A DNA stretch of 64,000 bases from Sphingomonas sp. AX6. GTDB lineage: Bacteria > Pseudomonadota > Alphaproteobacteria > Sphingomonadales > Sphingomonadaceae. The DNA is taken from the NCBI RefSeq assembly GCF_902506605.1, contig NZ_LR733979.1, positions 703,064 to 767,063 of the forward strand. The letters are read 5' to 3'. The notes below the pieces were generated by a model, which was not told where the DNA came from, did no database searches, and saw only the letters and a program-made list of their open reading frames with translations. Of the stretch, positions 1 through 64,000 are shown in pieces. The position numbers and the translations under genes are program-made. Position 1 is the first letter of the stretch, and every line of letters starts with the position of its first letter.

Positions 1-156
1 GCCAGTCGCCGCGCCGTCTTTCGGCAACTCGAGCGGTATGCGGCGATCGACACGATCAGTTCGCTCATTCTGGTCACCGGCACCGCCATTGGCCTGCCCG
101 AGAGCATCAACGGCAAGCCGCTCTTTCTCGTCTCGCTCGGCAGGGGCGCGCTGTGA
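1..156 (+). CDS. Unknown phage protein, C-terminal fragment
   Basis: Reading frame 1 is open from the first base to a TGA at 154-156 and encodes the last 51 residues of a protein whose start is outside the window. The tail contains a hydrophobic stretch followed by LPESINGKPL and ends LGRGAL. No family is recognised. Its stop overlaps the GTG start of the helicase gene by four bases, so the two are translationally coupled and the protein probably belongs to the replication block. Confidence 0.6.
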   Translation, partial: ASRRAVFRQLERYAAIDTISSLILVTGTAIGLPESINGKPLFLVSLGRGAL

Positions 157-1829
157 AGACCTATGGCAACCTCCAATTCCTGCCGGGCCCACCCGCACGT
201 TGGAAGATCACCGAACTCGCGCCCCACGTCGCAATCGCGCTCAAGCGCCTGTTCACGCGCGTTCCGCAGACAGCCGTCGATATCCTCCTGACGGACACTG
301 ACGAGCTGCGCACGGACTTGGCGTGGTTCATGTCGCGCTATCCGCTGGCTCACGATGCGCAGGCCATAATCGAGGAAGGCTGCTCGCGCGTTGCCGATCG
401 CGCCGCCGAGCGGGAACGCATCTTGTTACCGAACTGGGCACCAGGCGAGGTGCAGGGGTTCAAAGAGGGCCGCGAACCCTATCCCTATCAAGTTCAGGCC
501 GCGCGGCTGGCACTACACAATCCCGGCCTGCTGCTCGGCGACGAAGTCGGCCTGGGGAAAACCATATCCGCTGCCGCCACGATCACTATGGGCGCTCCCC
601 TGCCCGCCGCGATCGTCGTGCAGGCGCATTTGGCTGGACAATGGGCCACGCGGATCGAGGAATTCACTAACCTGCGGACGCACATCATCAAGGGAACGAA
701 GCCCTACGACCTGCCGGCCGCCGACGTTTACATCTTCCGCTATTCGAACATCGCGGGCTGGACCAACGTCATCGCCCAGCGTCTGTTTCCGACCGTGGTC
801 TATGACGAGATCCAAGAGCTCCGCCACGGTCGCGGCACCGCGAAGGGCTCGGCCGCCGCCGTGCTATCCGGCAATGCGCAGGTCCGCATGGGCCTCACCG
901 CTACGCCGATTTACAACTATGGCGATGAAATCCACGCGGTGATGGCGTTCCTGCAGCAGGGCCTTCTGGGCAGCCGCGACGAGTTTATGCGGGAGTGGTG
1001 CGCAGGGACGAAGGTCGTGCGGAATCCCGATGGGCTCGGGTCATACCTGCGCGATACCGGCTATTTCCTCCGCCGCACCGAGGATGACGATATCGTCTCC
1101 GGATCGATGCCGCCGACGAACGTGGTGGATTGGGAGGTCGGTTATGATCAGCGTGCCGCCGATGGTGAGGAAGCGCTAACTCGCCAGCTGGCCATGACCG
1201 TGTTGCAGGGGTCGTTCGTCGCGGCCGGGCAGGCGGCACGAGAGCTCGACGCCAAGATGCGCCAGATCACTGGGATTGCGAAAGCCCGCTCGGTCGCGGC
1301 GTATGTTCGGCTGTTGCTCGAGGAAAGCGACCGCGTGCTGCTGGCGGGCTGGCACCGTGAGGTTTACTCAATCTGGCAAGACGAGCTCGCCGAATTTCAG
1401 CCGGTGCTCTATTCCGGAAGCGAGAGCGCGGCTGGCAAGCAGCGAAGCGTCGAGCGATTCACCACCGGCCCTGCCCGCGTGATGATGATTTCGCTGAGGT
1501 CAGGCGCCGGGCTGGACGGCCTGCAGGGCTATTGCAACGATATCGTCTTTGGCGAGCTCGACTGGTCGCCCCAGGTCCACCACCAGGTGATTGGCCGCCT
1601 GCGCCGCCCCGGCCAGCCTAAGCAGGTCACCGCGCATTATCTCCATACCAGCGAAGGCAGCGACCCGGTCCTGTTGGAGACGCTTGGCGTAAAGTCGGAC
1701 CAGGCTCGCGGCATCAACAGTCCCGGCGTAGATACGCAGGCCCGGTTCAGTGACGACAGCAGGATCCGCCGACTGGCCGCGCATGTTCTGGATCAGCAAG
1801 GCCTCAACTTCAGCGAGCGCGCAGCATGA
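153..1829 (+). CDS. SNF2/DEAD-type phage helicase
   Basis: A 558-residue superfamily 2 helicase, probably acting in phage DNA replication or recombination. Walker A is GDEVGLGKT near residues 129-137, the motif II equivalent is DEIQ near 218, motif III is GLTATP near 247, and the C-terminal lobe ends with an arginine-finger segment QVIGRLRRPGQ. The family's usual DExH box is here DEIQ. The start is a GTG overlapping the upstream stop (GTGA). The last four bases overlap the following nuclease gene, an arrangement common in phages where an SNF2 helicase is paired with a VRR-NUC nuclease. Confidence 0.87.
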   Translation: MKTYGNLQFLPGPPARWKITELAPHVAIALKRLFTRVPQTAVDILLTDTDELRTDLAWFMSRYPLAHDAQAIIEEGCSRVADRAAERERILLPNWAPGEVQGFKEGREPYPYQVQAARLALHNPGLLLGDEVGLGKTISAAATITMGAPLPAAIVVQAHLAGQWATRIEEFTNLRTHIIKGTKPYDLPAADVYIFRYSNIAGWTNVIAQRLFPTVVYDEIQELRHGRGTAKGSAAAVLSGNAQVRMGLTATPIYNYGDEIHAVMAFLQQGLLGSRDEFMREWCAGTKVVRNPDGLGSYLRDTGYFLRRTEDDDIVSGSMPPTNVVDWEVGYDQRAADGEEALTRQLAMTVLQGSFVAAGQAARELDAKMRQITGIAKARSVAAYVRLLLEESDRVLLAGWHREVYSIWQDELAEFQPVLYSGSESAAGKQRSVERFTTGPARVMMISLRSGAGLDGLQGYCNDIVFGELDWSPQVHHQVIGRLRRPGQPKQVTAHYLHTSEGSDPVLLETLGVKSDQARGINSPGVDTQARFSDDSRIRRLAAHVLDQQGLNFSERAA

Positions 1830-2212
1830 CGCGCTTAGGGGGCAAGATTGGGCCGACCGGCCTGCTCGAGCGGGCGGTGCAGCGTGCGCTGATCACCGGG
1901 TTCGCCTATCAGCGCTGCTATGCCGTGCACACGCCCAACGGCGCGCACCTGGCGGGCGATGCCATCCGGCGCGCGAGGCAGGTGGCCGCGCTCAAGAAGG
2001 ATGGCGTCAGCCCCGGCTTTCCTGACCTGACGGTTCTCGATCACGCGCAGCTGCGGGTCGGCTTCGTCGAAGTGAAGCGTGAGGGGCGGACCGACCTCGA
2101 TCCCGAGCAGGTCTGGTGGCGCGATGAACTGCACCGGCTGGGGTATCCCTGGGCGCTGGCGAACACGCCCGACGCCGCTACCGGTATCCTGCGCGGCTGG
2201 GGGTGGCGATGA
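1826..2212 (+). CDS. VRR-NUC domain nuclease
   Basis: A 128-residue protein matching the phage VRR-NUC (PD-(D/E)xK) nuclease fold. Likely catalytic residues are Asp67 in GFPDLTV, with Glu82 and Lys84 in VEVKREG, followed by Gln95. Such stand-alone VRR-NUC proteins are thought to cut branched DNA. The gene overlaps the helicase upstream (ATGA) and the next gene downstream (ATGA), so all three are probably made from one message. Confidence 0.87.
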   Translation: MTRLGGKIGPTGLLERAVQRALITGFAYQRCYAVHTPNGAHLAGDAIRRARQVAALKKDGVSPGFPDLTVLDHAQLRVGFVEVKREGRTDLDPEQVWWRDELHRLGYPWALANTPDAATGILRGWGWR

Positions 2213-2919
2213 GCATCCGCATCATGACCGCGGTGTGGGGCATGGACCTGCCCGACAGCGAGAAGATCGTCCTGCTGGCGCTTGCCGACTGCGCGAACGA
2301 CGAGGGCATCTGCTGGCCGTCAGTCGCGTCGCTGGCGAAGAAATGCAGCAAGAGCGACCGGACGATCCAGGCGGCGATTAAATCGCTCACCGCGGCTGGA
2401 CATCTGACCCGTGACGAGCGGCCGGGCAAGGGCGTGCTTTATACCTTGCACCCTACCCCCGCAGCGACTGCGCCCCGCAAGGACTGCGCCCCGAAGCGAG
2501 CGACACCCACCCCCGAAGCCGCTTCGGACAAACCGTCAAGAACCCCCATATCTTCTTCGGATGCTTCGCATCCTTCGAAGGGCACGGGTGCGCAGAAGCG
2601 CGGCTGGCCGAAGGACATGCCGCCGCCAGCCAACGTACCCGACGACTGCTGGGCCGGGTTCATCGAACACCGGAAGGCCAAGCGTCAGACACTGACACCG
2701 CGGGCCTACGTCCTGCTCTGCAAGAAACTCGCTGAGCTTGCCGAGGACGGATGGCCACCGGGCGAGATGATAGACCGCGCCGTCGAGCACGGCTGGACCA
2801 GCGTATTCCCACCGAAAAGCAATGAGACCCGACATGCACAACCTGGCCGTCCAGCACGAGGACGCTTCCGCGACCCGCTCCTCAATGAACCCGACCGCGG
2901 TTATTCCGGCGTGGGTTGA
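2209..2919 (+). CDS. Winged helix-turn-helix replication-type protein
   Basis: A protein of 236 residues starting at the ATG that overlaps the preceding stop; an in-frame GTG six bases upstream is possible. Residues 1-85 form a winged helix like those of phage replication initiators of the lambda O or DnaD type (SEKIVLLALADCANDEG, then WPSVASLAKKC and RTIQAAIKSLTAAGHL). A low-complexity linker rich in Pro, Ser and Lys follows, then a second helical region that includes ALEHGW-type sequence (AVEHGWTSVFPPK). Role in origin binding is inferred from position beside helicase and nuclease genes. Confidence 0.7.
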   Translation: MSIRIMTAVWGMDLPDSEKIVLLALADCANDEGICWPSVASLAKKCSKSDRTIQAAIKSLTAAGHLTRDERPGKGVLYTLHPTPAATAPRKDCAPKRATPTPEAASDKPSRTPISSSDASHPSKGTGAQKRGWPKDMPPPANVPDDCWAGFIEHRKAKRQTLTPRAYVLLCKKLAELAEDGWPPGEMIDRAVEHGWTSVFPPKSNETRHAQPGRPARGRFRDPLLNEPDRGYSGVG

Positions 2920-3448
2920 TCTGGGCGCCCTCGATGCCAGCCTGACGCACGGATACGGCCTGCCGGTGCCTGCCGGTGCCGCGACCGCGCTGCGCACCGC
3001 AGCGGAGGCGCACGTGGCGGCGCTGGCGCCCAGCCTGCCGGCCGATCGGTATGCAGTGCTGCGTGGGCTACGGTCGGCGACGATAATCAAGGATGAGGAT
3101 GCGGACGAGGCGAAGGCATCGATCTCCCTGCTCAACGCTCACCTGTCGGACGTGCCACAGGACATCCTCGAAGCCGCGTGCCGGGCTTATTGCAATGCGC
3201 CCGGGCGGCGGTTCTATCCCCGGTCGGCGGGAGAGCTTCGGGCATTCATCAACCCGATGATGTCGGAGAGGCAAGCGCGCGCGGTGCGGCTGCGCCGACT
3301 GGCGGAGCGGGTGGAGCGTGACGAACGGCGTCAGGCGGAGATCGACGCCGATCCGATCATGCCGGGCGACGTCGCGGCGATCTGCCGCGAATTCAAACTG
3401 AATGCGAGCATGGCGCAGAGCATTGCGCCCGGGGGGACTGCAGGGTGA
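2822..3448 (+). CDS. Phage protein of unknown function, replication block
   Basis: A predicted protein of 208 residues, mostly helical and charged at its C-terminus, with a recognisable segment FYPRSAGELRAFINPMM followed by a basic helix (RQARAVRLRRLAERVERDERR). The gene overlaps the upstream winged-helix gene by about 100 bases if the first ATG is used. Later ATGs at 2834 and 2885 reduce the overlap and none has a strong ribosome site. Position between an O-like protein and the NusG-like gene suggests a replication accessory or helicase loader, but no motif (for example Walker A) supports a loader ATPase. Confidence 0.6.
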   Translation: MRPDMHNLAVQHEDASATRSSMNPTAVIPAWVDLGALDASLTHGYGLPVPAGAATALRTAAEAHVAALAPSLPADRYAVLRGLRSATIIKDEDADEAKASISLLNAHLSDVPQDILEAACRAYCNAPGRRFYPRSAGELRAFINPMMSERQARAVRLRRLAERVERDERRQAEIDADPIMPGDVAAICREFKLNASMAQSIAPGGTAG

Positions 3449-4044
3449 CGAACAGGATCGACAAGGCTGATGCGTGGTGCATCCTTCGGACGAGCGGCGG
3501 GCGCACCCTGCCGCTCGCTCGGTCGTTGCGGGCGGCAGGGTTCGAGGTGTGGACTCCCACCCAGCGGGCGATGCGGCGGTTGCCACGGAAGCGGGTGAAG
3601 GTCGAACGAGAAGCCCCCATACTGCCGACGTTCGTCTTTGCGCGGCTGGCTCACCTGCAAGATCTAATCGCGGCTCGGTCTGATGCGCGCGCATCGCATC
3701 CGCCCTATTCGGTGTTCCGCTATGCCGGGCGCGTCCCGGTGATCGCCGAAGGACAGATAGCGAGCCTGCGCGCGGAAGAGGCGCGAGCCGAACGTCTCTT
3801 CGAAGATGACCGCGAGCGCGATCGCGTGGCAAAACTGCGATCGTCCTCGTCCGTACCGGCGGTGGGCGCGCGGGTCTCCGTGCCCATCACTGCGTTCACG
3901 GGCATGGTTGGTGTCGTCGAAGCCGCCAAGGGGCGCAGCGCGGTCGTGAACTTTGGGGGCGGGCGCACGGTCACGATTGCAGCTTGGCTTCTCGAATCGG
4001 GTGAGATACAGAACGCGAACACCGGAAACGGCATCGCGGCATGA
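3445..4044 (+). CDS. NusG-like transcription elongation/antitermination protein
   Basis: A 199-residue protein with NusG architecture. An N-terminal NGN domain (residues about 9-115) contains AWCILRTSGGRTLPLARSL, GFEVWTPTQRA and ILPTFVFARL, matching the family pattern W-x-V-x-x-x-x-G, hydrophobic patch and P-G/T-Y/F-V-F. A C-terminal KOW domain (about 145-190) contains VGARVSVPITAFTGMVGVVE. Specialised NusG paralogues such as RfaH bind RNA polymerase and prevent termination on long operons. This gene lies last in the early block, overlaps the upstream stop (GTGA), and precedes the control region of the >20-kb late operon, so a late antiterminator role is a reasonable inference. Confidence 0.8.
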   Translation: MTNRIDKADAWCILRTSGGRTLPLARSLRAAGFEVWTPTQRAMRRLPRKRVKVEREAPILPTFVFARLAHLQDLIAARSDARASHPPYSVFRYAGRVPVIAEGQIASLRAEEARAERLFEDDRERDRVAKLRSSSSVPAVGARVSVPITAFTGMVGVVEAAKGRSAVVNFGGGRTVTIAAWLLESGEIQNANTGNGIAA

Positions 4045-4097
4045 GCCGCCTGCGACGAGATAGGTCTGGCGATACCGCTGCCCTCGTCCCCAACGCA

Positions 4098-4112
4098 GGA
4101 GCGTGACGCTCC
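4098..4112. promoter_or_regulatory. 15-bp perfect palindrome GGAGCGTGACGCTCC
   Basis: Seven-base arms around one central G, 54 bases past the stop of the NusG-like gene and just before the end of the minus-strand small gene. It could be an operator, or a small RNA hairpin (nut/ops-like element) acting with the NusG-like protein. No T-run follows, so it is not a standard terminator. Confidence 0.35.
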
Positions 4113-4132
4113 GGGCGAAGTCCGAAGGCTAT

Positions 4133-4318
4133 CTAAGATTTTGGCATAAGCGTCACACCGCGGCCAAGCGGTGAGACTTCGATCTGATCCAGTCGATCAA
4201 CTAAATCCGCGAATACGTCGTCATGGTCCACCGGCATGTAACGCTGGAACCCGCGGCCGAGTACCGTCAGGTCGTGCTGGGTCAAGAATCCGACGGCGAT
4301 AACGGCTTCATCTGGCAT
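4133..4318 (-). CDS. Small phage protein of unknown function
   Basis: A 61-residue acidic protein (begins MPDEAVIAVGFLTQHDL and contains FQRYMPVDHDDVFADLVDRLD) encoded opposite to the flanking operons. Composition and pattern are those of a real protein and resemble short conserved hypothetical proteins of sphingomonad genomes, but no function is known. It occupies the control region between early and late genes and could be a regulator, though no helix-turn-helix is evident. Its ribosome site is weak. Confidence 0.5.
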   Translation of the reverse strand: MPDEAVIAVGFLTQHDLTVLGRGFQRYMPVDHDDVFADLVDRLDQIEVSPLGRGVTLMPKS

Positions 4319-4590
4319 GACTTTATCCGATCAATGCCTCAACGGCTGCGCTTCGCATTCGGGTCCAATGCGATCCAACATACTTCGTCGATGGCGGCAC
4401 GCGAGCGGGTTGCCGCCCTTTCCTGCTGTGCTAGTCGCCATCGACGGGGACCGAGTATCCAGATCGTGGAGGCTAACCCTGCCACCAAGGATCGGTCGGG
4501 GAGCCGTGGGTCCTTCCTGATCCTTTGGGTAATGAGGGGGGCGAAGGCGCATTAGTTTCCTAGCTCCAGGGGTCAAAAGGTGTCCGCACT
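4319..4590. other. Late-operon control region without a convincing gene
   Basis: About 270 bases between the minus-strand small gene and the small terminase. Open frames here have no protein-like composition. It must hold the late promoter or readthrough/antitermination signals. The end contains GTCCGCAC at 4582-4589, the first copy of the site array that continues in the terminase gene. A purine-rich AAAAGG at 4575-4580 can serve as the ribosome site for the ATG at 4591. Confidence 0.5.
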
Positions 4591-4832
4591 ATGTTCGCAC
4601 CATCTGACCCGGTCAGCATTCGCGAATTTGCACGGCTCGATGGTTGCGACGACAAGCTGGTTCGGCGAGCCATAAAGCAAGGAAAGCTGCGGACTTCGGG
4701 CGACGGCAAGCTCGATGTCAGCCTCGTCGGAACTGGCTGGCGAAAGCGAAATCGGCAGCGCGCCAACGGTGCGGACAAGGGTGCGGACACCCCTCGCAAT
4801 GTCCGCACAAATGTCCGCGCTGAAGTCCGCAC
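4582..4832. repeat. Array of GTCCGCAC sites in both orientations across the terS gene start
   Basis: Exact copies: GTCCGCAC at 4582-4589, 4801-4808 and 4825-4832; GTGCGGAC at 4769-4776 and 4781-4788. One-mismatch copies lie at 4593-4600 (GTTCGCAC) and 4813-4820 (GTCCGCGC), and TGCGGACTT at 4688 is a weaker match. Within the gene, copies are 12 bases apart, and the two pairs of arms are symmetric about position 4794.5. This looks like a cluster of protein-binding sites, by analogy with lambda cosB R sites bound by gpNu1, or pac sites within terS genes. Confidence 0.65.
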
Positions 4833-5229
4833 CGATCCGCCCGCCGAGGAGGTCGATCGCGCGGCTGACGAAATGTTCTCCGAGGAAGCTGACAACTTCC
4901 TCGACAAGGTGCTTTCCGGGCAGTTCGCAGACCAGGGGCACGCGGAGCGGATCAAGGAAAACGCACTGGCCGCAAAGCATCTGCTGGCGGCACGCAAGGA
5001 CGCGGGAAACCTCGTCGAGATCGAACTGGCCGAACGCGTCCTGTTCGAAACGCAGCGCTCCCAGCGCGACGCCTGGATCAACTTCCCAACGAGGATAGGG
5101 CCGCTGCTCGCGGCGGAGTTGGGAATTGAGGCGGATAAGGTCGTGGAGGCCCTAACCGCCCATGTCCACCAGCAGCTTGACGACCTTGGAGAACCCGAAG
5201 CCGACTTCACGGGCCAGCACTCAGGCTGA
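4591..5229 (+). CDS. Terminase small subunit, Nu1-like
   Basis: A 212-residue protein with an N-terminal MerR-like winged helix (residues about 7-45: VSIREFARLDGCDDKLVRRA, then GKL wing) as in lambda gpNu1, a linker of repeated VRT/VRA units at about 65-85 encoded by the GTCCGCAC array, and a helical C-terminal domain with a large-subunit contact tail. It should recognise the packaging site and load the large subunit on phage DNA. The C-terminal 68 bases overlap the large terminase gene in another frame. The embedded site array suggests that it binds its own gene. Confidence 0.8.
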   Translation: MFAPSDPVSIREFARLDGCDDKLVRRAIKQGKLRTSGDGKLDVSLVGTGWRKRNRQRANGADKGADTPRNVRTNVRAEVRTDPPAEEVDRAADEMFSEEADNFLDKVLSGQFADQGHAERIKENALAAKHLLAARKDAGNLVEIELAERVLFETQRSQRDAWINFPTRIGPLLAAELGIEADKVVEALTAHVHQQLDDLGEPEADFTGQHSG

Positions 5230-7318
5230 ACGCCTTCGGGCATCAGCGAACCGCGGCTGGACGCCGCCGCCGCGCATCAGCGTAGCGGAGTGGGCAGACC
5301 GATATCGACGGCTCGCGAAGGAGGCGGGCAGCACGTCGGGCAAATGGCGAACGTCAACCGTTGAGGTTGCGCGCGGTGCCATGCTCGCGGTGACCGAGCC
5401 GGGCGTCCACAAGATCACGGCAATGGTCTGCACGCAGTTGATGAAAACTGCGCTGCTTGAAAACACCTTCGGCTATTTTGCCCACCTCGACCCTTCCCCG
5501 ATGCTGATTACTCAGCCGAAGGAAGATGCGGCGGAGCAATTCTCGAAGGAGCGCATCACGCCGCTGATCCGCGCGACACCAGCACTGCGTGGGCTGTTCG
5601 GATCGGGAAAGAGCCGGAACGCCGACGAAACGCTGCTCTATAAAGCGTTTCCTGGCGGTTTCCTCGCACTTGCTGGTGCGGGCAGCCCTGACAACCTGGC
5701 GCGCAGGCCGATCCGCGTCGGCCTCTGTGACGAGATCGACAAGTATCCCATTACGAAGGAAGGCAACCCGCTCGATCTGATCGAGGAACGGCACGCCACC
5801 TTTGCTAACTGGCTGAATATCCGGGCGTGTTCGCCGACGATCTCCGGTGAAAGCCTGATTGAGGACAGCTATCTTGACGGTGACCAGCGGCAGGCATCGG
5901 TCGAATGCCCGCATTGCCAGCACCGACAGTTTCTCGATTTCTTCCGGCATGTCGAGTGGGACAAGGATCTCGACGAGAAGGGCAACGTTGCCGAGCATCA
6001 TGTTCGGTCAGCGCGCATTTATTGTGAGGCTTGCGGCACCGGCTGGAATGAAGGCGAGCGGCTTCGCTCACTTGCCACCACGCAATGGCACCAGACAAAA
6101 CCATTCACCTGCTGCGGCAAGCGGCACGTACCGCTGGAGGATTACGAGCGCGCCTGGCGTGATCAGCCTGGGGGCGACGATGTGCCAAACCCGGTGCGCG
6201 TGGTTTGGGAATGGTGGGCAGCAGACCGGTGGGCAGTGCATCGCGCGGTCTGTTCGGATTGTGGCCGCTGGGCGGTCGACAATGAACACGCATCGTTCAC
6301 GGCGTCGAAGCTGTTCAGCCCTTGGCCGAAGGACGCTCCGCCGAAGATCGCTGACAAGTGGATCAAGGCCAAGGACGATCCGGATAAGCGGGTCACGTTC
6401 GACAACACCCAGCTAGGCAGACCGCATGTTCGCAGTTCTGCCAAGGACGTTGCCGCTGAAGTACTGGCGCGCCGAGCTGAACGTTGGGCGGGCGAAGTGC
6501 CGGAGGGCGTCGGCATCATCACGGCCGGCTTGGACACGCAGGATGACCGCGTTGAAATCGAGTATGTCGGCTGGGGTCACGGCGAAGAAAGCTGGTCACT
6601 CGGGTTTGAGGTAGTACCCGGCGATCCAGCCGCGGCTTCATTCTGGGATAGGGTGGACGCCGCACTAAAGCGCCGGTTCAAGCGGTCTGACGGGCGCGAG
6701 TTCATTATTTCTGCGGCTTGCATCGATTCGGGCGGGCATCACACTCAGTCAGTCTATGCGTTCGCGAAAGCCCGGCTGGGTCGGAACGTCTGGGCCGTTA
6801 AGGGGCAGAGCTCACGGAATGGCGATCGAACGCCAGTCTGGCCGACCACCCGGCCGAGTGCGAAGAACCGAACCCGTTTCAAGCCGATCATCATCGGTAC
6901 GAATTCCGCGAAGGACTCGATTCGCAACCGCCTCGCTCTGGATGAGCCCGGGCCGGGATACATGCACTTCGAGGCTGATCGCGATCTGGGCTGGTATGTC
7001 CAGCTGACCGCTGAGAGGCTGCTGACCAAGGTCATGAGCGGCCGACGGTTTACCGTCTGGGATTTGCCAAAAGGCCGCGCCAACGAAGCGCTGGATTGCC
7101 GCGTCTACGCTTACGCCGCCCTGATGGGCCTGATGCACCTGGGCATGAAATTGAATGCGGTCACCGACGCAGTGTCCGCTGAACCTGAGATCACCACCGC
7201 CCGCCCGCCAAAAACGGCGGAGGCTGCAGCCAAGCCAGTCGCCAAGCCCAAGCCGGGCAAGTCATTGGGTTTCGCCGCGCGCAAAGGCAGCTGGGTAAAC
7301 CGAAACGGGAGGCGATGA
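5162..7318 (+). CDS. Phage terminase large subunit, GpA family
   Basis: A 718-residue packaging motor of the lambda gpA family. The N-terminal ATPase has a motif near residues 84-96 (CTQLMKTALLEN) in the Walker A position and VGLCDEID as Walker B near 186-193. A zinc-ribbon-like insert contains CPHCQ and CEACG with further CC and CSDCG pairs. The C-terminal nuclease contains GLDTQDDRVEIEYVGWG (Asp near 458) and ACIDSGGHHTQ. It cuts concatemers at the packaging site and drives DNA into the prohead. The first ATG overlaps the small subunit gene substantially; later starts are possible. Confidence 0.93.
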   Translation: MSTSSLTTLENPKPTSRASTQAERLRASANRGWTPPPRISVAEWADRYRRLAKEAGSTSGKWRTSTVEVARGAMLAVTEPGVHKITAMVCTQLMKTALLENTFGYFAHLDPSPMLITQPKEDAAEQFSKERITPLIRATPALRGLFGSGKSRNADETLLYKAFPGGFLALAGAGSPDNLARRPIRVGLCDEIDKYPITKEGNPLDLIEERHATFANWLNIRACSPTISGESLIEDSYLDGDQRQASVECPHCQHRQFLDFFRHVEWDKDLDEKGNVAEHHVRSARIYCEACGTGWNEGERLRSLATTQWHQTKPFTCCGKRHVPLEDYERAWRDQPGGDDVPNPVRVVWEWWAADRWAVHRAVCSDCGRWAVDNEHASFTASKLFSPWPKDAPPKIADKWIKAKDDPDKRVTFDNTQLGRPHVRSSAKDVAAEVLARRAERWAGEVPEGVGIITAGLDTQDDRVEIEYVGWGHGEESWSLGFEVVPGDPAAASFWDRVDAALKRRFKRSDGREFIISAACIDSGGHHTQSVYAFAKARLGRNVWAVKGQSSRNGDRTPVWPTTRPSAKNRTRFKPIIIGTNSAKDSIRNRLALDEPGPGYMHFEADRDLGWYVQLTAERLLTKVMSGRRFTVWDLPKGRANEALDCRVYAYAALMGLMHLGMKLNAVTDAVSAEPEITTARPPKTAEAAAKPVAKPKPGKSLGFAARKGSWVNRNGRR

Positions 7319-7533
7319 TGGCTTTTCAGCAATCCGATCTCGATCAGCTGCGCGCAGCCCTGTCGACTGGCATCCGGTCTGTCACTTTCGCCGATGGACG
7401 CCGGACCGAATATCAGAATGCGGGGGACCTCGTTGCCGCCATCGATATGGTCGAGAAGTCGATCGCAGGTGAGGCCCGCGCTGGCCGTCCGCGCCGCCGC
7501 ATGACAATCCTTCAGGTGGGGCGCCGACGGTGA
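7318..7533 (+). CDS. gpW-like head-tail connector protein
   Basis: A 71-residue protein (MAFQQSDLDQLRAALSTGI, then SVTFADGRRTEYQ and a basic RRR tail) of the lambda gpW head-tail joining family, which plugs the portal channel after packaging. Size and position between large terminase and portal match lambda A-W-B order. Two adjacent ATGs exist at 7315 and 7318; the upstream stop overlaps both, giving translational coupling. Confidence 0.8.
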   Translation: MAFQQSDLDQLRAALSTGIRSVTFADGRRTEYQNAGDLVAAIDMVEKSIAGEARAGRPRRRMTILQVGRRR

Positions 7534-9023
7534 ACTGGATCGATCGCGCCATAGGCTATGTTTCGCCCGTGGCGGGCATGCGCCGACAGGCCGCTCGCGC
7601 CCTCCTCGATCGCCGTGCTCCGCCGCAAGGGCGCCGCGGCTTTGGCAGAGGGAAGCGCGCGCCATTCGGCATCAATACCGGCAACCCGGATGATGCGCGC
7701 CCGAAGCAATATGTTTCGCGCGAGCGGATACTGCGGCTGGTCGCGGAAAACCCGTTCGCCCGGAAAGCGCTCAGCGCGTTGTTAAACAGCATTGTCGGCT
7801 GGGGAATCACCGGTGCGCCTGGCGGGTCAAAGGCGCTGCGCACTGCGTTCGCCGAGTGGATTAAGGTTTGCGACTTTCAGGGACGCCGCGATCTCTACGG
7901 GCTGCAAGAGTTGTGGGTCCGCTCGATGTTGCGGGATGGCGAGGTGTTCATCGCCAAACGTTGGCGGAACAATGTCGAAGGCATTCCGCTCCGGCTGCAG
8001 ACCTTCGACAAAGGGATGCTCGCGACGTGGAAGGTCGGCGCGAGCATTGAGCGCGGTATCGAATACGACGGCGACGGCGTGCCTATTGCCTATCATTTTG
8101 CACGGGCGCGCAAGGGAACGCGCTGGGCAACTGACAACACTATTCGCCTGGTTGCCGACGACGTCATTCACCTGTTCCATGACGAGTATGTTGGCCAATC
8201 TGAAGGCGTCAGCATCTTCAACAGCGTGATCAAGCGCCTGGGTGATGTTGAAGAGGGCATCGAAGCCGAGGTGGTGAAGGCCAATATCTCAGCCTGCCTC
8301 GTCGGATTTCGCTACCGCACCCCGACTGACACCGGCGAGGATGAGTCCATCGGTATGCCGGTGGACAACAGCCCGTCGGACCAGCCGCCAGTAGAAGAAC
8401 TGGTGCCGGGCATGGTCGAAACACTTGACCCCGGCGAACAAATCACGTTCTCAAACCCGCCGAAAACTGGTGGAATCGGCGATCTAGCCCGAATTGCGCT
8501 GCTCGCCTCGTCGGCTGGCGTCGGCGTTACCTACGAGCAAATGACGGGTGACCTGTCGAACGTCAATTTCAGTAGTTATCGGGCGGGAGCGCTCGAGTTC
8601 AAGCGGACGGTCGGGCGCCTTCAGTATCTGACACTGATCCCGGTCTGCCTCGATCGCATTTGGGGTTGGTTTCTGAAAGCCGGTATCGATTTCGCTGTGT
8701 TTGCAAATAAGCCGGTGCCGATCAAATGGACGCCGCCGCCGTTCGAATCGATCGACCGCCTTGGCGACGCGGAAGCCGACATTGTCGAGATGCAGGCCGG
8801 TTTGGAAAGCCGGGAAAACCTGCTTTCGTCGCGCGGTTACGATCAAGACGAGATCTTCGAGCAAATTTCGACGGGTATCACGAAGCAGAAGGCCGCGGGG
8901 CTCGCATTCAAGGGCGACCCGTACGAACCCGGCCAAATGGCACAGCCCGATTCCAGCGCGCGCGGCGACGCGGCGCTGGCGATGGAACTGGCCCGAATGA
9001 TCCGCCGCGCCCGAGCAGGCTGA
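7530..9023 (+). CDS. Phage portal protein, lambda gpB family
   Basis: A 497-residue portal protein that forms the dodecameric DNA channel of the head. Typical elements are the N-terminal RRQAARALLDRR basic region, the NPFARKALSALLNSIVGWG helix, VRSMLRDGEVF, the DDVIHLFH segment, and VNFSSYRAGALEFKR, which is diagnostic of the lambda family. The GTG start at 7530 overlaps the upstream stop (GTGA). Length fits the family (about 490-530). Confidence 0.93.
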   Translation: MNWIDRAIGYVSPVAGMRRQAARALLDRRAPPQGRRGFGRGKRAPFGINTGNPDDARPKQYVSRERILRLVAENPFARKALSALLNSIVGWGITGAPGGSKALRTAFAEWIKVCDFQGRRDLYGLQELWVRSMLRDGEVFIAKRWRNNVEGIPLRLQTFDKGMLATWKVGASIERGIEYDGDGVPIAYHFARARKGTRWATDNTIRLVADDVIHLFHDEYVGQSEGVSIFNSVIKRLGDVEEGIEAEVVKANISACLVGFRYRTPTDTGEDESIGMPVDNSPSDQPPVEELVPGMVETLDPGEQITFSNPPKTGGIGDLARIALLASSAGVGVTYEQMTGDLSNVNFSSYRAGALEFKRTVGRLQYLTLIPVCLDRIWGWFLKAGIDFAVFANKPVPIKWTPPPFESIDRLGDAEADIVEMQAGLESRENLLSSRGYDQDEIFEQISTGITKQKAAGLAFKGDPYEPGQMAQPDSSARGDAALAMELARMIRRARAG

Positions 9024-9034
9024 CAGGAGATACC

Positions 9035-11176
9035 ATGAAGGACAAACCGATTTGCCCGCCCGTCGAGGCGGCCGAAGATGCGCGCACGTCGTCGTTGCTG
9101 ACCCCAAACGGCAAAAAGCTGAAGCGTGACAAGCGTCGCCACGAGCCTCCCATCGATGATGCGGCCAGCGGTGTTCTCACTCGTAACGCGCCGCGAGGCG
9201 CGGAAGATGACGGCGAACGCCGCCAGCCGCAGGTCGGCGGTCGAGGCATTCGCGCGCTCACGGTCGTTCCCGAGAGCTACGACGAAAGCGCGCGCACCGT
9301 TGAAGCGGTGCTTTCGGCAGGGACTGCTGTTCGCCGCAACTGGTTCACCGAGGAACTGGAAATTACGGCGGAGGCGATCGACCTCGGCCGCGTCACAGGC
9401 GGCATTTGCCCCCTGCTGGACACCCATAATCAGTACGAACTGAACGCCGTTATCGGCCGGATCATTTCCGTCCGCATCGAAGGCGGTCAGCTGCTGGGCA
9501 CTCTTCAGTTTGCCGACGACGATCGCGGACGTGAGATCGAACAGCGTGTGCTGCGCGGCGAACTTCGCGCCATCTCCATCGGCTACCGGGTCACCAAGTG
9601 GGTGATGACCGAAGTTGACGACAATGATCACGAGACCTGGCGCGCAGTCGCTTGGGAGTTGCTGGAAGCCAGCCTCGTTCCTGTTCCCGCCGATCCGAAC
9701 GCCGTGGTTCGATCCGCACAGGGAAATGCGAATCACGGAGCCACCGAAGAGGAAGATGAAATGAAACGGAACCTTCCGGGCGTCGCGGCTCCGTCCGCGC
9801 CAGCCCTTAGCACCACGACCGCCGCCGCCCCTGCCGTTGAGCAGGCGCGTACCGAACCCGCTGCTCCTGCGCCGTCTCCCGCGCCTGCAGCGCGTTCAGT
9901 AATCCCCGCATCGCGCATTCTGGAGCAGTGCGGACGCACGGCTGATCTTGGCAGTGAGTTTGCTGCCGAGCTGATCCGCGCGAACGAAGAATCGCCATTC
10001 AGCGAAGCTGATTTCCTTGGCCGGATCTCCGAACGCCTGTTGGCGACCCGCGCAAACACGCCGACGGTGAACGTCCGCGCTGGCCCAACCGGCACGGAAA
10101 GCGATGGCTATCGCGCTGCCGTTGCCGCGGCTGTCATTCTCCGCGCATCGCCAGGCCTTCAGCTGCCCGAGACCGAAGTGGAAGCTGCCCGCGAGTTCCG
10201 CGGAATGTCGCTGATGGAATTGTCGCGCGACTATCTGGAGCGCACCGGGATTTCCGCTCGTGGTATGGGTCGGCTCGAACTGGCGGGCGCGGCGCTGGGT
10301 ATGCGCTACGGCGCAATGACCACCAGCGATTTCGCCAATGCGCTGTCGAGCGCGGTATCTCGCCGCCTTCGCGATGCATATGCGGAAGCACCGCAGACGT
10401 TCGGCGCGATCGTTGATCGCACCACGCTTCCGGACTTCAAGGAAACGTCGATCATCGGCTTGGGTGACGCTCCGCAGCTGCGCTTGGTGCAGGAGAACGC
10501 AGAGTTCACCTATGGCGCAATCAGCGACAGCGGTCAGACCTACAAGCTCCAGACCTATGGTCGTATCGTCGCGATCACGCGTCAGGCGATCATTAACGAC
10601 GACAAGCGCTTGTTTGGGCGTATTCCAACCATGTTCGGGCGGCGCGCGCGCGAACTGGAAGGCGATCTCGTCTGGGGCATCCTGCTCAGCAACCCTGTGA
10701 TGGGTGACGGTCAGCCGTTGTTCCATGCCAGCCACGGCAACCTTGCTGCAGTCGGCGGTCCGATTAATGAAGCGACCGTCGGCGCTGGCGAGCAAGCAAT
10801 GCTTACCCAGCGTAACCCCGACGGCACGCTGGCGCCGGTCCGTCCGGAATACCTCATCGTCGGTCCCGCCAAGAAGGTCGAGGCGCAGAAGTTCCTCACC
10901 GCCGTTGTTGCCGCCAAAACAGACGATGTGAACCCGTTCCCGGGAACGCTCCAGCTGATCGTCGAGCCTCGCATCACCGGCAACCAGTGGTTCCTTTCCG
11001 CTGATCCGAATGCGTTCGACACGATCGAGATGGGCCACCTCGATGGGCAGGAAGAACTGTTCATCGAAACGCAGGCCGGTTTCGACGTCGATGGCGTCAA
11101 GACTAAGGCGCGGCTCGATGTGGGCGCCGCACCCATCGATCATCGCGGCTTCTACAAGAACCCCGGCAACAACTGA
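9035..11176 (+). CDS. Prohead protease and major capsid protein fusion
   Basis: One 713-residue frame encodes two head proteins. Residues about 60-225 resemble an HK97-type prohead protease, with His131 in LLDTHN and Ser181 in LRAISIGYRV in the family's catalytic positions. Residues about 243-330 are an Ala/Pro-rich scaffold-like segment. The rest is an HK97-fold major capsid protein (for example SMLMELSRDYL-like region, TFGAIVDRTTLPDFKE, YGRIVAITRQAIINDD, and ARLDVGAAPIDHRGFYKN at the end). The start at 9035 has an AGGAGA ribosome site. A second start within the frame could yield capsid alone. Confidence 0.9.
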   Translation: MKDKPICPPVEAAEDARTSSLLTPNGKKLKRDKRRHEPPIDDAASGVLTRNAPRGAEDDGERRQPQVGGRGIRALTVVPESYDESARTVEAVLSAGTAVRRNWFTEELEITAEAIDLGRVTGGICPLLDTHNQYELNAVIGRIISVRIEGGQLLGTLQFADDDRGREIEQRVLRGELRAISIGYRVTKWVMTEVDDNDHETWRAVAWELLEASLVPVPADPNAVVRSAQGNANHGATEEEDEMKRNLPGVAAPSAPALSTTTAAAPAVEQARTEPAAPAPSPAPAARSVIPASRILEQCGRTADLGSEFAAELIRANEESPFSEADFLGRISERLLATRANTPTVNVRAGPTGTESDGYRAAVAAAVILRASPGLQLPETEVEAAREFRGMSLMELSRDYLERTGISARGMGRLELAGAALGMRYGAMTTSDFANALSSAVSRRLRDAYAEAPQTFGAIVDRTTLPDFKETSIIGLGDAPQLRLVQENAEFTYGAISDSGQTYKLQTYGRIVAITRQAIINDDKRLFGRIPTMFGRRARELEGDLVWGILLSNPVMGDGQPLFHASHGNLAAVGGPINEATVGAGEQAMLTQRNPDGTLAPVRPEYLIVGPAKKVEAQKFLTAVVAAKTDDVNPFPGTLQLIVEPRITGNQWFLSADPNAFDTIEMGHLDGQEELFIETQAGFDVDGVKTKARLDVGAAPIDHRGFYKNPGNN
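9749..9763 (+). promoter_or_regulatory. Internal ribosome binding site and ATG for separate capsid product
   Basis: GAGGAAG at 9749-9755 is followed five bases later by an in-frame ATG at 9761 (Met243, MKRNLPGVAAP), exactly at the boundary between protease and scaffold/capsid portions. This would give a 471-residue scaffold-capsid protein from the same frame, similar in principle to lambda C/Nu3. Confidence 0.5.
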
Positions 11177-11187
11177 TCTGCCGAACA

Positions 11188-11209
11188 GGCGGGGCCTTAG
11201 GGCCCTGCC
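11188..11209 (+). other. Stem-loop after the capsid gene
   Basis: GGCGGGGCC and GGCCCTGCC pair over nine bases (one G-T) around a TTAG loop, 12 bases past the capsid stop. No T-run follows, so it is more likely an mRNA-stability or attenuation hairpin that favours capsid expression than a full terminator. Confidence 0.45.
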
Positions 11210-11242
11210 CGCATCGCCAGCGCATTCGGCGGGAGAACCACC

Positions 11243-11527
11243 ATGAAAGAAGTGACACTCAAGAGCTTCGCCGTGATTCGCGGCGCGGTTCGCTATGCGT
11301 CGGAGGGGCCGATCACGGTCACTGAAGACGAGGCCAAGCGCTTGAAAGACGCCGACCAACTCGCGGACGACGACGATGATGACGACGGCGACGATCTCAC
11401 CGGACTCAAGCTCGTCGACCTGAAGAAGGTCGCAGAGGACGAGGGCGTGGATCTCGGAGAGGCCACGACCAAAGCAGCAATCGCGGACCTGATCCGCGCC
11501 CATCGCGCCACCGCGCCGGGCGAATAA
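11243..11527 (+). CDS. Small acidic head-region protein with HeH/SAP-like C-terminus
   Basis: A 94-residue protein with a beta-rich N-terminus (KEVTLKSFAVIRGAVRY), a run of Asp residues at about 42-52, and a C-terminal helix-extension-helix segment (LKLVDLKKVAEDEGVDLG, then KAAIADLIRAHRA) resembling HeH/LEM or Rho-N modules. Such proteins are common between capsid and decoration genes; their role is unknown, possibly head assembly or DNA contact. A GGGAGA ribosome site precedes the ATG. Confidence 0.65.
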   Translation: MKEVTLKSFAVIRGAVRYASEGPITVTEDEAKRLKDADQLADDDDDDDGDDLTGLKLVDLKKVAEDEGVDLGEATTKAAIADLIRAHRATAPGE

Positions 11528-11539
11528 GGAGTCACCCCC

Positions 11540-11869
11540 ATGAAGAACTTCGTACAGCAGGGTAACAATCTCACCCTAACTGCACCGCGCGATTTGCTCA
11601 GCGGTGTTGCCTTCCTTGTCGGCGCAATCTTCGCAGTCGCTTCGACGACCGTGAAAAGCGGCGAACCTGTAGCTGGTGTCACGGAAGGCGTTTTCGATCT
11701 GCCGAAGGCCGCAGGCGCAGTGACCGCAGGGCAGAAGCTGTATTGGGACAATACGGCGTTCAACGTGACCACGACTGCGACGAACAACACGCTGATTGGC
11801 GCTGCCATACAAGCTGCGGCGTCCGGTGATGCCACCGTCCGCGTCAAGCTGACCGGTCAGATCGTCTAG
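11540..11869 (+). CDS. DUF2190 family capsid decoration-like protein
   Basis: A protein of 109 residues beginning MKNFVQQGNNLTLTAP with VLVGAIFAVA-like and AGAVTAGQKLYWDN segments that identify DUF2190. Members fold like trimeric head decoration proteins and sit beside capsid genes. An AAGGAG ribosome site lies before the ATG. Probably stabilises the expanded capsid. Confidence 0.8.
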   Translation: MKNFVQQGNNLTLTAPRDLLSGVAFLVGAIFAVASTTVKSGEPVAGVTEGVFDLPKAAGAVTAGQKLYWDNTAFNVTTTATNNTLIGAAIQAAASGDATVRVKLTGQIV

Positions 11870-11871
11870 CG

Positions 11872-12192
11872 ATGGACCCGTTCGCCATGGCACTCGACGC
11901 GCAGTACCTCGCGCCGGGGTCCATGGCGGCCGCGTATCACCCGCACGGGGGCGATCCCTTGCCCGACCCCGTGCGGGTGATCAGGTCGCAGGAAGATCAG
12001 GAGATCGGATTTGGGCAGTCCGATGTGGTGGCTCGCGCCGACACTTTTCTGATCCGCCGATCGGATCGCGCCGAGCCAATGGACGGCGACGTGATCGTCA
12101 TCGCGGAAGGGTCATTCCGGCTGGTTGGCGAACCGCGCACCGATGTCGAAGGGCTGGAGTGGACGTGCCCCGCCGAGCAATTTGAGCCGTGA
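11872..12192 (+). CDS. Head-tail joining protein
   Basis: A 106-residue protein with the pattern of lambda gpFII-like head-tail joining proteins (RADTFLIRRSDRAEPMDGD, then RLVGEPRTD.EGLEWTC). It would bind at the portal vertex to make the tail attachment site. It starts two bases after the preceding stop, and its end overlaps the next gene (GTGA). Confidence 0.65.
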   Translation: MDPFAMALDAQYLAPGSMAAAYHPHGGDPLPDPVRVIRSQEDQEIGFGQSDVVARADTFLIRRSDRAEPMDGDVIVIAEGSFRLVGEPRTDVEGLEWTCPAEQFEP

Positions 12193-12842
12193 AGATCAGC
12201 GTCGATCTGCCGGGGTTGCGGCAGATCATGCAGGACGTCGAAGGGGATATCTCGACCGCCGCAACGGAGGCGATGCGCGGGACCAGCCGCAAGGCGCTGC
12301 TGGAGCTTCGTCGACAGGTCACCGGTGCGGGACTATCCCAGCGCCTGGCGAACACCTGGCGCGACCGGGTCTATCCCGAACGGCGCCGCAGCATGACGCC
12401 GACCGGCTATATCTGGTCGAACGCGCCCGATATCATCGACGGCTATGCCCGCGGCGCCACGATCATGCCGCTCGCTGGCAAGCGCTTCCTCGCTATTCCG
12501 ACGAAGAGCGTGCCGATGGCGCGTCGCCAGACCGGGCGGTCGAAGCGGGTGCCCATGTCGCCAGCCGAGGTGGAGCACGCATTCAACCAGGACCTGTTTT
12601 ACAAGCGCGGCCGCGCCGGGCAAGTGCTCGCCTTTCTGAATGCCGTTCGCAGCAAGAACCGCCGCACCGTGCGCGCCGCCACCAAAGGCAGAGCGCGCCA
12701 GGGCCGCACCGCTGAACCGATCCTGATGTTCGTGCTCGTGCCCAGCGTGAAAGTGCCCCGGTTGTTCGATCTGGACGCCACCGCCCGCCGCTGGGCCGAC
12801 AATTACGCTGCAGAGTTCGAGCGGCGGCTGGAGGGGCGATGA
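12189..12842 (+). CDS. Minor tail/tail completion protein (DUF6441-like)
   Basis: A basic protein of 217 residues with an N-terminal helix, GYIWSNAPDIIDGYARGATI and RFLAIPTKSVP segments, and a C-terminal VPRLFDLDATARRWAD. It resembles DUF6441 and holds the place of lambda gpZ, which completes the tail end joined to the head. GTG start overlapping the upstream stop; ATGA overlap with the next gene. Confidence 0.65.
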   Translation: MKISVDLPGLRQIMQDVEGDISTAATEAMRGTSRKALLELRRQVTGAGLSQRLANTWRDRVYPERRRSMTPTGYIWSNAPDIIDGYARGATIMPLAGKRFLAIPTKSVPMARRQTGRSKRVPMSPAEVEHAFNQDLFYKRGRAGQVLAFLNAVRSKNRRTVRAATKGRARQGRTAEPILMFVLVPSVKVPRLFDLDATARRWADNYAAEFERRLEGR

Positions 12843-13291
12843 GCAAGCAGACCGCCGTCCTCGCCGCGCTACATCGTCGCATCAGCGATGCCCTGTTCGG
12901 CATCCAGGTGGATTTCGTTGGGATCGATGGCAGTGAAGCGGCGCCGCGGCGGGCAAAAGCCGAGGGCGGACGGATCCTGATTTCACGCGGGGAGCCCGGC
13001 GACCCCGAAATCGATCTGTGCCCACCGACCTATCGCTACTCCCACACCATCCCGGTCGCTTTCATCAAATTCGGACAGCCGAAGCCGGTCGGAGAAAGCC
13101 TGCTCGATGACGATCTGGCCGTTCTAGCCACCGCCATCTGTTCCGATCCGACGCTTGGTGGCCTGTGCGACTGGTGTGAAGTCACTGCGCCTTTCGTCGA
13201 GACCGAAGCGAACGAGCAAGGTGCGATAATCGGCCAGAGCGCCGAGTTCACGGTGATCGCGTCCTACGCCACGTCCAACCCCCTGATCTGA
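12839..13291 (+). CDS. Probable tail terminator protein (lambda gpU position)
   Basis: A 150-residue protein with an N-terminal helix (QTAVLAALHRRISDALFG) and a C-terminal beta region ending in QSAEFTVIASYATSNPLI. Homologues are sometimes labelled acyl-CoA transferase in annotations, which is not supported here. Its place between the gpZ-like gene and the tail tube gene, and the size, fit a tail terminator that sets tail length with the tape measure. Confidence 0.55.
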   Translation: MSKQTAVLAALHRRISDALFGIQVDFVGIDGSEAAPRRAKAEGGRILISRGEPGDPEIDLCPPTYRYSHTIPVAFIKFGQPKPVGESLLDDDLAVLATAICSDPTLGGLCDWCEVTAPFVETEANEQGAIIGQSAEFTVIASYATSNPLI

Positions 13292-13312
13292 ATTCGTCCA
13301 AAGGAGACTGTC

Positions 13313-14269
13313 ATGGCCATTCTGCCATCGAAGCGCGCGCGCGGTGCGAATGCGCGGCTGCATGTCGGGTTCGAAAGTGCCTATGGCGCCCCGCCCGCCA
13401 GCGGATATCGCCGTTTGCCCTTCGTTTCTCACCAGCTGGGCGCGACGCAAGGCTGGATCGAAAGCGATCTGCTCGGACAGGGCCGCGCGCCCTTCGATCC
13501 GACGCGCGACGTCGTCGTGAATGACGGCAACCTGGTGGTGCCGGTCGATACACGGGCCATCGGCTTCTGGTTGCGCCTCCTGCTCGGCGCACCGGCGACG
13601 ACCGGATCGGGCGGCACGTTCACCCATGTCTTCACCAGCGGCGCAGCAACGCTGCCGTCGGCATCGGCGGAGGTCGCGTTGCCGGAAGTGCCGCAGTTCA
13701 CGACTAACTACGGCCTGCGCGCAAACACCATCCAGATCGGTATGCAGCGCAGCGGGCTGCTGAACGCCACGCTGGCAATGATCGGCAAGGGCGAGACCAA
13801 CCCGATCGAGGCGTCGTCGGCGGGTACGCTGGTCGAATATGAGCAAATCGAGCGGTTCGCACAGGCGAGCGGGTCGATCGCGGAAGGTGTCGACACGCTG
13901 GGCGGCATCGCCAGCGCGCAGTTCACCTATTCGAACGGGCTCGACAAAGTCGAAACGATCCAGCCTGATGGCGAGATCGAGGACGTGGATCCGGGTATGC
14001 CGTCGTTCACTGGTTCGCTGGTACTGCGCAACCTGACTGGTGCGCTGCAGGATTCCAGCCGCGACGGAACACCCCGCGCGATCGATTTCGGATGGGTGCG
14101 CGGACCTCACTCGCTGAAATTCTCCGCCCCGCGCGTGTTTCTGCCTCGTGTGAAGCTGCCGGTCGAAGGGCCTGCCGGCCTTCAGCAGACTGTGGAATTC
14201 GTGGCTTCGTCGGATGAGGGCGTCGTGATGACCGCCACCCTGATCAACGACGTGGAGTCCTACGCATGA
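13313..14269 (+). CDS. Major tail tube protein
   Basis: A 318-residue protein whose repeated subunits should form the tail tube. It starts MAILPSKRARGANARLHVGFE and contains FWLRLLLGAPATTGSGGTFTHVF and an EVPQFTTNYGLRANTIQIGMQRSG segment typical of tail tube proteins in sphingomonad and rhizobial phages. An AAGGAGA ribosome site precedes the ATG. Four-base overlap (ATGA) with the next tiny gene. Confidence 0.8.
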   Translation: MAILPSKRARGANARLHVGFESAYGAPPASGYRRLPFVSHQLGATQGWIESDLLGQGRAPFDPTRDVVVNDGNLVVPVDTRAIGFWLRLLLGAPATTGSGGTFTHVFTSGAATLPSASAEVALPEVPQFTTNYGLRANTIQIGMQRSGLLNATLAMIGKGETNPIEASSAGTLVEYEQIERFAQASGSIAEGVDTLGGIASAQFTYSNGLDKVETIQPDGEIEDVDPGMPSFTGSLVLRNLTGALQDSSRDGTPRAIDFGWVRGPHSLKFSAPRVFLPRVKLPVEGPAGLQQTVEFVASSDEGVVMTATLINDVESYA

Positions 14270-14418
14270 CCGCGAAGTCCAAAGAGCCGGTGACGGATTC
14301 CGCTTCGGTGATCGCCGCCGAGAAACCCCGCCCGGCCCCAAAGCTCAAGGTCAAGGACGGCTCCTACGTCATCGAGAATGGCGATTTCGTCCACCTCGAC
14401 AAGAGCGGCGCGCGATAA
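14266..14418 (+). CDS. 50-residue tail-region protein
   Basis: A short frame with ATG overlapping the tail tube stop (ATGA) and TAA sharing a base with the next ATG (TAATG). The product is lysine- and proline-rich at its N-terminus and ends KDGSYVIENGDFVHLDKSGAR. The tight coupling on both sides and protein-like composition make it a real gene. Function unknown; possibly a tail assembly accessory. Confidence 0.65.
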   Translation: MTAKSKEPVTDSASVIAAEKPRPAPKLKVKDGSYVIENGDFVHLDKSGAR

Positions 14419-14975
14419 TGGGCTTTGTCGTGTCCAAACCGCAGGCGGGACCGACATGGCTGCCTGTCGTGGGCGGGGAGGTTCTGTTTGCCCCGATAGA
14501 CCGAACCCTGGTGCGCCGTGCGCGCCGAAAGGCGCTCGAGCAACTTGGACGGGATGTGCATGGCCCGAGCGCCGAGGGTGAGACCGACGACTTCGTGATC
14601 CAGATGGAAGATCTGGGAGATGCGCTCAGTTGTGCGATGATCCTTGAGGGCGCGCAAGACTGGAAGGGCGCGATGGAGGAGGTAGATGGCACGTTCGTGC
14701 CACTCACCTTCAGCCGCGAAGCGCTGGCCGACATGCTGGCCGATCCTGTGTACTTCGACGCGCTCGATGCAGCCTACGTGATGCCCTACGTCCGTCGGGA
14801 ACGGGAAAAAAACGTCTCCGCCGCCTCGCCGAATGGGAGTGGGGCGGCGGCGATCGGGGCGAAAGGTACTGCCAGCACAGCTGCAACGCCGAAACCGAAG
14901 GCCGCTGCGAAGCGTGCCCGTACCGCGAGCACCAGCTTGAAACGGTCGAAGCCGAAGGTGTCTGGGACGTCCTGA
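14418..14975 (+). CDS. Tail assembly chaperone (gpG-like)
   Basis: A 185-residue protein in the lambda G position, directly before the tape measure. Residues 1-130 form a compact acidic helical domain (for example DDFVIQMEDLGDALSCAMI). After residue about 131 the zero frame runs into Ala/Lys/Thr-rich low-complexity sequence, consistent with a frame that is out of use. A slippery A-AAA-AAC at 14807-14813 lies precisely at that boundary, suggesting that a share of ribosomes shift to -1. Confidence 0.75.
   Translation: MGFVVSKPQAGPTWLPVVGGEVLFAPIDRTLVRRARRKALEQLGRDVHGPSAEGETDDFVIQMEDLGDALSCAMILEGAQDWKGAMEEVDGTFVPLTFSREALADMLADPVYFDALDAAYVMPYVRREREKNVSAASPNGSGAAAIGAKGTASTAATPKPKAAAKRARTASTSLKRSKPKVSGTS
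14807..14813 (+). promoter_or_regulatory. Slippery heptamer A AAA AAC for -1 frameshifting
   Basis: Zero-frame codons are GAA-AAA-AAC. A run of seven A follows GGG. The site sits where the zero frame loses protein-like character and the -1 frame gains it. This mirrors the lambda G/G-T arrangement. Confidence 0.65.
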
Positions 14976-15163
14976 CCCGTTGCGACCGCCAGCTGAGGGT
15001 TGGGGGCATGGGCGCGCCGTTTGCACTCGATTTTCAGGCGGTGATGACGATCGGCGAGGCGCTGGGCGTTGATGCCGAGATGTTGGCGGACGTTCTGCCA
15101 GCCGCAGAGATGGCGATCGTCTCTCAATATGCCGGCGACCATGACGGAGGGGGTGACGCATGA
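14813..15163 (+). CDS. -1 frame extension of tail chaperone (gpT-like, DUF1799-like)
   Basis: Read in the -1 frame from the slippery site, this stretch encodes 116 residues ending at TGA 15161-15163, giving a fusion of about 248 residues. It contains a Cys cluster (C-x3-C-x8-C-x2-C) and RCDRQLRVGGMGAPFALDF, resembling DUF1799 tail proteins with their QWRVGMGG..GLD motif. There is no upstream ATG in this frame near its start, so frameshift expression fits best. The stop overlaps the tape measure ATG (ATGA). Confidence 0.65.
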   Translation, partial: RLRRLAEWEWGGGDRGERYCQHSCNAETEGRCEACPYREHQLETVEAEGVWDVLTRCDRQLRVGGMGAPFALDFQAVMTIGEALGVDAEMLADVLPAAEMAIVSQYAGDHDGGGDA

Positions 15164-18141
15164 GGAAGAACGTCGCCATCCGCCTCGGGGGAGAGGGTGC
15201 GCCTGAGGTCAAACGCATGTTCGACGACATCGCTACGAGCGGTGACACATCGGCCATTCGGCTGGCGCGTTCGTTCGAGCGCGAAGGGAAGAACGTCGAG
15301 GCCGCAATCCAGCGGCAAGCGAATACGGCGGCGAAACTCGAGATGGCGTATGGCGGCATCACGCCGCGCAATGTCGAGCGCTTCGCCGGCAACCGCGACG
15401 ATGTTGGCAAGTCGGCGCAGGCATCGGCGCTGGTGTTCAACCAAGCCTATATGCAGATGGAGACCCGTGCTCGCGCGCTGGTCTTCGCGATCGACCCGGC
15501 GGCGGCCGCTCAGGATCGCTTCAATGCCGAGATGGTGGAGGCGCGCGCGCTGGTCAGCGCCGGGGTGCTGTCGCTCGACCAATACGTCGCCAAGCTGCGG
15601 GTGGAGCAGAACGCGCTCGATCAGGTTTCAGCGGCCCATCAGCGTGGCGGCGTCAGTGCTGGTGCGCACCGCCAAGCGATGATCGGCGTCAGCTATCAGG
15701 TGCAGGACTTCTTCACCCAGATCTCGATGGGTGCCAATCCCATCAACGCATTCGCGGTGCAGGGTGCGCAGCTTGCCGGGCAGTTCGCAAACGTCGAGGG
15801 TAAGGCTGGATCGGTCGCGCGCTTCCTGATGGGGCCCTGGGGCCTGGCAATCACTGGCGGGCTGATGCTCGCTGGCATGTTCACCAAGGGGCTATTTGAG
15901 CAGGGTGAGAGCCTCGACGATCTGGTCGAAAAGCTCCGGAAGGACGCGGAAGAAAGCCAGCGCGCAGCGCGCGCAAAGGACATGTTCCGCGGTTCGATCG
16001 ACGGTCTCGACGAAGCGATGCGAATGCAGAACGACACGCTGCGCGAAAGCATCAACCTTGAGAAGACGTCGGCCGAGCGTGCCTATGAAAGTGCGAACGC
16101 CAATGTTCGCCTCGCTGAGGCACTGACAGCGGCCACGCGCGCACGCCTGGAGGACCAAAGGGCACTTCTTCAGGCGGAGATGCGCCGTGCCAGCGGGCCG
16201 GGTGAGGCGAACGAGCGCGCCGCGCTGAACCTCCCGCGCATCGTTGGACAGATCGATGAAACCGAGGCGGCGCTTGAACGGATAGGCAGTGTCGAGCAGC
16301 GGCTGCGCCAACAGCTGACTGCATTCGGCGTGGATGTGGCCATTGAAACCGGCAAGCGTTCCAACGACGCCATTGCGATGATCAATCGGCGATACGACGG
16401 CGAGATCACCGCTATTCGTAAGCGCGGCCGAGAACTTGCGCGCGCCGGTCAGGATGCCACCGCTTGGGCAGAGCGCGAAACCGCGGCGATCGAAAAGCGC
16501 CGCGAAGCTTCGCTGAAAGAGGCGCGCGAACGCGAGCAGAAGACTCGAACGCCCGGTCTGGGCACCCAGATCAACGCCGAGCGCAGCGCCCAGCTATTGA
16601 TGACTGCTCAGCGGTATAACGGGCTAAGCGAGAACACCGCGTCTGGCCGGTCGTCGCTCCGCACGCTGTTTTCCGAGGCGAACCAGAACATCGACCCCAA
16701 GATGGTCGCGTGGTGCGCGGCGTTCGTAAACGCAGTGCTTGCCACCAATGGCCTGCCCGGCACCAACAGCCTCGCCGCGCGATCCTTCCTCGATTACGGG
16801 ACCGCGACAAACAAGCCGCAGATGGGCGACATCGTCGTGCTGAAACGCGGCAGCAACCAGGCGCAGGGCCATGTCGGCTTCTATGCTGGTGAGCAAAACG
16901 GCAAGGTGATGGTCACCGGCGGCAACCAGGGCGACGCGGTCAGTACGGCGGGGTTCAACCGCCGCGATGTGCTTGGCTTCCGGCGCGCGCCTACTGATGC
17001 CGCAACGTTCAAGGACGAAGCACAGCAGGCACGCGAATATGAGCGCGACCTGGCGCGGCTGACCGAACGTTACGATCCGCTATCGGCCGCGGCCGCGCGA
17101 TATGCGGAAGAGCTTCAGAAGATCGCCGCGGCTCAGGGTCGCAACGAGATCGGCGAGGAAGTGGCCGACCGCTATCGCCGCGGCGCGCTGAACACGTTCG
17201 AATCGGAGAAGGCGAAACTGTCCGGCGCCGATGTCGCCGTGCAGAACGCGCTGAAGATCATGGATCAGCTGCGCCAGGCCGAGCGCCAGCGCGACAAGAG
17301 CCGCGCGGATGCGCTCGCCCAGATGATGGCCGGGCAAGAGGATTCGTTGGCGCTGGCCCGCGGGGAATTGTCACTCACCGCTGCGAACGACAACGTTCGC
17401 GAAGGCACGCTGGCCAAGCTCCGCCTGATCCTCGACCTAAAGCGGCTTGGCGTATCCGCCGACAGCGCGGAGGGTGCCCAGCTGATCGCCAACCAAGCGA
17501 CGCTTGAGGACATCTATCAGCAGATCGAACGGCAGCGGCGCGCTTGGGACGAGATCAGAGGCTTTGGGACGGAGTTCGCCGACACCGTGCTGTCGCCATC
17601 GACCTGGGAGGACTGGGGCGAAGGCGGTCGCAGGATCCTCGACATGCTCAAGTCCGAATTCATCAAGCTCGCCCTGCTCAATCCGCTGAAGAACATGATC
17701 AACGGCGACAAGGCTTTGCCGACGCTCGGGTCGATCATGGGCCTGTTTGCGGGCGGTGGCGGCGTGCCGGTCCCCGACAATAGCAGTGCCTATGCGGCGT
17801 TCGCGGCATCACTGCCACGCAGCGCGGCTGGTACACACCATTCGTCGGGCGGCGCGATGCTTCTGGGCGAATTCGGCCCCGAGTTGGCCTATCTCCCGCG
17901 CGGATCGCAAGTTTCGACGGCGAACGACACGCGACGCCTGCTCGCGGCGAACGATCGGGGGCGGGCCGGTCCAACCGTCAACATTTACGCCGACCGAGCA
18001 GTGCTTGCCGATGAAGTCCGGACGTGGGTTGCTGATGGCATGGCACTGGCCGCCGCGCAGGGTGCTGCCGGCGGCGCGATGATGGGTGAAGCCCAGATGG
18101 CGGCAAATCAGGCGAAGAAACTCGGGCGCAGCTGGGGCTGA
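15160..18141 (+). CDS. Tape measure protein with internal CHAP/NlpC-like peptidase domain
   Basis: A 993-residue protein that should set tail length. It has long Ala/Arg/Glu-rich helical stretches at both ends and a hydrophobic segment near residues 222-246 (GPWGLAITGGLMLAGMF). A globular domain of about 470-610 resembles the TIGR02594/CHAP peptidases: Cys519 in AWCAAFVN, His571 in GHVGFY and Asn589 in GGNQGD form a plausible catalytic triad. The C-terminal end has Gly-rich and GGAMLLGEFGPELAYLPRG sequence common in tape measures. The embedded domain would help the DNA through peptidoglycan. Confidence 0.88.
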   Translation: MRKNVAIRLGGEGAPEVKRMFDDIATSGDTSAIRLARSFEREGKNVEAAIQRQANTAAKLEMAYGGITPRNVERFAGNRDDVGKSAQASALVFNQAYMQMETRARALVFAIDPAAAAQDRFNAEMVEARALVSAGVLSLDQYVAKLRVEQNALDQVSAAHQRGGVSAGAHRQAMIGVSYQVQDFFTQISMGANPINAFAVQGAQLAGQFANVEGKAGSVARFLMGPWGLAITGGLMLAGMFTKGLFEQGESLDDLVEKLRKDAEESQRAARAKDMFRGSIDGLDEAMRMQNDTLRESINLEKTSAERAYESANANVRLAEALTAATRARLEDQRALLQAEMRRASGPGEANERAALNLPRIVGQIDETEAALERIGSVEQRLRQQLTAFGVDVAIETGKRSNDAIAMINRRYDGEITAIRKRGRELARAGQDATAWAERETAAIEKRREASLKEAREREQKTRTPGLGTQINAERSAQLLMTAQRYNGLSENTASGRSSLRTLFSEANQNIDPKMVAWCAAFVNAVLATNGLPGTNSLAARSFLDYGTATNKPQMGDIVVLKRGSNQAQGHVGFYAGEQNGKVMVTGGNQGDAVSTAGFNRRDVLGFRRAPTDAATFKDEAQQAREYERDLARLTERYDPLSAAAARYAEELQKIAAAQGRNEIGEEVADRYRRGALNTFESEKAKLSGADVAVQNALKIMDQLRQAERQRDKSRADALAQMMAGQEDSLALARGELSLTAANDNVREGTLAKLRLILDLKRLGVSADSAEGAQLIANQATLEDIYQQIERQRRAWDEIRGFGTEFADTVLSPSTWEDWGEGGRRILDMLKSEFIKLALLNPLKNMINGDKALPTLGSIMGLFAGGGGVPVPDNSSAYAAFAASLPRSAAGTHHSSGGAMLLGEFGPELAYLPRGSQVSTANDTRRLLAANDRGRAGPTVNIYADRAVLADEVRTWVADGMALAAAQGAAGGAMMGEAQMAANQAKKLGRSWG

Positions 18142-18146
18142 CATAG

Positions 18147-18749
18147 ATGGCAATCGATATCCCGTGGGTGCGGATCAATCGTTTCGCGCTCCGCCCCCGG
18201 CTGTTCAGCAGCGAGCAGGAAGGCGCGCTCGGCGGGCCGGACTTGCCGAACCCGCGCGTCGGCGATCGATGGATTGCCGATGTCAGCACAGCGATCCTTA
18301 TTCGTAATGAGGCTTGCACTGGGCTGCTGACGTCGTTGATGCGGGCATCGACCGACAGCGCCCGCATGGAGGTCCGAGCCTATGACATGCCCGCCCCGGG
18401 GGTCGGAGGCGGCGCAGTGGTCAACGGCGCGGGTCAAACGGGATCGACGCTGGCGGTGCGAGGCCTGACCGTCGGTGCGGTGGTCCGCTACGGTCAGCCT
18501 TTCTCGATCAATCATCTGGGTGTCCATTATCTCTACATGGCGGTCCCAGTCGCACCGCTGCCGGTCCCGGCCGGCGGCCAGTTATCAATTCCGATCTGGC
18601 CAATGCTTCGCTTCATCACCGTGGATGCGGAGAAGTGCCATTTCGATGACCCCATGATCGAAGGAGCGCTGGTCGGGTTCGACAAAGGCAGGAGCTTCGT
18701 TCGCGACAAGCTGGAGCCGGTCACCTTCTCGATCAGAGAGCGGCGATGA
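18147..18749 (+). CDS. Distal tail protein, first of pair
   Basis: A protein of 200 residues following the tape measure, beta-rich, ending FDKGRSFVRDKLEPVTFSIRERR. Position equals lambda gpM/distal tail proteins. No specific motif was recognised, so the role as a tail tip adaptor is inferred from order. Overlaps the next gene by four bases. Confidence 0.55.
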   Translation: MAIDIPWVRINRFALRPRLFSSEQEGALGGPDLPNPRVGDRWIADVSTAILIRNEACTGLLTSLMRASTDSARMEVRAYDMPAPGVGGGAVVNGAGQTGSTLAVRGLTVGAVVRYGQPFSINHLGVHYLYMAVPVAPLPVPAGGQLSIPIWPMLRFITVDAEKCHFDDPMIEGALVGFDKGRSFVRDKLEPVTFSIRERR

Positions 18750-19405
18750 CGCTGCGCCTGACGCCGCAGATGACCGCGGCATTGCGCACCGGCAAATATC
18801 CGATCGCGCCATTGATCGAAATCGTGATGCCCGGCTGGACGCTCCGCCACCTAGTAGGGTCCGGTGAGGTGCCGTGGGGCGAGAAGGTGTTCGTCGGACG
18901 CGATGCGCGATTTGGAGTGCTCCAGTCTGCTGGCGCCCTCATGGACGGCGGTCGGGACGAAGCACCCGACTGGTCGCTGACATTCGTGCCGCCAAACGGC
19001 ACCGCAGTATCGATCCTGACGTCTGCCGCAATTCAGGGGAGCATCGTCACCGGTTGGGCTGGCGCCCTCGATCCGGCTACCGGGCTGCTCATCCCCGATC
19101 CGGTGCAGATCTTCGCGGGCGAGATCGATGTCCCGCGCCTGCGTGTCGGGCGTTCGGGCCGCTCGATCGAATGGCGGTGCGTGTCGGCGCTTGAGGACTT
19201 TCACGACATTGAGAAAGGCGCTCGCCTCTCCGATTCGTGGCATCAGCAGATCTTTCCGGGTGAAACCGGGCTCAACAACATGAGCGGCATCGAAAAGACG
19301 AGCTACTGGGGCGCCGAGAGCGCGCCTTCCGGCATCACCTATGGCGGTGGATATGGCGGCGGCGGCGGTGGCGGCGGTCTCTACATGAACGAGGTGATGC
19401 GTTGA
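18746..19405 (+). CDS. Distal tail protein, second of pair
   Basis: A 219-residue protein. The N-terminal part (TPQMTAALRTGKYPIAPLIE, then WSLTFVPPNGTAVSILTS, and VQIFAGEIDVPRLRVGRSG) is like phage proteins of the DUF2163 or lambda gpL region that form the tip hub. A glycine-rich segment near residues 199-212 precedes the C-terminus. The TTGA overlap with the next gene suggests coupling to the cell-wall hydrolase-like protein. Confidence 0.6.
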   Translation: MTLRLTPQMTAALRTGKYPIAPLIEIVMPGWTLRHLVGSGEVPWGEKVFVGRDARFGVLQSAGALMDGGRDEAPDWSLTFVPPNGTAVSILTSAAIQGSIVTGWAGALDPATGLLIPDPVQIFAGEIDVPRLRVGRSGRSIEWRCVSALEDFHDIEKGARLSDSWHQQIFPGETGLNNMSGIEKTSYWGAESAPSGITYGGGYGGGGGGGGLYMNEVMR

Positions 19406-19821
19406 TCGACATGGTCAAACGGCGCGACGTGGCAAAGGCTACGATGGCCCGGTTCCAGCATCAGCCATTCAAACTTGGCAAGAACGACTGCGTTCGCATG
19501 GCGGCCTATGTGCTGCGCAAGCGAGGATACCGCCCGCAGTTGGGCAAAGCCGGAACGTACACCACGTTGCTTGGGGCAAAGCGAGCGCTGAAACGCGCAG
19601 GTTTCAATACGATCGCCGATGCATTGGACGCGCTCGGGCTCGAGCGAATTGCGCCAGCCGCTGCCCGGCCATGCGACATCATCATGGTGCCGGGCGAAGG
19701 GCCGCTCGATGGGGCGCTACACATCGCGGTCGGGAACGGTCGAACGCTCGGCTATCACGAAGACATTGACGGGGCTGACATCCTCCAGCCGGTCGAATTT
19801 ATCGCGGCGTGGCGGACATAG
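19402..19821 (+). CDS. NlpC/P60-like tail protein (DUF6950)
   Basis: About 139 residues from a TTG overlapping the upstream stop; an ATG at 19411 is an alternative. NDCVRMAAYVLRKRGY supplies the likely catalytic Cys and ALHIAVGNGRTLGYHED the His, as in NlpC/P60-like hydrolases. Equivalent to lambda gpK, it probably opens peptidoglycan during DNA entry. Its 3' end overlaps the convergent minus-strand gene by 23 bases. Confidence 0.75.
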   Translation: MIDMVKRRDVAKATMARFQHQPFKLGKNDCVRMAAYVLRKRGYRPQLGKAGTYTTLLGAKRALKRAGFNTIADALDALGLERIAPAAARPCDIIMVPGEGPLDGALHIAVGNGRTLGYHEDIDGADILQPVEFIAAWRT

Positions 19822-20134
19822 GGTTCGTACAACGGTCAATGAATTTGGCAGGCATCCAGGCTGTAATCTCGGTGCCGCTGTCATTTCTCTTTAGGTCTAC
19901 TCGCGCTGACGAAAGCCCGTTCGGATTGAACCATATCAGTGTTGCATCGTCTGGCCGGTCGGGTTGCCGATAGACTGTGGGCGCCAGCATTCCGGCCAAA
20001 TCGATCAAGCATCTTTCAACGTCACCAAGCGGCCTTTCCGTCGTGACTTTGACCTGAGGCGCCCGGTCGGAAAACTTGCCGATTGGCCCTTCCTGGACGC
20101 CTCCGAGCAGCACCAGCGCGGCAATGAGAATCAT
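19799..20134 (-). CDS. Small exported protein on opposite strand (moron candidate)
   Basis: A 111-residue product with a short hydrophobic N-terminus (MILIAALVLLGG) suggesting a signal peptide or anchor, and a protein-like mature part (ERCLIDLAGMLAPTVYRQPD, then TEITAWMPAKFIDRC) with two cysteines. It lies against the direction of the tail operon between the NlpC/P60 and tip genes, the classic placement of an independently expressed moron that may alter the lysogen's surface or block superinfection. Function unknown. Confidence 0.6.
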   Translation of the reverse strand: MILIAALVLLGGVQEGPIGKFSDRAPQVKVTTERPLGDVERCLIDLAGMLAPTVYRQPDRPDDATLIWFNPNGLSSARVDLKRNDSGTEITAWMPAKFIDRCTNPMSATPR

Positions 20135-20161
20135 CGATAAATCTCCTTGAGAGAACCATTT

Positions 20162-23100
20162 ATGTCAAAAACCCTGCGGACTGCAGCAATTGTTGTCGGC
20201 GCGGTCGCGCTGGCGGCCACGGGCGTCGGTGCTGCCGTCTCTGCAGGCGTGCTCGCTGCATCGGCGACGACGGCAACGATCGCCACGATCGCAAGCGTCT
20301 CGCAAGTTGTCAGCGCCGTGGCCCTTACAGCATCGTCCGCAACAGCTGGCCGACCCGTCACCCTCGGCAATGCGACGAAGTTCAAGATCGACAAGGAGGC
20401 TGGCGTCCCGATTGCGATCGGTCGGACGTTCGTCGGGGGCAACGTCGTCCATCGCCAATATTACGACGATCCGGGCAGCCGGATGAAGAACCAGCGCGAA
20501 AGCTGGGTCACCGTCTATTCGCTAGGTCCGGTCAAGGCGCTGGGGCCGCTGCTGGTCGACCGGGTTGCGGTGTCGTTCAATGGGTCTGGCGCGGCGGTTG
20601 GTGTTTATTCGGGCAATATGTGGCTCGACAGCCAGCGCGGTTTCTCGCCCGAGGCACGCGCGCTGCAAGCGCCGACGGGCTATTTTCCCGGCTGGAACGC
20701 CAGTTCGAAGCTGTCTGGCCTTGCTGCTGATCTTTGGACGCTCGATTTCGACAGCAAGGGCAAGAAATTCCCGAACGGCATTCCGCAACGCGGGCGGGTC
20801 GTGGAAGGCGTCTATTGCTGGGATCCGCGACAGGACAGCACCTATCCAGGCGGGCTGGGTCCGTGCCGAGCCGATGATCCCTCCACCCATATTTATACCG
20901 AGTGCCCGTGGCTGCACGGCCTCCAGCACGCTCTGGGCCGGGTGCAGAACGGCCAGCTGATCGCAGGCGGTGGGGTCAAGGTCAGCGGTGTGCTGGTGTC
21001 GACCTTCGTTGAGGCGGCGAATGTCTCCGACGCCAACGGCTGGAAGGCCGGCGGGGTGGTGTACGCGACGACGGACAACGACTGGGACATTCTGAAGATG
21101 CTTGCCCAGGCGGGCGGTGGCGAGGTGTTTCCGATTGCAGGCAAGCTCGCCTGTTCGGTTGCCGCTCCGAAAGTGTCGATCGGAACGATCACCTCGGCCG
21201 ATATCGTCGGCGATATCATCGCGCCATCGACTGCATCGAAGCGCGCGCGGCGCAATACGATCATCGCCCGAATTCGGCTGGAGAGCCACGGCTGGGAGAT
21301 GGTGCCGCTCACCGCGGTGAAGGTGGACGAGTATATCGCGCTCGACGGCGCGCCGCGCCCCCGCGAAATTACCTATGCGCTGGTTCAGCACGCCAAGCAG
21401 GCGGCCGAGCTTGCGACGTATGAGCTGATGAATGCGCGCGAGATCGACGGCATCATCCTGCCGTGCAACTTCGCGCATCTGGCCTATCTGCCCGGCGACT
21501 GCGTAACGCTGCAGATCCCGGAGGCGAACCTGGTTGATCGCGAAGTCGTGCTACGCACCCGCGATCTCGATCCCGGCAACCTGGGCGTCACCTTCAGCGC
21601 GCGGACGGAAACGGCGGGCAAGCACCCTTACGCGCTGGGCAAAACGACGACACCGCCGCCGACGCCCGACCTATCGGTCCCATCGCTCGACTTGGACGCG
21701 CCGGAAGGCTGGTCGGCGATGTCGGGCACGATCGACAGCGAAGGCATCCCCCTGCCCGCGTTGATTGTGCAAGGCGAAGTCGATAACGCCGCTGCTGAGG
21801 CCGTGGTGTTCGAATACCGGCCGATCGGTGCCACCGAGTGGTGGAGCGCCGGCAACGAAGCGGTGAACGCGGTTCGCAAGACCATCATGCAGGTCGCCGC
21901 CGACACGGTTTACGAGGTTTCCGTCCAGTACCGCGTGCGCGGTGCGCTAACCGATCGCCAATTGCTGGAACCGGTCGCGATCGGCCGAACCTATGTCTCT
22001 TGGCGCGATGGCGTCGAAGGGGACGGTAAGCCCGACGACAATGCCGACGTCACCGGCGACAATGTAGCGCTGGACGTGCTCAACATCGGCGGGCGGCCGG
22101 TCGGTGACGTGCTGGGCGATATCGCCGATATCAGCGACGCCGCCGAAGCGATTGCCGGGCTGGCCGATGATGGCGTGCTGACGGTCGATGAGAAGATCCG
22201 CGACCTTGCGCCGAACAACCAGCGGCTCAACGCGATCTATGGCCTACTGATCACGCAATCAGAGGGCGTGGCGCACGCTGCGGTCGCGACGGCGCGAGCG
22301 AACCTGATCACGGCGCGCAATGCCTGGGACAGCTTCCTGGGCGAGATCGGGCCGAAATTCTGGTACGATGTCACCGGGCCGTCGGACATCGATCGGGCAA
22401 CGTACCGTGCGCGGTTGCTGTCCTATGAAACCACGCTCAACGCGCTGACGCAGGCGATGCGCGACTGGGCCCGGGCCGTCGGCCAGGCCGCGCAGGACCG
22501 GGTCGATCGCATCGCGGCCGATGGCTGGCTGACGGCGGGACAGGAAAAGGCCGAGGTCCAGCAGGATTACAATGCGCTGGTCGATCGACTGAATCGCCTG
22601 GTCGAGCGGCATGATGCGCTGGGGCAGCCCGCCGACGCACTCGACGAACGATCGGCAGCGGGCAACGCGGTCTATAACGGGCGGCCGAGCAGCCTTGGCA
22701 CCTATCTCAACTCGCTCAACCCGCCATTCACCGATGGCGCGACCGACACGGCGATCAACCCCGTCACCTATCGCAACCGCTGGCAAGTGGCGCTGGCGGC
22801 CGTAGCGGCGTTCGAAGCGGCATTGCTCGGCACGATCCCGCAATCGGTTCAGTCGTCGCTCGACGCCCTGCTGCCGCTCAACAGCGATGGCGTGTGGACG
22901 CCCTACGAGAAGCGCTCGGTCCTGTTCCGCGAGAATGCGTCGCTGGAGGCGACCTGGTCGCTGCTGGACAGCAAGGCGGCGGCGATCGGGGGCAGCGCAG
23001 CGCTGACGACGGCGCGGACGAATGCGAGCACCGCGCGCAGCAGCTGGCAAAACTTCCTGGCCGCGGTGCCGACCTGGTCCGATCCGAACGTCTCGACCAC

Positions 23101-24115
23101 GGTCAACACGGGGGAAGCCCGCACCCGCCTGGTCAATTACGGTGCGATGCTCGATGCCCTGGCGGAGGCGCTGCGCGTCTATACCGACACGCGGGTGACG
23201 ACGATCGCCGACCGGGTCGCGGCCATCGACAGTGACGGCATCATCTCGCGCGGGGAAAAGTGGTACTACGTCAAGGAATGGCAGGCGCTGGTGAACAAGT
23301 ACCAGCGGGCGGTCGATCGCTATATCGCGCTCGGCTATCCGTCGTCGGTCTTCCAGGCGCAGCAGGACGCCTATGCGATCATCGGGCCGGACGGGAGCGC
23401 GCCCTCGACATCGCTCGGCAAGGTGCTCGGCGCGCTTTCTCCGCAATGGGACAATGCCGATTTCGACACGCCGCTGGCACCGGTAACGACGCCACAAGCG
23501 CTTCAGAACCTGTGGGTGAACGCCGACAATGCCGCCGATCGCCTGGTCGCGGCGATGATGGCGCAGCCGAACGCGGACAATACGCAGGCACAGATCAACG
23601 CGGGTGCGGCCGACACGAAGATCAGCACGACCGTCAACACGGTCACGCAGCCGCTTCAGCAGAAGACGCAGCTGCTCGACACGAATGGTCGCGCGACGAG
23701 CCGCCGTGCCAACACGCAGTTCGCGCTGGGTGGAGCGCAGCAGATCTATCTGGTGGGTGGCGTCGCGGCGAACCCGCTGTCGGCCGCGCCGCAAGGCAAT
23801 GGGTATCACGTCGCCATCACGATTGCTGCGCATTCGGTGAAGGATGACGCGGGGACCATCAATTACGGCTCGGGCAGCGTGTCGTTCATGGAGCCCAACA
23901 CCAACATCTACATTTTCGAGGATGATCCGACCTATGCGGGCGGGGCTCGCTTCTATCAGTGGACCACCAATCCTGCCGTGCTCGCTGACGCTCCAGGGCG
24001 GCGATACGTCGGCCTAGTCTTCACCGGCTCCGGCGCGGCCGGCACGCCGCCCTCGACCGGCGGTGGCGGCGGTGGTGGCGGCATCCGCACCGATCCGAAC
24101 TACCAAATCCCATAG
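20162..24115 (+). CDS. Tail tip/central fibre protein (gpJ-like) with four tandem repeats
   Basis: A 1317-residue tip protein. The N-terminus is hydrophobic (VGAVALAATGVGAAVSAG) as in many J proteins, followed by the tip-attachment domain and fibronectin-like beta region (about 500-650). Four repeats of about 119 residues start near residues 667, 784, 906 and 1023, each opening with a D-x-D-G-x(5)-E/K-like motif (ADDGVLTVDEK, AADGWLTAGQEK, NSDGVWTPYEK, DSDGIISRGEK) and continuing with helices. The end is glycine-rich. It should make the first contact with the host receptor. The ATG at 20162 is chosen over an upstream TTG. Confidence 0.85.
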   Translation: MSKTLRTAAIVVGAVALAATGVGAAVSAGVLAASATTATIATIASVSQVVSAVALTASSATAGRPVTLGNATKFKIDKEAGVPIAIGRTFVGGNVVHRQYYDDPGSRMKNQRESWVTVYSLGPVKALGPLLVDRVAVSFNGSGAAVGVYSGNMWLDSQRGFSPEARALQAPTGYFPGWNASSKLSGLAADLWTLDFDSKGKKFPNGIPQRGRVVEGVYCWDPRQDSTYPGGLGPCRADDPSTHIYTECPWLHGLQHALGRVQNGQLIAGGGVKVSGVLVSTFVEAANVSDANGWKAGGVVYATTDNDWDILKMLAQAGGGEVFPIAGKLACSVAAPKVSIGTITSADIVGDIIAPSTASKRARRNTIIARIRLESHGWEMVPLTAVKVDEYIALDGAPRPREITYALVQHAKQAAELATYELMNAREIDGIILPCNFAHLAYLPGDCVTLQIPEANLVDREVVLRTRDLDPGNLGVTFSARTETAGKHPYALGKTTTPPPTPDLSVPSLDLDAPEGWSAMSGTIDSEGIPLPALIVQGEVDNAAAEAVVFEYRPIGATEWWSAGNEAVNAVRKTIMQVAADTVYEVSVQYRVRGALTDRQLLEPVAIGRTYVSWRDGVEGDGKPDDNADVTGDNVALDVLNIGGRPVGDVLGDIADISDAAEAIAGLADDGVLTVDEKIRDLAPNNQRLNAIYGLLITQSEGVAHAAVATARANLITARNAWDSFLGEIGPKFWYDVTGPSDIDRATYRARLLSYETTLNALTQAMRDWARAVGQAAQDRVDRIAADGWLTAGQEKAEVQQDYNALVDRLNRLVERHDALGQPADALDERSAAGNAVYNGRPSSLGTYLNSLNPPFTDGATDTAINPVTYRNRWQVALAAVAAFEAALLGTIPQSVQSSLDALLPLNSDGVWTPYEKRSVLFRENASLEATWSLLDSKAAAIGGSAALTTARTNASTARSSWQNFLAAVPTWSDPNVSTTVNTGEARTRLVNYGAMLDALAEALRVYTDTRVTTIADRVAAIDSDGIISRGEKWYYVKEWQALVNKYQRAVDRYIALGYPSSVFQAQQDAYAIIGPDGSAPSTSLGKVLGALSPQWDNADFDTPLAPVTTPQALQNLWVNADNAADRLVAAMMAQPNADNTQAQINAGAADTKISTTVNTVTQPLQQKTQLLDTNGRATSRRANTQFALGGAQQIYLVGGVAANPLSAAPQGNGYHVAITIAAHSVKDDAGTINYGSGSVSFMEPNTNIYIFEDDPTYAGGARFYQWTTNPAVLADAPGRRYVGLVFTGSGAAGTPPSTGGGGGGGGIRTDPNYQIP

Positions 24116-24126
24116 GAGCGCCAGCG

Positions 24127-24594
24127 ATGACCTATCCACGCATCCCTGGCTATCCGGGGCTGAACGACGTGCCTACGGCTGAGCGGCCGTATCGCGAAAT
24201 TGCCTATCAGGCGGACGACAAGGTGGCGCGCATCCGCTTTGTGCCAGTGGTGGTTGAACCTTCCACGCCAGCCAACATCCCGCTGGTGCCCAGCACGCCG
24301 GGGCTGATGGCGTCGGGATCGTTCGTCGATGCCGATGGCCAGGTGCTGACGATCAACGGGCGCGGGTTCGTGCGCGAGGCGAGCAGCCAGGCGCGCGGGA
24401 TCGGCGACGGGTCGGACACGCTAGACCAGTGGCTCGACTGGATCGCCGCGCAGGAAATCACCGAGATGCTCCGCGCCTGGGATTTGATGACAGCGTTTGC
24501 TGACCTGGTGCCGCGGCCGGTGCCGGTGATCGAAGAGCGCGAGATGGTCGAGGGCGACATCTATCTGCCGCCTGAAGCACCCGAGGAGGAATGA
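24127..24594 (+). CDS. Tail tip-associated protein, unknown function
   Basis: A 155-residue acidic protein (begins MTYPRIPGYPGLNDVPTAERPY) immediately after the tip protein, with GSFVDADGQVLTINGRGFVRE and a final acidic tail. Probably a fibre or baseplate accessory. No family motif recognised. GAG-rich ribosome site before the ATG. Confidence 0.6.
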   Translation: MTYPRIPGYPGLNDVPTAERPYREIAYQADDKVARIRFVPVVVEPSTPANIPLVPSTPGLMASGSFVDADGQVLTINGRGFVREASSQARGIGDGSDTLDQWLDWIAAQEITEMLRAWDLMTAFADLVPRPVPVIEEREMVEGDIYLPPEAPEEE

Positions 24595-24935
24595 TGCCGC
24601 CTTATGTTTTCCAGCGCGGCGAGACGATCGCCGTGGTGCTCGAGGCCGTCGGCGCGACAGCCCAAGACATTGCCGGGATCGAAGTGACCGCGGTGCTGAA
24701 GCGCGCGATCGCGCAGCGGGCACCGGCAGCGAATATCGAAGCGGTCGCCGAGTTTGATGTGTCCGATATCGCCAGCGGCAGCGAGGTCGATCCGGGCTGG
24801 CTGCTGCGCATCGATGCCGCGACTTCGGCGACGATCGCACCGGGCGTCTACATCACCAACGGCGTGCTGACGCTGCCTGGTGGCGATGTCGAGAAGACCG
24901 AACCGCTGCTGATCCAGATCGAGGAAGCGACCTGA
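24594..24935 (+). CDS. Small beta-rich tail protein
   Basis: A 113-residue protein (MPPYVFQRGETIAVVLEAVG, then GVYITNGVLTLPGGDVEKTEPLLIQIE). The pattern suggests an immunoglobulin-like or BppU-type domain found in fibre clusters. Starts at the second of two ATGs after GAGGAGGA. Overlaps the next gene by one base (TGATG). Confidence 0.6.
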   Translation: MPPYVFQRGETIAVVLEAVGATAQDIAGIEVTAVLKRAIAQRAPAANIEAVAEFDVSDIASGSEVDPGWLLRIDAATSATIAPGVYITNGVLTLPGGDVEKTEPLLIQIEEAT

Positions 24936-25111
24936 TGCTGACGTTGCAATGGCGAAAGCCTGCGCCGCGGCTGGCGCTGCGCTGGCGGGGTCCGGATCGC
25001 AAGACGCTGATCGCGACGCCGCCGGGCCAACTGCCCGCGGTGGCGGCGATCATCGGCCCCCAGGCCGAGGCCAATGTTTCAGGCGCGAACTGGTCCGCGC
25101 GCGAATGGTGA
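24935..25111 (+). CDS. 58-residue tail fibre region protein
   Basis: A short frame with start coupled to the previous stop (TGATG), encoding a Trp/Arg-rich N-terminus (MLTLQWRKPAPRLALRWRGP) and ending VSGANWSAREW. A very similar build is common in phage fibre clusters of sphingomonads. Function unknown. Confidence 0.6.
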   Translation: MLTLQWRKPAPRLALRWRGPDRKTLIATPPGQLPAVAAIIGPQAEANVSGANWSAREW

Positions 25112-25124
25112 AGGGAATGCACTG

Positions 25125-25694
25125 ATGGCACTCAAATTCTTTAAGGTCGCCGCCCTTCCGGGCGTGCTGGAGGGCGATGCCTTCTACTTCGTCTCGGCGC
25201 CGGGCAACGTCGCCGAATCCTATCTGACCGATGCCGCCGGAACGGCGAAGTCGATCGGTAACACGGCGATGATCGAGGCGATCGTTGGCCCGTTGATTGC
25301 GGCGGCCGTCGCACAACGCAACCAGATCGAGGTGGTCGCCGATATCGCCGCGCGCGATGCGCTGGCCGATCCCGGATACAACCAGATGGTGCTGGTGACC
25401 GATGCGTCGGCCGATCCGACGGTGGATGCGGGCGCGGCGCTCTATGTGTTCAACACCGCGACCGATCTGTTCACGAAGGTCGCCGAATATGAATCGGCCG
25501 ATTTTTCGTTCGCCTGGGACAATATTACCGGCAAGCCTTCCTCCTCGCCCGCCAACATCGACGATGCGGTCGCCAAGCGGCATGCGCACGCCAACCTGAC
25601 GACGCTCAACAAGCTGGGCGAGGCAGCGGGCGAGCTGACGTTCGACGGTGCGCCGGTCGGCGGTGGTGCCGACTGGAATACGGTGGCCTGGTAA
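25125..25694 (+). CDS. Tail fibre protein, N-terminal module type A
   Basis: A 189-residue fibre-like protein. Residues 2-45 (ALKFFKVAALPGVLEGDAFY..) are paralogous to the start of the next protein and probably form the virion-binding module. The rest contains a helical stretch, an AWDNITGKPSS phage-fibre repeat-like motif (W-x-x-I-T-G-K-P) and a C-terminal ADWNTVAW. GAAGGGA ribosome site before ATG 25125. Confidence 0.65.
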   Translation: MALKFFKVAALPGVLEGDAFYFVSAPGNVAESYLTDAAGTAKSIGNTAMIEAIVGPLIAAAVAQRNQIEVVADIAARDALADPGYNQMVLVTDASADPTVDAGAALYVFNTATDLFTKVAEYESADFSFAWDNITGKPSSSPANIDDAVAKRHAHANLTTLNKLGEAAGELTFDGAPVGGGADWNTVAW

Positions 25695-25697
25695 GTC

Positions 25698-26504
25698 ATG
25701 ACCGCGCTTCGAACCCATAAGGTGGTGGCCGCGCTGCCACCCGTGCTGGAGCCTAGCGCGCTCTATTTCGTGCGCGTCGGCGCGGGGTTCGACCTGTACG
25801 TCACTAACGAGTTGGGCCTGGTCGCGAGCTATAAGCAGAACCTGCCCACCGCGACGGTGGCGCAGTTCCGCAACGCGACGGCAGAACGGCTGCTGTCATC
25901 CGATATTTACTGGGCTGCGCAGGTGCCGGTGGCGCTGATCGATGGCGCGACGATCGCTGTAAACCTGGCGAACGGGATCAACTTTGCTGTCACGCTGGGC
26001 GGCAACCGAACGCTCGGCAATCCGAGCAGCCTCAAGCCCGGCCAGGCGGGGTCGATCTTCGTCACCGGTGCCGGTTACTCGCTCGCGTTCGCCTCCAACT
26101 GGGTGCCCGACGATCTCTCCACCTTCCCGGTGCTCAACCCAACCGGCGTGACCGAATTGCGATACAAGGTCGCGGAGGGCGGCAAGGTTCGGATTGCGGG
26201 AGGAAAGCCGACTTCAGGGGGCCTAACCTCGTTCTCGATTGTCGCTAGTCAGATGACCGCTTTCCATCATTTCAGAGCAGCGATGACTTTAGAAATGGAG
26301 TTTACGACGAACACAGGCGGCAACGGCAGCCAGTCGGTTCAGGTGGCCACCCCAACAAACATGATGGGCCAGGTCGGCATCCTCACGATAGCGTCCGCAC
26401 CCTACACCGGGCAGACCCTGACCCGTGCCTTTGCAGCCGGGGAAATGCTAAAAGCAAACTCGGGCGGGCAGATCCTGATTATTGGCTGCAAGGTGGTAGG
26501 ATGA
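25698..26504 (+). CDS. Tail fibre protein, receptor-binding candidate
   Basis: A 268-residue protein with the same N-terminal module as its neighbour (ALRTHKVVAALPPVLEPSALYFV). The middle is a beta-rich shaft (ATIAVNLANGINFAVTLGGNRTLG). The C-terminal third (from about 26,230) is encoded by DNA visibly less GC-rich than its surroundings, consistent with exchange of a receptor-binding tip. Overlaps the next gene (ATGA). Confidence 0.65.
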   Translation: MTALRTHKVVAALPPVLEPSALYFVRVGAGFDLYVTNELGLVASYKQNLPTATVAQFRNATAERLLSSDIYWAAQVPVALIDGATIAVNLANGINFAVTLGGNRTLGNPSSLKPGQAGSIFVTGAGYSLAFASNWVPDDLSTFPVLNPTGVTELRYKVAEGGKVRIAGGKPTSGGLTSFSIVASQMTAFHHFRAAMTLEMEFTTNTGGNGSQSVQVATPTNMMGQVGILTIASAPYTGQTLTRAFAAGEMLKANSGGQILIIGCKVVG

Positions 26505-27121
26505 TGCGAGAATATGCGTATCTCTCGTCCGGCAACTGGATCGCTGTAACCGCACCATTCGAACTGGACGAAATCAACTACCCCTCGGACTGGCTCGCTT
26601 TAGCAACCGATGCCGAGCGCGCCGCGATTGGCGTCTATCCCATCGTTGAGCCCGACGCGCCACCAAGCGGCCATCGCGTCATCGGATCACGGCTCGAGGA
26701 TCACGACGGCCTGCCGGTGCGGGTGCTCGAAACGGAGGCGATACCCGACGCAGAAGTGCGCCAGGGGCGTCGCCGCGAGGTTGATCAGCGGATCGAGCAG
26801 GCGTTTGGGCTTGGCTATCCACCAGCGCATCCGGCCTTCGTGGGCGAGCGGCTTCAGGTGCGAGGCAACGAGGATCGCACCAACTGGCTGACGTCGCAAG
26901 CCAGCTACTCGGCCGCGGTCGCGGGAGGGCATGGCGATGTCATCGGCGCGACGTTCCGGACAATGGGCAATGCAACGATCACCGTCAGCTACGCCGAAGG
27001 TCTGCACATCCTGCTCGGCATGGCCGCGTGGGGTCAGACGATCATGGCGCGCAGCTGGGCGCTGAAGGACGCGATCGAGGCGGGTGAGCCGATCGATATC
27101 GACGCCGGATGGCCGGAGTGA
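26501..27121 (+). CDS. Tail fibre-associated/assembly protein (DUF4376-like C-terminus)
   Basis: A 206-residue protein. The N-terminal part with WIAVTAPFELDEINYPSDWL resembles short tail assembly proteins; the C-terminal half contains RREVDQRIEQAFGLGYP and WLTSQASYSAAVAGG, like DUF4376. It probably assists or decorates the fibre encoded just upstream. Two adjacent ATGs (26501, 26504) are possible. Overlaps the next gene by 13 bases. Confidence 0.6.
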   Translation: MMREYAYLSSGNWIAVTAPFELDEINYPSDWLALATDAERAAIGVYPIVEPDAPPSGHRVIGSRLEDHDGLPVRVLETEAIPDAEVRQGRRREVDQRIEQAFGLGYPPAHPAFVGERLQVRGNEDRTNWLTSQASYSAAVAGGHGDVIGATFRTMGNATITVSYAEGLHILLGMAAWGQTIMARSWALKDAIEAGEPIDIDAGWPE

Positions 27122-27501
27122 GCAGCTTCACCGATGCGACGTTCGAGCCCACCGGCGAGCGCCGCGCTGGCCGCGCGCTGTACCGGATCGTCGAGGGGAT
27201 GCGGTTCGACATCGGGTTCCTTGGATCGAGCTTGAGCGTATGGGTGCCGCCGGGTTTCGTAACCGATGGGCCGTCGGTCCCGGTCTGGTTGCGCTGGGCT
27301 CTGCCTGTCGGCCGGATGATTAAAGCCGCCGCCGTCCATGACTGCCTGCGCGAAGACCTGCGCTTTTCGAAGCTCGAGGGCGACGCGATCTTCCTGACCG
27401 CAATGCGAGCGGAACGCACGCCCGCATGGCTGCGCGAGCTCGCTTTCGTTGCGGTGCGGCTGAACGGCAGCCGGGCGCGCGCGGCGGCAGCAGCCTCTTG
27501 A
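27109..27501 (+). CDS. DUF1353 family protein
   Basis: A protein of 130 residues with FVTDGPSVPVWLRWALP, IKAAAVHDCLRE and an Arg/Ala-rich C-terminus, matching DUF1353 (VPxGFxTDxASxP..., AAxxHDxLY). Conserved Asp and His residues (D in FVTDG, H-D in VHDC) suggest a metal-dependent enzyme, but function is unestablished. Often found between tail and lysis genes. Confidence 0.8.
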   Translation: MAGVSSFTDATFEPTGERRAGRALYRIVEGMRFDIGFLGSSLSVWVPPGFVTDGPSVPVWLRWALPVGRMIKAAAVHDCLREDLRFSKLEGDAIFLTAMRAERTPAWLRELAFVAVRLNGSRARAAAAAS

Positions 27502-27514
27502 AGGATGCGTCCTG

Positions 27515-27673
27515 ATGGAATTAGAAGGCTCAAGTCATCGGATGGGGGTCCTTATGTTCGCATTTGTGCGGTGCCTATTTCGCGGTCATTCATGGCGCAA
27601 CAGCAGTTCGCGCCCCGGGTATCAAACCTGCGTTCGCTGTCAGAAACGACGCCCTAAACAGCACCTGAGATAG
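27515..27673 (+). CDS. DUF1660-like small phage protein
   Basis: A 52-residue frame in an otherwise empty stretch. The core RCLFRGHSWRN followed by TCVRCQKRRP carries Cys, His and a C-x2-C pair in the order of DUF1660 prophage proteins, suggesting a small zinc ribbon. Starts at 27515, 27542 and 27554 are in frame; the last gives the usual length. No function known. Confidence 0.55.
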   Translation: MELEGSSHRMGVLMFAFVRCLFRGHSWRNSSSRPGYQTCVRCQKRRPKQHLR

Positions 27674-27836
27674 CACCCGCCGTAGCCGTAAAAGCCGCGG
27701 CTGAAGCCGCAAATTGTCCGCTTAGTACCACCGGCCAACTCCATCTTCAGCGTGAAGCTCCCGTTCCGGTCGAGCGTCACGATCAACGATCTGCGTGATC
27801 TCGCCCGACGATAGCGGGCATCTTCGGAGCGATTGC
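27674..27836. other. Short intergenic stretch before the lysis genes
   Basis: No convincing gene on either strand. It includes a small hairpin sequence (GCCGCGGCTGAAGCCGC near 27,690) and must carry the ribosome site for the first membrane protein. Confidence 0.4.
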
Positions 27837-28370
27837 ATGACGAATGACAGCCTGGCCACCCAAGCGGTGGCTGCGGGTCCGATGACGGCTGCCCCGCCCA
27901 GTTTCGATGGGCAGGGGTGGTTGTTCGTCATCAACCTGACGACGTTCACGGCCGGGTTCTACCTGATGCTGATGTTCATCGCCTGGCAGGCGTATCACAT
28001 TGGCCGTAACCGCAAGCGCGACGGCTGGCGCGACCCGGTGACGCTGTGGCGATTGACCGGACTGCTAATGGCGACGGGCCTGTGCCTTCGATGCGGGGCT
28101 GAAGCGTTCAATCTGTGGTCTTGGGATGCGCGGTTTCCGGAGCAATCGGCGCGCGCGCTGGAGTTCAAGCGGTTCATCGACCCGTTCGCCTGGGGGTTCG
28201 GGATGGCAGGACTGGCGCTGTTCTCGCTGTCTGCTCGCGGGCTGGTCCCGCAGCTGCGACGGCAGCCCTTTCCCGTCGATATGTGGGCATCCCTGCCGAT
28301 GCTCTGGCGACCCGCCGCGGTCGTTGCACTGACGTTCGTCGCCTCGATCGGGGTGGTGACGTTTCGATGA
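27837..28370 (+). CDS. Phage membrane protein with four helices, lysis region
   Basis: A 177-residue protein with about four hydrophobic segments (LFVINLTTFTAGFYLMLMFI; LTGLLMATGLCL; GFGMAGLALFSLSA; AAVVALTFVASIGVV). It precedes a second membrane protein and the endolysin and might be a holin or antiholin, but it is larger than typical holins. Overlaps the next gene (ATGA). Confidence 0.6.
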   Translation: MTNDSLATQAVAAGPMTAAPPSFDGQGWLFVINLTTFTAGFYLMLMFIAWQAYHIGRNRKRDGWRDPVTLWRLTGLLMATGLCLRCGAEAFNLWSWDARFPEQSARALEFKRFIDPFAWGFGMAGLALFSLSARGLVPQLRRQPFPVDMWASLPMLWRPAAVVALTFVASIGVVTFR

Positions 28371-28807
28371 TTCTCGAGCGTGTGGGGGCGTCCGTGTTCG
28401 GATTACTTACGGCGGCAACGGTCGTCGCGCCGCAACCTATGGTGCGGCATTTCCTAGGCTATCCGTTCGAGGTGCCCAGCATGATCGCCGCGTTGTTCGC
28501 GGTGGCGATCACGCGGGTGATCATCTCGATGCGCGCCAAATCGATCCCCAAGCCGCTCGACGTGGCGGTGCTGGTCCTGGTGCTGTCGTCGACGGCGGTG
28601 GTGGTGATCGGCTCGCACGCCAGCATCATCCCAGCGTTCCTGTGGGGCACCGGCCTTGCTGGCTTGGGCGAGGGCATCCTGAAGATCGCCGAAAAGTTCG
28701 TGGCCGTCGGTCTCGAGAAGGTCGGCATTGAGGTGCCCAAGGCAGACACCAGCGACGAGGCGGCGATTGAGGCCGCGATGCACACCCTCGACCAAGTTCC
28801 CGACTGA
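28367..28807 (+). CDS. Holin-like membrane protein
   Basis: A 146-residue protein with an N-terminal hydrophobic helix, FEVPSMIAALFAVAITRVII, LDVAVLVLVLSSTAVVVIG and a further helix (ASIIPAFLWGTGLAGLGEGIL), ending with a charged tail. This three-to-four helix build immediately before the endolysin is what a holin would look like. Assignment is by topology and place, not by motif. Confidence 0.6.
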   Translation: MILERVGASVFGLLTAATVVAPQPMVRHFLGYPFEVPSMIAALFAVAITRVIISMRAKSIPKPLDVAVLVLVLSSTAVVVIGSHASIIPAFLWGTGLAGLGEGILKIAEKFVAVGLEKVGIEVPKADTSDEAAIEAAMHTLDQVPD

Positions 28808-28815
28808 AAGGACTG

Positions 28816-29589
28816 ATGATGACGCCACGTCAGCAGCTCGCGGCCGCCGTGCGGCCGTTCGGGCCGGGGGGCGTCATGCTCCCCCGCCATATCGACCCGT
28901 TCAACGTCTTTGCCGATGCGCTGGGTATCCCGCGCGACGGCGCGGACTCCGATCAGCAAATTGGCCTTAGTGCCGGTGACTTCGCTGCCGCTGCCAAGCT
29001 GCTGGGCTGCACGGTCGCGCAGATCCGCGCGGTGGACGAGGTGGAAAGCGGGAGCGGCTGGTTCAGCGATGTTCGCTCGGCAATCCTCGACCTGGACGGA
29101 CCCGGCGGCTTCATCGACGGGCCGCACCTGCCCAAGATCCTGTTCGAGGCTCATATCTTCGATCGGCACACCGACGGACGGTTCCGCGCGGCGCATCCCA
29201 ACCTGTCGTTGGCGTCCTGGAACAAGGCGCTCTACGTCGGCGGGCAAGGCGAATGGGAGCGACTGCACCGCGCCATGCAGCTGGATCGCCGAGCGGCGCT
29301 GATGTCGGCGTCTGTGGGTCGATACCAGATCATGGGGTTCAACCACCGGCTGGCGGGGTTCGCAACGGTCGAAGCATATTGGGACGCCATGATGGACAGC
29401 GAGCGTGCTCACCTCGACGCATTCGTCGCCTTCATCAGCAACGCCAAACTGGTGAATGCCCTTCGGCAGATCAGCAACGTCCACGCCGCCAACATCCCGT
29501 TCGCGCGGGGATATAACGGCACCGGCTACGCCAAGAATCAGTATCATGTGAAAATCGCGAAAGCGCACAAGAAGTGGAGCGGGTCATGA
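28816..29589 (+). CDS. Endolysin, N-acetylmuramidase family
   Basis: A 257-residue protein whose C-terminal domain (about 60-255) matches the DUF3380 N-acetylmuramidases: AVDEVESGSGWF with the presumed catalytic Glu77, LPKILFEAHIFDRHT, and SASVGRYQIMGFNH. It should cleave peptidoglycan glycan strands to release phage. The N-terminal 55 residues resemble a short binding or linker domain. No signal peptide, so it depends on a holin. Overlaps the spanin gene (ATGA). Confidence 0.88.
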   Translation: MMTPRQQLAAAVRPFGPGGVMLPRHIDPFNVFADALGIPRDGADSDQQIGLSAGDFAAAAKLLGCTVAQIRAVDEVESGSGWFSDVRSAILDLDGPGGFIDGPHLPKILFEAHIFDRHTDGRFRAAHPNLSLASWNKALYVGGQGEWERLHRAMQLDRRAALMSASVGRYQIMGFNHRLAGFATVEAYWDAMMDSERAHLDAFVAFISNAKLVNALRQISNVHAANIPFARGYNGTGYAKNQYHVKIAKAHKKWSGS

Positions 29590-30179
29590 CCCTGATGAGG
29601 TTCTGGTATCTCCCCGTCATCGCTGCGCTGCTCGCGTTTGGCGCATGGGAGAAAGTGCGGGCGGACAAAGCGACTGCGATTAATGATCGCGCCGTCGAAG
29701 CCGTGGCCGTTGTCTACGGATGGTCGGACGGTCGCACCATCGCGCGCGATCAGGTGCCGATCGCGATCCAGCGATTAGGCACAACAATCACAGATACGCG
29801 GCGCGCGCGCGAACAGGCCGCCCGCCTCGATGCCGAGAATATCAACCGCGTCCGCAATGCGCAGGATGCGATTACGAAGGATGTCGTCGATGATTATGAA
29901 GCCCGCATTGCCGCTGCTCGGGGCCGCGCTGACGCTCTCCGCCTGCAACTCGACGCCCAAGCCCGCGCCGATCCCGGTGGTGGCGGAGACGCGCCAGTGC
30001 CCGGCCTTCGCGACGCCGCCGCGCGAATTGATGAAACCGCCGGAGAAGGTGGACTATCTGTCGCCGAGCGGCTGATCGCCACCGAAACCGCACTCCGCCT
30101 TATTGCACTTCAGGCTTGGATTGAGGCGCAGGCGGGGCTTCACCCTGACGGTATGGGTTCTTCTTCCCCTGCCCGGTGA
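29586..30179 (+). CDS. Inner-membrane spanin (Rz-like)
   Basis: A 197-residue protein with one N-terminal membrane helix (FWYLPVIAALLAFGAWE) and a long periplasmic helical region rich in Ala, Arg and Asp, as for Rz-type i-spanins. Its gene contains the o-spanin in the +1 frame. Its last 80 bases overlap the convergent minus-strand gene. Confidence 0.75.
   Translation: MTLMRFWYLPVIAALLAFGAWEKVRADKATAINDRAVEAVAVVYGWSDGRTIARDQVPIAIQRLGTTITDTRRAREQAARLDAENINRVRNAQDAITKDVVDDYEARIAAARGRADALRLQLDAQARADPGGGGDAPVPGLRDAAARIDETAGEGGLSVAERLIATETALRLIALQAWIEAQAGLHPDGMGSSSPAR
29890..30075 (+). CDS. Outer-membrane lipoprotein spanin (Rz1-like), nested in Rz
   Basis: Wholly within the Rz-like gene in another frame. 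The 61-residue product has a signal peptide and lipobox TLSAC (Cys about residue 19), then a proline-rich mature part (STPKPAPIPVV) as in Rz1. AAGGA at 29877-29881 is placed eight bases before ATG 29890. Together with Rz it would fuse the inner and outer membranes at lysis. Confidence 0.75.
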   Translation: MIMKPALPLLGAALTLSACNSTPKPAPIPVVAETRQCPAFATPPRELMKPPEKVDYLSPSG

Positions 30180-30483
30180 TCGTGGTCAGGCGCTCGAACG
30201 TCGCGCGCCACACAATCCACATGTCTTCATCCCGGTGCGGGATGCGGAGGTGTGCGTGGATCGCCCTATGACTGTTTTCGAGCGCGATGCCGCGGGATAC
30301 CGACCCTTCCGATAGCGCACGCCAGAAGTCGTCGAAAACGCGCCGGTCGCTCGGCTGGATCGAATGCAGATAGGCGAGCGCAAACTTCACCGCGTAGCTT
30401 TGCGGGTTCTGAAGATAGCGGGCGGTGTGTACGGCTTCTTCGAGGGTCAATAGCGCCGCGCGGGTAAGGACCGGGTCGCTCAT
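30100..30483 (-). CDS. Conserved phage protein of unknown function
   Basis: A 127-residue protein beginning MSDPVLTRAALLTLEEAVH, with a helical core and a motif RVFDDFWRALSEG, then a disordered C-terminus rich in Pro and Gln. The start overlaps the stop of the upstream regulator gene (ATGA), so the two are coupled. The 3' end overlaps the Rz-like gene by 80 bases tail to tail. Function unknown, probably linked to the regulator. Confidence 0.65.
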   Translation of the reverse strand: MSDPVLTRAALLTLEEAVHTARYLQNPQSYAVKFALAYLHSIQPSDRRVFDDFWRALSEGSVSRGIALENSHRAIHAHLRIPHRDEDMWIVWRATFERLTTITGQGKKNPYRQGEAPPAPQSKPEVQ

Positions 30484-30713
30484 TGCAGTGGTGGGGTCCA
30501 CGGATCCCGCGCACCCAATTCGCGCTCGTCGATATCCAGACATATGGCCAGATGCCGGCGCTCGTCTTCGGGCAGACGTCTGGGCGTGCCCCGCCGAAGG
30601 TACTGTTGCAGATAGGCGGGGTTGCGGCCGATCAGGGTCGAAAGCTCTGTCAGGCTCTTGCCGCGCTGGCCTGCGCGTTGCTCCAGCTGGTGGCGGGGGT
30701 CGCATTGGTGCAC
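30480..30713 (-). CDS. Small XRE-like DNA-binding regulator
   Basis: A 77-residue protein with a helix-turn-helix SLTELSTLIGRNPAYLQQYL followed by RRGTPRRLPEDERRHLAICL. The sequence closely resembles the N-terminal DNA-binding domain of sphingomonad S24-peptidase repressors, but here there is no peptidase domain. GTG start with AAGGAG seven bases upstream. It may regulate the minus-strand accessory cluster or phage lysogeny. Confidence 0.7.
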   Translation of the reverse strand: MHQCDPRHQLEQRAGQRGKSLTELSTLIGRNPAYLQQYLRRGTPRRLPEDERRHLAICLDIDERELGARDPWTPPLQ

Positions 30714-30780
30714 CGAATCACTCCTTGTCCGAACCAGAACAGGGAGAGAACAAAACCCAACATTGCAAGGGTGGTGCTTG

Positions 30781-30981
30781 TTAAGGCGCGTGTGAATCGA
30801 CGTTTTCGGACGAACGTTTGTGCTGGACCCTTCGCGCCATGTCGGCGAGCCGCTCGAATGACGCAGCGGCCTTGTTGTACCGCTCTCGCTCCTTTGCCAA
30901 GTCCGTCGATGCGGCTTGTTTGCGGCAGGATGCGGCCTGTTCCAGATAATGATCCAAGTTTTCGAGTAAGCTTTTTGGCAT
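30781..30981 (-). CDS. Small helical protein of unknown function
   Basis: A 66-residue Ala/Lys/Glu-rich protein (MPKSLLENLDHYLEQAASCR, then RYNKAAASFERLADMARR) resembling short two-helix hypothetical proteins widespread in alphaproteobacteria. ATG 30981 has AGGTG upstream; a GTG at 30987 is an alternative. Confidence 0.55.
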   Translation of the reverse strand: MPKSLLENLDHYLEQAASCRKQAASTDLAKERERYNKAAASFERLADMARRVQHKRSSENVDSHAP

Positions 30982-31038
30982 GCTCACCTGATAGCCGATT
31001 TTCGCTTCGAGGAGAACCGACGAGCTGCTTGAGCGCCC

Positions 31039-31623
31039 TTATCGCACAACCATTAGCTGCGACGGAAACGGCTGCGCGAGCGCGACGGCTCCCTCATAAT
31101 CAGTAGTCAGCCAGTGATCGTAATCGGCCTCGTCGAGGATCACCGGCATCGCCTTTGGATGCAGGGGCGCAACCAGTGGGTTGGGATCGGTCGTCAAGAA
31201 GGCGAACGCATCGCCTTCCTCGGTCGGCCGCCAGATCCCGGCGAACGCCGCGACTGGGCGATCGGACACGTCGAACCAGTGTTCTTCGCGGCCCTGGCCG
31301 ATCTTGGGCTCGGCAAACTCGGTGAACGGCACCAGGCACCGCCGTGCAGGCGTGGTGAGCATTGACTTCCAGAAGCTGCTGGTCAGGTTGCGGACGTTGG
31401 TGATCCGTTTGGTGACCGTCGTGCCGGGACGTTTGCCGGCGGTCGTCAGCGGCACGCCCCATTGCATGGTTTCGATGATGCGTGCGCCGTCCTCAATGCG
31501 CGCGATTGCCGCCTGCCGGCGCGGCCATGCGTCGGTCTCGGGCGCCGTCGCACGAACGGTGAAGCCAGCATATTCAGCCCAGGTAGGGATCGCGTCCGGG
31601 TTCAGGCGATAGTGGTTGCACAT
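31039..31623 (-). CDS. SRAP domain protein (HMCES/YedK family)
   Basis: A 194-residue SRAP protein. Cys2, exposed after Met removal, is the family's residue that forms a covalent link with abasic sites in single-stranded DNA; the other landmarks are present (TNVRNL near 75-80, RCLVP followed by Glu102, and His155 in HPKAMPVIL). Such proteins protect or repair abasic DNA and are often carried by phages. It follows a 50-residue gene by seven bases and is probably in one transcript with it. Confidence 0.9.
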   Translation of the reverse strand: MCNHYRLNPDAIPTWAEYAGFTVRATAPETDAWPRRQAAIARIEDGARIIETMQWGVPLTTAGKRPGTTVTKRITNVRNLTSSFWKSMLTTPARRCLVPFTEFAEPKIGQGREEHWFDVSDRPVAAFAGIWRPTEEGDAFAFLTTDPNPLVAPLHPKAMPVILDEADYDHWLTTDYEGAVALAQPFPSQLMVVR

Positions 31624-31630
31624 CGCCGGA

Positions 31631-31783
31631 TCAGAATTCGAGGTCGCGCCGCTGCATCTCTGGGATCAGGCGTTCGACCTCTGGGTCGCCAACTTCCTGC
31701 GACGTCGCGAGATACACAGCCAGCAGCTGCGTATCGGTGAGTTGCTCGATCTGATCTGCGCTAAGTGGTTCGGGACTCGTCAT
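31631..31783 (-). CDS. 50-residue acidic protein upstream of SRAP gene
   Basis: A short frame (MTSPEPLSADQIEQLTDTQL, ending RRDLEF) seven bases before the SRAP start. Acidic helical composition and tight spacing support a real gene. Function unknown. Confidence 0.55.
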   Translation of the reverse strand: MTSPEPLSADQIEQLTDTQLLAVYLATSQEVGDPEVERLIPEMQRRDLEF

Positions 31784-32004
31784 CGGGTGAACATAGCCCC
31801 AGCCGCGTGCGAGGCCAACGCACTCACCACGGTCAATTTAGAGACACGTCCGCCACCGGCATCGGCAAACCGATATCGGCCAGAGCGGGGGTGCCGTGCG
31901 TCAACACGGCAACCGACGAGGGGGGCCTCGTCACGCGCGGCTGGCCAAGCCGCTAACGCCCCGCACCCGTCGAGCGGGTGGGGCTACCTAGAGCAAGAAA
32001 ACCT
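31784..32004. other. Divergent promoter region
   Basis: About 220 bases between the minus-strand SRAP cluster and the plus-strand methylase. TTGACC (read on the minus strand, near 31,837) could be a -35 element for the SRAP cluster, without a clear -10. A strong hairpin (CACCCG, loop TCGAG, CGGGTG at 31964-31980, extendable) lies about 25 bases before the methylase ATG and could limit its translation or stabilise the mRNA. Confidence 0.4.
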
Positions 32005-32811
32005 ATGGACACCTTAACGACCGTTCGGCCGACGAATCCGGCAGCCCCGTACTTGGGGGGCAAGCGCAACCTGGCAGCGCGCTTGATCAAGATCATCGCT
32101 GCCACTCCGCACGAAAGCTATGTTGAACCGTTCGTGGGGATGGGTGGCGTGTTTCTGCGCCGACCGTTTCAGGCGCGCGCGGAGGTGATCAACGACATCT
32201 CCCGCGACGTCTCGAACCTCTCCCGCATCCTGCAACGCCACTATGTGCCGCTGATGGACATGCTCCGCTGGCAATTGACCAGCCGCGCAGAGTTTGACCG
32301 TCTGAAGGCTGCGAACGCTGACACGCTCACCGATCTGGAGCGCGCCGCGCGCTTCCTATACCTCCAGCGCATCAGCTTTGGCGGGAAGGTCAGTGGCCGG
32401 CACTTCGGTGTCGATCGCCGGACGCCTGCCCGGTTCGATGTGACAAAGCTCGAGCAAACGCTTGCCGATATTCATGAACGGCTGGCGCGCGTGACGATCG
32501 AATGCCTGCCCTATGCCGACCTGATGCGCCGCTATGATGGGCCGGGGACGCTGTTTTATCTCGATCCGCCCTATTGGGGCTGCGAGCGGGACTATGGCGA
32601 AGGCGTATTTGATCGCGATGATTTCGAGCGGCTGGCGGGGCAACTGTCCCAAATCAGCGGTCGGTTTATTTTGTCGATTAATGCGACGCCTGGCGCGCGG
32701 GAAGTATTTGGTCGGTTCGCGATCGAGGACGTCACCACCACGTACACGATCGGCTCCGCCAGCGGTGCAGGAAAGAAGGTCGGCGAATTGATTGTTAGCA
32801 ACAGCCTCTAA
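32005..32811 (+). CDS. DNA adenine methylase, D12 class
   Basis: A 268-residue Dam-like N6-adenine methyltransferase. The AdoMet-binding motifs are APYLGGKRNLA near residue 14 and YVEPFVGMGGVFL near 35, and the catalytic motif DPPYW near 187. An orphan phage enzyme with no adjoining restriction gene, it probably protects phage DNA from host restriction or affects its regulation. The ATG at 32005 is preferred because homologues start shortly before the PYLGGK motif. Confidence 0.9.
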   Translation: MDTLTTVRPTNPAAPYLGGKRNLAARLIKIIAATPHESYVEPFVGMGGVFLRRPFQARAEVINDISRDVSNLSRILQRHYVPLMDMLRWQLTSRAEFDRLKAANADTLTDLERAARFLYLQRISFGGKVSGRHFGVDRRTPARFDVTKLEQTLADIHERLARVTIECLPYADLMRRYDGPGTLFYLDPPYWGCERDYGEGVFDRDDFERLAGQLSQISGRFILSINATPGAREVFGRFAIEDVTTTYTIGSASGAGKKVGELIVSNSL

Positions 32812-32826
32812 CGTTGAAGGCTCAGA

Positions 32827-32862
32827 CCCAGCCGTCACACCTTCGTGTCGATGGCGGCTGGG
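32827..32862. terminator. Hairpin between convergent genes
   Basis: CCCAGCCG and CGGCTGGG (perfect, eight pairs) enclose ACAC/GTGT. There is no T-run on either side. It lies between the ends of the methylase and the minus-strand membrane protein and may end both transcripts, possibly with Rho. Confidence 0.45.
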
Positions 32863-32966
32863 CTAGCCCCAGCATGAACCGAATCGGTATTTGTACACTC
32901 TGGAACGACAGCGTTCGGTGCGGGGACTAAATGGCCGGAACTGGGTGGGAAGCGGTCAATGCGGGC

Positions 32967-33395
32967 TCAGTCCTCAAAGCCGCCCTTCCGGTAGCGCCAC
33001 ATGTACCGTAGTCGCGTCCAATCGCCGACGAACGATTCAACGATAGTGGGTAAACCGATGAGTATGTAGACGGGCAGAAACCATTGCCCCACCCTCTCTA
33101 ACGCGCCGGTAGGCAACATTATCAGGCATGCGACTGTAAGAACGACTGTGGGCCAAAAGGTCCATCGCGCCAACAGTTCGATTTTGCTTTCCGCCACGGG
33201 TTCACCATCGGCCATGAAGCATTTCTGTCCTAACTGCCGAATGTCTGCAATGGGGTCGTTTGCGGAATGACCGCTTTTACGGCTCTTGGACCTAGGCCGA
33301 TCCGTTCCGACAATCAGCGTAAGCCATTGATATGCCCACAAGGCAAAAAAGAGCGAACCTGTCGGAACGCGAGCTGACAAAAGGAGAGAAATCAC
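32967..33395 (-). CDS. Membrane protein of unknown function
   Basis: A 142-residue protein with hydrophobic helices (TGSLFFALWAYQWLTLIV; FWPTVVLTVACLIMLP; WFLPVYILIGLPTIV) and a short hydrophilic loop. GTG start with AGGAG-like sequence upstream being absent; start therefore uncertain. Accessory prophage gene, perhaps superinfection-related, but nothing in the sequence proves this. Confidence 0.55.
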   Translation of the reverse strand: MISLLLSARVPTGSLFFALWAYQWLTLIVGTDRPRSKSRKSGHSANDPIADIRQLGQKCFMADGEPVAESKIELLARWTFWPTVVLTVACLIMLPTGALERVGQWFLPVYILIGLPTIVESFVGDWTRLRYMWRYRKGGFED

Positions 33396-33416
33396 GGACT
33401 TTTAATCCGTGGAGTG

Positions 33417-33445
33417 AAAACGCCCCCGCAGTCGATGCGGGGGCG
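33417..33445 (-). terminator. Intrinsic terminator of the 39-residue gene
   Basis: CGCCCCCGCA and TGCGGGGGCG form a perfect ten-pair stem with a five-base loop; read on the minus strand it is followed directly by TTTT. It ends the transcript of the small basic gene just upstream. Confidence 0.75.
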
Positions 33446-33451
33446 CAGTAG

Positions 33452-33571
33452 TCATTTCTTCGGTTTGGCCGGCGGGCGTTTGATGGTTTCAACCACCGCG
33501 CCCTTCTTGTTTGCTCGCGCTGCGCTCACTTTCATGAACTTGCCGGTACCTGCGTTACGTCCGATCTTCAT
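33452..33571 (-). CDS. 39-residue basic protein
   Basis: A Lys/Arg-rich product (MKIGRNAGTGKFMKVSAARA, ending RPPAKPKK) with GGAGG five bases before ATG 33571 and a terminator after the stop. It resembles tiny proteins common on alphaproteobacterial mobile elements that share a GxFxxxxxA pattern and a TVxETI-K ending. Function unknown, possibly nucleic-acid binding. Confidence 0.55.
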   Translation of the reverse strand: MKIGRNAGTGKFMKVSAARANKKGAVVETIKRPPAKPKK

Positions 33572-33657
33572 CATAGCCTCCATATTGATGGTGAGGCTTT
33601 CACGCGCTTTCCCGAGGGTACCGGCCGCAGCCGAAGCTGCGACCGGGAGTGAATGTG

Positions 33658-33783
33658 CTACTCGTCGTCAACGAGCCAGCAGAACGCGCGCTTGCCATAT
33701 TGGCGAGCGAAAATGCGAGTTCCGTCCGGCAGCGTTTTCCACGGGCGACACACCCACCGCTTACCGCGGGGGGGTGGCGACAT
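33658..33783 (-). CDS. 41-residue protein
   Basis: A short frame (MSPPPRGKRWVCRPWKTLPD, then GTRIFARQYGKRAFCWLVDDE) with GGAGG five bases before the ATG. The pattern of a Trp-Lys-Thr-Leu-Pro-Asp-Gly beta-hairpin followed by YGKRAF resembles short sphingomonad phage proteins. It probably forms an operon with the 39-residue gene. Function unknown. Confidence 0.55.
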   Translation of the reverse strand: MSPPPRGKRWVCRPWKTLPDGTRIFARQYGKRAFCWLVDDE

Positions 33784-33833
33784 GAACGCCTCCGTTTGTC
33801 AGCTGCCCGATGATCTTTGCGTCGCGAATCTCG

Positions 33834-33848
33834 TTGTGCTATGCACAA
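33834..33848. promoter_or_regulatory. Palindrome TTGTGCTATGCACAA, candidate operator
   Basis: Six-base perfect arms around TAT, located 51 bases upstream of the 41-residue gene in its presumed promoter region. Shape and size fit a dimeric repressor site. Confidence 0.4.
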
Positions 33849-33914
33849 GCTGCTAAGCTGAGCTTCGATACGCGCACCTACACAGGGGCAGCGGTTCTGA
33901 GCAGGAAAAAAGAA

Positions 33915-33945
33915 GGGGTCCGACTAATACTCGGGCCCCTTTTTT
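33915..33945. terminator. Bidirectional intrinsic terminator
   Basis: GGGGTCCGA and TCGGGCCCC form a nine-pair stem (one G-T) around a CTAATAC loop. T6 follows on the plus strand, and the minus strand reads TTCTTTTTTC after the stem. It directly follows the antitoxin stop on the minus strand. Confidence 0.85.
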
Positions 33946-33950
33946 ATTGT

Positions 33951-34457
33951 TTAGGCAGCCTCCATCTGAGCTTCTTCCCAAAAGTGGTTATGTTTGAAGC
34001 TTATCGGACGCTCAGGACCTTCATCCAAATCGTCCAAATTCTTCGGCATTTCCATAATGAGCTGCGCGAAAGCGTCAGGTTCGGTCACTCCAAGAATCGT
34101 TGTAATTCTAAGCAGTCGGTCCTCGGGTCCTGGAATGTTCACTTTATCCTTCTCCCAGCGAGCAACTGTTTGGACCCCAGTTCCCAACCGATGGGCCAAC
34201 TCTCCCTGTGTCATGTCAAGTGCGCGACGAATGAAGCGCACCTCTCGGCCCATTAACCCCTTACGATGACAAACAATATGGCGCGCGATAGCCTTATGAA
34301 GGCCTTCAACGTCTTCAGGCTCGATCAAATCCTCGCCATTGCGATGGACGATCGTAAAGCCGTCAACGAGCCAAATGTTATCCAGACCACAGTCTTCATA
34401 CAGATGTGGCCTCTTGGTCTGCTCCTTACCTCTAGAACAAAAAAGTTCGTTATTCAT
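33951..34457 (-). CDS. MqsA-like antitoxin with XRE DNA-binding domain
   Basis: A 168-residue protein: an N-terminal domain with EDCGLDNIWLVDGF and EPEDVEGLHKAIA, then helix-turn-helix DMTQGELAHRLGTGVQTVARWEKD (in the usual range about 95-125). This matches MqsA-like antitoxins that pair with DUF4258 toxins. ATG 34457 overlaps the toxin stop (ATGA). It should bind the toxin and repress the operon through the palindrome upstream. DNA here is less GC-rich than neighbours. Confidence 0.75.
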   Translation of the reverse strand: MNNELFCSRGKEQTKRPHLYEDCGLDNIWLVDGFTIVHRNGEDLIEPEDVEGLHKAIARHIVCHRKGLMGREVRFIRRALDMTQGELAHRLGTGVQTVARWEKDKVNIPGPEDRLLRITTILGVTEPDAFAQLIMEMPKNLDDLDEGPERPISFKHNHFWEEAQMEAA

Positions 34458-34798
34458 GACTGTTGATCCCATAGGATGTCTTCTACGAATGCCCTCCCTT
34501 CACTTATAGCGACTGTTATGATCCCGCCTTCGCGAAATCCCTTGACGCTGAATGTTATACCGCATCGCCACTCTCCCCTTTTATCGCCTCGTTTAACCTG
34601 GCCGACTAACTGCCCTCGGCGAAGGGCGCGAATGATTAGAATGTCAGTTAGGTCGTGGCGCTTCATTGAACGCCGAGCACTACCCATCATAACCACCCGA
34701 CCAGCTTCAGCAGCCCCACGCACCCGATCTTGCACCCCCTCGAAAGGAAGCGAAAATTGGAAAAGCCTGGCCTCACTCGACTGCATGACGCCTATCAT
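34454..34798 (-). CDS. DUF4258-like toxin
   Basis: A protein of 114 residues from the first ATG; MQSSEAR at 34786 is a second start. The core (MKRHDLTDILIIRALRRGQL, then GEWRCGITFSVKG and GGIITVAISEGRAFVEDILW) follows the DUF4258 pattern: H-x-x-x-D/R...R-x-G, W, then VVVxI. Members are likely RNA-cleaving toxins. First gene of a two-gene operon. Function as toxin is inferred from family and antitoxin partner. Confidence 0.65.
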   Translation of the reverse strand: MIGVMQSSEARLFQFSLPFEGVQDRVRGAAEAGRVVMMGSARRSMKRHDLTDILIIRALRRGQLVGQVKRGDKRGEWRCGITFSVKGFREGGIITVAISEGRAFVEDILWDQQS

Positions 34799-34807
34799 TA
34801 TGATAGG
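34791..34807. promoter_or_regulatory. Toxin-antitoxin operator CCTATCATTATGATAGG
   Basis: Perfect eight-base arms with one central base. The palindrome covers the first ATG of the toxin and would block initiation of transcription or translation. Upstream on the minus strand are GGAGG and two TTGACG sequences that could be -35 elements. Autoregulation by the MqsA-like protein is the likely purpose. Confidence 0.65.
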
Positions 34808-34861
34808 TTCCCTCCGCCGTCAACAAATTCTTAACCGTCAAAATTAGCGTAACGGTCCGCA

Positions 34862-36124
34862 CTAAGCACGCAGCAAGGTCCTCGCCTCCGGCATCGCTCC
34901 CATCAGCAAATCGGACCATACACGCGCCAGCTCCCAGCGGCGGTCCATATGCGCCGCACGATTATAGGCGCCCTCGACCTTATCCTCGACGACGTGCGCC
35001 AGCATGAGGTTGATCACCTCGCGATCGTCGGCCCGGCCGTGCTGTCGTCGCCACTCGTTCATGATGGTCGAAAAGGACGAGCGCCAACCGTGAGTGGTGT
35101 GCCGCTTGTAATAGCGCTCGCGACCAGCCGTTATGATCAGCTTGCGCACCGCGTTCTCTGACATCGGCTGATGCGACCGCCATGCGTTCGGGAACACATA
35201 AGGCAGGTTGCCGGTCAGGTTGCGGATCGTCTCGAATATCTCGACGGCGGCCGGCACCAGAGGCACGATGTGCTCGAACGCCTCGTCGTCCTTTCGCTCT
35301 AGCGACAGCTTCATAGTTGCGGCCGGGATGCGCCAGGTCGGGTTTGGCCCGTCCAGACCCTCCAGCTGATCCCATTTGCAGTGTCGCTGCACCGCCGACC
35401 GGACGGCCGTCAGCGCGACCAGCCGATGCGCCAGCTTCGTGATTGGGCTGCCCGGCTCCGCCTCGGCGTCGCGCATCAACTGGCGAAGTTCATCGATGTC
35501 GGTGATCGCCGGTTGCTTAGTCGACTTCGGCTTCGGCTTCAGCAGCGACTTGATCACCGCAGCTGGATCGCCTGTGCGCAGGCCGCCAGCCGCGGCGTAT
35601 GCGAACACGCCCGACGCGCGCTGCCGGATCCGGTGCGCCGTCTCGATCGCCCCCCTGCCCTCTACCTTCCGCAGCGCCTGGAGAAGGAGCGCCTCGGTTA
35701 CGTCCGCCACCGGTAGAGCGCCGATCGCGGGGAACAGGTCGTCTTCCATGCTCTCGATAACATTGCGGGCGTGATGCGCGCTCCATCGCGGCTGGTTCAG
35801 TTCGTGCCAGGCACGCGCGACCGCCTCGAAAGTGTGGTCGGCGCTGAAGGCCCGCTGCGCCGCCGCGACCTTCTTTTCGACGCTGGGGTCGCGGCCTTCG
35901 CGGAGCAGGCGCTTCGCTTCGTCACGCTTCTCGCGCGCGGTGGACAATGACACATCGGGATAGCTGCCGAAGGTCAGCAGCTTTTCTTTCGGGCCAACAC
36001 GGTATTTCAGGCGCCAGCTGCGATGGCCGCTAGGCGAAATGAGCAAGAACAGGCCGCCCGAATCCGACAGCTTGTACGCCTTCTCCCGCGGCTGGGCCTT
36101 CTTGATCTCGACGTTGGTCAGCAT
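34862..36124 (-). CDS. Tyrosine integrase, P4 type
   Basis: A 420-residue site-specific recombinase with the N-terminal DUF4102 arm-binding domain (LTNVEIKKAQPREKAYKLSD, GLFLLISPSGHRSWRLKYR), SAM-like core domain, and catalytic domain with Arg in RSAVQRH, TTHGWRSSFSTIM (H-x-x-R) and a C-terminal tyrosine in GAYNRAAHMDRR. It should recombine phage DNA with the tRNA-Tyr gene. ATG 36124 gives the usual N-terminus MLTNVEI; frame extends 12 codons upstream. Confidence 0.92.
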   Translation of the reverse strand: MLTNVEIKKAQPREKAYKLSDSGGLFLLISPSGHRSWRLKYRVGPKEKLLTFGSYPDVSLSTAREKRDEAKRLLREGRDPSVEKKVAAAQRAFSADHTFEAVARAWHELNQPRWSAHHARNVIESMEDDLFPAIGALPVADVTEALLLQALRKVEGRGAIETAHRIRQRASGVFAYAAAGGLRTGDPAAVIKSLLKPKPKSTKQPAITDIDELRQLMRDAEAEPGSPITKLAHRLVALTAVRSAVQRHCKWDQLEGLDGPNPTWRIPAATMKLSLERKDDEAFEHIVPLVPAAVEIFETIRNLTGNLPYVFPNAWRSHQPMSENAVRKLIITAGRERYYKRHTTHGWRSSFSTIMNEWRRQHGRADDREVINLMLAHVVEDKVEGAYNRAAHMDRRWELARVWSDLLMGAMPEARTLLRA

Positions 36125-36140
36125 CGGCAGTCCCCGGTCT

Positions 36141-36201
36141 GGGGGTATCGATACCCCCATGTGCGTTCGCTACCCCCGTGCCGACCCCCGAATCGGGGGT
36201 A
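36141..36201. repeat. Iterated GGGGGTA/TACCCCC sites between integrase and tRNA
   Basis: Five copies: GGGGGTA at 36141-36147 and 36195-36201, TACCCCC at 36152-36158 and 36171-36177, and ACCCCC at 36184-36189. The first pair forms the palindrome GGGGGTATCGATACCCCC (36141-36158); the last pair forms ACCCCCGA-A-TCGGGGGT (36184-36200). The location next to the presumed attachment site suits integrase arm-type or excisionase sites, or an integrase operator. Confidence 0.6.
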
Positions 36202-36303
36202 CTAGCGCCGGTTTCGACCGGACAGTCCCGGACGATCCAGCGAGGATAGTCCGGGTTTCTTTAGCTGATTTCGGATGGTGCCGGAAGCGCTCGGCGGAAC
36301 ATA

Positions 36304-36390
36304 TGGTGGACAGGGCTGGATTCGAACCAGCGTACGCTTGCACGGGCAGATTTACAGTCTGCTGCCTTTAACCACTCGGCCACCTGTCCA
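36304..36390 (-). tRNA. tRNA-Tyr (GTA)
   Basis: Read on the minus strand: acceptor stem TGGACAG pairs with CTGTCCA and encoded CCA ends the gene; anticodon arm GCAGACTGTAAATCTGC has anticodon GTA; long variable arm and GGTTCGAATCC T-arm are present. Its 3' end faces the integrase and is the probable prophage attachment site; the gene is intact. Confidence 0.95.
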
Positions 36391-36492
36391 TTGGGGCCGC
36401 CATCTGGGCGAGCGGCGTCCATTGCCGATGCGCCCGGCATGTGTCAACGCCTGACGCGCGCCTTTTCAACCCTTTTCCAAGGATAGCTCCCC

Positions 36493-37239
36493 ATGTCGCG
36501 TCGCGGTCACCGTCCCAGCAAGCCCCAGTCGGGGCGTCCGCGTTTCTGGGGAAAACATGCCGTCACCGCGGCGCTCGCCAATCCCGAACGCGTGGTCCGC
36601 AAGATCTGGGGCACGAAAGAGGCGCTGGGCGCGCTCGACCTGCCGCCGGTGCTGCCGATCGTCTATGCCGATGCCGCCGATCTGGGGCGGCTGGTGCCGG
36701 GCGACGCGCCGCATCAGGGGCTGGTCGCCGAAGTCGATGCGTTGGAAGACGTGTGGCTCGCCGACCTGATCGAACAGGGCCGCGACGATATGCGCCCGCT
36801 GGTCGTGCTGGATCAGGTCACCGATCCGCACAATGTCGGCGCAATCCTGCGTTCCGCCGCCGCCTTCGACGCGCTGGGCATCGTCACCCAGGATCGCCAT
36901 TCGCCACCCGAATCGGGTGCGCTGGCCAAGGCTGCATCGGGTACGCTGGAAGTCGTGCCATGGGTGCGCGTCGTCAATCTGGCGCGCGCGATGGAGGAAA
37001 TGGCGGAAGCCGGGTTCTGGCGCATCGGCCTGACCGGCGATACCGATCTGGCGCTGAAGGACGCGCTGGGCGAGGCGCGCGTCGCACTGGTGCTGGGGGC
37101 CGAGGGCGAAGGCATGCGCCATAATACCCAGGTCCACTGCGATCAGCTTGCCAAGTTGCCGATCGGGCCGAAGGTCGAAAGCCTGAACGTGTCGAATGCC
37201 GCGGCGATCGCGCTCTATGCGGTGGCGTCGCGGGGGTAG
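36493..37239 (+). CDS. rlmB: 23S rRNA 2'-O-methyltransferase (RlmB type)
   Basis: A 248-residue SpoU/TrmH-family enzyme. N-terminal substrate-binding domain (WGKHAVTAALANPERVVRK) and C-terminal knot with motif 1 LDQVTDPHNVGAILRSAAAF, motif 2 LVLGAEGEGM and motif 3 LNVSNAAAIALY. It methylates a guanosine (G2251 in E. coli) of 23S rRNA using AdoMet. First host gene right of the prophage; a downstream inverted repeat may end its transcript. Confidence 0.88.
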   Translation: MSRRGHRPSKPQSGRPRFWGKHAVTAALANPERVVRKIWGTKEALGALDLPPVLPIVYADAADLGRLVPGDAPHQGLVAEVDALEDVWLADLIEQGRDDMRPLVVLDQVTDPHNVGAILRSAAAFDALGIVTQDRHSPPESGALAKAASGTLEVVPWVRVVNLARAMEEMAEAGFWRIGLTGDTDLALKDALGEARVALVLGAEGEGMRHNTQVHCDQLAKLPIGPKVESLNVSNAAAIALYAVASRG

Positions 37240-37248
37240 AACACACCC

Positions 37249-37356
37249 GTCACCCCGGCCAAAGTGCCGGGGTCCACCGGGCGGCCCGGTTCGCGCTCTG
37301 AGGATTGGACGCAGCGCAAGCGGCTGAGTGGACCCCGGCACTTCGGCCGGGGTGAC
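37249..37356. repeat. Inverted repeat pair of the CCCCGGC family
   Basis: A left arm of 28 bases at 37249-37276 (starts GTCACCCCGGCC, ends GTGCCGGGGTCCA) is matched 27/28 by the reverse complement at 37329-37356, separated by 52 bases. The same TGGACCCCGGC core recurs near 57,153. It is a dispersed palindromic element, here acting as the space between convergent rlmB and ferredoxin genes. Confidence 0.75.
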
Positions 37357-37378
37357 AAAAAGAGTTAGGGGTCGGCCC

Positions 37379-37696
37379 TCAATCCTCCGCGGCGATCTTC
37401 ACCCGCAACCCGTTCAATGCGCTCGTGAACTGGATCTGGCACGCCAGCCGCGACGTTTCATCCCGGTCCATCGACGAATCGAGCAGGTCGTTCTCATCCT
37501 CGCTCATGGCGACCAGTTTGCCCGCAAATTCCGGGTCGACATGGACGTGGCAGGTCGCGCACGAACAGCAACCGCCGCACAGCGCCAGCAATTCGTCGAA
37601 GCCATTGTCCCGGATCACTTCCATCACCGACAGTCCGACTTCGCCCTCGACGGTGCGTTCTTCCCCATCGCGGGTGACGACGATAAGCTGCGGCAT
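37379..37696 (-). CDS. 2Fe-2S ferredoxin, adrenodoxin type
   Basis: A 105-residue electron carrier. Cluster ligands are Cys40, Cys46, Cys49 and Cys86 in the C-x5-C-x2-C...C pattern ([21 protein letters not shown]). Related ferredoxins serve cytochrome P450s or Fe-S assembly. No partner is adjacent, so the electron acceptor is unknown. Confidence 0.9.
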
Positions 37697-37762
37697 ATAA
37701 TCCCTCCACTGGTTCGCCCGCCGCCATGCCGCGCGGACGCGTCAAACTCAAGAGAAACGCCG

Positions 37763-38389
37763 ATGGGCCTGACCGCAGACCATTTGAAGACCGCGCTCGA
37801 TGCGCTGGCCACGCGCGAGCCCGCCTTCGCCGCCGGACTGGCGCGCGCTGGCTATCCCGAACCCCGCATCCGCGAACCCGGCTATGCCACCTTGCTGCGC
37901 ACCATCGTCGGCCAGCAAGTCAGCGTGGCGGCAGCGGCATCGGTGTGGAACAAGCTCGATGCGATTCTGGACGGTCGCGCCGAAGACCCGCACGCGCTGC
38001 TTGCCGCCAGCGACGAAGCACTGAAATCGGCGGGACTGTCGCGCCAGAAGCTCGGCTATGCGCGCAGTCTGGCCGGGCTAGTGACGAACGGCGAACTCGA
38101 TCTCCACAATCTGCCCACAGACGACGAGGAAGCGATTGCCGAGCTGACCCGGATCAAGGGCATCGGGCGCTGGTCGGCGGAAATCTATCTGTTGTTCGCC
38201 GAAGGACGCACCGACATCTGGCCCGCGGGCGACCTGGCGGTGCAGATCGAGGTCGGGCGGTTGCTGGGCCATGCCGACCGCCCCAACGAGAAGCTGACCC
38301 GCGAAGTCGCGGAAGGCTGGCGTCCGCATCGCGGCGCGGCGGCGATCTTTGCCTGGCACCATTACCGCGTCGATATGGACGTCATCTGA
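37763..38389 (+). CDS. DNA-3-methyladenine glycosylase II (AlkA-like)
   Basis: A 208-residue HhH-GPD superfamily glycosylase. TLLRTIVGQQVSVAAAASVW, LTRIKGIGRWSAEIYLLF (helix-hairpin-helix) and WPAGDLAVQIEVGR with the catalytic Asp are all present. It removes alkylated bases such as 3-methyladenine. Shorter than E. coli AlkA because the N-terminal TBP-like domain is missing, as usual in this clade. Confidence 0.9.
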   Translation: MGLTADHLKTALDALATREPAFAAGLARAGYPEPRIREPGYATLLRTIVGQQVSVAAAASVWNKLDAILDGRAEDPHALLAASDEALKSAGLSRQKLGYARSLAGLVTNGELDLHNLPTDDEEAIAELTRIKGIGRWSAEIYLLFAEGRTDIWPAGDLAVQIEVGRLLGHADRPNEKLTREVAEGWRPHRGAAAIFAWHHYRVDMDVI

Positions 38390-38477
38390 GCAACCGTTCG
38401 TCGCAAAGCCGCACGAACCCCTCCCCTTGTCCCGCCCAAACTGATATAGCGCGCTAATACACCGAAGGGAGGCGCCT

Positions 38478-39191
38478 ATGCATACAATAGGGGGCGCACC
38501 GAACGGGCTGGCAGCGATCCTCTGCCTCAGCTTCGACCACCGAGCCGAACTGGCGGGTCTGCGCGCGTTCAAAGCGGCGCTGGCCGACTTGCCGTTCGTC
38601 GTCAGCGCGGTCGAGGTGTCGGGCGCCTGCGACCTGATCGTGGAGGTCCGTTTTGCCGACATGGCCGATTATCGCGCGCGGCTGGACGCGCTGTCCGAGC
38701 CGCTCGCGCACTATGTGACGCGGATCGAAACCAGCTTCGTCTGTGCGCCGATCGACGTGCCGCAACCCTCGGGTGCCGATCCCGACCCGGTATTCTGGGT
38801 CCGCTGCGACGACGGCCATCGCCGGATCGCCGCGCGCGATATCGACCGGGTAACGGCGGAGCGCGATTATGTGCGGTTGCATGTGGGAATTTCGAGCTGG
38901 CTCTATCATGGGCGCATTCACGAATTGGCGGACCGGCTGTGTCCGTCCCCCTTCATCCGACTGCATCGCTCCGCATTGGTGCGGCACGATCATATCGACC
39001 GCTTCGTCCACCACGGACGGCGCTGGACCGCGCGACTGGTGGACGGAGCCGAACAACCGGTTTCGCGTGGCTGTGTCCCTGACATGCTGCGAATGATCGG
39101 CGACCGTTCGTCGATGCACGCGCCGCCTTCGTCGATTTCGGTACGCCCGGTCGAACCGCGACCGACGGCGGTCGAAAACCTCGTGCGTTAG
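38478..39191 (+). CDS. Regulator with AsnC-type ligand domain fused to LytTR domain
   Basis: A 237-residue predicted transcription factor. Residues about 12-95 resemble the RAM/AsnC effector domain (VSAVEVSGACDLIVEVRFAD, then YVTRIETSFV). Residues about 105-200 are a LytTR DNA-binding domain (DIDRVTAERDYVRLHV, FIRLHRSALVRHDHIDRF, WTARLVDG). There is no receiver domain. It would sense a small molecule and control genes such as the UrcA gene 62 bases downstream, but the ligand is unknown. Confidence 0.7.
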   Translation: MHTIGGAPNGLAAILCLSFDHRAELAGLRAFKAALADLPFVVSAVEVSGACDLIVEVRFADMADYRARLDALSEPLAHYVTRIETSFVCAPIDVPQPSGADPDPVFWVRCDDGHRRIAARDIDRVTAERDYVRLHVGISSWLYHGRIHELADRLCPSPFIRLHRSALVRHDHIDRFVHHGRRWTARLVDGAEQPVSRGCVPDMLRMIGDRSSMHAPPSSISVRPVEPRPTAVENLVR

Positions 39192-39253
39192 TCGCACAAT
39201 ACACCCAGTCTCCCTCCATGGTCGCGGATTCGAGCATGTGGAGGAGAGAGAAG

Positions 39254-39649
39254 ATGACTGCCGAACATATGAAATTCATGGTCCGGTTCGTGACCGCGAT
39301 CGGTGCCGTACTCGCAACCGGGCTGGTATTGTCCCCGGCGATCGGCGCGGAAAAGCCCCAACAGAAAAAAGTTGTCGTAACGAGCGAGCGATTGCCCACG
39401 CGAGTCGTCCAGACCATCGACCTGAACTTGGCGTCGGATCAAGGACGCGAGCGGTTGCAGTGGCGAATCACAGGGGCAGTGCGTTCGCTGTGCGGCGATA
39501 GAGGCCGTGAACCGCTGACGATCGAGTTGGATCGGCGCAACTGCCGCAGCTTCGCCTTTGCCAGCGCAAAGCCGCAAGTCGAAGCCGCCATCGCCCGCGC
39601 GCAATATGCCGGACGGAGCGCAGGGCCGATCGTGGTCGCCGCGCGCTAA
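39254..39649 (+). CDS. UrcA family exported protein
   Basis: A 131-residue protein with a signal peptide (AIGAVLATGLVLSPAIGAE) and the UrcA pattern: TIDLNLASDQGRERLQWRI..AVRSLCG and RNCRSFAFASAKPQVEAAIARA, with two cysteines likely disulfide linked. Small periplasmic proteins of unknown role common in sphingomonads and caulobacters. Strong GGAGAG ribosome site. Confidence 0.85.
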   Translation: MTAEHMKFMVRFVTAIGAVLATGLVLSPAIGAEKPQQKKVVVTSERLPTRVVQTIDLNLASDQGRERLQWRITGAVRSLCGDRGREPLTIELDRRNCRSFAFASAKPQVEAAIARAQYAGRSAGPIVVAAR

Positions 39650-39678
39650 CCCCCGGTTCCCGAGCGCCGGTGGCCGTC

Positions 39679-40617
39679 CTATTCGGCCGCCGGCATCGGG
39701 CCTGCGAGCAGCAGCGGGTCAATCCGCGCATCCCACCATTTCATGCCCCAGTGCATGTGCGGTCCGGTCGCGCGTCCGGTGCTGCCGACGGTGCCGAGGC
39801 GCTGGCCGCGACGAACGGTGTCGCCTTCGCGCACGTCGATCCGGTCCATGTGCAGGAACGCGCTGTTCAACCCCATGCCGTGGTCGATCATCAGCAACCG
39901 GCCCTCCAACGTGAACTCGCCCGGCGTTGCCAGCACCACCACGCCGTCGGCGGGTGCCATCAGCGGCGTGCCGGTGGGGCGGGCGACATCGACCCCCGAG
40001 TGATAGCTGCCGGGCTCGCCGCGATAGATGCGTTGCGCGCCGAATAGCCCCGATAGGCGCCCCGTCACCGGCCACAGGAATTGCTGACGCCAGCCTTGCG
40101 CGCCCGTATCCTTCGCCCGTGCGGCGTTGATCTGGGCGAGTTCGGGGGCGCGGCGGCGTTGGAATTCGGCGCTGGGTTGGGAAATGCGGGCAAGCGAATT
40201 GAGCCGCTCGATCCGCCAGGCCCGCGGGGCGACCGCAATGGCCTGGGTCACGCGGCTGCCGTCGCGACGCTCGGCGACCAAGGTCGCGGTCGCGGTCGCA
40301 TCGCGATCGAAAGCCAGGACGAAGCGGCCATCGCTTGCGAACCGCACCGGCGTCGCGTTCAGCGTCAGTCGGGTCGTCCCCGTCGGCACGTTGCCCAGCA
40401 TCAGACCGCCCTGGATCGCCTGACCCTCGAGCGCGATTCGGGTGGCTCGGGGCAGGCGCGCGGGCGTCGTCAGCGCGACCGGCGTGACTGCAACCGGCGT
40501 CGCTGGGGCGACCGCCGGGCTCCACGATGCGCGCCGCACGGGGGAAGGCAGCGCCGATGCGCAACCAATCAACAACAGCGAAATGGCGGCGCCCGCCCCC
40601 CAGCGCGCCCAGTTCAT
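39679..40617 (-). CDS. M23 family lipoprotein peptidase
   Basis: A 312-residue product with lipobox LLIGC near residue 21 and a C-terminal peptidase M23 domain: YHSGVDVARPTGTPLMAP (H, D), then GPHMHWGMKW (H-x-H). It should be a zinc endopeptidase acting on peptidoglycan cross-links from the membrane. Its ATG overlaps the DUF2093 stop (TGATG), so the pair is coupled. A longer frame upstream belongs to that gene. Confidence 0.88.
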   Translation of the reverse strand: MNWARWGAGAAISLLLIGCASALPSPVRRASWSPAVAPATPVAVTPVALTTPARLPRATRIALEGQAIQGGLMLGNVPTGTTRLTLNATPVRFASDGRFVLAFDRDATATATLVAERRDGSRVTQAIAVAPRAWRIERLNSLARISQPSAEFQRRRAPELAQINAARAKDTGAQGWRQQFLWPVTGRLSGLFGAQRIYRGEPGSYHSGVDVARPTGTPLMAPADGVVVLATPGEFTLEGRLLMIDHGMGLNSAFLHMDRIDVREGDTVRRGQRLGTVGSTGRATGPHMHWGMKWWDARIDPLLLAGPMPAAE

Positions 40618-40811
40618 CACGCGGCGGCCATCGCTTTGGTCGCAATCTCGGCGCTGGCATAGGGTTGCTGCGTCTCGACACTCCAATAGCGGAGTTCATC
40701 AAGGGGGATTTGCTCGCCGCTGACCGCGCACACGACATGGTCGCCGCTTGCCAGCATCCGAAAGCCGTTGGCCATATAATGGAGCCGCGCCGCGCGGCTG
40801 TTGTTCGACAT
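40617..40811 (-). CDS. DUF2093 protein
   Basis: A 64-residue protein (LHYMANGFRMLASGDHVVCA, then IPLDELRYWSVETQQPYAS), matching the small DUF2093 family of alphaproteobacteria. Function unknown. Conserved Cys and Trp suggest a metal or nucleic-acid role. A second ATG two codons upstream is possible. Confidence 0.8.
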   Translation of the reverse strand: MSNNSRAARLHYMANGFRMLASGDHVVCAVSGEQIPLDELRYWSVETQQPYASAEIATKAMAAA

Positions 40812-40841
40812 GAGCATGGATTTCGTCCGTTCGATTTCGGG

Positions 40842-42221
40842 TCAGAACAGGTCGGGCTGTTCGGGCACGGTCCCAGCATAGGATTTGCCGCCCGCGCGCT
40901 CAACCTTTGCATCGACCTCACCGTCCCTGAAGTGGAGACGGAGCGCACCGGCTGCGCGCGCTTCGGCGGCAGTCGCGGCGACCTTGCCGCTGGTCCGCGC
41001 CTCGACCCAGGCATAGCCACGCTCCAGAGGACGGTTGGGATGCGCCGCCACCAGCAGCCGCTCCATGTCCGCCAGCCGCTGCCGCGCCGACCCCAGCCTT
41101 GCCTCAAGCGCAGCGGGTCGCAATGCGCCCGCCACCCGGTCGAGCTGCCGCCGCGCCACATCCGCGCGCCGTTCCAGCCCGCGCCCCAGCCGCTGGGCGG
41201 CATCATCCACCCGCTGGCGTTGCGGCCCCAACAGCGCGTCACGCTTCGGCATGACGCGCACCAATGCGGCAAGCTGTTCTGCTCCGCGTTCCCGATACCG
41301 GATCGCGCAACGCTCGGTCCGCGCGCCCAACGTCGTCAGCGTGTAGGTGAGGTCCGCGAGCACCGGCACCGCGATTTCCGCCGCCGCGGTCGGCGTCGGC
41401 GCGCGAAGGTCGGCGGCGTAATCGCCCAGCGTCGTGTCGGTCTCATGCCCGACCGCCGAGATGATCGGGATCGAGCATTCGGCGATGGCGCGCACCACCG
41501 CTTCCTCGTTGAACGCCCACAAATCCTCGATCGACCCGCCGCCGCGCGCGACGATCACCAGATCGGGCCGCGCCACCGGACCACCCGGCGCAATCGCGTC
41601 GAAGCCGCGGATGGCCGCCGCGATCTGTCCCGCCGCGCTCTCGCCCTGCACCTGTACCGGCCAGACGATGACATGGCTGGGAAAACGGTCCTCCAGCCGG
41701 TGGAGGATGTCGCGGATGACCGCGCCTGTCGGCGACGTCACCACCCCGATCACACGCGGCAGATAGGGGAGCGGGCGGCGCGCCTTGCCCTTGGCGAACA
41801 GCCCTTCGGCCTCGAAGCGCGCCTTGTTCTTCTCAAGCAGCGCCATCAGCGCGCCTTCGCCCGCCACCTCCATCTTGTCGATGACGATCTGGTATTTCGA
41901 ACGTCCCGGATAGGTCGTGACCCTGCCGGTCGCCACCACCTCGATCCCGTCCTGCGGCACGAACGCCAGCGCGCCCGCAGCACCCCGCCACATCACCCCG
42001 TCGATGACCGCATCGGCATCCTTCAGCGTCAGATAGACATGGCCCGATGCTGCGCGCTTGTACCCCGAAATCTCGCCCTTCACCCGGACATGGCCGAATT
42101 CGCGCTCGACCATCCGTTTCAGATTGCCCGAAAGCTCGCCCACGCTCAGCGGCGCGGCGTTGTCGCCGGGCGAACTCTCGGCTAGCAGGCGCGCAGTCGT
42201 ATCAAACAGGGGATCCGCCAT
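40842..42221 (-). CDS. xseA: Exodeoxyribonuclease VII large subunit
   Basis: A 459-residue nuclease subunit. N-terminal OB domain ([39 protein letters not shown]), catalytic core ([58 protein letters not shown]) and C-terminal helices. With XseB it degrades single-stranded DNA to oligonucleotides. Its start codon overlaps that of purD on the other strand. Confidence 0.95.
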
Positions 42222-43482
42222 GAACGTCCTTCTGATCGGGTCGGGGGGCCGTGAACATGCGCTGGCGTGGAAGCTGGCGCAATCGCCGACCCTGACTAAG
42301 CTTTACGCCGCGCCGGGCAACCCCGGCATCGCGAACCATGCCGAAATCGCAGACATCGCGGCGACCGACCAGCGTGGGATCATTGATTTCTGTCTGAGAA
42401 ATTCGATCGAATTCGTGGTCATCGGCCCCGAGGCGCCGTTGGTCGAGGGGCTCGGCGACAATCTGCGCACCATGGGCATCGGCGTGTTCGGCCCCGACAA
42501 GGCGCCCGCGCAGTTGGAGGGGTCGAAGGGCTTCACCAAGGATCTCTGCCGCCGCGCCGATATCCCCACCGCAGGCTATGCGCGGGTCACCTCGCTGGAC
42601 GGTGCCCGCGCCGCGCTCGGCGATTTCGGGCTGCCGGTGGTCATCAAGGCCGACGGTCTGGCTGCGGGCAAGGGCGTCACCATCGCCATGTCGCACGCGG
42701 AAGCCGAGAAAGCGATCGCCGCCCTGTTCGACCGCCCCGGCGGCGAAGCGGTGATCGAGGAATTTCTGGACGGCGAGGAAGCCAGCCTCTTCGTGCTGAC
42801 CGACGGCACCAACCTGATGCCGTTCGGATCGGCACAGGATCACAAGCGCGTGGGCGAAGGCGACACCGGCCCCAATACCGGCGGCATGGGCGCATACAGC
42901 CCCGCCCCCGTGCTGACCCCTGCGCTGGAGCAACAGGCGATCGACGAGATCGTGCGGCCGACGGTACAGGCGCTGGCCGACATGGGCATGCCCTATTCGG
43001 GGGTGCTCTATGCCGGGCTGATGCTCACCAATACGGGTCCGAAGCTGATCGAATATAACGCCCGGTTCGGCGATCCCGAATGTCAGGTGCTGATGGCGCG
43101 GCTCGACGACGACCTGCTCGACATCATGGTCGCGACCGCGACCGGCAAGCTGGGCGAGCGCGCGTCTGCAAAGTTCAGCGATCACCATGCAATGACCGTG
43201 GTGGTCGCCGCCAAAGGCTATCCCGGAACACCCATAGCGGGCGGTGCGATCACCGGCATCGATGCGGCCGAAGCCAGCGGATCGGTGACGGTGTTCCAGG
43301 CCGGGACCAAAGCCGATGGCGATACGCTGCGCGCACAGGGTGGCCGCGTGCTGACCGTCACCGCGACCGGCCCCGATCTGCGTGCGGCACGCGACTCCGC
43401 TTATCGGGGCGTCGCGGCGATCGGGTTCGATGACGGCTTTTGCCGCAGCGACATCGGCTGGCGCGAACTGGCGCGGGGCTGA
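42220..43482 (+). CDS. purD: Phosphoribosylamine-glycine ligase
   Basis: A 420-residue ATP-grasp enzyme for the second step of purine synthesis. [19 protein letters not shown] at the start, [11 protein letters not shown] in the ATP-binding domain, [14 protein letters not shown] and [15 protein letters not shown] as ligands. AGGGGA ribosome site lies in the first codons of the divergent xseA gene. Confidence 0.95.
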
Positions 43483-43551
43483 ACGTCATTTGGTTGTCGC
43501 GCCCTGCCGGTCTATCACCGCAGCGGGGCCGATCATGCGTAAGGGTGCATC

Positions 43552-44217
43552 ATGGAAGAAAAATCGCTGCAATCGACCTCACCGCTCGGCGCTGTCGACG
43601 TGATGGGGACCATCACCACGGTCCATCTGATCCTGATCGCGCTATTTGCGGTCGCGGCAGTGATGGTCATCGTCTGGGGTGCCAAACGCCGCCGCGCGAA
43701 GCGGCACGCGCTGGCCGAACTCGAATCCGAAGGTCGCCTGCAAACGGTCGATAGCGATGCGCCCGCGGCGCCCGCCGAAACGCTAACCGAACCGGCACGC
43801 CAGGCACCGCAGCCGGTCGAGCGGGTAGCCGAGCCCGCAGCCTCCTCGCCGGTCATCGCGCCCGTATCCGAAGCGATTTCGCAGCCGGTGCCCGTCGCAC
43901 CGCCGCCGCCGCCGATCGTGGAGACGCCGGTCGAGATCATCGCTGCCCCGGTCGCGGCACCCGAGCCTTCAGCCAACGCTGGCGATCTGACCCGGCTAAA
44001 GGGACTGGGTCCGAAAGTCGCCGCGCGGCTGGCCGAATTGAACGTCACCCGCATCGCTGACCTCGCCGCGCTGAACGATGCGCAGGCCGCGGACCTCGAC
44101 GCGCAACTGGGCAATTTCAGGGGCCGCATGGCTCGCGACAAATGGATCGAACAGGCGCGGCTGCTGGATGCAGGCGACATCGCCGGTTACGAAGCTCAGT
44201 TCGGGAAATTGGGCTGA
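43552..44217 (+). CDS. Membrane-anchored helix-hairpin-helix protein
   Basis: A 221-residue protein: one membrane helix (LILIALFAVAAVMVIVWGA), a proline/valine/glutamate-rich linker (about 65-140), and a C-terminal HhH-type domain (DLTRLKGLGPKVAARLAEL, then FRGRMARDKWIEQA). Homologues near ribosomal or nucleoid genes are known in sphingomonads, role unknown. It could tether DNA or a ribonucleoprotein to the inner membrane. Confidence 0.7.
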   Translation: MEEKSLQSTSPLGAVDVMGTITTVHLILIALFAVAAVMVIVWGAKRRRAKRHALAELESEGRLQTVDSDAPAAPAETLTEPARQAPQPVERVAEPAASSPVIAPVSEAISQPVPVAPPPPPIVETPVEIIAAPVAAPEPSANAGDLTRLKGLGPKVAARLAELNVTRIADLAALNDAQAADLDAQLGNFRGRMARDKWIEQARLLDAGDIAGYEAQFGKLG

Positions 44218-44304
44218 GCCCGAACGCGACTTTACCCCATCGCGCCGTCTATCAACCCAATCCGTTTGGGGGTACATCGCAAGACCGGGCCTCGGCCGAA
44301 CCAA

Positions 44305-45612
44305 TTAATCCCGCTGTTCGACCAGCAACTTATCGATCTTGCGTCCGTCCATATCGACGATCTCGAAACGCCAGCCCTGCTCGGTGAAATGATCGCCTTC
44401 CTCGGGCAACCGCTTGATCACCGACAGCGCCAGTCCCGCCACGGTCGCGAAATCGCGGTCTTCGGGCAGGTCGATGCCGATGCGTTCGGCGAGTGCGTCG
44501 GCGGGCATCTGACCCGACACCAGCAGCGATCCGTCCTCGCGCTTCACGACATGCGGCACGTCGTCGGCATCTGCGTCCGACGCGAAATTGCCCGCGATCG
44601 CCGCCAAAAGGTCTGCCGGCGTCACGATCCCTTCGAAATGGCCATATTCGTCATGGACCATGCCCATCGGCACGCCCGATCGACGCAGCACGGTCAACGC
44701 GTCCATCGCATCGACCTGATCGGGCAGTACGGGCGCCTCGCGCATCAACGCGCGCAGCGACAGGGTTTCGCGCTTCACTAGCGCGGCAACGATATCGCGT
44801 GCCTCGACCACGCCCAGCACCGCATCGATCGATCCTTCGGCGACGATCAGCCGGGTATGCGGCGTTACCGCCAGCCGCGCGAACAGCGCGTCACTGTCGA
44901 GATCGGCATCGACCCATTCGACGTCGGTGCGCGGGGTCATCACTTCGCGCACGGGGCGATCCGCCAGCCGCACCACGCCCGAGATGATCGAGCGTTCATG
45001 CTCCTCGATCACGCCCGATTTCGTCGCCTCGGCGACCAGCAGATGCAGTTCCTCCGCGGTAATCCGGTCCTCGGATTCGCGGTTCATGCGCAGCAGGCGG
45101 AAGACGAGGCCGGTCGATTTGTCGAGCAGCCAGACGAGCGGTGCCGCGACTTTCGACAAAAAGATCATCGGCAGCGAAATCAGCACCGCGATCGGCTCGG
45201 GCGAACGCAGCGCGAATTGCTTGGGCACCAACTCGCCGATGATCAGCGAGGCGTAGGTAGTGAGGCCGATGACTAGCGACAGGCCCAGCACATTCGCGGT
45301 CGGATCGGACAGCCCGAGCCATAATTCCAGTCGCTCGGCGACCGGCTGGCCCAGGCTTGCCCCCGAATAGGCACCGTTGATGATGCCGATCAGCGTAATG
45401 CCGATCTGGACCGTGGACAGGAACTTACCGGGGTCTTCGGACAGCGCGATCGCGGCAGCCGCGCCCTTGCTCCCCTTTTGTGCAGCGCCCTCTAGCCGGG
45501 CTTTGCGTGCGGAAACGATGGCGAGTTCGGACATAGCGAACACGCCGTTCATCGCCACCAGACCAAGGATGATCGCGACGTCGAGCCAGGGGAAAGGGAG
45601 AGGGTCTGTCAT
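44305..45612 (-). CDS. CNNM/CBS/CorC-type transporter (hemolysin family)
   Basis: A 435-residue protein with a CNNM membrane domain (helices within residues 1-190, for example IGITLIGIINGAYSGASLG and LSLVIGLTTYASLIIGELVPK), paired CBS domains (MTPRTDVEWVDAD, LIVAEGSIDAVLGVVEARD; VLRRSGVPMGMVHDEYGHFEG) and the C-terminal CorC_HlyC domain. Likely a magnesium/cobalt efflux protein; hemolysin labels for this family are historical. Confidence 0.9.
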   Translation of the reverse strand: MTDPLPFPWLDVAIILGLVAMNGVFAMSELAIVSARKARLEGAAQKGSKGAAAAIALSEDPGKFLSTVQIGITLIGIINGAYSGASLGQPVAERLELWLGLSDPTANVLGLSLVIGLTTYASLIIGELVPKQFALRSPEPIAVLISLPMIFLSKVAAPLVWLLDKSTGLVFRLLRMNRESEDRITAEELHLLVAEATKSGVIEEHERSIISGVVRLADRPVREVMTPRTDVEWVDADLDSDALFARLAVTPHTRLIVAEGSIDAVLGVVEARDIVAALVKRETLSLRALMREAPVLPDQVDAMDALTVLRRSGVPMGMVHDEYGHFEGIVTPADLLAAIAGNFASDADADDVPHVVKREDGSLLVSGQMPADALAERIGIDLPEDRDFATVAGLALSVIKRLPEEGDHFTEQGWRFEIVDMDGRKIDKLLVEQRD

Positions 45613-45798
45613 GGGTGACTGTGCGAACCCTTAGCCGCAAGCGGGCTTCGCGTACAACCGGCAATCACCACCTGTCCCGAATGAACAACGGGTCAGCTTC
45701 GATGCGAAGGTGGAACAACTCTGCGCGGCGCGGGTTGGGTGGGCATCTCTGGCGGGTGTAACCCCGAAAGACGCCAGCGTAAAAGGAGGACCGAATTT
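45613..45798. other. Divergent intergenic region
   Basis: About 185 bases between the CorC-type gene and the OmpA lipoprotein gene. It should contain promoters for both; AAAAGGAGGA at 45781-45790 is the strong ribosome site of the lipoprotein. No gene or clear -35/-10 pair was seen. Confidence 0.4.
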
Positions 45799-46476
45799 AT
45801 GAAGATGATCCAGAAACTGTCGATGACCGCCGCGATCGGCGCGCTGACCCTGACCGCTGCCTGCGTCACCGATCCGGTGACCGGCGAGCGCAGCATTTCG
45901 AAGACCGCGCTGGGCGGCGTCGGCGGCGCACTGGGCGGGTATCTGCTCGGCGATCTGGTCGGCGGTCGCAACGATCGTACCGCAAAGATCATCGGTGCCG
46001 GTATCGGCGGCCTCGCAGGTGCCGGGATCGGCAACTACATGGACCGTCAGGAACGCGCGATGCGTGAACGGACGGCCGGCAGCGATATCGACGTCGTTCG
46101 CCAGGGCGACGATCTGTTACTACGCATGCCGTCTGGCATCACCTTTGCCACCGACAGCGCGAATGTCGCACCCCAATTCCGCCCAACGCTGAACGAAGTC
46201 GCGGCAGTTCTCGCCGAATATCCCAACACCTATGTCGATGTTTATGGCCACACCGATTCGACCGGTTCGGACGCTTATAACCAGGGCCTGTCGGAACGTC
46301 GCGCCGCGGCAGTCGCCAATTACCTGTCGTCGCAGGGCGTGGCCTCGGCTCGCCTCGGCACGCGTGGCTTTGGCGAAACCCAGCCGATCGCATCGAACGA
46401 CACCGAAGCGGGTCGCGCGGAAAACCGCCGCGTCGAAATCAAGGTCGTGCCGATCGCCGAGAGCGACTTGCGCTGA
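45799..46476 (+). CDS. OmpA family lipoprotein with glycine zipper
   Basis: A 225-residue outer-membrane protein. Lipobox TAAC near residue 22, glycine-zipper membrane segment (LGGVGGALGGYLLGDLVG; IIGAGIGGLAGAGIGNYM), and an OmpA-like peptidoglycan-binding domain (FATDSANVAPQF, YVDVYGHTDSTGSDAYNQ, LSERRAAAVANYL). It anchors the outer membrane to the wall. A hairpin follows the gene. Confidence 0.92.
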   Translation: MKMIQKLSMTAAIGALTLTAACVTDPVTGERSISKTALGGVGGALGGYLLGDLVGGRNDRTAKIIGAGIGGLAGAGIGNYMDRQERAMRERTAGSDIDVVRQGDDLLLRMPSGITFATDSANVAPQFRPTLNEVAAVLAEYPNTYVDVYGHTDSTGSDAYNQGLSERRAAAVANYLSSQGVASARLGTRGFGETQPIASNDTEAGRAENRRVEIKVVPIAESDLR

Positions 46477-46492
46477 TCTGATACCGAAGCGG

Positions 46493-46534
46493 TGAAAATG
46501 TGCGCGCGGGGCATGCCTCGCGCGCCCATTTTCA
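46493..46534. terminator. Long hairpin after the OmpA gene
   Basis: TGAAAATG pairs with CATTTTCA and GCGCGCG with CGCGCGC around a GGGCATGCCT loop, with one mismatched pair between: a 42-base hairpin 16 bases after the stop. No long T-run, but shape and place suggest transcription termination. Confidence 0.6.
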
Positions 46535-46572
46535 TGATACCGTCCGCTCGAATCATAACCGGGAGCGGATGC

Positions 46573-47457
46573 ATGAAGACCGAACGGATCGCCCTTTCCA
46601 CCGGCATCACGCTGAACGTCGCGACCGCAGGCGAGTCAGGCGCACCGCCGCTGATCTTCCTCCACGGCTTTCCCGAATCTCACCGCACCTGGTGCCACCA
46701 GATCGCCGAATTCGCGAAGGACCATTTCGTGATCGCCCCCGACCAGCGCGGCTTCGGCGCGTCGGACCAGCCGCAGGACGTGGCGCAATACACGCCCGAC
46801 AAGCCGGTCGCCGACCTGATCGCACTCGCCGACCATCTCGGCATCGACCGATTTACGCTGGTCGGCCACGACTGGGGTGGCGCCATCGCGTGGATGGCGG
46901 CGCTGAACCGGCCCGACCGCATCGAGCGGCTAATTATCGTCAACGCGCCCCACCCGCTCGTTTTTCAGAAATCGCTGATCGACGACCCCGCCCAGCGCGC
47001 CGCCAGCCAATATATCACCGCGTTCCGATCGCCGGGTATCGAGGTGCATATCGCCAATATGGGCGTCGAGACCTTTTTCGACACCAGCTTCGCCAAACAT
47101 GCCGACCCGGCGCTGTTGACGGAGGAAAAGCAGCATTACATCACCGACTGGTCGCGCCCCGGCGCGATAACCGCGATGCTCAACTGGTATCGCGCGAGCG
47201 CGATTACCGTGCCCGCGATGGACGAGGACGCGGCGATGCCCGCCTTCGTCACTACCCCCTTCCCGCCCGTCCAGCCGCCGACGCTCGTCATCTGGGGAAT
47301 GCAGGACAAGGCGCTTCTGCCCGTCCAGCTTGAGGGGCTAGGGGATTACGTCCCCGACCTGACCATCACGCGGATCGGCGACGCCGGGCATTTCGTGCCG
47401 TGGGAAAAACCGGAAGCCGTCAACGCGGCGATGCGCGACTGGCTCGCCGCGCACTGA
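46573..47457 (+). CDS. Alpha/beta hydrolase, epoxide hydrolase/haloalkane dehalogenase-like
   Basis: A 294-residue hydrolase. The oxyanion motif is HGFPES, the nucleophile Asp is in GHDWGG (near residue 101), and the C-terminal His is in GDAGHFVPWEKP. An Asp nucleophile, rather than Ser, points to epoxide hydrolases or haloalkane dehalogenases. Substrate unknown. GGAG upstream of the ATG. Confidence 0.85.
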   Translation: MKTERIALSTGITLNVATAGESGAPPLIFLHGFPESHRTWCHQIAEFAKDHFVIAPDQRGFGASDQPQDVAQYTPDKPVADLIALADHLGIDRFTLVGHDWGGAIAWMAALNRPDRIERLIIVNAPHPLVFQKSLIDDPAQRAASQYITAFRSPGIEVHIANMGVETFFDTSFAKHADPALLTEEKQHYITDWSRPGAITAMLNWYRASAITVPAMDEDAAMPAFVTTPFPPVQPPTLVIWGMQDKALLPVQLEGLGDYVPDLTITRIGDAGHFVPWEKPEAVNAAMRDWLAAH

Positions 47458-47463
47458 CGCGCG

Positions 47464-48069
47464 TCAGTCGATCCGGTTAAACGTGCCGAAATCGGGACGC
47501 GGGCTGCGGTCGAAGATGGTTGAGGGATCGCCCTTGCCGAAGGTCGCGATGAAATTGGCGGTCACGCCCGGCTGATCGGCGAAGAAGGCGGCATTGACCT
47601 TATCGCCATCGAACCCCGACATCGGCCCGGTGTCCCAGCCCAATGCGCGCGCGGCGATGATGAAATAGGCACCCTGAAGCGTGCCGTTGCGAAACGCGCT
47701 GGTCTTGCGCGCGGCCTTTGCGTCGGCGCTGTCGCCGTCGAACCAGGATTTGGCGTCGGTATGCGGAAACAGCCAGGGGAGCTGTTCGTGGAAATTCTCG
47801 TCCATGCCGATGACGACGGCCGCGGGCGCGGCGCGGATCTTGTCCGGATTGGTGCCGGTGGCGGCGTCGGCAAGCCTGTCCTTCGCATCCTGCGACAAAC
47901 ACCAGACGAAGCGCGCAGGCTGCTGGTTGGCGGAAGTCGGCCCCATCTTCACCAATTCGTAGATCGCGCGGATATCCGCCTCGGTGACCGGCGTATGGTC
48001 ATACCCATTGTAGGTGCGCGCAGTGCGAAAGATCATGTCGAGCGCGGTGTCGTCGAGCGGCTGGGGCAT
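47464..48069 (-). CDS. Nitroreductase family protein (RutE/HadB-like)
   Basis: A 201-residue FMN-dependent reductase. MIFRTARTYNGYDHTPVTE, KMGPTSANQQPARFVWC, and RALGWDTGPMSGFD match the malonic semialdehyde reductase RutE group. There are no other rut genes nearby, so the specific substrate is not established. Its gene end is convergent with the hydrolase gene, with only a few bases between. Confidence 0.85.
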   Translation of the reverse strand: MPQPLDDTALDMIFRTARTYNGYDHTPVTEADIRAIYELVKMGPTSANQQPARFVWCLSQDAKDRLADAATGTNPDKIRAAPAAVVIGMDENFHEQLPWLFPHTDAKSWFDGDSADAKAARKTSAFRNGTLQGAYFIIAARALGWDTGPMSGFDGDKVNAAFFADQPGVTANFIATFGKGDPSTIFDRSPRPDFGTFNRID

Positions 48070-48106
48070 CGGCAGTTCCTGTAAGTTAGCTAGGGTCGCA
48101 GACGGC

Positions 48107-48682
48107 TCAGACCGCGCGGACTTCGGTCACTTCGGGGACGTAATGGCGAAGCAACTGCTCGATCCCGCTTTTCAGCGTCATCGTCGAGGACGGACACCCA
48201 GAGCACGCACCCTGCATCTGGAGATAGACCTTGCCCTGGTCGAAGCCGCGAAACACGATGTCGCCGCCGTCATTGGCAACCGCCGGGCGGACGCGGGTTT
48301 CGATCAATTCCTTGATCTGCGCGACGATCTCGGCGTCTTCCGGGTTTTCGGCGAACTGAGCATCGGCTGAGGGCACCGCGATCCCGGCGGCCGATCCTGC
48401 GCGGAACAGCGGCATGTTGGCCGAGAAATGCTCCATCAATATGCCCAGCACATCGGGCTTCAGGTCGGGCCAATTCACCCCCGGTGCGGCCGTCACCGAA
48501 ATGAAGTCGCGTCCGAAGAACACGCCGGTCACGTCGCCGAGCGAGAACAATGCTTCGGCCAGCGGCGACGCTTCGGCTTCCTCGGGCGCGGCGAAATCGC
48601 GGGTGCCCGCCTCCATCACGACCTGACCGGGCAGGAATTTTAGGGTGGAGGGGTTGGGCGTGGCTTCGGTTTCGATAAGCAT
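48107..48682 (-). CDS. NifU-like Fe-S cluster scaffold protein
   Basis: A 191-residue protein with an N-terminal Nfu_N domain (IETEATPNPSTLKFLPGQVV) and a C-terminal NifU domain with the cluster motif GACSGCPSSTMTLKSGIE (C-x2-C). It delivers Fe-S clusters to target proteins and would act with the suf system encoded further along. ATG 48682 is preferred; another is three codons upstream. Confidence 0.9.
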   Translation of the reverse strand: MLIETEATPNPSTLKFLPGQVVMEAGTRDFAAPEEAEASPLAEALFSLGDVTGVFFGRDFISVTAAPGVNWPDLKPDVLGILMEHFSANMPLFRAGSAAGIAVPSADAQFAENPEDAEIVAQIKELIETRVRPAVANDGGDIVFRGFDQGKVYLQMQGACSGCPSSTMTLKSGIEQLLRHYVPEVTEVRAV

Positions 48683-48844
48683 GGATGGCATGTGGCGTGA
48701 GCGGGCGGTGGGATCAAGGCAAGCGACGGCAACGAAGCGTTTTCCAACCTCCTCGTTCAGCAAGGCGCAAGGTGGGCGCGTCATCCTCGCGTGCCAAATC
48801 ATTGCCGCTGGCGACACCGTGCTTCACCGCCTAGATTGGACCTT

Positions 48845-51733
48845 ATGAATAGCCTTTCCCGGCGTCTCTCGCGCCTTTCGCTCGTTTCCCTGCTCGCGCT
48901 TTCGGTCGCGACCCATGCGCAGACGGTGCAAACCGCGCCGCAATCCGCAGCTGTCGCCGCGCCGCAATCGTCGGGCACGCCCTGGCTGTTCCAGGGCAGC
49001 GACATTCCGCCCGATCCCGCCTGGACGTTCGGCGTGCTGCCCAATGGTGTGCGTTATGCCGTGCGCCGCAACGGGGTGCCGCCGGGCCAAGTGTCGATCC
49101 GCGTTCGCGTCGATGCCGGATCGCTGATGGAGCGCGAAAGCGAGCTGGGCTATGCGCATCTGCTCGAACATCTCGCCTTTCGCGGTTCCGAACATGTGCC
49201 CGACGGCGAATCGAAGCGGGTGTGGCAGCGGCTGGGCGTGACCTTTGGGTCGGACAGCAATGCTTCGACCACGCCGACCAACACCGTCTATAAGCTCGAC
49301 CTACCGACCGCGACCGACCAGGGGCTGGACGAATCGATGAAGATCGTCGCCGGGATGCTGGAGCGCCCGTCGATAACGAACGCTGCGCTGACTGCCGAGC
49401 GTCCGGTGGTGCTGGCCGAACAGCGCGAGCAGCCGGGACCGCAGATGCGTTTCGGCGAAGCGCTGCGCGGGCTGTTCTTCGGTGGCCAGCCGCTCGCCGA
49501 ACGATCCCCCATCGGCAATATCGAAACGCTGGAGGCGGCGACCGAACAAAGCGTGCGGGCGTTCCACCAGCGCTGGTATCGCCCCGACCGCACCGTCGTC
49601 GTGATTGCGGGCGACAAGGACGCCAAGCTGCTCGAACAGATGGTGGTCAAGCACTTTTCCGACTGGAAGCCGACCGGCGCGGCGACCCCGACCCCGGATT
49701 TCGGCGATCCCGATCCGTCGCAGCCGACGACCGCGGCGACGGCGGAGTCGTCGTTGCCCCCCGCGGTCAGCTTCGCTTGGCTGCGGCCCTGGTCGATCAC
49801 CGCCGATACGATCCTGTTCAATCAGGAACGCCTGACCGACCTGCTCGCGTCGCGCATCGTCAACCGGCGGCTCGAAAGCCGCGCGCGCGCCGGGGGAAGC
49901 TTCCTGCGTGCGGGTGTCAGCCTGGACGACATTTCCCGCTCGACCAACCTGACCTCGGTCTCGGTCTATCCGCTGGGCGACGATTGGGAAGCGGCGCTCA
50001 AGGATGTGCGCGCGGTGATCGCCGCCGCGACGACGCGCGCGCCGACCCAGGCCGAAATCGACCGCGAACTCGCCGAAATCGAAAACGCGATGAACCAGGG
50101 GGTCGCTACCGCGCCGGTCGAACCGGGATCGCGGCTGGCCGACACGATGGTCGAGGCGGTGGACATCAACGAGACCGTGGCGTCGGCGCAGGTCAGCTAC
50201 GACATTTTCAACGAGGCCCGGACCAAGGGCATGTTCTCGCCCGAGCGGGTGCTCGCATCGTCGAAGAAGATCTTCGACGGCGCAGCGCTGCGCGGCATCG
50301 TCAACACCCGAACCCCCGACAATACCGCCACCGCCAAGCTCGGCGCGGCGCTCAAGGCCGAAGTCAGCGGTGCCGAGGCGCTTGCCAGTGCCGAGCCAGT
50401 GTCGATCGACGACCTTCCGCCGCTGGGCACCCCCGGCACGATAGAAGTGCGTCAGCCGGTGCTGAGCAATCCCGAAATCAATATCGAAGCAATCCGCCTG
50501 TCGAACGGCGTCAGCGTCCTGATGTTTCCCAACGATGCGGAAACCAACCGCGTCTATGTCCGGGTGCGGTTCGGCACCGGCCTGCGCGGGCTACCCGCCA
50601 AGCAACAGACCGTCGCCTGGGCCGGACCGATGGCGCTGATGCAGTCGGGAATCGGCGACCTCGACCAGGAGAAGCTCGACCGGCTGGTTGGCAATCGCAA
50701 CATCGGGCTGAGCTTTTCGCCCGACGACGACGCCTGGATCCTGGGCGGGCAGACGACCGCGGCGGACCTGCCCGATCAGTTGCGGCTGCTCGCGGCCAAG
50801 CTCCAATATCCGCACTGGGACGCCAATCCGGTGGTTCGCGCGCGCGCCGAAATGCTGGCGGGCTATGCGGCGATGGAGGCATCGCCCGATGGTATATTGG
50901 CGCGCGATCTCGAAGGCTTGCTCCGCGATGGCGACTTGCGCTGGGCGACCCCCAGCCGCGCCGCGGTCGAGGCGCTCGATCCGGCGAGTTTCCGCGCCTT
51001 CTGGGAACCGATCCTGAAGACCGGCCCCATCGAGGTTCAGATTTTCGGCAATATCGACGGCGAAGCTGCCGCTAAAGCCGTGGCCGCAACTTTTGGCGCG
51101 CTCCCGCCACGCGCACCTGCAACCACGACCGGATCGCCGGTGGTATCGGCCACCCCCAATGACGCACCCGTCATCCGCCGTCACACCGGCCAGCCCAATC
51201 AGGCGGCGGCCGTCATCGCCTGGCCGACATCGGGCGGTAGCGGCGCGATCTCCGAAAGCCGCAAGCTCGAAATCCTCGCGGCAGTATTCCGCGACCGCGT
51301 GCTCGACGAACTGCGCGAACGCACCGGCACCAGCTATTCGCCGACCGTGCTCAGCCAGTGGCCGGTCGGGCTCGACGCCGGTGGGCGCATTATGGCGCTC
51401 GCCTCGGTCGCGCCCGATCAGACCAAGTTCTTTTTTGAAGCCGCGCGAAAGATCGCCGCCGATCTGGTCGCCACCCCGATCACCCCGGACGAACTCCAGC
51501 GTGCGGTTCTGCCGACCGTGCAACAGACGATGCGCATGTCGAGCGGCAACAGCTTCTGGATGCAGCAGACTGCGGGCGGCACCCGCGATCCTGCGCGGAT
51601 ACAGGCTGTGACGACGCTGGTGCCCGATTATCAGCAGACGACGCCTGCCGAAATTCAGGCACTGGCAGCCAAATATCTGGGCGCGGACAAGGATTGGTCG
51701 ATGGTGGTGCTGCCGGAGGAGGATACGAACTAA
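48845..51733 (+). CDS. M16 family (pitrilysin-like) zinc peptidase
   Basis: A 962-residue exported protein with signal peptide (SRLSLVSLLALSVATHAQT). Zinc motif H-x-x-E-H in YAHLLEHLAFRGSEH near residues 117-121 followed by the distal Glu; a second, inactive M16 domain forms the C-terminal half. Periplasmic oligopeptide degradation is likely. Its last bases overlap the convergent GAF gene by four. Confidence 0.9.
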   Translation: MNSLSRRLSRLSLVSLLALSVATHAQTVQTAPQSAAVAAPQSSGTPWLFQGSDIPPDPAWTFGVLPNGVRYAVRRNGVPPGQVSIRVRVDAGSLMERESELGYAHLLEHLAFRGSEHVPDGESKRVWQRLGVTFGSDSNASTTPTNTVYKLDLPTATDQGLDESMKIVAGMLERPSITNAALTAERPVVLAEQREQPGPQMRFGEALRGLFFGGQPLAERSPIGNIETLEAATEQSVRAFHQRWYRPDRTVVVIAGDKDAKLLEQMVVKHFSDWKPTGAATPTPDFGDPDPSQPTTAATAESSLPPAVSFAWLRPWSITADTILFNQERLTDLLASRIVNRRLESRARAGGSFLRAGVSLDDISRSTNLTSVSVYPLGDDWEAALKDVRAVIAAATTRAPTQAEIDRELAEIENAMNQGVATAPVEPGSRLADTMVEAVDINETVASAQVSYDIFNEARTKGMFSPERVLASSKKIFDGAALRGIVNTRTPDNTATAKLGAALKAEVSGAEALASAEPVSIDDLPPLGTPGTIEVRQPVLSNPEINIEAIRLSNGVSVLMFPNDAETNRVYVRVRFGTGLRGLPAKQQTVAWAGPMALMQSGIGDLDQEKLDRLVGNRNIGLSFSPDDDAWILGGQTTAADLPDQLRLLAAKLQYPHWDANPVVRARAEMLAGYAAMEASPDGILARDLEGLLRDGDLRWATPSRAAVEALDPASFRAFWEPILKTGPIEVQIFGNIDGEAAAKAVAATFGALPPRAPATTTGSPVVSATPNDAPVIRRHTGQPNQAAAVIAWPTSGGSGAISESRKLEILAAVFRDRVLDELRERTGTSYSPTVLSQWPVGLDAGGRIMALASVAPDQTKFFFEAARKIAADLVATPITPDELQRAVLPTVQQTMRMSSGNSFWMQQTAGGTRDPARIQAVTTLVPDYQQTTPAEIQALAAKYLGADKDWSMVVLPEEDTN

Positions 51734-52209
51734 CCGTGGATCGCCACCTTGCTCCCCAACAGCGCGGACAATTGCCGCGCCATTCGCTCCATCGCCTCCA
51801 CCACTGCGGCGACGGCGACCGAATGGGGCCGCGGGTCGATCGCGCATAAGGTGCCGAAAAAGCGTCCATCCTCAAGAAAGATCGGAAAGGACGCATAGCT
51901 TTCGAAGCCGTAGAGCATCGGCACCGGGTGGGTGCGCCAATCCGCATGACCGCGCACATCGTCGATCACCACCGCCTGGCCCGACTGGCGGATATCGTTG
52001 CAGATGGTGGTGTTGATATCGAGTTCGTCGCCGGGGTTCATGCCGAATTCGATGCGATCGACCACCTGGCATGCGATCCAGCGTTCTTCGGTGACGCGTG
52101 CCATCGCGGCAAAGCCCATGCCGGTCACCCGGCAGACTTCCTCCAGTATCGCGCGGATCGCCGGTTCGTCCCCCAGCGCCGCCGACTCGCTAGAAAGCTC
52201 GTCGCGCAT
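51730..52209 (-). CDS. GAF domain protein
   Basis: A 159-residue single GAF domain (TGMGFAAMARVTEERWIACQ; ICNDIRQSGQAVVIDDVRGH; GFESYASFPIFLEDGRFFGTLCAID). This variant is frequent before histidine kinase domains, but here stands alone. It could bind a small ligand or chromophore. Start at 52209 is chosen for a GGGGG-type ribosome site; a start at 52233 is possible. Confidence 0.75.
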   Translation of the reverse strand: MRDELSSESAALGDEPAIRAILEEVCRVTGMGFAAMARVTEERWIACQVVDRIEFGMNPGDELDINTTICNDIRQSGQAVVIDDVRGHADWRTHPVPMLYGFESYASFPIFLEDGRFFGTLCAIDPRPHSVAVAAVVEAMERMARQLSALLGSKVAIHG

Positions 52210-52330
52210 CTCTGCCCCCAGTAGCGGGAGCATGACATAAGTTGCGCGCGACGCAATATGCCGAACACACGAGGGATTCCGGGCAACAATCGCAGTCGAT
52301 CCGGACGCGTGTTTGCACCCGGCAGCGCCA

Positions 52331-54127
52331 TCACCCCTGTTTGTAAAGCGCGTCCAGCCGCTCGCCATATGCCGCACGCAACACATGGCGGCGGATTTTA
52401 AGGCTGGGGGTCAGTTGCTCGTTCTCGATCCCGAACGGTGCGTCGGCCAGGATGAAGCGGCGAACGCGTTCGGTGACCGACAAATCCTTGTTCACCCGCT
52501 CGACCGCGGCATTCAGCGCGGCGCGATACCCAGGGTTCTGCGCCAGGCTCACGAAATCGCATTTCGCGCCCCCTTCGGCACACCATTCCTGCGTCCATTC
52601 GGGATCCGGCACCAGTACCGCGGTCATATAGGGCTTGCGGTCGCCATAGATCATCGCCTGGATAATCTCGTTCTGGAGCGTCAGCATCCCTTCGATCTTT
52701 TGCGGCGCGACATTGTCGCCCTTGTCGTTGACGATGATGTCCTTCTTGCGATCGGTGATCTTGATCCGGCCCTTGTCGTCGATCAGGCCGATATCGCCGG
52801 TGTGCAGCCAGCCGTCTTTCAGGACGCGGGCCGTCTCCTCATCGTTGCGCCAGTAACCGTGCATGACCAGTTCACCGCGCACCAGGATTTCGCCGTCTTC
52901 GGCGATGCGAACCTCGGTATTTTTGAGCGGCGGGCCGACCGTATCCATCTTCAGCCCCGCCGACGGGCGATTGCACGAAATCACCGGCGCGGCTTCGGTC
53001 TGGCCGTACCCCTGCAAGAACGTCAGCCCCAGCGACTGGAAGAAATTGCCGACCTCGGGTGTCAGCGGCGCGCCGCCCGATACCATCGCCTTCATCCGCC
53101 CGCCGAAGCGCTTCGAAATCTTGGGTTTGAGCAGGCGGTTGACAATCAGGTTCATCGGCATGTCGCCGACCGCGACCCTACCCGTCTCCGCTCTCTTGCT
53201 GCCGATCGAGACGGCACGGTCGAGCAGATAGGCGGAGACTTTACCCTGTTTCTCCACCGCTTTGCTGATCCGAGTGCGCAACACCTCGAACAGCCGCGGG
53301 ACGACGACCATGATCGTCGGGCGCGTCTCCTCGATATTCGACGCCAGCTTGTCGAGCCCTTCGGAATAATAGATTTGCCCGCCCAGTCCGATCGGGAAAT
53401 GCTGGCCGCCGCTATGTTCATATGCGTGGGACAGCGGCAGGAACGACAGGAACACCTCGTCCCCCCAGCCGAAATCCTCGCTGATGACGGTCACGCAGCC
53501 CTCGACATTGTGCAGGATCGCGCCGTGATGCTGCCGCACCCCACGCGGCGCACCGCCCGTGCCCGAGGTATAGATGATGCACGCCAGATCCTCACGCTTG
53601 AACTGCGCGCGCGCGGCGGCCGCTTCGGGTTCGGTCGGATGATCGGCGATCAATTTGGACCAGTTGTGGAAATCGAGCGTCCCCGATTGCCCGATCTTCA
53701 AATCCTCCATGCCGATGACATGGTGAAGCGTGTCCGAATGGAGCGCGGCGGGCAGCAGCACCCGCGCAAGCTTCGCGGTCGATACGATCACCGCTGCCGC
53801 GCCCGAATTCTCGATGATGTGGGTATGGTCGCGCTCGGTATTGGTGACATAGGTGGGCACGGTGACGCAGCTCGCCGCCATGATCGCCAGATCGGACATG
53901 CACCATTCGGGGCGGTTTTCGCTGACCAGCATCACGCGGTCGCCGGGCTTTAGCCCGATCGCGGTCAGCCCGGCGGCAAGCGATGCGACCTGACGCGCGG
54001 CATCGGCCCAACTGGTCGATACCCATGCCCCGCCCTGCTTCCCCCACAGGAACGGCTTGTCGCCATTCTCGCGCGCGCGGGTGAAGAACATGGTGACCAG
54101 ATTGGGGAAATGTTCGAGCTGCCGCAT
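52331..54127 (-). CDS. Long-chain acyl-CoA synthetase (AMP-forming)
   Basis: A 598-residue AMP-binding enzyme. IYTSGTGGAPRGVRQHHGAI is the ATP loop, FLQGYGQTEAAPV the adenine motif, and WLHTGDIGLIDDKGRIKITDRKKDII the hinge. It activates fatty acids as CoA esters, supplying beta-oxidation or lipid synthesis. The FadD15-like form is common in actinobacteria and sphingomonads. Confidence 0.9.
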   Translation of the reverse strand: MRQLEHFPNLVTMFFTRARENGDKPFLWGKQGGAWVSTSWADAARQVASLAAGLTAIGLKPGDRVMLVSENRPEWCMSDLAIMAASCVTVPTYVTNTERDHTHIIENSGAAAVIVSTAKLARVLLPAALHSDTLHHVIGMEDLKIGQSGTLDFHNWSKLIADHPTEPEAAAARAQFKREDLACIIYTSGTGGAPRGVRQHHGAILHNVEGCVTVISEDFGWGDEVFLSFLPLSHAYEHSGGQHFPIGLGGQIYYSEGLDKLASNIEETRPTIMVVVPRLFEVLRTRISKAVEKQGKVSAYLLDRAVSIGSKRAETGRVAVGDMPMNLIVNRLLKPKISKRFGGRMKAMVSGGAPLTPEVGNFFQSLGLTFLQGYGQTEAAPVISCNRPSAGLKMDTVGPPLKNTEVRIAEDGEILVRGELVMHGYWRNDEETARVLKDGWLHTGDIGLIDDKGRIKITDRKKDIIVNDKGDNVAPQKIEGMLTLQNEIIQAMIYGDRKPYMTAVLVPDPEWTQEWCAEGGAKCDFVSLAQNPGYRAALNAAVERVNKDLSVTERVRRFILADAPFGIENEQLTPSLKIRRHVLRAAYGERLDALYKQG

Positions 54128-54202
54128 GGGGCCGTTTGCCTCTCACCGATTATCTTTGGCGAAAGGACTAAACCGTAATCGAAAGGGCGCAAGGCCGTAA
54201 CG

Positions 54203-54442
54203 TCAGTCCGCGCTTCCCGGCATGGGATGACGATGGACGAGAATGTCGAGAAATTTTCGCGGTGTCATCCGGGCATTCCACGCTTTCTCATGAAAATAAT
54301 AGGCCACAGCGTTGCACAACGGTTCGACCAGCGCGATGCCACTCGCGATCGCCAGCGACCCGGTAAACAGATAGGCGACGGTGAAGCCGATCCCGAGATG
54401 GATCACCAGATAGCTGAGTGTTTTCGCCAGATCGCGCGACAT
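54203..54442 (-). CDS. DUF2061 membrane protein
   Basis: A 79-residue protein with two membrane helices (LSYLVIHLGIGFTVAYLF; LAIASGIALVEPLCNAVAYY) and the DUF2061 ending FHEKAWNARM. Role unknown. ATG 54442 fits the family's usual start (KTLSY near residue 7). Confidence 0.85.
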   Translation of the reverse strand: MSRDLAKTLSYLVIHLGIGFTVAYLFTGSLAIASGIALVEPLCNAVAYYFHEKAWNARMTPRKFLDILVHRHPMPGSAD

Positions 54443-54541
54443 GCCTATGCTCCTCGACCCCCTCAATGCATGGGCGCAGCATATCGATCCAGTCGGTTGT
54501 CGCGGGCAGTGTAATCGGACGGGGCGATCAGCGCAGCGTGA

Positions 54542-55525
54542 TCACAGCCCGTTCGCGATCCGGCGCGCCAGGCCTGGCCCTTCGAACACCAGTGCGGAAT
54601 AGAGCTGGACCAGGCTGGCCCCCATATCGAGCCGCCGACGCGCTTCGTCGGCGTTGTCGATCCCGCCTGCCGAGATTAGAGGGATCGCCCCGCTAGCGAT
54701 CGCCACCACCTCGCCCAACTTTTCGCGCGCAAGAAGTTGCAATGGCTTCCCCGACAACCCGCCCGCCTGCCCGCGATCGCGCGACCGCAATTCGGGGCGC
54801 GAGATCGTGGTGTTCGACACGATCAGCGCATCGATCCCGCCGTCGATCACCGTACGCACGATCGGCTCCAGCGCCTTGGCGTCGAGGTCGGGGGCGATCT
54901 TCAGGAATAGCGGCACGCGCCTGCCCCCGATCATGCGCGCCCCGTCGCACGCCGCCAGCAGATCGGCGAGCATCGCGGGATCCTGCAAATCGCGTAAATT
55001 CGGCGTGTTGGGTGAAGAGACGTTGATCGTCACATGATCGGCAAGCGGCGCAGCCTTTGCCACGCCGATCGCGTAATCGGCGATGCGGTCGCCCGAGTCC
55101 TTGTTGGCGCCGACATTGATGCCGATCACGCCGCGCCTCTTGGTACCCGCCACGCGCGGCAACGCGGCGTCGATGCCGCCATTGTTGAACCCCATGCGGT
55201 TGATGACGCCGCGGTCCTCGGCCAGCCGGAACAAGCGGGGCTTCGGATTGCCCATCTGCGGTCGCGGCGTCAGCGTGCCGACTTCGATCCCGGCAAAGCC
55301 CAGCGCGTGGCACGCGTCGATCGCCTCGGCGTCCTTGTCGAACCCCGCCGCCAGACAGACGGGATGGGCAAATTCGATCCCCGCGACCATCACCGGACTA
55401 CGTTTTGGTGCGGAAGGTGCCCCAGGACACCCGACCGCCTGCCAAGCAGCCAGGCTGCGGATCGTCAAACGATGCGCCGACTCGGGATTGATGCGGAACA
55501 GGAGCGGGCGAAGCGTGCGAAACAT
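54542..55525 (-). CDS. pyrD: Dihydroorotate dehydrogenase (quinone), class 2
   Basis: A 327-residue FMN enzyme of pyrimidine synthesis, membrane associated and quinone linked. GFDKDAEAIDACHALGFAGIEVG, INVSSPNTPNLRDLQ with the catalytic Ser of class 2, and LISAGGIDNADEARRRLDMGA for FMN phosphate binding. A short distance from the divergent AraC gene. Confidence 0.94.
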   Translation of the reverse strand: MFRTLRPLLFRINPESAHRLTIRSLAAWQAVGCPGAPSAPKRSPVMVAGIEFAHPVCLAAGFDKDAEAIDACHALGFAGIEVGTLTPRPQMGNPKPRLFRLAEDRGVINRMGFNNGGIDAALPRVAGTKRRGVIGINVGANKDSGDRIADYAIGVAKAAPLADHVTINVSSPNTPNLRDLQDPAMLADLLAACDGARMIGGRRVPLFLKIAPDLDAKALEPIVRTVIDGGIDALIVSNTTISRPELRSRDRGQAGGLSGKPLQLLAREKLGEVVAIASGAIPLISAGGIDNADEARRRLDMGASLVQLYSALVFEGPGLARRIANGL

Positions 55526-55569
55526 GGCGTTTGCGCATGGCGCAATGGCGGATATTCGTCAAAGCCTGT

Positions 55570-55716
55570 GCCATTTCGATCCGAAATGGCGATTCCATCC
55601 AATACGGAACGGATGCGAATCGACTATCCATTCCTTGCGACCCGAAGCGGACGTCATCGACGAACGCTTAACCCTAATGGCTCCGCGGCCTTTCAGGCTG
55701 CGGGGCCATTTCTTTC
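55570..55716 (+). ncRNA. Candidate small RNA or leader ending in intrinsic terminator
   Basis: In the pyrD-AraC gap, GCCATTTCG-ATC-CGAAATGGC (55570-55590) forms a perfect nine-pair hairpin, GATTC..GAATC (55591-55620) a second weaker one, and 55677-55709 a 14-pair stem with loop TTC and two G-T pairs, followed by TTTCTTT. The terminator has no plus-strand gene before it, so it probably ends a small RNA or attenuates AraC expression. No recognised RNA family. Confidence 0.45.
55677..55716 (+). terminator. Intrinsic terminator upstream of AraC gene
   Basis: Left arm 55677-55691 and right arm 55695-55709 pair fully (two G-T pairs), tail TTCTTTC. The hairpin lies about 50 bases before the ribosome site of the AraC-type regulator. 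Confidence 0.7.
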
Positions 55717-55765
55717 AGGCGCGAAACGAGCTACAGTCGGCCAACGTCAACAGGGGGACGTGCGC

Positions 55766-56614
55766 ATGTCGATTACGCTCGACTATGCGGTGCCTGGCGC
55801 TGGTGCCGCCGAGATATTCACATTATTCTATCATTTCCGCGCCGATGTGCCGCGGTTTGAGGATACCGAGCGGGCCGACCACGCGCAGTTGCGGTTCCGA
55901 TTGTCGCCCGGCGGTGCGACCTATCATTTCGCCGACGGCAGCGTGCAGGAAGCGCCCGCCCACCATGTCGTCGGCCCGACCAGCGGCGCGATGCGCGTGG
56001 TGGCCGAAGGCCCGGTACATGTGTTCGGCGCAGGCATCACGCCCGCTGGCTGGGCCGCGATCACCGGTGCGAGTGCCTCCGCCTTTTTGAACCGGGTCGT
56101 CGATGCGCACGCATTGCTAGGCTGCGCGGTCGGAGAAGCGGCGGCGGCGTTGGGGCGGGCCACCGACACCACGGAGATGGTCGCTATCATCGAGTCCATG
56201 ATCGGCGGATGGGTTGCGGATGCCCGGCGTCAGTCCAGTTTCGTCGCGCAGGTCGATGCCTGGCTGGCGGACAGCCATTCTCCCGAGGTGAATGATCTGG
56301 TTGCCGCCACCGGCCAGTCGCGCCGCCAGGTCGAACGGCGCTGCAACGCGTTATACGGCGCACCGCCCAAATTGCTGGCGCGCAAATATCGCGCATTGAA
56401 GGCAGCGGTCTCGCTCGCCGCACATGAAGCCGACACGGACGCACTGATCGAGCGTGGCTTTTACGACCAGTCGCATTTCATTCGCGAGGTAAAACAATTT
56501 ACCGGACTCACGCCATCACAGCTGCGCGAACAGCCTAATCTGCTCGCACAACTCACCATCGCCGGACGCCATGCGTTGACCGGCCAAGTCAGCCCGATGA
56601 TCTCCGAAACCTGA
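55766..56614 (+). CDS. AraC family transcriptional regulator
   Basis: A 282-residue regulator. The N-terminal half is a sensor domain (RFRLSPGGATYHFADGSVQE) of the DUF6597-like type. The C-terminal half carries AraC helix-turn-helix motifs (VAATGQSRRQVERRCNALYG; IERGFYDQSHFIREVKQFTG). CAGGGGGA ribosome site before the ATG. Target genes unknown. Confidence 0.85.
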   Translation: MSITLDYAVPGAGAAEIFTLFYHFRADVPRFEDTERADHAQLRFRLSPGGATYHFADGSVQEAPAHHVVGPTSGAMRVVAEGPVHVFGAGITPAGWAAITGASASAFLNRVVDAHALLGCAVGEAAAALGRATDTTEMVAIIESMIGGWVADARRQSSFVAQVDAWLADSHSPEVNDLVAATGQSRRQVERRCNALYGAPPKLLARKYRALKAAVSLAAHEADTDALIERGFYDQSHFIREVKQFTGLTPSQLREQPNLLAQLTIAGRHALTGQVSPMISET

Positions 56615-56680
56615 AGCGCCAGCGGTTGACGCAAGCAGCGAACGCCCCCATCTGCCCAATCGGAACGATTCGATCCGATT

Positions 56681-56695
56681 TGAGAACCATTCGCA
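56681..56695 (+). promoter_or_regulatory. Fur-box-like site before sufR
   Basis: TGAGAACCATTCGCA has the 7-1-7 form TGA-x-AA-x-N-ATT-x-TCA-like of Fur boxes, with two departures from a perfect palindrome. It ends one base before the sufR ATG and would block initiation. Iron control of suf genes by Fur/Mur-type regulators is established elsewhere; here it is inference. Confidence 0.45.
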
Positions 56696-56696
56696 C

Positions 56697-57188
56697 ATGC
56701 GCCTTTCCGCCCAGGCAGATTATGCCGTCGTCATGCTCAGCGCTGCGGCCCGCCATTGCGGCGGCGTCGCGCGGCTGAACGCGACGTTGATGGCGGAGGA
56801 AACCGGCTTGCCGCTACCCACAGTTCAGAAACTGGTCAGCCGATTGTCGTCCGCGGGCCTGATCGAATCGACGCGAGGCACCGGCGGTGGTTTCCGCCTG
56901 TCGCGTCCGCCCGCCGCGATCAGTCTTGCCGACATCGTCGAGGCTATCGAGGGGCCGATCGCGCTGACGACGTGTGTCGATGCGGGTAAGCATGATTGTG
57001 CGATCGAGGGTAATTGCCGGGTCAAGCCGCATGCTAATGCCGTCAACGGCGCCGTGCGCGGCGCGCTGGCGGCGATCAGCCTCTCACAACTTTCCTTGCA
57101 TCCCGGCGGGCCGACGCCGCGCGCAGCGCGTGCTACCGATCCCCTCCCCAACTGGACCCCGGCCTCCGCCGGGGTACGGAGCTTGTAA
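56697..57188 (+). CDS. sufR: Rrf2-type regulator of the suf operon (IscR/SufR-like)
   Basis: A 163-residue Rrf2 protein. The winged helix spans residues 1-80 ([47 protein letters not shown]). Three cysteines (93, 101, 107) can hold an Fe-S cluster that senses cellular status. The final residues ([12 protein letters not shown]) are encoded by a palindromic repeat. Directly precedes sufB. Confidence 0.88.
57151..57175. repeat. Palindromic repeat in the end of sufR
   Basis: ACTGG followed by ACCCCGGC-CTCC-GCCGGGGT (57156-57175), a perfect eight-pair hairpin. The core TGGACCCCGGC is shared with the inverted pair near 37,250-37,356. It lies 15 bases before sufB and encodes the last part of SufR. 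Confidence 0.75.
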
Positions 57189-57190
57189 TC

Positions 57191-58654
57191 ATGGCTACCA
57201 AGAACGCAGAGGCGCTCGCCGCCGCGAACAAGAAATACGAGTGGGGGTTCAGCTCCGACATCGAACAGGACTTCGCCCCGAAAGGCCTGAGCGAAGACAC
57301 CGTCCGCTTCATCTCGGCCAAGAAGGGTGAGCCCGAATGGATGCTCGACTGGCGGCTGAAGGCGTTCCGCCTGTGGGAAACGATGGAAGCGCCCGACTGG
57401 GCCAAGTTGAACATCGACCCGATCGATTATCAGGACGCCTATTATTACGCAGAGCCCAAGGCGAAGCCTAAATTGGGCTCGCTGGACGAGGTCGATCCGG
57501 AAATCCTGCGCGTCTACGAGAAACTCGGCATCCCGATCGAGGAGCAGAAAGTGCTCGCTGGGGTAGAGGGCGCGCGCAAGGTTGCGGTGGACGCAGTGTT
57601 CGACAGCGTGTCGGTCGCGACCACCTTCCGCAAGGAACTGGAGGCCGCGGGCGTCATCTTTCGCTCGATCAGCGAGGCGATTAAGGAATATCCCGATCTC
57701 GTCCGCAAATGGCTAGGCAAGGTCGTGCCGATGCACGACAATTACTTCGCGACGTTGAATTGCGCGGTCTTTAGCGACGGGACGTTCGTTTATATTCCCG
57801 AGGGCGTGCGCTGCCCGATGGAACTCAGCACCTATTTCCGCATCAATGCCGAAAATACCGGCCAGTTCGAACGCACGCTAATCGTCGCCGACAAGGGGTC
57901 GTACGTCTCGTACCTCGAAGGCTGCACCGCGCCGATGCGCGACGAAAACCAGCTCCACGCCGCGGTGGTCGAACTGATCGCGCTCGACGATGCCGAAATC
58001 AAATATTCGACCGTCCAGAACTGGTATCCCGGCGACGAGAACGGCAAGGGCGGCATCTATAACTTCGTCACCAAGCGCGCCTTGTGTCAGGGAAAAAATA
58101 GCAAGGTGTCGTGGACGCAGGTCGAAACCGGCAGTGCGATCACCTGGAAATACCCAAGCTGCGTGCTGAACGGCGAAAACAGCGTCGGCGAATTCTATTC
58201 GGTCGCGGTCACCAACAACCTTCAGCAAGCCGATACCGGCACCAAGATGATCCACAACGGCAAGGGTTCGCGCTCGACCATCGTGTCGAAGGGGATTTCC
58301 GCCGGGCGTTCCGACAATACCTATCGCGGGCTGGTGCGCGTCGGCCCGAATGCCGAGGGCGTCCGCAACTTCACCCAGTGCGATAGCTTGCTGCTGGGCG
58401 ATCAATGCGGCGCGCACACCGTCCCCTATATCGAGGTCCGCAACCCGTCCGCCCAGATCGAGCATGAGGCGACGACCTCGAAGATCAGCGACGACCAGAT
58501 GTTCTACGCCATGCAACGCGGGCTGGACGCGGAAAGCGCGGTCGCGCTCATCGTCAACGGGTTCGCCAAAGAGGTGTTACAGCAACTCCCGATGGAATTC
58601 GCGGTGGAAGCGCAGAAGCTGCTGGGCATTTCGCTTGAGGGGAGTGTGGGATGA
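57191..58654 (+). CDS. sufB: Fe-S cluster assembly protein SufB
   Basis: A 487-residue scaffold subunit of SufBC2D. Landmarks: [57 protein letters not shown] (Cys), [40 protein letters not shown] and [19 protein letters not shown]. It builds the nascent cluster with sulfur from SufS. First structural gene of the operon. Confidence 0.96.
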
Positions 58655-59121
58655 ATCTGACTCCCACCGAAGACGCACGACGCCTAAACATCCCTCCCCT
58701 TCAGGGGAGGGGCCGGGGGTGGGGCCTGTCCGCAGAGCGCCTCGCTCTGCTGCACCGGCGCGCCGCCGAGATGCGAAACAATCCCACCGAACCTGAAAAA
58801 CGGCTCTGGCGAGCATTGTTGGACGGACATAAATTCCGCCGCCAGGCGGTAATCGCGCCCTTCATCGCGGATTTCCTGTGCCCCAGAAAGGCGCTGATCG
58901 TCGAAGTCGATGGCGACACCCATGACGAAGCCAAGGATCGGCTGCGTGACGATCTGCTTGAGGAGCGCGGCTACCGGGTCGTGCGGATTACCAATGGCGA
59001 CGTGATGACCAATGCCGAAGGGGTATTGCGGCTGATCGCAAGCGCGCTAGCCGATATGGCGGATCGCTGGGAAAAGCCCCACCCCAACCCCTCCCCTGAA
59101 GGGAAGGGGCTTGAAGGATGA
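58651..59121 (+). CDS. DUF559 endonuclease-like protein inserted in suf operon
   Basis: A 156-residue protein. Core (residues about 30-130) matches DUF559/Vsr-like nucleases: [32 protein letters not shown] with Asp74, [13 protein letters not shown] (Glu85, Asp87, Asp89, His91) and [10 protein letters not shown]. Residues about 14-27 and 143-153 ([11 protein letters not shown]) are encoded by the flanking repeats. The ATG overlaps the sufB stop. It has no known suf role and probably arrived with the repeats. Confidence 0.8.
58692..59111. mobile_element. DUF559 gene bounded by inverted copies of a palindromic repeat
   Basis: The left copy (58692-58725) reads CCCTCCCCT-TC-AGGGGAGGG then GCCGGGGGTGGGG. 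The right copy (59076-59111), read on the other strand, is GCCCCTTCCCTTCAGGGG followed by AGGGGTTGGGGTGGGGC. They share TTCAGGGGAGGGG and GGGGTGGGGC and point toward each other, so the unit looks like a 420-bp element with imperfect inverted termini. No target duplication was identified. Mobility is inferred. Confidence 0.5.
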
Positions 59122-59123
59122 CT

Positions 59124-59867
<744 letters not shown>

Positions 59868-59872
59868 ACGCG

Positions 59873-60955
59873 ATGAACGCGATCACCATCCCCCGCGACC
59901 TGCGCGAAGACTGGCGCTGGGCTAACCTACCGACGCTTGAAGCTGCGGCGGTCGCACCGTCTGCCGACACGGGTGTTGATATCCCCGCGCAGTTCCTCGA
60001 CCTCGACGGCCCGCGCCTGACCTTCGTCGATGGCCAGTTCGAGCCCGCGCACAGCCGCCCCGGCAAGGTCGCGGTCGAACGCCTGTCGCTCGACACCGCC
60101 CACCCGCTCGGCGCGCGCGCGATGGGCGAAGGCTGGTCGCTGACGCTCGGCGACGAACATGCAATCGGTCCGGTGCAGATCGTCCATGTTTCGACCGGAG
60201 GCGAGAACCATCTGCCCGCGCGCATCGTACTCGCAAAGGACGCGGTCGCCGAAGTCGTGGAGACTTATGTCGGTCACGGATGGGCCAACCGCCTCACGCA
60301 AATCACGCTGGGCGAAGGCGCGCGGCTGATGCGATCGGTGCGCCTGCTGCAATCGGACGGCTTCGTATCGATCCGCGACGAGGCAGAGGTGGGCAAGGCT
60401 GCAAGCCTGGTGTCGATCTTCCTCGGCGCAGGCGGCATGGGCACGCGCATCGACGGCGCGATCCGCGTTACCGGCGAAGGCGGCTTTGCGGAGATGGGCG
60501 GCGCGCTGCTGACCAGCGGCGACCAACGCCAGGAAGCCGCAGTCGCGCTCCGCCACGAAGCCGAATATGGCACCAGCAAACAGATTTGGCGCGCAGTCGC
60601 CGCCGATCGCTCGACCGCCAGCCTCGCGGCGCGGGTCGAAGTCGCGCGGGGCGCACAGAAAACCGATGGCGAGCAATCGCTTCGCGGCCTGCTGCTCAAA
60701 CGCACGGCCACCATCAACCTGAAACCCGAACTCGAGATTTTCGCCGACGACGTGAAATGCGCGCACGGCGCGACGGTCGGCGAACTCGACAAACGCGCGA
60801 TGTTCTACCTGCAATCGCGCGGGATCGAAGAGGCGCGTGCGACCGCGCTGATGACTCGCGCCTTCGTAGCCGACGCGATCGACCGGATCGGCGATGAGAC
60901 GGTCCGCGCGGCGTTTGCAGCGGATGCGGAAAGCTGGTTGGAGCGGGCGTTGTGA
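59873..60955 (+). CDS. sufD: Fe-S assembly protein SufD
   Basis: A 360-residue SufB paralogue without most scaffold cysteines. Recognised by DLREDWRWANLPTLE, LLTSGDQRQEAAVALRHEAE, LLLKRTATINLKPELEIFAD and VKCAHGATVGELDKRAMFYL (Cys and His at the SufB-SufD site). ATG 59873 is six bases past the sufC stop. Confidence 0.92.
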   Translation: MNAITIPRDLREDWRWANLPTLEAAAVAPSADTGVDIPAQFLDLDGPRLTFVDGQFEPAHSRPGKVAVERLSLDTAHPLGARAMGEGWSLTLGDEHAIGPVQIVHVSTGGENHLPARIVLAKDAVAEVVETYVGHGWANRLTQITLGEGARLMRSVRLLQSDGFVSIRDEAEVGKAASLVSIFLGAGGMGTRIDGAIRVTGEGGFAEMGGALLTSGDQRQEAAVALRHEAEYGTSKQIWRAVAADRSTASLAARVEVARGAQKTDGEQSLRGLLLKRTATINLKPELEIFADDVKCAHGATVGELDKRAMFYLQSRGIEEARATALMTRAFVADAIDRIGDETVRAAFAADAESWLERAL

Positions 60956-60968
60956 GTGGATCAACCCA

Positions 60969-61097
60969 TTCCTCCCCTGGAAGGGGAGGGGAACCGCGTA
61001 GCGGTGGAGGGGTAATCTCCATTCGCGACGGCGTTCCTTTGGCCAGCTACCCCACCACCATCCTGCGGATGGTCCCCCTCCCCTTCCAGGGGAGGAA
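60969..61097. repeat. Palindromic repeat unit between sufD and sufS
   Basis: Arms of 27 bases at 60969-60995 (TTCCTCCCCTGGAAGGGG..) and 61071-61097 are reverse complements with one mismatch. The inner parts (ACCGCGTAGCGGTGGAGGGG and CCCCACCACCATCCTGCGG) pair loosely, so the whole can fold as one long hairpin. The outer motif CCTCCCCT is shared with the DUF559 repeat. Its right end supplies GGAGG, the ribosome site of sufS. Confidence 0.8.
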
Positions 61098-61100
61098 TTC

Positions 61101-62315
61101 ATGACCGTCGCGCTCGACACCCGTCCCCTCGACCTGCTCGCGGACTTTCCCGCGATCCCCGACGGCTGGGCGTATCTCGACACCGCCGCAACCGCGCAGA
61201 AACCGCAGTCGGTCATCGACGCGATCACCCGCGGCTACGACACGACCTATGCCACGGTGCATCGCGGCGTGTATCAGCGCTCGGCCGACATGACGCTCGC
61301 TTACGAAGCCGCACGCCGCCGCGTTGCGACCTTCCTCAAAGCCCCCTCCCCCGACGAGGTCGTGTTCGTCCGCGGCGCGACCGAGGGGATCAATCTCATC
61401 GCGCAAGGCTGGGCTGCGCATCACCTGAAATCCGGCGACCGCATCCTGCTGTCCGCGCTCGAGCATCACTCCAACATCGTCCCTTGGCAGATGGTGGCAG
61501 AACGGATCGGTGCGCACGTCGACGTCGTGCCGCTGACCAACGACCACCGCATCGACCTCGATGCGATGGAGGCCATGCTCACGCCGCAGCACAAGCTGGT
61601 CGCGCTCGCGCATGTGTCGAACGTGCTCGGCTCGGCTCTCGACGCCCGCCGTGCCGCGGACCTTGCGCACGGCGTTGGCGCTAAGCTGCTACTCGACGGC
61701 TGCCAGGCGGTCCCGCGCATCGCGGTCGACGTGCAGGCACTCGACTGCGATTTCTACGTCTTCTCCGGCCACAAGCTTTACGGCCCGACCGGCATCGGCG
61801 TGCTGTGGGGCCGCGGTGAGCTGCTGGAGGCGACGATGCCCGTACAGGGCGGCGGCGCGATGATCGACCGGGTGACCTTCGAAAAGACGACCTACGCCCC
61901 GCCGCCTGCGCGGTTCGAGGCCGGAACGCCGCACATCGTTGGTGTGCTCGGGCTCCACGCCGCAATCGATTATGTCGACACGATCGGGCTCGACCGCATC
62001 CACGCGCACGAAACGGCGCTCGTCGCGAAGACCCGTGACGCGCTGTCCTCACTTAACAGCATCCGCCTGTTCGGACCGGAGGATGCGGCGGGCATCGTCA
62101 GCTTCGCGGTGGAGGGGGTTCATCCCCACGATGTCGGCACCATATTGGACGAGGAGCGCGTCGCGATCCGCGCGGGGCACCACTGCGCGCAACCGCTGAT
62201 GGACTTGCTCGGCGTTTCCGCGACCGCGCGGGCAAGCTTCGGCGTGTATAACGACGAAAATGACATCGACCGGCTTGTCGCCGGACTGGAACGAGTACGA
62301 AAGATTTTCGGATGA
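61101..62315 (+). CDS. sufS: Cysteine desulfurase SufS
   Basis: A 404-residue PLP enzyme. FPAIPDGWAYLDTAATAQKP start, EHHSNIVPWQMV, VDVQALDCDFYVFSGHKLYG with the PLP Lys, and the sulfur-carrying Cys in RAGHHCAQPLM. It provides sulfur to SufB, normally through SufE, which is not encoded here. Confidence 0.95.
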   Translation: MTVALDTRPLDLLADFPAIPDGWAYLDTAATAQKPQSVIDAITRGYDTTYATVHRGVYQRSADMTLAYEAARRRVATFLKAPSPDEVVFVRGATEGINLIAQGWAAHHLKSGDRILLSALEHHSNIVPWQMVAERIGAHVDVVPLTNDHRIDLDAMEAMLTPQHKLVALAHVSNVLGSALDARRAADLAHGVGAKLLLDGCQAVPRIAVDVQALDCDFYVFSGHKLYGPTGIGVLWGRGELLEATMPVQGGGAMIDRVTFEKTTYAPPPARFEAGTPHIVGVLGLHAAIDYVDTIGLDRIHAHETALVAKTRDALSSLNSIRLFGPEDAAGIVSFAVEGVHPHDVGTILDEERVAIRAGHHCAQPLMDLLGVSATARASFGVYNDENDIDRLVAGLERVRKIFG

Positions 62316-62779
62316 ATGAGCAGAGCAAAATCGCTGTCGAGGAAGTCGATGCCGTTACCGCCCCGCCCAGGGCGCGGGTCGAGGATGCGGCGCGCGAGAC
62401 GTTCGAGCGCAAGCGCGACTATCTTGAAGGCTTCCTCGCCAAGAAGCCCGAACCGCTCGACGGCACCGAACCCGGCGGCGAGCTCTACGAAGCGGTAATC
62501 GCGGCGATCAAGGAAATCTACGACCCCGAAATCCCGGTCAACATCTATGATCTGGGCCTGATCTACGGGGTCGAAATCGGCCCCGACAATCACGCGATCG
62601 TGACGATGACGCTGACGACCCCGCATTGCCCGGTCGCCGAATCGATGCCCGCCGAGGTGGAATTGCGCGTCGGCGCAGTGCCCGGCGTCGGCGCGTCGGA
62701 AGTCAATTTGGTCTGGGATCCGCCCTGGGATCCGCAAAAGATGTCGGACGACGCGAAGCTGGAATTGGGAATGCTTTGA
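62312..62779 (+). CDS. sufT: SUF system maturation protein SufT (MIP18/DUF59)
   Basis: A 155-residue protein with an N-terminal extension (residues 1-50, RARVEDAARETFERKRDYLE) and a DUF59 domain: EIYDPEIPVNIYDLGLIYGV, VTMTLTTPHCPVAESMP with its Cys, and VWDPPWDPQKMSDDAKLEL. It assists late Fe-S delivery. ATGA overlap with sufS. Confidence 0.92.
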   Translation: MNEQSKIAVEEVDAVTAPPRARVEDAARETFERKRDYLEGFLAKKPEPLDGTEPGGELYEAVIAAIKEIYDPEIPVNIYDLGLIYGVEIGPDNHAIVTMTLTTPHCPVAESMPAEVELRVGAVPGVGASEVNLVWDPPWDPQKMSDDAKLELGML

Positions 62780-62783
62780 AAAG

Positions 62784-62831
62784 TCCGATCCGGCGGCGAA
62801 TTGGGTGCATTGCTCCGCCACCGGATCGGGA
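62784..62831. other. Hairpin between sufT and sufA
   Basis: TCCGATCCGGCGG (62784-62796) pairs with CCGCC-ac-CGGATCGGGA (62815-62831) with a two-base bulge, four bases past the sufT stop. No T-run. May reduce sufA readthrough or stabilise upstream mRNA. The rest of the 130-base gap shows no gene. Confidence 0.45.
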
Positions 62832-62912
62832 TGAGGAACCCCGCCATGCCCACAGGGGGGGTAGTGTTGGCGGCGTGGCCCAGGCTCCTCTTTGGGGCAC
62901 ATGGAGAAGACG

Positions 62913-63269
62913 ATGACGACAACGCAGACCCGTAACCGTCCGGCAGCGATTATTCTGACGCCTTCGTCGGAAGCGCGGATCGCCGACCTGATGGCGCGCG
63001 CACCCGAAGGGGCGATCGGAGTAAAGCTGTCGACGCCGCGCCGGGGTTGTTCGGGCCTCGCCTATTCGGTCGATTACGTGACTCAGGCCAACCCGATGGA
63101 CGAACGCATCGAGACGCCCGGGGGCACGTTCTTCGTCGATGGTGCATCGGTGCTCTATCTGATCGGATCGACGATGGACTGGGTCGAGGATGATTTCACC
63201 GCCGGCTTCGTCTTCACCAACCCCAACGCCAAGGGCGCGTGCGGCTGCGGCGAGAGCTTCACCGTCTGA
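62913..63269 (+). CDS. sufA: A-type Fe-S carrier SufA (HesB/IscA family)
   Basis: A 118-residue carrier with the three conserved cysteines in RRGCSGLAYSVDY and GACGCGESFTV. It accepts clusters from SufBC2D and transfers them. ATG 62913 is six bases after GGAG; another ATG at 62901 would add four residues. Confidence 0.93.
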   Translation: MTTTQTRNRPAAIILTPSSEARIADLMARAPEGAIGVKLSTPRRGCSGLAYSVDYVTQANPMDERIETPGGTFFVDGASVLYLIGSTMDWVEDDFTAGFVFTNPNAKGACGCGESFTV

Positions 63270-63270
63270 G

Positions 63271-64000
63271 CTATATCGCCCCGTCGATCATCACGTCGCC
63301 ATCGATGATCCGCGCGCCCACCCCGTAAACCTGCGCGATCCGCTCCACCGTCATCGTATCGCGAACCGATCCCTCGGCGACGACGCGGCCGTCTTTCATC
63401 CAAACCAGCCGATCGGCATAGGTCGCCGCCAGCGCCAGGTCGTGCAACACCGCCAGCGCCCCGCCGCCGCCGCGCACGAAATCGCGGAGCAGGCCCATCA
63501 CCCGGTGCTGATGCCGCGGATCGAGCGCCGCGACCGGCTCGTCGGCGACGATCAACGCGGCCTGTGCCGCCAGCGCGCGCGCCAGATGAACCCGCGCCAG
63601 CTCGCCCCCCGACAGCGTGTCGGTCGCGCGGTCGGCCAGTGCGTTCAGGTCGCATCGCGTCAGCGCTCGATCGACCGCATCCGCATCGCGCACCGCCAGC
63701 CTGCCCAGTGTCACGCCATGTGCGAACCGCCCCAGCGCGACCACGTCGCGAACGCGAGCGGGCCAGGCAAGCGGGCGGGCCTGCGGCAGATAGGATAATG
63801 CGCGTGCGCGGATTGCGCGGGCCATCGTCGCGGTCGGCATGCCGTCCAGTGTCGCAGTGCCGCTCGCTGGAATCAGCCCGATCGCGGCGCGCAAAAGGCT
63901 GGTCTTGCCCGCGCCATTGGGGCCGAGCAGCACGACCAGTTCGCCCGGCGCGACCGTCAGCGTGGCATCCGCGACCAAGGTGGCGCCACCCGCCTCGACG
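63271..64000 (-). CDS. ABC transporter ATPase, iron/cobalamin uptake type, 5' end cut
   Basis: The frame is open to the window end, so the start lies beyond position 64,000; about 243 residues are visible. Walker A LLGPNGAGKTSLL, Q-loop LSYLPQ, signature LSGGELARVHLARAL, Walker B ALIVADEPVAALD and H-loop AVLHDLALA. The Q-loop region and LPQARPLAWPARVRDVVALG are typical of FecE/HmuV/BtuD-like importers of siderophores, heme or cobalamin. Tail to tail with the suf operon, two bases past the sufA stop. Confidence 0.85.
   Translation of the reverse strand, partial: VEAGGATLVADATLTVAPGELVVLLGPNGAGKTSLLRAAIGLIPASGTATLDGMPTATMARAIRARALSYLPQARPLAWPARVRDVVALGRFAHGVTLGRLAVRDADAVDRALTRCDLNALADRATDTLSGGELARVHLARALAAQAALIVADEPVAALDPRHQHRVMGLLRDFVRGGGGALAVLHDLALAATYADRLVWMKDGRVVAEGSVRDTMTVERIAQVYGVGARIIDGDVMIDGAI

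What the first reader, a model, noticed from the sequence alone, without database searches (positions are those of the whole stretch)
58651..59121. DUF559 nuclease gene with inverted terminal repeats inserted in the suf operon
The gene interrupts an otherwise standard sufB-sufC junction. Its borders are inverted copies of a G/C-rich palindrome (TTCAGGGGAGGGG...GGGGTGGGGC), and its N- and C-terminal residues are encoded by those repeats. A Vsr-like nuclease carried by its own palindromic repeats would parallel REP-associated transposases (RAYTs) and could be an undescribed mobile or repeat-spreading system in sphingomonads.
Basis: partly seen in the sequence, partly recalled or inferred. Interest (0 to 1): 0.65.

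Follow-up and report, generated by a model that had tools for sequence, protein, structure and literature searches.

The report
Nuclease genes paired with palindromic repeats
In Sphingomonas and related bacteria a family of small nuclease genes sits inside pairs of short palindromic repeats, and each nuclease subtype goes with its own repeat type, which looks like an unrecognised counterpart of the REP-transposase partnership thought to spread repeats in other bacteria.

Summary
The DUF559 gene at sufB-sufC lies between inverted REP-type palindromes; the same palindromes form 8 gene-free inverted pairs (75-97 bp apart, REPIN-like) elsewhere in the genome. All 4 DUF559 genes of the genome are bounded by such pairs, of three classes. 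In the genus, 64 of 73 sampled DUF559 genes have inverted flanks scoring above all 292 control placements. Repeat class follows nuclease phylogeny (10 changes, 47 expected), predicts held-out loci (37 of 39) and holds across unrelated sites (32 of 39, 4.8 expected). Class-C repeats are numerous mainly with a class-C nuclease; class F is weaker. The RAYT domain is undetected in 57 of 61 genomes. The enzyme resembles the homing endonuclease I-Bth0305I and Vsr. Best reading: a cognate nuclease-REPIN system that works like REPIN-RAYT with an unrelated enzyme. Repeat cleavage and nuclease-driven spread are inferred. This copy is not fresh: sufB-sufC is a home shared across sphingomonad genera, though 78 of 87 genus junctions read lack the gene.

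The parts
58651..59121 (+). DUF559 (Vsr/EDxHD-like) nuclease ORF, 156 aa; real start codon uncertain
58753..59049 (+). DUF559 catalytic domain (PF04480 match)
   Evidence: (G000:761816-762112)
58692..58723 (+). left REP, class A: palindrome 58692-58711 plus G-rich tail
59077..59108 (-). right REP, class A, inverted copy
57191..58654 (+). sufB, upstream neighbour, overlaps the ORF start
59118..59867 (+). sufC, downstream neighbour, overlaps the ORF end
60971..61095 (.). gene-free REPIN at the sufD-sufS junction; palindromes 60971-60989 and 61077-61095; class G by reading the sequence
   Evidence: 764034-764052 and 764140-764158; folds as one long hairpin, z -8.4

Best explanation
DUF559 nucleases of Sphingomonas, and more loosely of its class, are the enzyme half of a cognate nuclease-REPIN system. 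The nuclease gene occupies the loop of a REPIN (two inverted REP palindromes). Its REP class is matched to the nuclease subtype, and short gene-free REPINs of the same class form a dispersed population in the genome. Proposed working: the nuclease recognises its own REP/REPIN, as a hairpin in single-stranded DNA or as duplex, and nicks or cuts it or a target. Repair then copies the REPIN, and occasionally the whole REP-nuclease-REP unit, to new sites, where the unit persists for long times in operon junctions. SHOWN: flanking, class matching across sites without flank similarity, gene-free REPIN populations, higher REP number with a matching nuclease for class C, invariant catalytic-type residues, purifying selection, no RAYT domain in the own genome. 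INFERRED: REP binding and cleavage, and that the nuclease drives spreading.
For: Own genome: 4 of 4 DUF559 genes lie between inverted REPs, palindrome spacing 396-462 bp, while gene-free pairs are 64-122 bp apart. Genus: 30 of 33 and 34 of 40 loci with inverted-flank score >=18; 132 and 160 shifted control placements reach at most 15 and 17. REP class on the protein tree: 10 changes, minimum 9, shuffled mean 47.1, 0 of 200 as low. Hold-out: 37 of 39 classes predicted from the protein, shuffled mean 6.2, maximum 14. Across homes without flank similarity: 32 of 39, shuffled mean 4.8, maximum 14. Class-C palindromes beyond the gene's own pair: 1-47 in 9 genomes with a C nuclease against 0-4 in 17 without, p 2e-4. 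The 4 genomes without DUF559 have 3, 4, 4 and 10 palindromes against a median of 35. Y1_Tnp in 4 of 61 genomes, none in own. carA linker: labelled REPs in 8 of 53 readable sites; in the 5 of these whose nucleases are all known, a nuclease of the same class is present in 5 of 5. Nine residues invariant in 70 proteins. dN/dS 0.05-0.21 in 9 of 9 pairs. Gene-free REPINs fold as long hairpins, z -7.6 to -8.8 in 3 of 3.
Against: Class F is weak: p 0.036; genomes G058, G053, G031, G038 and G060 have 113, 21, 19, 12 and 10 class-F palindromes with no F nuclease found. DUF559 copy number also correlates weakly with the reversed control pattern (rho 0.38, against 0.61 for the palindrome). None of these correlations is corrected for relatedness. 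Co-inheritance of gene and flanks as one unit explains the class matching without enzyme-repeat recognition. Classes E and I do not follow the tree cleanly (E needs 6 changes, 17 of 500 shuffles as low) and give 5 of the 7 misses across homes. At class level only 17 of 30 DUF559 loci pass. DUF559 also occurs on plasmids of cyanobacteria, Deinococcus and Azospirillum, where REPs were not tested. In Caulobacter a DUF559 protein, VsrA, was linked to DNA damage and a VSP-repair hypothesis (PMC12907096, section 12 read).
Confidence: 0.68

Rival explanations
1. Homing-type element: the nuclease is a free-standing EDxHD-like homing endonuclease whose target is a gene-free REPIN. It cuts the REPIN loop and the flanking REP homology copies the gene in. 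REPINs are spread by something else.
For: Second-best structural match is the homing endonuclease I-Bth0305I (Z 12.7; sequence E 1.5e-5). Where REPs are found on both sides the gene is in the loop position (59 of 73 loci with the same class on both sides). The same home can hold different subtypes in close relatives: L021 (Bp) and L129 (B), flanks about 92% identical, domains 42%.
Against: None of the 78 gene-less sufB-sufC junctions read matches my REP expression. Class-C REP numbers are higher with the C nuclease. No other mover was identified, but apart from RAYT none was looked for.
Confidence: 0.15
2. Repair enzyme with hitchhiking repeats: DUF559 is a Vsr-like very-short-patch repair nuclease kept for the host, and REPs accumulate beside it because operon junctions tolerate them.
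For: Structural match to E. coli Vsr (Z 10.2). Caulobacter VsrA work (PMC12907096). Residence at sufB-sufC in several genera and purifying selection.
Against: Does not predict inverted REPs hugging the gene (shifted placements lack them) nor REP class following nuclease subtype across sites without flank similarity.
Confidence: 0.08
3. Plain transposon-like unit: the REPs are terminal inverted repeats of an ordinary cut-and-paste element and gene-free REPINs are MITE-like deletions.
For: Unit structure, 7 homes for class A and 8 for F; gene-free derivatives of narrow length range.
Against: Copies are few (0-10 per genome) and often at the same homes in different species. Many REPINs but few gene copies is the REPIN-RAYT pattern rather than the IS pattern (recalled). 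No target duplication was established.
Confidence: 0.07

Closest known systems
REPIN-RAYT systems (REP-associated tyrosine transposases)
   Same: Enzyme gene flanked by REPs; dispersed inverted REP doublets with common spacings of 71 and 110 bp in Pseudomonas (PMC3116915 passages), here about 77 and mostly 101-111 bp; REP class matched to enzyme; few enzyme copies.
   Different: Enzyme is a PD-(D/E)XK/Vsr-like DUF559 nuclease, not a Y1/HUH protein; Y1_Tnp found in only 4 of 61 genus genomes; the gene sits in the loop of a REPIN; frames often run through the repeats.
EDxHD homing endonucleases (I-Bth0305I)
   Same: Fold (Z 12.7) and sequence profile match; a 2022 paper already calls a DUF559 gene an EDxHD-family member (PMC9403480, passages).
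   Different: No intron or intein seen; flanked by REPs; no separate long DNA-binding region in the 156-aa protein.
Vsr very-short-patch repair endonuclease and Caulobacter VsrA
   Same: Fold (Z 10.2); VsrA carries DUF559 (PMC12907096, section 12).
   Different: REP association; mismatch repair not indicated here. Whether VsrA itself is REP-flanked was not checked.
Rickettsia palindromic elements (recalled, no call)
   Same: Palindromic repeats inserted in frame in protein genes, here in carA and glyS.
   Different: Here a class-matched nuclease is identified.

Membership tests
DUF559 (PF04480) | profile match above gathering score | tested here: met
   92 bits, cut-off 20.6
REPIN-RAYT | Y1/HUH tyrosine transposase (PF01797) as the enzyme | tested here: not met
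   the protein matches DUF559, no Y1_Tnp match listed at E <= 1; no Y1_Tnp match in the own genome
REPIN-RAYT | REPs flank the enzyme gene | tested here: met
   64 of 73 genus loci score >=18
REPIN-RAYT | gene-free inverted REP doublets dispersed in the genome | tested here: met
   8 class-A and 5 class-B gene-free pairs in the own genome, counted by eye
REPIN-RAYT | enzyme binds and cleaves its REP | not testable with these tools
   needs purified protein
EDxHD homing endonuclease | Vsr-like catalytic fold | tested here: met
   3r3p Z 12.7, rmsd 1.8, 91 aligned
EDxHD homing endonuclease | motif residues E, D, x, H, D | tested here: inconclusive
   E49, D74, D87, H91, D96 invariant in 70 rows; not matched residue by residue to the published motif
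EDxHD homing endonuclease | encoded in an intron or intein, or proven homing | tested here: inconclusive
   stand-alone ORF between REPs; homing not testable here
Vsr | NCBIfam vsr (TIGR00632) above cut-off | tested here: not met
   14.1 bits, cut-off 97.85

The most novel reading that the evidence does not exclude
A second, independently evolved enzyme class (Vsr/EDxHD-like DUF559 nucleases) maintains and spreads REPIN populations in Alphaproteobacteria that lack RAYTs, with about ten co-evolving nuclease-REP specificities in one genus. It replaces the HUH transposase in an otherwise RAYT-like partnership.
Probability: 0.6. Interest if true: 0.87.

Novelty: new variant of a known kind. Interest (0 to 1): 0.8.

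Why it matters
How REP repeats arise and persist in genomes without RAYTs is, to my knowledge (recalled), unexplained. Here is a candidate enzyme with a built-in set of about ten matched enzyme-repeat pairs, so repeat recognition can be tested by swapping pairs. It would give a biological setting to DUF559, whose one bacterial member that I read about (VsrA) is proposed to be a repair enzyme, and would show that REPIN partnership arose at least twice with unrelated nucleases.

Tried and rejected
Fresh insertion into suf: rejected. 67 of the 80 class-A hits kept in named genomes of several sphingomonad genera lie between sufB and sufC; the query alignment A2 held 6 suf copies among 10 rows and only the best 80 of 351 relatives were kept, so this share is biased upward. 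Pure vertical descent at suf was neither shown nor excluded: the genus label needs 10 changes on the nuclease tree against 5 on the SufBC tree, Mantel rho 0.15 (largest of 999 permutations 0.21), same nearest neighbour in 30 of 72 (72 of 76 loci used).

RAYT in trans: rejected for the own genome. Phage carriage: only 3 weak phage hits. Plasmids: 20 records, one of them a suf operon on a 385-kb plasmid.

Empty site in glyS: none of the 5 relatives tried aligned on both flanks. Exact target duplication: not established, because the linkers are too variable.

Loci that fail the flank test: L034, L044 and L048 (L044 was mis-sliced at a contig end and shows a class-E REP on one side; L048 a class-C REP on one side); L116, L127, L130, L133, L134 and L138 (L127, L133 and L134 carry a class-C REP on one side, L130 class A on both, L138 weak palindromes, L116 none clear). 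The 40 loci were picked by me from lower rows, not at random. Loci without a class label were left out of counts: 3 of 73 (a fourth row, L044, was dropped for length), 1 of 40, 5 of 113. A class label could come from one arm only; 59 of 73 have the same class on both.

Full report
WHAT IS IN THE WINDOW. The ORF at 58651-59121 overlaps sufB and sufC and carries a DUF559 domain, E 2.7e-26. It lies between inverted copies of a G/C-rich palindrome at 58692-58723 and 59077-59108, 32 nt, 84% complementary. The core has only these two hits in 64 kb with up to 3 mismatches; 0.02 are expected. Whether the repeat-encoded N-terminus is translated is open: RefSeq starts a relative's gene 72 bp after sufB. 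In 71 of 76 class-A loci the frame runs through both palindromes.

NAMES. That 'genus' means Sphingomonas and 'class' Alphaproteobacteria is inferred, for instance from contigs G121:C163 and G138:C93 having the lengths of S. sanguinis and S. parapaucimobilis contigs returned.

REPINS. Searching the own genome (3.02 Mb, one contig) for the core with up to 2 mismatches gives 26 sites, against 1 for the reversed control. By my reading, 16 of them form eight gene-free inverted pairs 75-97 bp apart; 2 are the pair around the window gene, 397 bp apart, the extra length being the gene; 2044604 and 1473721 have no partner; 489660 is paired with a different core; the other 5 are two-mismatch sites of other classes. 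A looser core (CCTCCC-N2-14-GGGAGG) has 93 sites against 2 for the control, in several classes. Three gene-free pairs folded as near-perfect hairpins (z -7.6 to -8.8), while the two window repeats folded singly do not stand out (z -0.6, -1.7). This is the layout called REPIN in Pseudomonas: inverted REP doublets with common spacings of 71 and 110 bp (PMC3116915, passages read).

ALL FOUR DUF559 GENES OF THE GENOME ARE BOUNDED THIS WAY. One search finds four DUF559 genes and one search shows inverted REPs tight against each, of three classes: A at sufB-sufC, B beside a GatB/YqeY-like gene, G in the two others, one of them at a glyQ-glyS junction (gene names read from translations and recalled). 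In the genus, DUF559 occurs in 57 of 61 genomes, 0-10 copies each. Inverted-flank score >=18 was found in 30 of 33 loci (4 own plus the 29 returned) and 34 of 40 further ones that I picked from lower rows. Shifted placements in the same loci reached at most 15 (of 132) and 17 (of 160). Across the class, 93 of 289 genomes have DUF559, and 17 of the 30 returned loci, one per genome, score >=18, controls at most 13 of 118 placements. The association is therefore broad but looser outside the genus. Among 80 named class-A loci (the best 80 of 351), 74 of 78 testable score >=18 and 77 of 78 carry class-A REPs on both sides with up to 4 edits; of 288 control placements two reached 18 or more, the largest 23.

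COGNATE CLASSES. I read ten REP classes off the loci by core and tail; the scheme is mine, and class I is loosely defined. On the nuclease tree of 72 loci (69 labelled) they need 10 changes (minimum 9); shuffled labels need 47.1 on average and none of 200 shuffles is as low. Class E taken alone is scattered (6 changes, 17 of 500 shuffles as low), and many forks are unresolved with 105 columns. For 40 loci fetched afterwards, the class predicted from the nearest earlier protein was right in 37 of 39 labelled cases, shuffled mean 6.2, maximum 14. Co-inheritance at one site could fake this, so I merged loci sharing any detected flank similarity into 32 homes (113 loci; short flanks at contig ends may split some homes artificially). 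The nearest protein at a different home has the same REP class in 81 of 108 loci, and in 32 of 39 when one locus per home and class is counted (shuffled mean 4.8, maximum 14). Classes A, F, G and H were right in 25 of 25, B and C in 4 of 4; E, I, Bp and D account for the 7 misses. Gene and REP class therefore stay together over 7 (A), 8 (F), 6 (G) and 4 (H) homes. Conversely, one home can carry different subtypes in close relatives: L021 (Bp) and L129 (B) share about 92% flanks but 42% of the domain.

DO REP NUMBERS DEPEND ON THE NUCLEASE? Palindrome CCCTCCC-N2-14-GGGAGGG, which does not cover classes C, D and E: 3739 sites in 61 genomes against 99 for the control. Rank correlation with DUF559 copy number is 0.61 (0.57 after genome size), but the control pattern also correlates (0.38). 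The 4 genomes without DUF559 hold 3, 4, 4 and 10 sites, against a median of 35 in the rest. Class-specific tests used the 26 genomes whose DUF559 genes were all listed and fetched. Class C: 1-47 sites beyond the gene's own pair in 9 genomes with a C nuclease, 0-4 in 17 without, p 2e-4. Class F: 3, 5 and 121 in 3 genomes with, 0-113 in 23 without, p 0.036; G058 (113), G053 (21), G031 (19), G038 (12) and G060 (10) have many without a detected F nuclease, while G024, whose loci closely resemble those of G058, has one. Only these two classes were tested, and nothing is corrected for phylogeny.

REPINS MOVE. A linker of CarA, 7-9 residues in 34 of 53 readable genomes, holds labelled in-frame REPs in 8 of the 53, of classes A, B and Bp (59 genomes fetched, 6 gave no anchor; first seen). 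In the five whose nucleases are all known, a nuclease of the same class is present (5 of 5; among the 26 fully known genomes class A occurs in 7 and class B in 8, and G024 and G058 are close relatives). Of the three partly known genomes G018 matches, while G022 and G033 show no match so far. The four nuclease-free genomes have linkers of 7-8 residues. Other repeats also use this linker (G021, G031, G050). That these are independent insertions is inferred from the differing classes.

THE SUF HOME. Of 90 sufB-sufC junctions fetched in the genus 87 were read: 9 hold the gene, 78 do not, and none of these 78 matches my REP expression. The 90 are the 30 nearest by SufB (own included) and 60 that I picked; three more genomes with the gene there by coordinates (G009, G025, G037) were not among them. 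Of 80 class-A loci from named genomes 67 are at this very junction, including Sphingopyxis, Novosphingobium, Sphingobium and Erythrobacter, with the bias noted under Tried and rejected. It is an old home with much loss, some exchange, or both; the trees do not decide.

THE ENZYME. Nine positions are invariant in 70 proteins: R42, E49, Q65, D74, D87, G88, H91, D96, R99. The model (pLDDT 81, repeat-encoded ends of low confidence) matches NGO0050 of Neisseria (Z 14.5), the homing endonuclease I-Bth0305I (Z 12.7) and Vsr (Z 10.2). Synonymous rates exceed amino-acid rates about five- to eighteen-fold in 9 of 9 pairs, so the protein is under selection. The RAYT-type Y1_Tnp domain is in 4 of 61 genomes and not in this one.

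LITERATURE. Fourteen papers in the held library mention DUF559. I read passages or a section of three of these (PMC12907096, PMC9403480, PMC12308824) and saw the others only as listings. Searches for DUF559 with palindromic, REP, inverted repeat, transposase plus mobile, and homing endonuclease, for REP with Sphingomonas and for REPIN/RAYT/Vsr-like terms listed no report of a DUF559-REP link that I could recognise. Subscription papers are mostly not held, so this is not proof of novelty. PMC9403480 already places a DUF559 gene in the EDxHD homing endonuclease family. PMC12308824 reports segments with a transposase and DUF559 as putative recombination hotspots in Legionella. A search of PMC3733652 (palindromic repeat survey) for sphingomonad and Caulobacter names found none.

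VERDICT. The system works like REPIN-RAYT but is not a member, since the defining enzyme is absent. Recognition and cutting of the REP by the nuclease are the untested core of the claim.

Noticed in passing
L364 and homologous carA sites: A CarA linker is an in-frame hotspot for repeats: REPs of several classes and an unrelated repeat family (STSL..NG..SEVE) sit at the same place in different species.
   Followed up: partly
L008 around position 1501-1595 (G000:2022679-2022773): A class-A REPIN lies in frame inside glyS of the own genome.
   Followed up: partly
sufB-sufC junction, L065-L094 and L304-L363: The junction is a variable slot: 14-1151 bp, often with unrelated small ORFs, in the 78 of 87 junctions that lack the gene.
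   Followed up: partly
L424 (NZ_CP155753.1): A suf operon with the DUF559 gene lies on a 385-kb plasmid of Sphingomonas parapaucimobilis.
   Followed up: no
genome G058: 113 class-F palindromes but no class-F nuclease found; G024, with closely similar loci, has one. A possible recent loss that could be used to time REPIN decay.
   Followed up: no
genome G033, C1:3078773-3081874 and 428505: Four Y1_Tnp matches, three of them clustered, in one of the 4 of 61 genus genomes with this domain.
   Followed up: no
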